21,860 bases of DNA, from IMG/VR virus record IMGVR_UViG_3300013102_000081, positions 1 through 21,860 of that record, one strand, 5' to 3'. The DNA comes from a virus. How positions within the stretch are numbered: position 1 is the first letter of the stretch; every line of letters starts with the position of its first letter. Below are positions 1 through 21,860 of this stretch, piece by piece. The translations under genes were made by a program, and so were the position numbers. The notes under the pieces were generated by a model that did no database searches, was not told the origin of the DNA, and saw only the letters and a list, made by a program, of their open reading frames with translations.

Positions 1-1
1 C

Positions 2-46
2 GCTTACTTCTACACCTACTCCGACGACGGCCAGAAGACGGCCTAG
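2..46 (+). CDS. C-terminal end of an upstream tail gene (partial)
   Basis: An open frame enters from the left edge and stops at TAG 44-46, giving the last 14 residues (ending SDDGQKTA). In siphovirus genomes the gene immediately before the tail-assembly chaperones is normally the major tail tube protein, so this is inferred to be its C-terminus. The fragment is too short to confirm this from sequence. The hairpin at 57-100 directly follows the stop. Confidence 0.5.
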   Translation, partial: AYFYTYSDDGQKTA

Positions 47-56
47 TCCCTAATAC

Positions 57-110
57 TGGTTGGCCGGGGTTGTCGTGCGGACCCTTGCCCCGGCCAACCA
101 TTCACCTTTT
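57..110 (+). terminator. Hairpin between major tail gene and chaperones (attenuator or terminator)
   Basis: A perfect 13-bp inverted repeat has arms at 57-69 (TGGTTGGCCGGGG) and 88-100, with an 18-nt loop and the pyrimidine-rich tail TTCACCTTTT. It starts 11 nt after the upstream stop. A partial terminator here would keep structural tail protein high and chaperone and tape-measure output low. The broken T-tract suggests leaky termination. Confidence 0.7.
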
Positions 111-114
111 CAAC

Positions 115-145
115 GAGTCCGCAAACCAATAAGGAGTCCGCAAAC
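115..145 (+). repeat. 12-nt direct repeat at the chaperone ribosome binding site
   Basis: GAGTCCGCAAAC occurs at 115-126 and again at 134-145, a 19-nt period. The second copy overlaps the Shine-Dalgarno AAGGAG (131-136) and ends exactly at the ATG at 146. It is either a small local duplication or a protein/RNA contact site; the sequence does not say which. Confidence 0.6.
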
Positions 146-442
146 ATGGTTTATCAGGTCCCGGCGTCTCAGGCGTCCATCAAGCAGAACCGTTTCGAGT
201 TCACCCTTCCGGGTTCGAAGAAGGTTTACAGCGTCCCGAAGCTTCAGTTCGTGAAGCCGGCCATCGCGTTGCAGTTCAGTGACCTGACTGAGGTGCAGAT
301 CGCTAACCTGCTTTTCAATGAGTACCTGCCCGAGGTTTTCCCGCAGCTTGAGGACGCGACCCAGCTTGAGGCGCTTCTGAACGCCTGGAAGGAAGAGTCG
401 GGTATCGGCGCGGGGGAATCCGAGGCCTCGCAAGACTCCTAG
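146..442 (+). CDS. Tail-assembly chaperone, short form (gpG-like)
   Basis: This 98-aa protein sits in the canonical place between the tail tube gene and the tape-measure gene. In this class of phages the short form coats the tape-measure protein during tail assembly and is absent from the finished virion. ATG 146 follows AAGGAG with a 9-nt spacer. The C-terminus is acidic and Glu/Ser-rich (GESEASQDS), usual for such proteins. Its last ~72 nt overlap an open -1 frame that runs to 801, so a fraction of ribosomes is expected to make the longer fusion. The assignment rests on position, size and the overlapping frame more than on a sequence signature. Confidence 0.85.
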   Translation: MVYQVPASQASIKQNRFEFTLPGSKKVYSVPKLQFVKPAIALQFSDLTEVQIANLLFNEYLPEVFPQLEDATQLEALLNAWKEESGIGAGESEASQDS

Positions 443-801
443 GGGAGCATGGCGAGGCCGTCGAGTATGACCTTATCCGGCTGGGGCTGCGGCTCTCCTG
501 GCTGGGTACGCGCCGCCTGACATGGCGCGACCTGTACGTGATCGTCCGCCAATCCCCGCAGGATTCCGCGTTACACCGTTCCGTTGCCGGCCCAGATCAC
601 ATATGGGATTTGCAGGGGCATTTGTTGGCCGGAATCTATGACGTGTTGACGGTTGCGAACTGGCAGCGCGGCGGGGACGAGAACGCTAAGAAGCCCGAAC
701 GCCTGCCCCGCCCTGGCGTGGTTAAGCAGGTTGAGGGCGAGACGTTGGCCCGCGGTAAGGCCGTGAGTATCGAAGAAATGAACGCCCGTCTTGGGTGGTA
801 A
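146..801 (+). CDS. Tail-assembly chaperone, -1 frameshift product (gpGT-like)
   Basis: The -1 frame is open from 370 (after a TGA at 367-369) to TAA 799-801 and has no convincing start of its own where its coding sequence begins. Read from the overlap it gives GLARLLGEHGEAVEYDLIRL followed by a Trp/Arg-rich stretch and YVIVRQSPQ, which looks like genuine protein. Slipping at 412-418 joins about 90 residues of the short form to 128 residues of the second frame, 218 aa in all. In lambda-like tails the T domain contacts the tube protein while the G domain binds the tape measure. A GTG at 538 could be called as a separate start but would discard the conserved-looking first part of the domain. Confidence 0.85.
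412..418 (+). promoter_or_regulatory. Candidate -1 slippery heptamer GGGGGAA
   Basis: In the short-form frame the site reads G GGG GAA. The P-site codon GGG re-pairs perfectly after a -1 slip; the A-site GAA would re-pair on GGA with a second-position mismatch. It lies inside the only window (370-442) where the two frames overlap without a stop, about 24 nt before the zero-frame stop. It is the only homopolymer run there, but no strong downstream pseudoknot was identified by eye. Confidence 0.65.
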
Positions 802-821
802 CTAAATAAAGGAGCCCCTTG

Positions 822-3590
822 ATGGCCGTTGAACTCGCAACCGCGTATATCGCGTTGGTTCCGTCCATGAAGGGTGCGTCTTCTAAGATCGCCCAGGAGT
901 TGGGCTCTGTTGACGCTGATGGTATCGGCAGCAACATCGGCGGGCGTATGGGCGGCGGCATCACTAGCAAGCTGAAGGGCCTTGTTGGTCCTGCTATGGC
1001 GGCTATGGCTGCGGTTGGTTTTGGCGGGTTCATCAAGGATGCTGCTGCCGCGTCTGACGCTACGGACAAGTTCGTCGCAACCATGAGTTTCGCCGGGATG
1101 GATACCTCTGCCATCACGGCGGCTAAGGACGCGGCGAAGTCATACGCGGACCAGACCGTGTATGACCTGCCGACGATCCAGAACATGACCGCTCAGCTTG
1201 CGTCTAACGGTGTGAAGGATTACACCGGCCTGACTCAGGCTGCGGGTAACTTGAACGCTGTTGCTGGTGGTAACGCGGACACGTTCAAGTCAGTCGCCAT
1301 GGTGATGACGCAGACGGCCGGCGCGGGCAAGCTGACGACGGAGAACTGGAACCAGATGGCCGATGCCATCCCTGGTGCTGCCGGCCCTCTGATGAAGGCC
1401 ATGCAGGATGCTGGCGCTTATACGGGTAACTTCCGTGACGCGATGGCTGCCGGTCAGATCACGTCTGACGAGTTCAACGCGGCCTTGCAAAAGCTGGGTA
1501 CTGACCCGGTGGCGGTTGAGGCTGCACGGTCTACCAAGACGTTTGAGGGCGCGATTGGTGGTCTTCAGGCCACGATCAACTCTGGCCTGATGTCTGCCCT
1601 GAACGCTATGAAGCCTGCCATTACGGGTGCTATCAACATGCTTTCTGGTGGTTTGGGTAAGGCGTTTGAGTGGACCGGTAACGCCGCGAAGGGCCTCCAT
1701 GACCTGTTTGTGAAGGGCGACTTCAGCAGCGCATTCAAGAAGGCCTTCCATGTTGAGGAAGACTCCGGGCTTGTTGGAGTGCTGTTCACTATCCGTTCTT
1801 ACATCACGGACCTGGTTGGTGGCTTCCGTGCAATGTTCGCGGCTTACAAGGCTGGGGACGGCGATGTAACGTCTAGTGGTTTCGCTGGGGTTATGGAGCG
1901 TATCGGGAACGCGGCCCGCGAAGTGACGGGCGGGATCCGCGCTTTCTTTGCCGCTTTCAAAGCCGGGGATGGTGATGTAACTTCCTCTGGTTTCGCGGGT
2001 TTCATGGAGCGCCTTGGTAATGGGGCGCGACAGTTGACGAGGGATGTTGGCGCGATGTTCGCCGCATACAAGGCCGGGGATGGCGATGTTACCTCATCCG
2101 GGTTTGCGGGGTTCATGGAGCGGGTTGGTAACACCGCCCGTGAGGTTACCGGGGGTATTCGGGCGTTCTTCGCTGCATTCAAGGCTGGCGGGGATGATGT
2201 AACGTCATCGGGTTTCGCTGGATTCCTTGAGGGGCTGGGCCTGAAAGCGCGGGCGCTTGCGGACCAGATCGGCCCGGTTATCGGCTCGATATTCTCGCAA
2301 CTTGGCCCGATGATTATGCCGCTGATCCCGCAATTCCTTCAGTTGCTTTCGTCCATTTCCCCTATCCAGACGATCTTCCAGGCGCTCGCCCCATTCATCC
2401 CGCAACTGCTTGATGTGTTCGTGCAGCTCGCAGTTGTTGTGGGTCAGTCGCTCGGTACGGCGCTAACGACAATCGTGCCGCTGTTCATGCAGATGCAGGC
2501 CGTTTTCATATCGGTATTCCAGCAGGTACTAGCCGTTGCGCTCCCGGTCATTGTGCAACTGGTGACCATGCTGGGGCAGACGTTCGCGCAACTCCTGCCA
2601 ATCCTCATGCCGATTGTCACGACCATCATGGAATTGGCTATGACGCTTATTAGCCAGCTCATGCCGATCTTCATGCAACTTGTTTCCACTGTCCTGCCGA
2701 TGGTGGTAACGATCTTCGGCGCGGTACTCGGTGCTATCGGCCCGCTGATTTCCATGCTGGCCGGAATGCTGATCCCGATAATTCAGATGCTCATGCCTGT
2801 TGTGGTTACGGTGTTCGGCGTTATCGCGGAGGTCATCGGGACCGTGATGCAAATTGTTATGGGCATCATTCAGGTTGTCATGGGCATCATCTCGGGCAAC
2901 TGGGGAATGGTCTGGGAAGGGATCCTGAATATCTTCTCAGGAATCTGGAACACGATTGTTGCCGTAGTTGGTGGCGTGCTCGGGATTATCGGCTCCATTG
3001 TACTCAGTGCATTAACAGGCGTCTCAAGCACCGTCAGCTCAATCCTTGATGGTATAGGCGGGTTCTTCTCCAGCACATGGAGCAACGTCAATACCGGTAT
3101 CTCAAACTTTGTTGGCGGGATTGGCAATGCCTTTTCCGGAGTATCCGCTGCCGTGCAAGGCGCTTTCTCAAGTGCTGGTACGTGGCTATTGCAGGCGGGC
3201 AAGGACATTGTCCAGGGCGTCATTGATGGCGTCGGGTCGATGGTTGGCGCCATCGGTAACGCGATCCTCAATCTCGTTCCCGGCCCGATTGTTGGTGTGT
3301 TCAAGACAGCGCTTGGGATCCAGTCGCCGTCAAGGGTGTTCCGTGCACTCGGCAAGCATATCCCCGAGGGTCTGAACCTGGGCATCGGGGATGGTGCAGA
3401 TGATGTGGCATCCACAATGCGGAACCTCGTTACCGTCCCAGACCTGCCCTCTTCTTCTGCGTCCATGCCGGGCTCGTCGTCTTATGGTGCGGGCCGGAAC
3501 CTGACGATCAACAACACGATCAACCAGGTTGATGACCCAATCGGGACTGCTCACGCTATTGCACGGCGCCAAGTCGCGCTGGCCGTCTAG
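822..3590 (+). CDS. Tape measure protein
   Basis: At 922 aa this is the largest gene in the window. Tape measure proteins set tail length and are ejected ahead of the DNA; at about 1.5 angstrom per residue the length suggests a tail near 140 nm (inference). ATG 822 lies 7 nt after GGAG and is preferred over the in-frame TTG at 819. The N-terminal third (residues 1-240) is Ala/Gly-rich and carries the usual tape-measure pattern (ATAYIALVPSMKG, NWNQMADAIPGAAGPLMKA). Residues 338-485 are four tandem 37-residue repeats. Residues ~486-720 are a long run of hydrophobic Leu/Ile/Met/Val helices typical of the membrane-active part. The C-terminus has the common SPSRVFRALGKHIPEGLNLGI block. Confidence 0.96.
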   Translation: MAVELATAYIALVPSMKGASSKIAQELGSVDADGIGSNIGGRMGGGITSKLKGLVGPAMAAMAAVGFGGFIKDAAAASDATDKFVATMSFAGMDTSAITAAKDAAKSYADQTVYDLPTIQNMTAQLASNGVKDYTGLTQAAGNLNAVAGGNADTFKSVAMVMTQTAGAGKLTTENWNQMADAIPGAAGPLMKAMQDAGAYTGNFRDAMAAGQITSDEFNAALQKLGTDPVAVEAARSTKTFEGAIGGLQATINSGLMSALNAMKPAITGAINMLSGGLGKAFEWTGNAAKGLHDLFVKGDFSSAFKKAFHVEEDSGLVGVLFTIRSYITDLVGGFRAMFAAYKAGDGDVTSSGFAGVMERIGNAAREVTGGIRAFFAAFKAGDGDVTSSGFAGFMERLGNGARQLTRDVGAMFAAYKAGDGDVTSSGFAGFMERVGNTAREVTGGIRAFFAAFKAGGDDVTSSGFAGFLEGLGLKARALADQIGPVIGSIFSQLGPMIMPLIPQFLQLLSSISPIQTIFQALAPFIPQLLDVFVQLAVVVGQSLGTALTTIVPLFMQMQAVFISVFQQVLAVALPVIVQLVTMLGQTFAQLLPILMPIVTTIMELAMTLISQLMPIFMQLVSTVLPMVVTIFGAVLGAIGPLISMLAGMLIPIIQMLMPVVVTVFGVIAEVIGTVMQIVMGIIQVVMGIISGNWGMVWEGILNIFSGIWNTIVAVVGGVLGIIGSIVLSALTGVSSTVSSILDGIGGFFSSTWSNVNTGISNFVGGIGNAFSGVSAAVQGAFSSAGTWLLQAGKDIVQGVIDGVGSMVGAIGNAILNLVPGPIVGVFKTALGIQSPSRVFRALGKHIPEGLNLGIGDGADDVASTMRNLVTVPDLPSSSASMPGSSSYGAGRNLTINNTINQVDDPIGTAHAIARRQVALAV
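1833..2276 (+). repeat. Four tandem 111-bp repeats inside the tape measure gene
   Basis: Units at 1833-1943, 1944-2054, 2055-2165 and 2166-2276 each encode 37 residues built on FAA(Y/F)KAGDGDVTSSGFAG. Units 1 and 3 share MFAAYKAG and EVTGGIRA; units 2 and 4 share FFAAFKAG. A two-unit (222-bp) block was therefore probably duplicated after the single unit. The DNA of the copies differs at many synonymous sites although the protein is kept. A decayed extra copy (EEDSGLVGVL to DLVGGFRA) precedes unit 1. Confidence 0.9.
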
Positions 3591-3598
3591 GAGGATTC

Positions 3599-4504
3599 AT
3601 GCCTTATCCGAGTCCGACTACTTACCCATCCGGGCTGACCTTCCCGGCGGGCATGGTGGACGCTTCGGCGCCGCTTGTGGCCGTGGGTGACCTGGTGATG
3701 AACACTACTGACTCTTATGGGGTTCAGTGGGTGCTGTCCAACCTTGAGGGTTGGGGCTCGCCAGGTTCCACGGCGCAGGCGACACAGCGGGCGGCGGGTA
3801 ACGGTGCAACAATGTCGGCCGCGTATTTGAAGCCTCGCGTGCTGGTTGGCAGCGGCTCGATCCTCACCGAGGATCCGTCGCTGCTGACCGGCGCGATTGA
3901 CCGGCTGATTGATGCGGTTGATTTGTCGCCGTTCCAGTTGACTGTTGCCGAGCCGGGCCTAACCCGGTCGCTGATGGTGCAGCGGCAGGATGATGTGCTG
4001 CCGAAGAAGCTGAACGCTTACGAGGCTGAGTTTAGTTTCCAGGTGATCGCGAAAGATCCCCGTAAGTTCGGTGACCTGGTATCGGCTACGACGCGGCTGC
4101 CGTTTAGTAGTGGCGGTCTTGTGCGGCCTTCTACATGGCCGCGGACGTGGACGGGTATCTCTGGTACCGGTCAGGTGACGATCAATAACCCCGGCAACAC
4201 GCAAGCCCCGTGCTGGTTACGGATTGATGGGCCGTTGCCGGCTGGTGGGTGGACCATCACGCATCAGGGGAAGAAGTCTTCTTTGACGTTCTCGACTGCA
4301 CTGGCACTTGGGTCTGGCGAGTTTGTGACGGTGGACATGGACCGGCGTGAAGTGTTGGCGCAGGGTCAGGCTCCCCGGTCAGGCTATGTCACGTCCCGCG
4401 GCTGGTTCTCCCTGGATCCCGGCGACAACGTGATCGCGTTCTCTGCTCAGAACTATTCCTCAACTGCCGCACTGACAGTAACCACTAAGCCTTCCTGGGC
4501 GTAG
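3599..4504 (+). CDS. Distal tail (Dit-like) minor tail protein
   Basis: This 301-aa protein lies directly after the tape measure gene, where siphoviruses place the distal tail protein that forms the hub ring joining tube to tip. ATG 3599 has a strong AGGAGG (3589-3594) overlapping the tape-measure stop. The first ~160 residues resemble the tube-like core (a beta-rich region ending AYEAEFSFQVIAKDPRKFGD, the block these proteins usually end their first domain with). Residues ~185-301 are a second beta-rich domain (GTGQVTINNPGNTQAPCWLR) resembling the galectin-like C-terminal domain of long Dit proteins. The assignment is from position and pattern, not alignment. Confidence 0.8.
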   Translation: MPYPSPTTYPSGLTFPAGMVDASAPLVAVGDLVMNTTDSYGVQWVLSNLEGWGSPGSTAQATQRAAGNGATMSAAYLKPRVLVGSGSILTEDPSLLTGAIDRLIDAVDLSPFQLTVAEPGLTRSLMVQRQDDVLPKKLNAYEAEFSFQVIAKDPRKFGDLVSATTRLPFSSGGLVRPSTWPRTWTGISGTGQVTINNPGNTQAPCWLRIDGPLPAGGWTITHQGKKSSLTFSTALALGSGEFVTVDMDRREVLAQGQAPRSGYVTSRGWFSLDPGDNVIAFSAQNYSSTAALTVTTKPSWA

Positions 4505-4512
4505 GAGACGAA

Positions 4513-5565
4513 ATGACGATTACACTTTTGGCCCCTGACGGGGTGGCGGTAACGGCGCAGCAGGAGCGGCAGGCGCGTGCCGCACAGCATGGCGGCGGTT
4601 CCGGCAGGCAGTTGGGTGCGCGGTCAGGGTTCAGGGCTGGCACGCCTTCCACTATTCTGTCCGCAACTTCAACGACTTGGACGCTTGGGCCGTGCGCCTT
4701 GATGATCGACCCCGGCGCGGCGCTCTACCAGGGCGCTTATGGTTGGGCGTCTGACGCGAATATCACCGGCACGGTGACGGCCGCAGACGCAACCTACGCC
4801 CGCAAGGATATCGTCTACATCCTCGTGAACGACTCCACCTCTGGGGACGGCTCCGGGGCGGTAAACGCTAACCCGGTCTACCTTGCCGGCACTCCTTCCG
4901 CTTCGCCCGCCGCCCCGCCTGTACCGCCTCGCGGCTTCCTTCTTGGCACGATCACGGTCCCGGCGTCGGGTGGTGGTTCACCGTCCGTGGTTCGCAACCC
5001 TGCCGTGTATGTTGCGGCGGGCGGTATCCTGCCTATCTTTTCGCAGGCGGAGCAGGACGCGCTGACGCAGTTTGATGGGCTGACGATCCGGCGCGTCGAT
5101 CTTGAAGGAGCGCCCCTCGCGGTTTCCATCGGCGGCGCGTGGAACACGGACACCAGGGCACGCGGCTTTGTTGGCTCTACGAGTGACGCGACGACCTCGA
5201 CGGGCTTGTCTGGGACCGGCGTCACGGCGAACCTTGTTGCGGTTACCCTCACGGCGGGGCGCAGGTATAAGGCGACTTATACGTCATCGATCCGTTCAAC
5301 TGAGGCGAACCTTGGGGTGGTTGGATCGTTCCGCAAGTCGGTCACGTCAGACACGTCATCGGCTGGGACGGTGTTCGATTTTGACCAGATCATTTTCACT
5401 TCGCCGCGCACGTCAACGTGGGGATCTTACCGGTTCTCCGTCGACTGGTCCCAGTCTGTTACCGAGACGGTAAACATCAAGCTCATCATGGCAAGGGTCG
5501 CCGGGACTGACGCTTTCGACATCTCATCCCGGAAGCTGCTCATTGAAGACATCGGGGCCGCGTAG
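4513..5565 (+). CDS. Minor tail protein
   Basis: A 350-aa virion protein, 8 nt after the Dit-like gene, with AGGAG at 4503-4507. It has no membrane segments. The N-terminal ~150 residues carry YARKDIVYILVND and a Pro-rich linker followed by PPRGFLLGTITVP, a pattern common in actinophage baseplate or fibre proteins. The C-terminal ~130 residues are Ser/Thr-rich beta structure (TSTGLSGTGVTANLVAVTL), likely a receptor-facing domain. A specific role cannot be read from the sequence. It is translationally linked to the following membrane protein by a TAGTG overlap. Confidence 0.75.
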   Translation: MTITLLAPDGVAVTAQQERQARAAQHGGGSGRQLGARSGFRAGTPSTILSATSTTWTLGPCALMIDPGAALYQGAYGWASDANITGTVTAADATYARKDIVYILVNDSTSGDGSGAVNANPVYLAGTPSASPAAPPVPPRGFLLGTITVPASGGGSPSVVRNPAVYVAAGGILPIFSQAEQDALTQFDGLTIRRVDLEGAPLAVSIGGAWNTDTRARGFVGSTSDATTSTGLSGTGVTANLVAVTLTAGRRYKATYTSSIRSTEANLGVVGSFRKSVTSDTSSAGTVFDFDQIIFTSPRTSTWGSYRFSVDWSQSVTETVNIKLIMARVAGTDAFDISSRKLLIEDIGAA

Positions 5566-6053
5566 TGTACCGGGCGCCCAAATGGGTTTGCCGTACCCGA
5601 GCGCAACTAACGGATGCACTCCCGAGGGTGTACGGGCCACGTGGAATGATCATGCTCGGCAAGGGCTTCATCTGCCTGTGCTTCGGGTACGCCTACATCG
5701 GTGTCCTGCAAGTCGCACCGTCCCCCGGCCTTGATCTGGTCACCCGCATCATGCCGCTGCCGCTCTGGGCTGTGGCATGGTTCATTACCGGCTTCATGCT
5801 TATAGCGGCTGCGTTCAAGGTGGATCACTCCAAGGCTCTCGGGGCTCTGACGGCGATGCTCTCGCTCTGGTCACTTACCTATGTGGATTACTTCTTCCGC
5901 GTCCCGGTACTTCCAGACGGCCACGACAACACTTCATACCTGTTCGCGGCCATCATGGCGGGGATGGCTGTGAGCGCGGCGGGTGTTGCCCGGATGCTCA
6001 ACCATGGCAAATCGCATGCGGAGATCATCGAAAAACCGGGAGACGCCGCATGA
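5565..6053 (+). CDS. Integral membrane protein of the lysis region
   Basis: This 162-aa protein starts at GTG 5565, sharing one base with the preceding stop (TAGTG). It has about four predicted membrane helices: residues ~29-50 (MIMLGKGFICLCFGYAYIGV), ~65-88 (WAVAWFITGFMLIAAAF), ~92-113 and ~124-145, then a short charged tail (GKSHAEIIEKPGDAA). It opens a set of overlapping membrane and lysis genes, so it may be a holin-type or lysis-timing protein, but no family signature was recognised. Its TGA overlaps the next gene's ATG (ATGA), consistent with coupled translation. Confidence 0.75.
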   Translation: MYRAPKWVCRTRAQLTDALPRVYGPRGMIMLGKGFICLCFGYAYIGVLQVAPSPGLDLVTRIMPLPLWAVAWFITGFMLIAAAFKVDHSKALGALTAMLSLWSLTYVDYFFRVPVLPDGHDNTSYLFAAIMAGMAVSAAGVARMLNHGKSHAEIIEKPGDAA

Positions 6054-6394
6054 GTGATTTCCTCCGCGACTGGGCACCGCTGCTTTCCCTTATTGCCGGT
6101 TCCTCGGCTGGCGTTATCGCTGCGATGTGGAACCGCAAGTCTCAGGCGGAGGCAAATACGCTCTCAGGCACTGGGCAGGTCTTCAAGCATCAGAACACGC
6201 TGCTTCAAGATGTGCAGGAAGAACGCAACCAGGCCAAGGCGGACATCGACAAGTTGCGTGCAGACTTCGAGGCATTCAAGAAGGCCGTGCAATCCCAGTT
6301 CAGCGGGTACCGGGCCTACATCCACAGCCTGCGCGGGCAAGTCCACGACCTCGGCGGTATGCCCCTCGAGTGGCCTAAAGACCTAGACCAGTAA
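6050..6394 (+). CDS. Single-span membrane protein with coiled coil (holin or spanin-like candidate)
   Basis: 114 aa from ATG 6050, which overlaps the upstream stop as ATGA; longer in-frame upstream starts would lie inside the preceding gene and are rejected. One membrane helix (residues ~8-27, APLLSLIAGSSAGVIAAMW) is followed by a predicted coiled coil of about 55 residues (NTLLQDVQEERNQAKADIDK onward). The layout of an N-terminal anchor and a long soluble helix resembles phage hemolysin XhlA-type or spanin-like accessory lysis proteins. Position immediately before the endolysin supports a lysis role; function is inference. Confidence 0.75.
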   Translation: MSDFLRDWAPLLSLIAGSSAGVIAAMWNRKSQAEANTLSGTGQVFKHQNTLLQDVQEERNQAKADIDKLRADFEAFKKAVQSQFSGYRAYIHSLRGQVHDLGGMPLEWPKDLDQ

Positions 6395-6402
6395 GGAACA
6401 TC

Positions 6403-7215
6403 ATGAGCGACTTTTGCCCCGGCGCTGAACGGCGCCCACAACCTGGAGGCGTGACCCTCGATAGGTCTTTGCCGCCGCGGTTTATCTGGCATATCACTTG
6501 GGATCAGTTGCGTGCTGATGGTTCGCAGCCGGACTTCTCCGCCGTGGCCGGCTACCTGATCGGCAAGCAGTACTGCCCGCATATCATGTGGAACCCGTTT
6601 ACCGGGTACATGGAGCAGTATTATCCCGCCTCGGTTGGTGGCCGTGCTTTGGCGTACAACAACCAGGATGGATCCGCGGCGGTGCAGGTGGAGGTGTTCT
6701 TCACCCCCGGCTGCGTTGTTGATGGCGTCCGTTACGCCACCGTCGCGGACACCCCGCTAAAGGGCCTGGACACGCTGCTGGAGTGGGCGGATTCCCTCGG
6801 TGTGCCCCGCACATGGCCGATGGGCGCCCCTCAATGGCAGAACAACAAACGCGACGAAGGTATCTGGAACAGCCAGGCCGGGCATTACGGTCACTGCCAC
6901 TCCCCCGGCGACACCCACACCGACCCCGGCCCCATGCCCGACATCACCGGCATCACCATACAAACGCAATCAACCACGACCACGGAGGACGACATCATGG
7001 CCGCACTGAATGACGATGAGCAGCGCGAACTGCTCGGCAACACCCGCACGCTTCTGGCAATGCTGAACAACGTTGCCAGTGGAGTGAACGATGTCCCAGC
7101 AAAGGTCCTGGACGAGCCGATCGAGATTCCCGGCGGCGGCCAGACCAGCCTCCGGAAGGAAACCGCGTGGAACCCGGCCAACGCGGCCGCCGCGAACGAT
7201 GATAAGGCGAAGTGA
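6403..7215 (+). CDS. Endolysin, N-acetylmuramoyl-L-alanine amidase type
   Basis: A 270-aa peptidoglycan hydrolase. Residues ~20-180 match the zinc amidase (Amidase_2/PGRP) pattern: early His in FIWHITWD (H30), and late ligands in GHCHSPGDTHTDPGP (H164, D174) with the family's DPG ending. These enzymes cut between N-acetylmuramic acid and L-alanine. A Thr-rich linker (residues ~185-195) leads to a 72-residue C-terminal domain (DDEQRELLGNTRTLLAMLNN onward), likely wall-binding or multimerising. That domain has its own ATG and ribosome binding site. The gene lies 8 nt after the coiled-coil membrane protein, and its stop overlaps the holin start. No signal peptide is visible, so export should depend on the holin. 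Confidence 0.88.
   Translation: MSDFCPGAERRPQPGGVTLDRSLPPRFIWHITWDQLRADGSQPDFSAVAGYLIGKQYCPHIMWNPFTGYMEQYYPASVGGRALAYNNQDGSAAVQVEVFFTPGCVVDGVRYATVADTPLKGLDTLLEWADSLGVPRTWPMGAPQWQNNKRDEGIWNSQAGHYGHCHSPGDTHTDPGPMPDITGITIQTQSTTTTEDDIMAALNDDEQRELLGNTRTLLAMLNNVASGVNDVPAKVLDEPIEIPGGGQTSLRKETAWNPANAAAANDDKAK
6984..6999 (+). promoter_or_regulatory. Internal ribosome binding site and start within the endolysin gene
   Basis: GGAGG at 6984-6988 is followed after 8 nt by ATG 6997, in frame with the endolysin (Met199) and placed exactly between the Thr-rich linker and the C-terminal domain. Initiation here would make a separate 72-aa C-terminal polypeptide (6997-7215). Some phage endolysins are known to make their wall-binding subunit this way; whether this one does is inference. 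Confidence 0.55.
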
Positions 7216-7496
7216 TGTTGACGGCGATCTTACGGACTGTTGTCCCTGCCCTGTGGGGTTCGGTGATTGCGTGGCTGATTGGTGTGCTGCCGATCCTTGC
7301 CCCGTTCAGTGACGATCTGCGGGGCTTGGCTGATGTTGCGCTCCCGGTCATCACTGCGGTGATTATCGGCGGCTGGTACGCGTTCTGGCGGTGGCTGGAG
7401 CCGAAGCTGCCGGACTGGCTGACCCGCGCCGTACTCGGATCCGCACACACGCCCGTATACCCGGCGGACGCAGCCAAGCATGTAGCAAGCAACTAG
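7215..7496 (+). CDS. Holin
   Basis: 93 aa from ATG 7215, which shares its A with the endolysin TGA; the in-frame GTG at 7212 is less likely. Two membrane helices are clear: residues ~8-30 (VVPALWGSVIAWLIGVLPIL) and ~43-62 (ALPVITAVIIGGWYAFWRW). A basic, Pro-containing segment and a polar tail (LGSAHTPVYPADA) follow, a layout common in actinophage two-helix holins. It would form the inner-membrane lesion that times lysis and lets the endolysin out. Its position directly after the endolysin supports the call. Confidence 0.88.
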   Translation: MLTAILRTVVPALWGSVIAWLIGVLPILAPFSDDLRGLADVALPVITAVIIGGWYAFWRWLEPKLPDWLTRAVLGSAHTPVYPADAAKHVASN

Positions 7497-7510
7497 GTTA
7501 GGTGGCTTTG

Positions 7511-8587
7511 ATGGCGCTGAGTTGGATTTCCGTAGATGCCAATACCGGCGCCATTATTGCCGACCTCCCAACGGTGCGGGCAGACGGCAGCTTGAAGCGC
7601 ACCATCGGGAGGCATGAGACGCAAACCGTTTCATTGCCTCTTGATGGTGCGCCCCTGAACTGGCAGACAGCGACACGCAAAAAGTCAGTGTTCATCGTGG
7701 CCCTGTCTGAGCCGTTGGATAACGAGCCCCGCGGCCTGCCCGTGTGGGGTGGCATGGTCATCGACAAGACCACCAGCCACGGGCCGGACGTAAAACTGTC
7801 CCTGGTCACGGCTGAGGATTGCCTGAACGATCACTACGTGGGCGACGAAACTCTCACCGCGACACCCCAGAACACCATCGCCAGTTACCTTGTCGGCAAA
7901 TATGTGACCGGGATACCGCTGCGTGTGGTCTCACTGGACGGCGCCAACCCTGCCCGCGACCGGACCTACCTCGACAAAGACGATAAGACGGTCTTTGCAA
8001 TCCTTGACGAACTGTCCGGGGTGAGTGGCGGGCCTGAGTGGACTATCGGCTGGGAATGGGTGGACGAGCAGAAGCTAGGCATGGTTCTCTACGTTGGTGC
8101 GCGCATCGGCATGGCTGCACCGGCTGGGCTTGGTCCCGCATCATGGTTCGAGCTTCCAGGCAACGTGACCAGCGCGGAACTGGTTGAGAGTTACCGCCGC
8201 GGTGAAGGCGCTAATGATGTGATGGCTACGTCTTCGGGCTCCGGGGATGCACGCCCGCAGTCCTCGCACCATGTAGCGACAGGTGACGGCAGGCCAAAGG
8301 TGGAGTTCCGCTGGTCCCCGTCAACGTCCATCACTGATATTGGCACGCTTGAAGATCACGCTGCACGGGCACTGGCATCCATGCAGAACGGTGCGGTGGC
8401 GCTCAGCATCACGGCGAACCGTGACGAGGTTACACCCTTCAGCCTCGGGGATGATGTCGGGTTCAGCCTGTTCTCCCCCGCATGGCCGGACGGGATCAGC
8501 GGATCCGCAAGGGCCATCGGTATTGAGTGGACCGACACGACGATTACGCCCGTCCTCAACGTGAACGGCATTGAAGGGATCGACTGA
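7511..8587 (+). CDS. Minor tail protein (tail hub / Tal-like)
   Basis: About 358 aa. Two starts are possible: GTG 7502 and ATG 7511; the latter has AGGTGG (7500-7505) 5 nt upstream and is preferred. The sequence has the look of a hub or baseplate protein: early beta strands with a ligand-type loop (WGGMVIDKTTSHGPDVKLSL), a central DKTVFAILDELSGVSGGPEW segment, and a C-terminal part with LEDHAARALASMQNGAVALS and FSLGDDVGFSLFSP, which in related hub proteins closes the second barrel. Being separated from the other tail genes by the lysis cassette is unusual. Its stop overlaps the next start (TGATG). Confidence 0.78.
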   Translation: MALSWISVDANTGAIIADLPTVRADGSLKRTIGRHETQTVSLPLDGAPLNWQTATRKKSVFIVALSEPLDNEPRGLPVWGGMVIDKTTSHGPDVKLSLVTAEDCLNDHYVGDETLTATPQNTIASYLVGKYVTGIPLRVVSLDGANPARDRTYLDKDDKTVFAILDELSGVSGGPEWTIGWEWVDEQKLGMVLYVGARIGMAAPAGLGPASWFELPGNVTSAELVESYRRGEGANDVMATSSGSGDARPQSSHHVATGDGRPKVEFRWSPSTSITDIGTLEDHAARALASMQNGAVALSITANRDEVTPFSLGDDVGFSLFSPAWPDGISGSARAIGIEWTDTTITPVLNVNGIEGID

Positions 8588-9180
8588 TGCAGCCTGGACA
8601 ATTCCAACCACGCGGCGAGGATGCTCTTATCCGACGCTTGCAGGATCTTGAGCGGCGGGTAGCTCAGAACGAGGCCGCAAACCCGTTCTCTGCAATGGGC
8701 ATCCGGCCGGTCGCTGGCGGGTTCGACGTAACCGGCACGCTGGGACTGCCGAGCGGCATTATCCCCACGGACGCGCTTAGTGATCCGCTGGTGATTAGTA
8801 CCGCGGGCGTGAGTCAGAACAACTTCGCGGTTTCAACGGCCGGGGATGTGTTCGCAACCGCTACCGTGACGATCCCTGCCGGGTATTCACGCGCCGACAT
8901 TCAATGCAGCGTGGTTGCCGGTGCGATCAACGACACGGCTAACCCTGACTATCTTTACGTGGCGTCGAGCATCAACGCTGTTGGCGGTACGGAGACACCC
9001 CAGGCAGCGGCGGCTACTGGCGGTTATTGCGCGGCCCCTGCTAACGGCATCCGAAGCCTTACCGGGTTGAGCGGCGGAACGATCACGGTCGGTTGCAGCA
9101 TCCGGGCAGGGTCTGCTGGCTGGTCAGCGAACGCCAGCAACTTCGCCAACATGACCGCCGTTGTGTTCTTCCGCCGCTAG
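8587..9180 (+). CDS. Minor tail protein with N-terminal coiled coil
   Basis: 197 aa from ATG 8587, overlapping the hub-like gene's stop. Residues ~10-30 (GEDALIRRLQDLERRVAQNE) form a short coiled coil, the usual trimerising and attachment element of short tail-tip proteins. It is followed by a Gly/Ser/Thr/Ala-rich beta domain with a few Cys. No enzymatic motif was seen. A structural, probably trimeric, tail-tip protein is the best description. It ends 3 nt from the stop of the reverse-strand gene that follows. Confidence 0.72.
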   Translation: MQPGQFQPRGEDALIRRLQDLERRVAQNEAANPFSAMGIRPVAGGFDVTGTLGLPSGIIPTDALSDPLVISTAGVSQNNFAVSTAGDVFATATVTIPAGYSRADIQCSVVAGAINDTANPDYLYVASSINAVGGTETPQAAAATGGYCAAPANGIRSLTGLSGGTITVGCSIRAGSAGWSANASNFANMTAVVFFRR

Positions 9181-9183
9181 GGC

Positions 9184-9645
9184 TTACTTGAGGTAGCCGT
9201 CACCTGCGAGGCGCGGCGTGGGCGGTGCGAGCTTGCCCGGTGCGGGTGCAACAGGCGCCGTGGTGGGGGTTGTCCAGTTCGGGGCCGGTGCAGGCGCGGG
9301 TGCTGGCGCAACGTAGACGGGCGCAGGGGCGACGTAAACGGGCTGCGGTGCCACATATACCGGGGCGGGCTCAGGGGCGGCCATGGTTGGCGCGGGCGGC
9401 TCGGCAACGACAACATCAGCAGGCGCAACCACTGGCGCGGGCTCGGTGGTCGCGGTCGGTTCTGGTGCTGCTGTGGTCACGACTGGCTCCGGTGTTGGTG
9501 CGGGCGCTGCGGTGGTGGCCGGCGCGGTAACGGTGGTGGACGGTGCGGGCTGCGTGTCTGCGTTGGCGACAGCGAAACCTCCGAAAGCAATTGCTCCGAC
9601 GATGAGTGTCGAGAGCCCCCCAAGAACTGCTGATTTTGTTTCCAT
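9184..9645 (-). CDS. Secreted Pro/Ala/Thr-rich surface protein (reverse-strand moron candidate)
   Basis: 153 aa, antisense to the late operon. A clear signal peptide covers residues 1-29 (KSAVLGGLSTLIVGAIAFGG, cleavage predicted after ANA-29). No lipobox Cys and no LPXTG are present. The mature protein is low-complexity Pro/Ala/Thr/Val with three copies of PVYVAP at residues 95, 102 and 109 and an (AP)n run, then a short C-terminal tail. Such chains usually span or line the cell wall. The single reversed gene inside a tail operon, with its own promoter-like -10 six bases from the ATG, fits a moron expressed in the lysogen, perhaps altering surface access to other phages. Function is unproven. 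Low complexity could make the ORF look better than it is, but signal peptide plus promoter argue it is real. Confidence 0.75.
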   Translation of the reverse strand: METKSAVLGGLSTLIVGAIAFGGFAVANADTQPAPSTTVTAPATTAAPAPTPEPVVTTAAPEPTATTEPAPVVAPADVVVAEPPAPTMAAPEPAPVYVAPQPVYVAPAPVYVAPAPAPAPAPNWTTPTTAPVAPAPGKLAPPTPRLAGDGYLK

Positions 9646-9651
9646 GCACTG

Positions 9652-9657
9652 AGTGTA
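9652..9657 (-). promoter_or_regulatory. -10-like hexamer for the reverse surface-protein gene (leaderless)
   Basis: TACACT on the reverse strand ends 6 nt before the ATG at 9645, so transcription would begin at or next to the start codon. No purine-rich ribosome binding site is present upstream. The -35 region is weak (TATTAA at a 17-nt spacing). Confidence 0.5.
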
Positions 9658-9696
9658 GCCATTTGGGCAACCAATTAATAGTCAGGAGTGACGCGA

Positions 9697-10062
9697 GTGG
9701 CAAAACGTAACTGGGCGGACGGGGTGTTGGGTAACACGCCGTTGTCCGCTGCCCGTCTGAACGATCTTGAAACGGATGTGGACGCGGCTCTTGTGGCTCT
9801 TGCGCGGGATCCTGACAAGTTGTTCGCGGGCTCGATCACCTACGACACCAACGGTGCACCGACTTCTGCGGTGGTGAAGTGGCCGGACGGTAAGGACGGC
9901 ACCTATGCGGGCACAGCCTCAGTCTCATCCCCCGGCGCAATATCGGCGTACACGATCACGCGCATAGTCAACGGCACCACGATCACCTACACGCAGCCGG
10001 CGATCACCCGCGACAGCACGACCGGGAACGTCACCAACCGTCCACCCATCACCATTAGCTAA
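9697..10062 (+). CDS. Minor tail protein with repeated C-terminal module
   Basis: 121 aa from GTG 9697, chosen because CAGGAG (9683-9688) gives an 8-nt spacer; GTG 9688 lies inside that ribosome binding site. The N-terminus (AKRNWADGVLGNTPLSAARL) is the short attachment motif seen at the start of many actinophage tail-tip proteins (W-x-DG-x(3)-TP-x(2)-A-x(2)-LN). Residues ~46-121 form a beta-hairpin module (TYDTNGAPTSAVVKWPDGKD to TQPAITRD) that recurs in the next gene. Confidence 0.75.
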   Translation: MAKRNWADGVLGNTPLSAARLNDLETDVDAALVALARDPDKLFAGSITYDTNGAPTSAVVKWPDGKDGTYAGTASVSSPGAISAYTITRIVNGTTITYTQPAITRDSTTGNVTNRPPITIS

Positions 10063-10071
10063 GGATTCCTC

Positions 10072-10770
10072 ATGGTTTTACCTGCTGGCGTGACGACATG
10101 CCTTGTGTTCAAGAAAGCGCCCGTCAGCTTTGGGGGTGGGCAGGCTGCGGTGTATTTGGAGATAACCCCGTCCGTGCGGCTGGTCCATACCGCGACGGGC
10201 ACACCGTTGGCTGACTTCCTGGAGTCAGTGCAACCTGCCGAGGGTGGGGTGGCGCAGGTTCAACTGCCGCACACGGACCAGCCCGGCTTTCAAGATGAGG
10301 CCGGGAACGCATTCACCGACTGGCACTACACGGCTCGGGTCCGGTACGAAAAGGGCGGCGACAAGAAGCACCTGCCGCTGACCACGTTTCAGATCCCGGC
10401 CGGGCAGACAAGTGTTGACCTGTCGCTGATCCCTACCGGTGCACCCGCTGTGCCCACGTCCACGCCTGCGGCGACGGTGACGAGCATCAACGGGCAGACC
10501 GGTGCCATAACAACTTTGGCTGCTGAGGCTAGGCATCCTGAGGACCTGTGGACCGGAACGCTCACCTACACGAACGGCGCCGTCACATCCGCCGCTGTCC
10601 TCTGGAGTGACGGCGTGACCGGCACCTACACCGGCACCCCATCAACAGCGTTCCCCGGATCCGTAGACGCCTACACCATCACCCACGGGACCACCACGTA
10701 CACGCAGCCCGCCGTCGCCCGCGACACGGCGGGCAACATCACCAACCAGCCCGCCATTACCGTCAGCTAG
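10072..10770 (+). CDS. Minor tail protein, two-domain
   Basis: 232 aa. Residues ~1-125 form a beta-sandwich-like domain (FKKAPVSFGGGQAAVYLEI, FTDWHYTARVRYEKGGDKKH). A Pro/Thr linker follows (~126-140) and then GQTGAITTLAAEARHPEDLW. Residues ~159-232 are a C-terminal module closely related to that of the preceding gene (TYTNGAVTSAAVLWSDGVTG, TTTYTQPAVARD). The shared module suggests duplication of a receptor-binding or oligomerising unit. It starts 9 nt after the previous stop; AGGA is present upstream (AGCTAAGGATTCCTC before ATG 10072). Confidence 0.75.
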   Translation: MVLPAGVTTCLVFKKAPVSFGGGQAAVYLEITPSVRLVHTATGTPLADFLESVQPAEGGVAQVQLPHTDQPGFQDEAGNAFTDWHYTARVRYEKGGDKKHLPLTTFQIPAGQTSVDLSLIPTGAPAVPTSTPAATVTSINGQTGAITTLAAEARHPEDLWTGTLTYTNGAVTSAAVLWSDGVTGTYTGTPSTAFPGSVDAYTITHGTTTYTQPAVARDTAGNITNQPAITVS

Positions 10771-10778
10771 GAGCAACC

Positions 10779-11030
10779 ATGGGAATCCTCGACCCAAAAC
10801 CACTAACAGTTGCGGCAGGAAATGCCACTTATGTCCCTGCGTTGGCGGCAACGTCTGGCATCGTGTACGACGCCTCAACAGGCAACGTCACGAGTATCAC
10901 TGAGGGCGGGATCACTACCACCTTCACCTATAACGCCGATGGCACCGTGAATACGGAGTCGCGCCTCGGGAAGGTCCGCACCTGGGCCTACGACGCAAGC
11001 GGAAACCCTACTAGCTCAACGGTGGCCTGA
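10779..11030 (+). CDS. Small tail protein, beta-hairpin repeat type
   Basis: 83 aa. ATG 10779 follows AGGAG that overlaps the previous stop (TAGGAGCAACC). The sequence consists of Gly/Asn/Thr-rich beta-hairpin units (YDASTGNVTSITEGG, TFTYNADGTVNTESR, WAYDASGNPTSS), reminiscent of YD-type repeats and of the C-terminal modules of the two preceding proteins, though more diverged. It is probably a third, stand-alone version of that module. Confidence 0.65.
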   Translation: MGILDPKPLTVAAGNATYVPALAATSGIVYDASTGNVTSITEGGITTTFTYNADGTVNTESRLGKVRTWAYDASGNPTSSTVA

Positions 11031-11032
11031 AC

Positions 11033-12019
11033 ATGGACGTAGTAACCCTAGGCGCGGCAAAGGCTGACGCAAAAAAGAACTACCCAAAGAACATCAACGA
11101 CGGCAAGAAGCGCCTGCGCTTCCGGCCAGTGTCAAACTCTCCCGTTCTCCTGGCTTCGCAGTTCGGTCTGTCGAAGATCGACTCCCCGAACCTGATCTAT
11201 GTCCGCGATATGCTGCCAAGCGCCCCGGCAGACTACGCAATGATCGTGTCCACCAACCACGCGCTGGACACTTCAGACGGCACCTACCTTGCATGGGTGA
11301 CGAACCCGCTCGACCCGTCCACGTACACGATCTACGGACGCATCTACCAGGACCGGGTTGTGGGAATTTCAACGGAAACGGCCCGCATCATCAAGGTCCC
11401 GGAACTTGGCCTGTTCTACCTGTACTACCAGCAGTCCGGTGCCGGAAACAACCAGTCCACGCTCCTTGCCGTGAGCAAGGACCTGATGACGTGGGAGCGT
11501 ATCGGAGTCGTTATCGACTACGCGGAAGGCACCATGCCTGGCGATGGGCACACCGGCAACTACGGGCCCATCCAGCGCCACTCAGCGAACCGCTGGACGG
11601 CCCTAACCCTTATGGGCGGCACTAACTATGGGCGTATGGCTATCAGCCACTCAGCAGACGGCGTGCGCTGGCACATGGACCCGCACCCTATCTCGCCGTC
11701 TATCGAGATTGTTCGGGACGGTTCACTGGTTGATTCCCCGCAGGGTGGATTCTTCTACTTCAACGGCGAACTGTGGGGCCTCGGTTTCATTGGTATCAAC
11801 AGCTCCGGGCTGACGGTTACAACACGTGAAATCGTCGCCGGGCCAGTGTCGAGGGACTACCGGAACTGGGTGGGAAGGCCAAGCCAAGTATGGTTCCCCA
11901 CGGCCTCAACACAATCCCACGACATCCAATCAGCCCAGCTCGACGTAATCGGAGACACCCTGTATCTCCTGCTGACCGTTGGCAGCGACGTCCACATGGC
12001 AGTAGGTGAGGTTTACTAA
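11033..12019 (+). CDS. Tail fibre protein with five-bladed beta-propeller, glycosidase-like
   Basis: 328 aa. The N-terminal ~20 residues (VVTLGAAKADAKKNY) are a typical virion-attachment stretch. Residues ~30-328 carry propeller-like blades with repeated S-x-D-x(2)-x-W motifs (SKDLMTWERIG at 148-158; SHSADGVRWHM at 205-215) and interspersed aromatic strands. This pattern is known from GH43/GH32-type and sialidase-type propellers. A role in binding or trimming a cell-surface polysaccharide is inferred; the catalytic acids could not be assigned by eye. The gene's TAA overlaps the next ATG (TAATG). Confidence 0.72.
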   Translation: MDVVTLGAAKADAKKNYPKNINDGKKRLRFRPVSNSPVLLASQFGLSKIDSPNLIYVRDMLPSAPADYAMIVSTNHALDTSDGTYLAWVTNPLDPSTYTIYGRIYQDRVVGISTETARIIKVPELGLFYLYYQQSGAGNNQSTLLAVSKDLMTWERIGVVIDYAEGTMPGDGHTGNYGPIQRHSANRWTALTLMGGTNYGRMAISHSADGVRWHMDPHPISPSIEIVRDGSLVDSPQGGFFYFNGELWGLGFIGINSSGLTVTTREIVAGPVSRDYRNWVGRPSQVWFPTASTQSHDIQSAQLDVIGDTLYLLLTVGSDVHMAVGEVY

Positions 12020-13257
12020 TGGCACGCACAACCATGTCGAAGTTCGACACCGTATCCAGCGTCTGGCCTATCAGCGAATGGATCGTTAACCGGGTCAACA
12101 CTGGCAGCAATGCTAGCGTCACGTCAGAGGGTGGCCTTGCGGCAAGCTACTCTGCCAACCCGATGCACATGTACCGGCGTCACGCGCCCAACGCATCCCA
12201 GGTCGGCGTGCTTGCCAAGATGCGCCGCACAAATATTACAGCTACCCGGCGTGACTGGATTGTGGTCCGATCCTCCGGCGTTATCGACCCAAACGCAGCC
12301 GAACGCCCAACCTCTGGTATCGGCGTGAACATCAACAATGACGGACGCTTGGAACTGTTCAAGATCGTCAACGGCGTCTTCACATCCATCACAACGCTGA
12401 CCAAGGCGACGGGGACCGGCTTCTGGTGGTACCGGTTCGAGGCCATCGGCGGACTCAGGGTCAAGGCATGGGCAGATGGCACCAGCGAGCCGGGGACCTG
12501 GGATATAACGCAGAGCGACGACGGTACCGTGCCAGCAGGCGGTTTTGAACTGATTTCCTACAAGAACACCACGAGTGCCGGCGATGCCATCTGGTCATAC
12601 GTGGAAACCTACGCCCCGGCTGGTACGGCGGCGGTAGAGCCCGCCCCGATGATCTTCCGCACGCTCGACGGGGCGACGGTTCGGCATGGACGGTCCCTGC
12701 GTAAGCGTGCCGATGAGTGCTTTGATACCACCCAGCCCACATGGCTAACGGGTACCACGGCGTTCGACTCAGCGACGCTGCGTCGGTCCATAACGGCGGC
12801 GGCTGCTGGTTCGGCAACGCTGACCGCGCCGTCATTGACGGTGGACGCGCACTCCCGCGTCGATTTCGGCCTGGAGCAGGCCCGGCTGAGCGCCGAAACG
12901 CTGACGACAGTGGCAATCCAACTCGTGGGCACCAGCACTTACGCGCTAACCTCCACCCCTGCCGGTGGGCTGGTTCTGTCAGGGCCCGGAAGGTCATCGA
13001 CGTTGCTCACGGACTGGATCGGCGCCTCGGCCCGGAATACCGCCGGCGAAGGTATGCGCCCGCATAACTACTCGATAACCCTCTTGCCCAAGTACGGGCA
13101 GCTCATCGCATTCCAGGGTGAGAAGGTGATTGGGTGGCTGGACTTCGGAGCGCCGATTACCGGCAGCTTCACGCCAACCATCTCGCTGTCCACCACGGAC
13201 ACGGCGGCAAAGACGCTCAGCTACGGGCGGCTATTCCAGAACGTCGATTCCCTCTAG
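12019..13257 (+). CDS. Tail fibre protein with concanavalin/LamG-like lectin domains
   Basis: 412 aa, last gene of the rightward late operon. Residues ~55-200 look like a jelly-roll lectin (VGVLAKMRRTNITATRRDWI, then WYRFEAIGGLRVKAWADGTS with EPGTW), a motif set used by LamG/concanavalin-like domains that bind glycans. Residues ~230-405 form a second all-beta region of the same general style (HNYSITLLPKYGQLIAFQGE). The function is probably host-surface recognition in partnership with the propeller protein. The last 41 bp overlap the 3' end of the convergent mannosyltransferase gene, and the stop codon sits in a perfect palindrome. Confidence 0.72.
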   Translation: MARTTMSKFDTVSSVWPISEWIVNRVNTGSNASVTSEGGLAASYSANPMHMYRRHAPNASQVGVLAKMRRTNITATRRDWIVVRSSGVIDPNAAERPTSGIGVNINNDGRLELFKIVNGVFTSITTLTKATGTGFWWYRFEAIGGLRVKAWADGTSEPGTWDITQSDDGTVPAGGFELISYKNTTSAGDAIWSYVETYAPAGTAAVEPAPMIFRTLDGATVRHGRSLRKRADECFDTTQPTWLTGTTAFDSATLRRSITAAAAGSATLTAPSLTVDAHSRVDFGLEQARLSAETLTTVAIQLVGTSTYALTSTPAGGLVLSGPGRSSTLLTDWIGASARNTAGEGMRPHNYSITLLPKYGQLIAFQGEKVIGWLDFGAPITGSFTPTISLSTTDTAAKTLSYGRLFQNVDSL

Positions 13258-14473
13258 AGGGAATCGGGAGGTTGGCGAACGCGCCCCAAGTAAGAATGGC
13301 GAGAGCGACCAGCACTCTAGTGTCAGCGGTTATCCCCGGCAGCCACGCACTACTGCCGGGGATAACCGCAAGCAGCGGCGCGTAGAAGAACAGGGCGGTG
13401 ACTCCTGCCAGGGCAAGAGGCCATTCGGGATGGCGAGTCCTTGTGGCACTCACAGCAAGTGCCGCCACAACTAAGGCAACCCAGACCCAGTGATGGGTCC
13501 ACGAGATTGGCGATACCAGCAGCATTGCGAGGGCCGCGAACGACAGGCTGAGCGCTACTTCACCGCTTGCCCGGCGCCGCTGGATCGCCAACAGAGCCAT
13601 GAAGCCTACCGCGGCCGACGCGGCGAGCCATGCAACCGTCGCCGTTGAGCCTTCCACGCCAAGCCTTGCTATTAGGCCATTGACGGATGCGTTGCTCACG
13701 TTGGCCACATCGCCTACGCGGCTGGTGTCCGAAAGAGCGCCACCCCAGTAAGTCAGTGCATCGGCCGGGGAAAGCAAGAACATGATCCCGACCGTGGCGG
13801 CGAACGACGCAATGGCGGTGGCGGCGCCCTTCCAGTCCCTCCGGGCTACGAAGAAGACGAGGAGCACAATCGGCGTCAGCTTGATGCCGGCCGCTATCCC
13901 CACAAACATGCCCCGGCCCCGGTGCAGAAGATAGACGTCCCCGATGATCATGATCATCAAGACGTGGTTGATCTGCCCGAATTTCAGCGTCTCCATCCAC
14001 GGGACTGTAAGCAGCATGGCCGCGGCCCCTGCGGCTGTCAGCGCAGTCTGCTCCAAACGCGGCAGCTTCGGTCCAAAGCGGCGGACAAACCAGAACGCGA
14101 GCACTGCGGCTCCGGCGAAGATGCTGGCAGTGTGGAGCGCCAGTGCGATCTTAAACGGGAGGAAAGCCATTGGCGCGAACAGGGCCGCGGCGAACGGCGG
14201 GTAGGTGAACGCCAGCCCATCCGGGTGGGCCTCACTGACGGTGCCCGGCATCCCGCCAGGGTAAAGATCGCCCGGCTCCATCCCCAGGAAGACCCTGGCC
14301 GCCGACCAGTAGACGTTGAAATCCGCTCCAATGCCACGCTCGGCGCGAAGTCTCAGGAAGATAACCCCAACAGCCAAGATAGAAACTGCTGCAAGAGCAA
14401 CCGCAGCCACAGTCCGATACTTGGTTACGAGCTGCACGGCGCGGCCCAGCACGGCCTTATCCCCCAAAGTCAT
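13217..14473 (-). CDS. GT87-family (DUF2029) polyprenol-phosphate-mannose-dependent mannosyltransferase
   Basis: 418 aa with about ten membrane helices. GT-C enzymes of family GT87 (for example PimE) transfer alpha-1,2-mannose from a polyprenyl carrier to envelope glycolipids or glycans on the outer face of the membrane. Family marks visible in order are: the catalytic-type Asp in GADFNVYWSAARVF (D51), FTYPPFAAALFAP (89-101), LKFGQINHVLM (163-173), GIAAGIKLTPIVLL (192-205), NVSNASVNGLIAR (258-270) and SPISWTHHWVW (321-331). All are intact, so the gene looks functional. It points against the tail operon and toward it, and starts from a TAGAAT -10-like box. A mannosyltransferase next to attP fits lysogenic conversion of the host's mannan-type surface. 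Acceptor and product are unknown. Confidence 0.9.
   Translation of the reverse strand: MTLGDKAVLGRAVQLVTKYRTVAAVALAAVSILAVGVIFLRLRAERGIGADFNVYWSAARVFLGMEPGDLYPGGMPGTVSEAHPDGLAFTYPPFAAALFAPMAFLPFKIALALHTASIFAGAAVLAFWFVRRFGPKLPRLEQTALTAAGAAAMLLTVPWMETLKFGQINHVLMIMIIGDVYLLHRGRGMFVGIAAGIKLTPIVLLVFFVARRDWKGAATAIASFAATVGIMFLLSPADALTYWGGALSDTSRVGDVANVSNASVNGLIARLGVEGSTATVAWLAASAAVGFMALLAIQRRRASGEVALSLSFAALAMLLVSPISWTHHWVWVALVVAALAVSATRTRHPEWPLALAGVTALFFYAPLLAVIPGSSAWLPGITADTRVLVALAILTWGAFANLPIPSRGNRRSGIAARS
13245..13266. repeat. Perfect 22-nt palindrome over the fibre stop codon
   Basis: CGATTCCCTCT (13245-13255) is followed directly by its exact reverse complement (13256-13266). The TAG stop of the fibre gene lies at its centre and the sequence also encodes the mannosyltransferase C-terminus. 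As RNA it can form an ~8-9-bp hairpin on either strand. No T-tract follows. Confidence 0.8.
13326..13369. repeat. 17-bp perfect inverted repeat, 10-nt loop, after the late operon
   Basis: Arms at 13326-13342 and 13353-13369 pair at all 17 positions. The repeat starts 69 bp after the fibre stop, inside the mannosyltransferase coding region (around its residues AVIPGSSAWLPGIT). The RNA hairpin would be very stable on both strands. There is no T-run, so it is not a textbook intrinsic terminator; it may act as a Rho-linked terminator, a 3'-end stabiliser or a barrier to antisense readthrough. Confidence 0.8.
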
Positions 14474-14480
14474 GAGCCCA

Positions 14481-14486
14481 ATTCTA
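14481..14486 (-). promoter_or_regulatory. -10-like hexamer for the mannosyltransferase gene (leaderless)
   Basis: TAGAAT on the reverse strand ends 7 nt before the ATG at 14473. No Shine-Dalgarno sequence separates them, so a leaderless transcript is the natural reading. The expected -35 position falls in the hairpin at 14501-14532 and is a weak match. Confidence 0.55.
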
Positions 14487-14500
14487 AGGCTACGAAAGAC

Positions 14501-14532
14501 CGGAAGTGCCCGTTAAGTGGCGGGCACTTCCG
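14501..14532. repeat. 12-bp inverted repeat between divergent mannosyltransferase and HNH genes
   Basis: CGGAAGTGCCCG (14501-14512) and its exact complement (14521-14532) flank an 8-nt loop. It lies just upstream of the leaderless reverse promoter and of the rightward promoter-leader. It could be an operator for both genes or a terminator for antisense readthrough (the reverse-strand flank is GTCTTTCG); the sequence does not decide. Confidence 0.7.
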
Positions 14533-14558
14533 ACTGCGGAAATAATGCCGCCTGATGG

Positions 14559-14634
14559 GACAATTGAAGAGTAAGAAACCCCGCGATAGTTGGAGCTATC
14601 CGGGGCCGTGACCAACGCTTTAGGGAGCGCTGAT
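14559..14634 (+). promoter_or_regulatory. Promoter and hairpin leader, copy A (HNH gene)
   Basis: A GACAAT -10-like box (14559-14564) is followed after 14 nt by the hairpin CCCCG-C-GATAG / loop TTGGAG / CTATC-CGGGG (14579-14605), which has a bulged C. Next come TGACC and the ribosome binding site AGGGAG (14622-14627) 7 nt before ATG 14635. The same order with compensating stem changes recurs at 15605-15683. The -35 is not obvious. Confidence 0.7.
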
Positions 14635-15183
14635 ATGTCTATTGTCACCCGCGTATGCCACCGCTGCAAAGTAGAGCAGCCCATCGACCAGTTTTACGTC
14701 GAATCCGAAGCTCGGGCCAGCGCCAGACGTGGCAAGAAAACCAAGCAGCCATGCCGCACCTGCAACCAGCGATACCAGGCAGAACGCCGCGCACCACGGC
14801 AGGCCATCGTGGACAAGCTCAAAGCCGAATCAGGCTGCATGGACTGCGGCTTGCATCCGAAGTACCCGCAAGTCTTGGAGTTCGATCACCGACCGGATGA
14901 GAAGAAGCTGTTCCACATCTCCGACCGCATGACCAACGGCACCATAGAAGACCTCCTAACCGAGATCGCTAAGTGCGACATCGTATGCGCCAACTGCCAC
15001 CGCGTCCGCACTGTGGAGAAGAACCAGTTCGGACAGGATCGCGGAACTACCCGCACCCGCATGAAGCAGGTCTACAAGGATAGGCTCGCCGGCCTCGGTC
15101 ATATCTGGGAAGACTCGGAAGTGGCTGCGGCTACCCGCTCGGAACTTGCCAACCAGCTAGAGCTAGACCTATTCGCAGCCTGA
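14635..15183 (+). CDS. HNH endonuclease
   Basis: 182 aa from ATG 14635 (AGGGAG, 7-nt spacer). An upstream in-frame TTG at 14590 lies in the leader hairpin loop and is rejected. An N-terminal zinc-ribbon has C8/C11 and C40/C43. The HNH fold follows: C68-x2-C71, the catalytic-type LEFDHRP (D84-H85), KCDIVCANCHRVRT with C118/C121, N120 and H122. This ribbon-plus-HNH arrangement is widespread in actinophages and cuts DNA; roles include DNA packaging, homing or exclusion. Here it stands alone next to attP with its own leader and a strong terminator, away from any terminase, which argues against a packaging role. Confidence 0.88.
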   Translation: MSIVTRVCHRCKVEQPIDQFYVESEARASARRGKKTKQPCRTCNQRYQAERRAPRQAIVDKLKAESGCMDCGLHPKYPQVLEFDHRPDEKKLFHISDRMTNGTIEDLLTEIAKCDIVCANCHRVRTVEKNQFGQDRGTTRTRMKQVYKDRLAGLGHIWEDSEVAAATRSELANQLELDLFAA

Positions 15184-15191
15184 ACCACAGC

Positions 15192-15223
15192 GCCCCGTCA
15201 TCTTCGGATGGCGGGGCCTTTTT
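15192..15223 (+). terminator. Intrinsic terminator after the HNH gene
   Basis: An 11-bp stem (GCCCCGTCATC with one G-T pair) has a TTCG tetraloop closed by C-G and is followed by CTTTTT. It starts 9 nt after the HNH stop and isolates that gene from the attP region. Confidence 0.92.
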
Positions 15224-15332
15224 GCGTCCCTGAATGTCCCTGAAAGTCTGGGAGCGTTTGAGGGTGGATGGCTAAACGGATGGCTACAGTAGCCGTAGTT
15301 GTGAGGCTGTGATCGACTGGCCCGAGGCATAG

Positions 15333-15362
15333 AAAAACCCCTAGATCTCGCGGATCTAGGGG
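15333..15362 (-). terminator. Intrinsic terminator behind the tRNA-Met half
   Basis: On the reverse strand a perfect 10-bp stem (CCCCTAGATC / GATCTAGGGG, loop of 5) is followed by TTTTTCT, 13 nt after the tRNA 3' end. It would end transcription of the host tRNA regenerated by integration. Its arm also resembles the flanking repeat at 15466-15489, so it may double as an integrase-binding site. Confidence 0.85.
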
Positions 15363-15374
15363 CCTTCTGTTCTG

Positions 15375-15426
15375 TAGCGGTGGGGAGGCTCGATCTCCCG
15401 ACCTCACGATTATGAGTCGTGCGCTC
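15375..15426 (-). other. attP core: 3' half of a tRNA-Met(CAT) gene
   Basis: Reverse strand: D-stem 3' strand GAGC, G, anticodon stem CACGA, loop CTCATAA (anticodon CAT, 15412-15414), stem TCGTG, variable AGGTC, T-arm GGGAG-ATCGAGC-CTCCC, acceptor CACCGCT and discriminator A. The acceptor 5' strand and D-arm 5' half are missing, so this is not a working tRNA gene. Phages that integrate into tRNA genes carry exactly this 3' part to restore the gene on insertion. The matching attB would be an intact tRNA-Met gene. Confidence 0.85.
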
Positions 15427-15604
15427 GGTATTTAATCCATTCGATTTACAAGCCTAGAACCCGCCGAAAACCCCTAGAATACGCGGAACTTACGGGTATC
15501 GCTGGAGTAGCCTGAACACCCCTGAAACTCCTAGGAACGTTTTACTATGGCTAAAGTGCAGGCTATAGAAGAAATCATTTTGCTCAAACCGCCCGAAAAC
15601 GTGC

Positions 15605-15683
15605 GACAATGAAGGCACAAGAAAGCCCCGCGATGCTGTGAACATCCGGGGCGATGACCGACTAACAAGGAGTCGATGCATCA
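15605..15683 (+). promoter_or_regulatory. Promoter and hairpin leader, copy B (methyltransferase-integrase operon)
   Basis: A GACAAT -10-like box (15605-15610) is followed after 14 nt by GCCCCG-C-GATG / loop of 7 / CATC-CGGGGC (15625-15652), the same bulged-C hairpin as copy A but with different base pairs in the inner stem. ATGACCGACTAA (15654-15665) is a three-codon open frame directly after it. AAGGAG (15667-15672) lies 11 nt before ATG 15684. A possible TTGCTC -35 is seen about 19 nt upstream of the -10. Confidence 0.7.
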
Positions 15684-16364
15684 ATGGTAACCCCTTACTA
15701 CCAAGACGACCACGTCACCCTCTACCACGGCGACTGCCTCACTGAGCATCGCGAATGGTTGAATGCGGACGTGCTAGTCACCGACCCGCCATACGGTCGC
15801 TCATGGAGGCAGGGCGACACCGCCGTAGCCCGAGGATGGGAAGCTAACGAGCGAAACGGAATCGCGGGTGACGATTCCAGCCGGACCCGCGATGATGCTC
15901 TGATCCTATGGGGCACGAAGCCTGGAATCGTCTTTGGCGATTTGCTCATCCCCGCACCGAGTAATACCAAACAAGTCCTTGTCTGGGCCAAGGGTCCAAA
16001 CGCTGGCTACATGGGCACCTTCGCTGGATTCAGGCGCGACTTGGAAGGCGTGTATATCGTCGGAAGCTGGCGCGGCGGGGTCGATGGCGAAACATCGGTG
16101 CTGGCATCTCGCGGCGTTTCTGGCGGCAACCTTGCGCGCACCACCGGGCACCCGCACACAAAACCCGCGGACGTAATGGAGCGCCTCATAGGTAAGTGCC
16201 CTCCCGGTATTGTTGCGGACCCGTTTGCCGGCAGCGGATCAACGCTCGTGGCAGCGAAGGCGCTAGGACGCAGGGCCATCGGAGTTGAATTGGAAGAACG
16301 CTACTGCGAGATGGCGGCCAAGCGACTCGCACAAGACCTGCTGGAACTGGAATGGACAGCATGA
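15684..16364 (+). CDS. Site-specific DNA methyltransferase (adenine-N6 or cytosine-N4)
   Basis: 226 aa. Motif IV DPPY is at residues 34-37 and motif I DPFAGSGST at 179-187, followed by GVELEERYCE (200-209). HPHTKP (156-161) is the conserved patch before motif I. DPPY preceding FAGSG marks the beta-class order. All key residues are present, so it should be active; the target sequence cannot be read from here. No restriction enzyme gene adjoins it directly, but the HNH gene with the same leader lies on the other side of attP. It heads an operon in which successive genes overlap or nearly touch through to the integrase. Confidence 0.9.
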   Translation: MVTPYYQDDHVTLYHGDCLTEHREWLNADVLVTDPPYGRSWRQGDTAVARGWEANERNGIAGDDSSRTRDDALILWGTKPGIVFGDLLIPAPSNTKQVLVWAKGPNAGYMGTFAGFRRDLEGVYIVGSWRGGVDGETSVLASRGVSGGNLARTTGHPHTKPADVMERLIGKCPPGIVADPFAGSGSTLVAAKALGRRAIGVELEERYCEMAAKRLAQDLLELEWTA

Positions 16365-16375
16365 AGGGAGCGAGC

Positions 16376-16525
16376 ATGAACATCAGTGACGAGGCCGTCG
16401 AAGCGGCGTGGTGGGCCATGCCGAAAGAATCGTATGTGGACTCGCGGGAACACGTAAGGGTGATGCTGGAGGCCGCGGCACCTCACATGGGCAAAGTATC
16501 GGAAAATAACAAGGGGCCGGAATGA
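16376..16525 (+). CDS. Small hypothetical protein, DEAVEAA type
   Basis: 49 aa (ISDEAVEAAWWAMPKE to RVMLEAAAPHM). ATG 16376 follows AGGGAG with a 5-nt spacer, 11 nt after the methyltransferase stop. The DEAVEAA...LEAAAPHM pattern is a frequent actinophage early-protein signature and is shared with the larger protein at 17441-17743. It looks like a compact helix-loop-helix unit. Function unknown. Its TGA overlaps the next ATG (ATGA). Confidence 0.75.
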   Translation: MNISDEAVEAAWWAMPKESYVDSREHVRVMLEAAAPHMGKVSENNKGPE

Positions 16526-16677
16526 CACTGAAATGCGCGTACTGCTTCTACAGCGTGGACCACAAACCTATAGCCCGGCCTGCCGAATTTGTCATCAACG
16601 GTCAGTCGGTATGCGAAGACCATGTAGATACTGCCGCTCCAGATTTCCACCTGCCAGAGAACGAGAACATTAAGTGA
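16522..16677 (+). CDS. Small zinc-ribbon-like protein
   Basis: 51 aa beginning at an ATGA overlap. CAYC (C5, C8) and VCEDH (C31, H34) give a C-x2-C...C-x2-H zinc-ribbon pattern around a short beta region (ARPAEFVINGQSV). The acidic tail lacks other motifs. It is probably a nucleic-acid or protein-binding knuckle; role unknown. Confidence 0.75.
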   Translation: MTLKCAYCFYSVDHKPIARPAEFVINGQSVCEDHVDTAAPDFHLPENENIK

Positions 16678-16775
16678 CCACGGCACTCACACTCGCCCGG
16701 TCCCGTAACGAAAACCTGTCCGACATCATCCGGGCCGCACTAAACCAATACATCAAACAATGGGGGACGAAATGA
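16674..16775 (+). CDS. Tiny ribbon-helix-helix-like protein
   Basis: 33 aa, GTG 16674 overlapping the previous stop as GTGA and ending in another ATGA overlap. RSRNENLSDIIRAALNQYIK resembles the helical part of ribbon-helix-helix regulators (the S-x-x-IR-x-AL-x-x-Y pattern). The upstream strand is present only as TALTLA. The continuous overlap chain supports translation; DNA binding is inference. Confidence 0.6.
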   Translation: MTTALTLARSRNENLSDIIRAALNQYIKQWGTK

Positions 16776-16924
16776 ACGACTGCACCACCGGAACAACTGA
16801 GCAACCATGCCGGGGCTGCCCAGACTGTCAGGGGATTCCGGGGCCGCAGCCATGCCCCGGAATGTCATGTACTACTCTCGGCCCCTGCAAGCTTGACCGG
16901 GGGCATGGGGGGCTGTGCAAGTGA
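16772..16924 (+). CDS. Cysteine-rich mini-protein
   Basis: 50 aa from ATG 16772 (ATGA overlap). Eight cysteines (residues 4, 13, 16, 19, 28, 33, 39, 49) in a Gly/Pro-rich chain, with CRGCPDC as the densest stretch. It could bind two metal ions or be a disulfide knot; no signal peptide is seen, so metal binding in the cytoplasm is more likely. No family was recognised. The next gene starts inside its stop (GTGA). Confidence 0.7.
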   Translation: MNDCTTGTTEQPCRGCPDCQGIPGPQPCPGMSCTTLGPCKLDRGHGGLCK

Positions 16925-17106
16925 CCGAGCGTGGCCCGCAGTTTGACGCGGCGGTGACGTTGTACGAGGCGGCACAGGCACGCCTCCTGGACCTCATCGA
17001 CAACCCCGAAAAGGACGTGCCCGTGAACGTCTACCGCGACCACCTACGAGCCGCCACACGGGCCGTACAACGGGCGCACAAACAAATGATGGAGGCATGG
17101 GCATGA
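16921..17106 (+). CDS. Small helical hypothetical protein
   Basis: 61 aa. GTG 16921 overlaps the previous TGA and has GGGGGG 8 nt upstream; GTG 16915 would leave no room for a ribosome binding site. The whole sequence is predicted alpha-helical with a DNPEKDVP break and an Arg-rich second helix (YRDHLRAATRAVQRAHKQMM). It may be a helical hairpin that binds a protein partner; function unknown. Confidence 0.7.
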   Translation: MTERGPQFDAAVTLYEAAQARLLDLIDNPEKDVPVNVYRDHLRAATRAVQRAHKQMMEAWA

Positions 17107-17444
17107 ACATCCCGGAAGAGGCCGCTATGGACGAGTCGGAACTATTTGAGCGGCTTATAGAGGTCCGAAATGCGATAGAGGGTGGGTGGCCCCGTACTGC
17201 CGTGGCGTCGCTCAATGTCCTCATTCGTGACAGGTGGGGGACTAAAAATGGTCCGACCTCGACAGGGTTGACCCCCCAAGTGATCCCGGACGATGCGGTA
17301 TGGAGGGCCGGCTGCACTGATTGTGATTGGCGGTACTACACATTGAGTGAGTCGAGGGCGCACGTATGGGCCATATCGCATTCAGATGAGGAAGAAGGGC
17401 ACGCGGTAGAAGTCGCTGCACTGAAAAAAGGAGAGTCGGAGTGA
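17103..17444 (+). CDS. Small protein with C2H2-like zinc finger
   Basis: 113 aa. ATG 17103 is 7 nt after GGAGG (17091-17095) and overlaps the previous stop; ATG 17097 is too close to the ribosome binding site. An N-terminal helical segment (ESELFERLIEVRNAIEGGWP) precedes CTDCDWRYYTLSESRAHVWA with C71, C74, H87 and H93, spaced C-x2-C-x12-H-x5-H. This small finger is common in actinophage early genes. The link PDDAVW before the finger echoes the PDEAVE start of the next gene. Confidence 0.75.
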   Translation: MNIPEEAAMDESELFERLIEVRNAIEGGWPRTAVASLNVLIRDRWGTKNGPTSTGLTPQVIPDDAVWRAGCTDCDWRYYTLSESRAHVWAISHSDEEEGHAVEVAALKKGESE

Positions 17445-17743
17445 TCCCGGACGAGGCGGTAGAAGCGGCGGCGCGAGGTTTAGCTGTGCAGAAGTGGCCC
17501 ACCGCGATAGGCGTGTGGGACTCGTTCGGGCAGGGCATGAAGAATGACTTCCGCGACCAAGCTCGCGCCGCCCTCGAAGCCGCAGCCCCGCACCTTATGG
17601 CTGCCATTCTCGCCCTGCACAGCAAATCAATCGGCTCCTACACCGACGCTGATGGCTGCAAGTGGACAGGCGATTACTGCCAGCATTGCAGGCGTGAATG
17701 GCCCTGTGAGACGGCGGAATTAGTAGAGTCCGCGAATGGCTAG
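17441..17743 (+). CDS. DEAVEAA-type hypothetical protein with C-terminal cysteine cluster
   Basis: 100 aa from GTG 17441 (GTGA overlap, AAGGAG 7 nt upstream). Residues 1-60 are the DEAVEAAARGLA...ARAALEAAAPHL unit also found at 16376-16525. Residues ~70-90 hold C73, C80, C83 and C89 (GDYCQHCRREWPC), a likely zinc knuckle. The 3' end overlaps the integrase start by 8 bp, so integrase translation may depend on it. Function unknown. Confidence 0.75.
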   Translation: MIPDEAVEAAARGLAVQKWPTAIGVWDSFGQGMKNDFRDQARAALEAAAPHLMAAILALHSKSIGSYTDADGCKWTGDYCQHCRREWPCETAELVESANG

Positions 17744-18935
17744 GGGCAAGGGGGAAGGCTCAATCTACAAGCGGGCCAGTGACGGCATGTGGTGTACGTC
17801 GATTGAGTTGCCGCCGGGCCTGGATGGGAAACGACGGCGCAAGGTGGTTTGCCGCAAGAACAAGCCTGACGTGGTGGCTGAGTTGCGGAAAATCCAGGCC
17901 GAACTAGCTAAACGCGGCGACCTGCAAACCAACTCAATCACGCTGGCTAAATGGGCGGCTCACTGGTTGGACAAGATCGCACCCAAGGACATCAAGCCGC
18001 GGACGCTCGCAGGGTACAGGACGGTGATAGACGGCTATGTCGTGCCCGTGCTCGGCAAGAAAACGCTGGGGAAGATCAGCGCCCAAGACGTGCGCCGGCT
18101 CCACGAGGTCATGGCAGCCACCCCCAAGGATCCGAAACTCAGGGGCGGGCGGGAACTTCCGGCAGATACCGTCATGCTGTCCAGTACCTACTGCCTACTC
18201 GCGCACAACGCACTCTCCGTCATGCTCGGCGCCGCCATGAACGAAGGCAAAATCCCCGCCAACCCCTGCGACCTCGTATCGCGGCCCAGGAAGCGAGTGA
18301 CCGACCAAAAGGCGCTGACGCTGCAACAATCCATGGACCTCCTGCTATACCTCAGCACCCACAAAGACCTAGCACTCTGGGCCTGCTACCTACTCACCGG
18401 GGCCAGGCGCGGGGAGATCATCGGCCTCGAACGCGACCGGGTAACCGACGTACTGGACCTGTCGTGGCAGCTCCAACGTATCACCAACATCAAAGACGTG
18501 CCCGACGATTTCGAGTACCGACAAGTCAAGTCCACGCTCTACCTAACCCGGCCCAAATCATCGTCCGGTTGGCGCATCATCCCACTAGTCGAACCGCTAA
18601 AGTCCATCCTCGATCTGCACCTACAGCAGCCCGCGGATGACAACCTGGTGTTCCACGAAGACGGCAGGCCATGGGATCCGGACCGGGTAACGAAAGCCTG
18701 GAAACAACTCATGCGCGACGCCGGGCTACCCGAAGACGTTGTACTCCACGGCGCCCGGCATACAACCGTGGACCTGCTCTACGCCGCCAAGGTCCCCGAA
18801 GACCTCATCCAAGAGATAGTCGGGCACTCCACAAGGGCCATGACACGCCTCTACAAGACCCGCACAGACACCGCCAGAGCACGTGCAGGCATGGAGGCAC
18901 TATCCGCGCTCCTACGCCCGCAAATCGAAGCATGA
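17736..18935 (+). CDS. int: Tyrosine-family integrase
   Basis: 399 aa. Residues 1-60 form the N-terminal arm-binding domain (GKGEGSIYKRASDGMWC, GKRRRKVVCR). Residues ~65-180 form the core-binding domain (AKWAAHWLDKIAPKDIKPRT). The catalytic domain has R224 (TGARRGE), K274 (RPKSSSG), H338 and R341 (HGARHT), H364 (VGHS) and nucleophile Y373 (RLYKTR), so all active-site residues are present. It catalyses site-specific insertion at attP/attB. The gene points away from attP, which lies 2.3 kb upstream, and is the last gene of the methyltransferase operon. Confidence 0.97.
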   Translation: MARGKGEGSIYKRASDGMWCTSIELPPGLDGKRRRKVVCRKNKPDVVAELRKIQAELAKRGDLQTNSITLAKWAAHWLDKIAPKDIKPRTLAGYRTVIDGYVVPVLGKKTLGKISAQDVRRLHEVMAATPKDPKLRGGRELPADTVMLSSTYCLLAHNALSVMLGAAMNEGKIPANPCDLVSRPRKRVTDQKALTLQQSMDLLLYLSTHKDLALWACYLLTGARRGEIIGLERDRVTDVLDLSWQLQRITNIKDVPDDFEYRQVKSTLYLTRPKSSSGWRIIPLVEPLKSILDLHLQQPADDNLVFHEDGRPWDPDRVTKAWKQLMRDAGLPEDVVLHGARHTTVDLLYAAKVPEDLIQEIVGHSTRAMTRLYKTRTDTARARAGMEALSALLRPQIEA

Positions 18936-18947
18936 CCGCACACAAAT

Positions 18948-18990
18948 AGGCCCCGCACTCCCCCCAATCGGAGCGCGGGGCCTCTTTTTT
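18948..18990 (+). terminator. Intrinsic terminator after integrase
   Basis: Stem AGGCCCCGC / GCGGGGCCT is extended by CTCC/GGAG past an A-C mismatch and followed by CTTTTTT. It lies between the integrase and the convergent repressor gene and blocks readthrough into its antisense. Confidence 0.92.
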
Positions 18991-18998
18991 GTTTAAGG

Positions 18999-19262
18999 CT
19001 AGGCCTTCTCACGCTTCCGCCGGCGCACAACCTCATTCGAGAAGTACTCAAGGTCAACATCCAACGCATCGCAGATGGCCTCTATGTCGTTGACTGTAAA
19101 ACTACTCTCATTCCTTAGCCGCTTGCCGAGGTAGGAACGTGACAGGCGAGCCTTCTTTGCGAGGTCCTGAGCTGTGATCGAATGCTCAACCATTAGGACC
19201 TTGACCTGCGCGGACACGGCGCGAGCTAAGGGGCCTGGTTCAGGCTGGGATCCGGATGGCAT
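18999..19262 (-). CDS. Helix-turn-helix repressor A (immunity repressor candidate)
   Basis: 87 aa if started at ATG 19262, which lies 6 nt after TATAGT; a longer start at 19268 would begin directly at that box. The Cro/CI-type HTH covers ITAQDLAKKARLSRSYLGKR with the following helix VNDIEAICDALDVDLEYFSN. The C-terminus is basic (RRRKREK). There is no peptidase or dimerisation domain of the lambda CI kind, as usual for short actinophage repressors. It is divergent to the HTH gene at 19525 across a 260-bp control region with several symmetric sites. It is one of two leftward repressors, so which one gives immunity is open. Confidence 0.82.
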   Translation of the reverse strand: MPSGSQPEPGPLARAVSAQVKVLMVEHSITAQDLAKKARLSRSYLGKRLRNESSFTVNDIEAICDALDVDLEYFSNEVVRRRKREKA

Positions 19263-19268
19263 TCGCAT

Positions 19269-19299
19269 ACTATAGGCACCTTTTAGTCAACAAGTGTTG
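19269..19299 (-). promoter_or_regulatory. Promoter of repressor A with overlapping palindrome
   Basis: TATAGT (19269-19274, reverse strand) ends 6 nt before ATG 19262, indicating a leaderless mRNA. The palindrome CAACA-AG-TGTTG (19288-19299) covers the -35 area and is a good operator candidate. TTGACT at 19285-19290 is only 10 nt from the -10, too close to be its -35. Confidence 0.6.
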
Positions 19300-19311
19300 T
19301 CACAGCGCCAC

Positions 19312-19433
19312 TGCGCCTCTTATGAGGTTATGCGCCTCATATGGGGCTAATCAACTAGTCAAACTGATAGCTAGTCCGTCTAGATACTCTCAAGTAGCGT
19401 CCCAAATAGGGCACAATGTTCCAAAGGGGAACA
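19312..19433. promoter_or_regulatory. Operator-like repeats in the central control region
   Basis: TGCGCCTC-TTATGAGG (19312-19327) and TGCGCCTC-ATATGGGG (19331-19346) form a 19-bp-spaced direct repeat, each with a symmetric CCTC...GRGG core. TGTTCC-AAAGG-GGAACA (19417-19433) is a perfect inverted repeat. TCCCAAAT (19400-19407) also occurs in the promoter of repressor B (19956-19963). These are probably binding sites for the flanking HTH proteins. The rest of 19347-19524 shows only a weak rightward promoter candidate (TTGGGC 19482, TAACTG 19505). Confidence 0.55.
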
Positions 19434-19524
19434 CGTCACGCAGCCGGCACCTACCCCGATTGTCATAGCCTGCCGTTAGGGTTGGGCGACTAACGAATCT
19501 GTACTAACTGCTGGGGACATAAAA

Positions 19525-19710
19525 ATGGAGTTTGAGCGCGCAACGGAACTGACTAGGGCCACGCCTACGGCCACGCTTTGCGAAGTATGGGGCCTGGCCG
19601 CTGAGGATGTGGACGCCCGGAAACGTGCAGAGACCCCGCTCACGATACGTGAAGCGGGGTCCCTTGCCGAGTTACACGGACTGCTGTTAGAGGACATCCT
19701 TAGCGTCTAG
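19525..19710 (+). CDS. Small Cro-like helix-turn-helix protein
   Basis: 61 aa from ATG 19525 with GGGG 8 nt upstream. The sequence ATLCEVWGLAAEDVDARKRA followed by TIREAGSLAELHGLLLEDIL aligns by eye with the second to fifth helices of XRE-type domains; helix 1 is short. It is divergent to repressor A, the classical cro position. Its 3' end overlaps repressor B's 3' end by 24 bp. The call is from position and helix pattern; sequence conservation of the recognition helix is weak. Confidence 0.65.
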   Translation: MEFERATELTRATPTATLCEVWGLAAEDVDARKRAETPLTIREAGSLAELHGLLLEDILSV

Positions 19711-19941
19711 CCGGCGCTGTGCGCGCTGGGCCAGTTCACCAACGGACAGGTCCAGCGCGTTTGCTATTTCCAGGAACGCTGGGAGCGGGATGTCACGGCC
19801 GCCGACAAGGTAGCGGGAGAGCGTGCTGCCAATAATCCCGGTTGCCTTGGCGAGGTCAGCCTGCTTCCAGTCCTTCGCGGCCATTTCGGCTTTGATCTGG
19901 GTAGCAATAGCTGCCTGAATCTCGGTTCCATAATTTCCCAT
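19687..19941 (-). CDS. Helix-turn-helix repressor B
   Basis: 84 aa from ATG 19941, chosen because the -10 TAATCT ends 6 nt upstream; an in-frame GTG at 19947 would fall within the 6 nt. A textbook XRE domain is seen: IKAEMAAKDWKQADLAKATG, then IIGSTLSRYLVGGRDIPLPA and FLEIANALDLSVGELAQRA. The C-terminus is short and basic-acidic with no extra domain. It overlaps the Cro-like gene convergently and is divergent to the HTH gene at 20110. It resembles small phage repressors and plasmid-type regulators alike. Confidence 0.85.
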   Translation of the reverse strand: MGNYGTEIQAAIATQIKAEMAAKDWKQADLAKATGIIGSTLSRYLVGGRDIPLPAFLEIANALDLSVGELAQRAQRRLDAKDVL

Positions 19942-19947
19942 AACCAC

Positions 19948-19988
19948 AGATTATGTCCCAAATGGTCGGTTAACAAGTCAGATTGGGA
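19948..19988 (-). promoter_or_regulatory. Promoter and operator of repressor B (leaderless)
   Basis: Reverse strand TTGTTA (19971-19976), a 17-nt spacer, TAATCT (19948-19953), then 6 nt to ATG 19941: a good sigma-70-type promoter with a leaderless start. TCCCAA (19956-19961), between -35 and -10, and TTGGGA (19983-19988), upstream of -35, form an inverted pair suited to autoregulation. Confidence 0.7.
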
Positions 19989-20073
19989 AATCCTGCGCCT
20001 ATCTTGACCAAAGACTACGCGCAAATCGACGCCCGACTACCTACCTGTACTCAGGTCGAACCATGCCGACTAC

Positions 20074-20109
20074 TTGACTTTCTTCCCATATGGCACGAAA
20101 CTAGTTCAC
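20074..20109 (+). promoter_or_regulatory. Rightward promoter of the second HTH gene (leaderless)
   Basis: TTGACT (20074-20079), a 17-nt spacer and GAAACT (20097-20102) precede ATG 20110 by 7 nt. TTCCCATATGG lies in the spacer and resembles the TCCCAA half-sites near repressor B. No ribosome binding site is seen, again pointing to a leaderless transcript. The TTG at 20074 is therefore a -35 element and not a start codon. Confidence 0.55.
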
Positions 20110-20337
20110 ATGGAACCGAATAACACCGCTGTTGTTACAGCCATCAACCGGAACATCCTTCTCGAAATCCTCACCAGAGGAACATCCAAAAACGCAGTAG
20201 CCGCCAGGGCTGGAATCTCCACCAGCTCCTTTCACCGCAAAGTAACCGGCAAAACACCCTTCACAGTCCCAGAACTCGCCCGAGTAGCAGAAGCCCTCGA
20301 CAAAGAGTTAGCCGAAATCGTCAAGGTGGCGGCATGA
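20110..20337 (+). CDS. Helix-turn-helix regulator (Cro/antirepressor position)
   Basis: 75 aa from ATG 20110. The HTH is complete: NRNILLEILTRGTSKNAVAA, RAGISTSSFHRKVTGKTPFT, VPELARVAEALDKELAEIVK. The GKTPFTVPELARVAEAL stretch is a typical actinophage XRE pattern. It is divergent to repressor B and is followed by the excisionase-like gene with an ATGA overlap, so it probably heads the rightward lytic or early transcript. Confidence 0.82.
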   Translation: MEPNNTAVVTAINRNILLEILTRGTSKNAVAARAGISTSSFHRKVTGKTPFTVPELARVAEALDKELAEIVKVAA

Positions 20338-20519
20338 ACACCAAACTCGCGTACAGCATCCCAGAAGCCGCCGAAGTCGCATCCACATCAGTAAGCGTCC
20401 TCCGCCGCAAAATCGCCGCAAACGACATCACCGTCCGATACATCGGATCGAAGCCAGTAATCCTCGCTGAAGAGTTGAACGCCTGGCTCACAGCACTACC
20501 CACCGAAGCAACAAAGTAA
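20334..20519 (+). CDS. Excisionase-like small HTH protein
   Basis: 61 aa, ATG 20334 overlapping the upstream TGA. LAYSIPEAAEVASTSVSVLR followed by RKIAANDITVRYIGSKPVIL and AEELNAWLTALP is the winged-helix layout of excisionases and MerR/HTH_17-type proteins: helix-turn-helix, then a wing, then a final helix ending the domain. An integrase in the same genome makes a recombination-directionality role likely. A plain transcription factor of the same fold is the alternative. Confidence 0.8.
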   Translation: MNTKLAYSIPEAAEVASTSVSVLRRKIAANDITVRYIGSKPVILAEELNAWLTALPTEATK

Positions 20520-20629
20520 CCACCCGCCGCAGCGCCTAGCGCCGGCCAAGCCTACACAGGCACCCAGCCCCATCGGGCAACAAAACACACACCGCCTTAC
20601 CCCTACTGATCTACGATCGGAGGTTTCCC

Positions 20630-20887
20630 GTGGATAACTGCGCCCTTTTTCAGGAAGCAATTGACCGGCGAGACTATGCAGCGCTTCAACAATCCCTGAC
20701 AGGCATGACTAAGAAAGATGCCGTCACCCACCTTCACGAACTGTTCCCGCATAAAGCGGCGGCCTGGTTCACGCGGAACTTCCCTTACCTGATTGCTTTG
20801 GACCCTCTCCAGCTAGGCGAGATCCTAGGCCATTCCGACCCGACCGCTAACAAGGCGATCCGAAACGTGATGAGGGCAGCCGCGTGA
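20630..20887 (+). CDS. Hypothetical early protein
   Basis: 85 aa from GTG 20630 with GGAGG (20619-20623) 6 nt upstream. It is predicted to be mostly helical (YAALQQSLTGMTKKDAVTHL, then HKAAAWFTRNFPYLIALDPL), ending LGEILGHSDPTANKAIRNVM. No family was recognised. It follows a 110-bp gene-free stretch (20520-20629) in which no clear promoter or repeat was found, and opens the overlapping early gene run. Confidence 0.75.
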   Translation: MDNCALFQEAIDRRDYAALQQSLTGMTKKDAVTHLHELFPHKAAAWFTRNFPYLIALDPLQLGEILGHSDPTANKAIRNVMRAAA

Positions 20888-21279
20888 ACGACTTGGAGAG
20901 TATCCGCGCATGGTCGATTGGTTCCCCATCCCTGCCGGATCTAAAGCCATATGTGTACGGCGGCGATCAGCCTTACGTCCCGCCCGTGGCGCCTTCTAAG
21001 CCGTCGAGGGAGGACGTTGCGTGTGCTGCCGGTGATTGTGCTGGCACGGTCCACGCGAAGGGTCTTTGTGGTCGGCACTATCGCAAGCACCGCCGGGGTG
21101 CGCCCCTCGACGAAGACCGTAGACGCCGCGAGTTCGACCCGTCGTTCTGCGGCACAGTCTCCGGCTCCAAGAGACACCACCACTACGGCGTACCCCTGTG
21201 CCAGCCGTGCAGGGACGCGAAGAACGCATACGACCGGGCACGACGAGCCGGGACCACAAAGAAGGAGGCTAGCAAATGA
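20884..21279 (+). CDS. Small protein with two zinc-binding clusters
   Basis: 131 aa, GTG 20884 overlapping the previous stop. CAAGDCAGTVHAKGLCGRHY (C47, C52, C62, H65) followed by RKHRRG is the C-x4-C-x9-C-x2-H finger common in actinophages. A second cluster has C89, several His (RHHHYG) and CQPC (C106, C109) and then a helical basic tail. The Pro-rich N-terminal part (PYVPPVAPSKPS) looks unstructured. It is likely a DNA-binding or transcription-related factor. Confidence 0.78.
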   Translation: MNDLESIRAWSIGSPSLPDLKPYVYGGDQPYVPPVAPSKPSREDVACAAGDCAGTVHAKGLCGRHYRKHRRGAPLDEDRRRREFDPSFCGTVSGSKRHHHYGVPLCQPCRDAKNAYDRARRAGTTKKEASK

Positions 21280-21560
21280 CCCGAGCAATGGTCTTAGACG
21301 ACTGGGACGAAAACTGGGCTGCGGATGCCATCGCAACGATCATCGGCTTGTCACTGGCGAATGATTCGTTTTCGAGCGACGACCTGAGGAAGGTACTCAG
21401 GTCGCCTAACCGTAGCTCGCAATGGGGCGCGGCTTTCCGTTCCGCACAGTCGCAGGGGCTTATCGAGTCGATTGAGTCTCAGAAGTCCACCAGCAAGACC
21501 CGTAACCACGGCCGCAACCTACGTTGGCGCCGTAAGCAACAAGAAGGAGTAGGGCAATGA
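21276..21560 (+). CDS. Small winged-helix-like protein
   Basis: 94 aa from ATG 21276 with AAGGAGG (21262-21268) 7 nt upstream. FSSDDLRKVLRSPNRSSQWG followed by AAFRSAQSQGLIESIESQKS and a basic tail (NHGRNLRWRRKQ) has the helix-helix-wing shape of winged-helix domains and is a recurrent early actinophage protein. Binding to DNA is inferred. Its stop overlaps the next ATG. Confidence 0.75.
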   Translation: MTRAMVLDDWDENWAADAIATIIGLSLANDSFSSDDLRKVLRSPNRSSQWGAAFRSAQSQGLIESIESQKSTSKTRNHGRNLRWRRKQQEGVGQ

Positions 21561-21736
21561 CGCTCAATGGTTTGTATGTGTTCGCGTGGGTGGCTGTGAT
21601 TATCGGCGCGGTCGTGTTTATTCCCCGCGCTATTGCCCATGACCGGCTGATGTTCATGCTGGACAACCTGGACGACGAGGAACTCGCCGCCATGGAAGCC
21701 GAGTTCCCGGATCTGCTGGCTAGGTGGCGGGCATGA
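21557..21736 (+). CDS. Small single-span membrane protein
   Basis: 59 aa (ATGA overlap). Residues ~4-24 (NGLYVFAWVAVIIGAVVFIP) form one membrane helix, followed by a basic stretch and an acidic helical tail (LDNLDDEELAAMEAEFPDLL), placing the C-terminus in the cytoplasm by the positive-inside rule. Function unknown. Confidence 0.72.
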   Translation: MTLNGLYVFAWVAVIIGAVVFIPRAIAHDRLMFMLDNLDDEELAAMEAEFPDLLARWRA

Positions 21737-21860
21737 GTGACTACCCGATTTATTGCAGCGCGCAAACGTACCGGGCCACCCGCGAAACCCCGGCCGAGTT
21801 CTGCGAGAACGAGGTTGACGGCGAAGGTGACCTTTGCGCCGACCACGACGAGGAAGACCG
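21733..21860 (+). CDS. Small Cys/His-containing early protein (cut by window end)
   Basis: ATG 21733 overlaps the previous TGA. The visible 42 residues contain C8, C24, C36 and H39 (EFCENEV, DLCADHDEED), a pattern like the zinc-ribbon protein at 16522. The reading frame continues past the window, so length and function are unknown. Confidence 0.65.
   Translation, partial: MSDYPIYCSAQTYRATRETPAEFCENEVDGEGDLCADHDEED

Follow-up and report, generated by a model that had tools for sequence, protein, structure and literature searches.

Phages of Gram-negative bacteria are well known to change the surface sugars of their hosts. In the serotype-converting phage SfV, the genes are arranged in the order tail fibre (forward strand), gtrV, gtrB and gtrA (all on the reverse strand) and integrase, and previous studies reported that gtr clusters are always located beside attP (PMC3636060). 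Previous studies of the mycobacterial enzyme PimE (Rv1159), a PPM-dependent alpha-1,2-mannosyltransferase of family GT87, found that its activity requires residues D58, Y62, Y92, Q163, K195 and W319 and is reduced in mutants of H321 and H322 (PMC12041525). Another mycobacterial GT-C enzyme, MptC (Rv2181), adds single alpha-1,2-mannose side chains onto lipomannan, and in Micrococcus luteus the homologues of MptA and MptB adjoin a further GT-C gene (PMC3229680). Among temperate actinobacteriophages, the lysogenically expressed defence genes of mycobacteriophage Sbash and Gordonia phage CarolAnn are variable, central in the genome and close to the integration locus, as is the gene characterized here, whereas their products are others, and the available text of these reports describes no glycan-modifying mechanism for them (PMC6426596, PMC6426606).

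The DNA analyzed was a complete virus record from IMG/VR, 21,860 bases long and classed as linear, which is referred to below as the window. On its minus strand we found a GT87 gene (13217-14473) which encodes a polytopic membrane glycosyltransferase of 418 aa, identified by Pfam, alignment with PimE and Foldseek. The protein matched the Pfam GT87 profile (PF09594) over its full length (1-237 of 237, E=1.1e-48, 166.5 bits against a gathering cut-off of 25), and the codon-position GC of the gene resembles that of the adjoining genes. It is convergent with the last tail gene, which it overlaps by 41 bp, and lies on the strand opposite to the late operon. An earlier note on this DNA had described an intact GT87 membrane enzyme, encoded in a phage genome in the orientation opposite to the late operon, and both the intactness and the orientation were borne out. 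The closest solved structure, and the sole solved relative by sequence, is mycobacterial PimE (9dm5, 1.1e-24). In the alignment, D51, Y55, Y91, Q167, K198, W325, H327 and H328 of the phage enzyme correspond to D58, Y62, Y92, Q163, K195, W319, H321 and H322 of PimE, that is, all alignable catalytic and donor-phosphate residues (8/8) are identical, and as in GT-C enzymes the catalytic Asp (D51) is located in the first outer loop with the donor-phosphate residues conserved. The AF2 model of the phage enzyme (built from ten relatives, mean pLDDT 73.5) was nearest to PimE (TM 0.69/0.75, Foldseek 2.3e-10), and the next Foldseek matches were dolichol-P-sugar GT-C enzymes.

PimE and the phage enzyme therefore have the fold, the catalytic Asp and the donor-phosphate residues in common (PMC12041525). 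Unlike PimE, the phage-borne protein scored 163 bits with the NCBIfam PimE equivalog, below its cut-off of 413, and the acceptor-contact residues D160 and Y161 of PimE are replaced by K164 and F165. PimE orthology was ruled out on these two grounds, so the earlier label "PimE-type" is right as to family and fold and wrong as to function. Since the donor residues are conserved while the PimE-acceptor residues are replaced and the equivalog score is low, the phage enzyme very probably uses a polyprenyl-P-sugar donor, and its acceptor very probably differs from that of PimE, Ac1PIM4. By analogy with PimE and MptC, the donor sugar is most likely mannose and the predicted reaction is a side-branch mannosyltransfer. 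The likeness to MptC concerns the expected reaction type only, which may be the addition of one mannose branch from polyprenyl-P-mannose to a lipomannan-type backbone.

The contig is a temperate Arthrobacter-type siphovirus. Its tape measure protein has about 45-60% identity to the counterparts in RootBeer and other Arthrobacter phages, matches to phage families were obtained for its tail, HNH, methylase and integrase genes, and the late genes are located left of attP and the integrase and early genes right of it, an order which Kumotta and RootBeer share. An assembly chimera was considered and judged unlikely, given the tail-gene overlap, the matching GC and the flanks in phage order. A stretch of 56 bp (15371-15426, minus strand) matches the 3' half of the host tRNA-Met(CAT) of Micrococcaceae-type genomes without a mismatch, and we infer this naming of the attB-bearing genomes from the link to Arthrobacter phages. 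Moreover, 53 bp of it recur unchanged on the 5' side of the integrase gene of phages Kumotta and MargaretKali, and a phage-supplied terminator (15338-15362, minus strand) would replace the tRNA-Met terminator upon integration. Because of the tRNA-Met identity and the phage-supplied terminator, we regard 15371-15426 as the attP of a temperate phage. The tyrosine integrase (17736-18935, plus strand, PF00589/PF14659) has relatives at 62-80%, two of which carry the exact attP core; for related-integrase prophages in seven genomes of the attB-bearing family, no duplicated tRNA-Met core flanking the integrase was found in any. The GT87 gene had earlier been placed next to attP, and indeed the two are 0.9 kb apart, with an HNH endonuclease gene in between (14635-15183, plus strand, phrog_2255 E=3.9e-37) that is followed by an intrinsic terminator (15192-15217, plus strand).

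When compared with gtrV-gtrB-gtrA of SfV, representing the Shigella and Salmonella gtr loci, the window likewise has a polytopic glycosyltransferase of the same size class, encoded on the strand opposite to the tail genes and between the tail fibre and attP/int (PMC3636060). However, the window has one gene where SfV has three, its product belongs to GT87 instead of being a Gtr(type) protein, its actinobacterial host has no O-antigen, and the HNH gene separates it from attP. The neighbours of the GT87 gene are a tail gene and the HNH gene, with neither the gtrA flippase nor the gtrB donor synthase beside it. A single GT-C gene of this kind would have to obtain its polyprenyl-P-mannose donor from the host, and since host relatives possess GT87 genes, the donor pathway is likely present there. 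The proposal of the earlier note, an actinobacterial counterpart of O-antigen conversion in Gram-negative bacteria, agrees by analogy with a PPM-type GT-C enzyme in the same locus position (PMC3636060) and with a slot that holds other envelope enzymes in related phages.

Located after the last tail gene and before attP/int, this slot contained different reversed genes across the related Arthrobacter and Rhodococcus phages: a signal-anchored SGNH-like hydrolase in RootBeer, a secreted SGNH esterase in Shoya, an acyltransferase-3/SGNH O-acetyltransferase in Hum25, a hydrolase, an acetyltransferase and a membrane protein in Kukla, and an SGNH esterase in Rhodococcus phage Mbo4. Three further relatives, retrieved from IMG/VR through the similarity of their integrases, had a lipoprotein in L169, a 2-TM protein in L170 and a TM-anchored SGNH enzyme in L174. 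In all of them, as in the window, a reversed gene for a membrane or secreted product follows the last tail gene. The slot was empty in the relative L167, and no reversed gene was seen in L166 or Kumotta; the frequency of filled slots is biased, as Shoya, Hum25, Kukla and Mbo4 were found through similarity to the gene of RootBeer or of one another. Judged from its gene content, the slot repeatedly serves as a site for cargo genes, most of them envelope-directed. The slot genes of Hum25, Kukla, Shoya and RootBeer resemble the GT87 gene in being reversed, envelope-directed and located between the last tail gene and the integrase region, whereas their chemistry is that of acyl groups and esters and that of the phage GT87 is, by prediction, mannosylation.

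The adjoining tail protein also has an SGNH domain in RootBeer, Hum25, L174 and, weakly, Shoya. In Hum25 (L176, 6854-10093), a tail SGNH esterase directly adjoins a reversed membrane O-acetyltransferase that itself includes an SGNH domain, two opposite chemistries. In Klebsiella prophages, SGNH tail proteins are confirmed esterases, and acetyltransferases are also common cargo (PMC13123978). Tentatively, and with more doubt than confidence, we suggest that Arthrobacter-type temperate phages share a slot in which a reversed envelope enzyme is paired, by glycan chemistry, with the tail-tip protein next to it (an SGNH tail going with an SGNH enzyme or O-acetyltransferase, a glycoside-propeller tail with a mannosyltransferase), and which could serve as a receptor-and-receptor-masker module in Gram-positive actinobacteria, GT87 being its one-gene version that borrows host polyprenyl-P-mannose. 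In the window itself the matching chemistry is only a suggestion, since the propeller signal of the tail is weak: the fibre gene at 11033-12019 (plus strand, 328 aa) resembles five-bladed-propeller glycoside enzymes (GH130/GH32/GH43) at E values of 0.003-0.085, and its single-sequence AF2 model (pLDDT 32) was not used. Of the two neighbouring fibres named earlier, the "propeller" thus stands weakly, and the "lectin", the last tail/fibre gene of the late operon (12019-13257, plus strand, 412 aa), is without known family and had no family match in support of that name.

The presumed promoter and start region of the GT87 gene (14474-14498, minus strand) contains a -10-like TAGAAT (14481-14486), 7 nt ahead of the ATG, and no Shine-Dalgarno sequence is present at the start, so that the transcript may be leaderless. 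A TANNNT hexamer occurred within 45 nt upstream in 8/10 reversed slot genes, against a background of 5/42 among internal late genes and 10% among random 45-mers. The difference is suggestive, as the hexamer was picked after the sequences had been inspected, and would be an indirect sign of expression in lysogens. The promoter-like element of the earlier note is therefore retained in the form of this hexamer, of a kind enriched before reversed slot genes, and not as a sigma-70 promoter, for which a consensus scan found no site at the GT87 gene. In addition, perfect inverted repeats with arms of at least 11 bp number only four in the window, against 0.3 expected from shuffled sequence, and three of them are located in the GT87 locus. 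A perfect 22-bp palindrome (13245-13266) at the convergent 3' ends of the tail and GT87 genes is likely a bidirectional terminator. A perfect 17-bp inverted repeat (13326-13369, about -38 kcal/mol), far above chance, lies inside the 3' coding part of the GT87 gene, starts 69 nt past the stop of the tail gene and is a candidate terminator of the late operon. A perfect 12-bp inverted repeat with an 8-nt loop (14501-14532), between the GT87 start and the divergent HNH gene, may be an operator or insulator. Together, the three could be terminators plus an operator or insulator which would isolate the gene from the late operon.

Because the enzyme is intact with a conserved active site and because of its fold, its position, its orientation, the attP and the recurrent envelope slot, we propose, with a probability of about 0.6, that the GT87 gene is a one-gene lysogenic-conversion locus whose product mannosylates a lipomannan-type surface glycan or glycolipid, so that the cell surface is changed and productive adsorptions are likely fewer. 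In this process, the lysogen would express GT87 from its own promoter, and the product in the host membrane would take a sugar, most likely mannose, from the outward-facing polyprenyl-phosphate-mannose of the host and transfer it onto a lipomannan-type glycan or glycolipid outside the cytoplasm, giving an altered cell surface. The likeliest benefit, as with gtr genes, would be that phages, the same or others, adsorb productively less often, and it is plausible, as suggested before, that the enzyme masks the phage's own receptor. The relatives with an empty slot or no reversed gene (L167, L166 and Kumotta) count against this proposal, as do the replaced acceptor residues and the single virus record with a full-length gene.

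The origin of the gene bears on the possibility that GT87 is a passenger, picked up from beside the attachment site by faulty excision and under little selection. GT87 genes are present in 165/395 genomes of the attB-bearing family, and in most attB-bearing genomes checked (G303, G159, G331, G186, G009, G384, G284, G103 and others) a chromosomal GT87 gene is located about 5-16 kb from the same tRNA-Met, on its 5' side, which is consistent with such a pick-up and probably represents one conserved synteny and not many events. Closer still is the GT87 gene of genome G633 (L147 14511-15981, 418 aa), the nearest relative by tree path and highest reported identity, which is 140 bp from the tRNA-Met 3' end and is flanked by the tRNA terminator and by a gene which in another genome comes immediately after the tRNA. 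However, none of the host genes exceeded 47% identity to the phage gene among the matches listed, and the phage gene has a long branch, yet its frame and active site are intact, which argues that it has long been kept; moreover, aberrant excision would put host DNA at the other side of the att core. We therefore consider the passenger origin improbable. The trees, a check the earlier note had named, placed the phage gene within the family's Micrococcaceae GT87 clade (support 100/99), and with the same long branch and identity ceiling a recent host capture was rejected. The sister position of the G633 gene was weakly supported (84/37), and a reading of this gene as a remnant of the same prophage was not borne out, as its orientation is opposite and no second att core was found there. 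The placement of this nearest relative at the tRNA-Met suggests that GT87 genes move through an integration hotspot. Among 50,697 phage records, the sole GT87 match was partial, at 34%, in an unannotated, unverified faecal contig, the IMG/VR peptide-seed scans found no other GT87 virus contig, and the seven integrase relatives had no GT87 by Pfam; within these records and scans, a full-length GT87 gene is seen in only one virus record.

The same anatomy would also be expected if the envelope change served the general fitness of the lysogen (stress, grazing, attachment) with no effect on adsorption, and many prophage cargo genes aid host fitness. A second reversed gene of the window (9184-9645, minus strand), which encodes a secreted Pro/Ala-rich protein of 153 aa with PXPV-like repeats and a signal peptide recognized by eye, seems unrelated to glycan receptors and fits this explanation; however, the slots of the relatives hold glycan esterases and O-acetyltransferases, often beside SGNH tail proteins, which points to phage-receptor chemistry, and we consider a pure fitness role rather unlikely. 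That GT87 acts in lytic growth, for example by decorating the lysed envelope or blocking re-adsorption of progeny to debris, would agree with its place adjoining the late genes, but the gene is convergent with the late operon on the opposite strand, with strong hairpins in between, and this role is highly improbable.

If lysogenic conversion by GT87 is true, actinobacteria, which build their lipomannan-type glycans with the enzyme families also used by mycobacteria, are subject to the same phage strategy of changing surface sugars as Gram-negative bacteria. It would also provide a natural tool for testing which envelope glycans Arthrobacter phages use, and the slot would be a position in related phage genomes at which to seek more envelope-modifying enzymes.

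When characterizing the surrounding regions, we observed that the 3' flank of the tRNA-Met is highly variable in 20 genomes (L183-L202), some with resolvase-like or other inserts, as at an integration hotspot. Within the late operon of the window, the reversed gene at 9184-9645 fills the gap between two forward genes, and a short tail gene at 10779-11030 has an RHS repeat (Pfam 1.2e-9).
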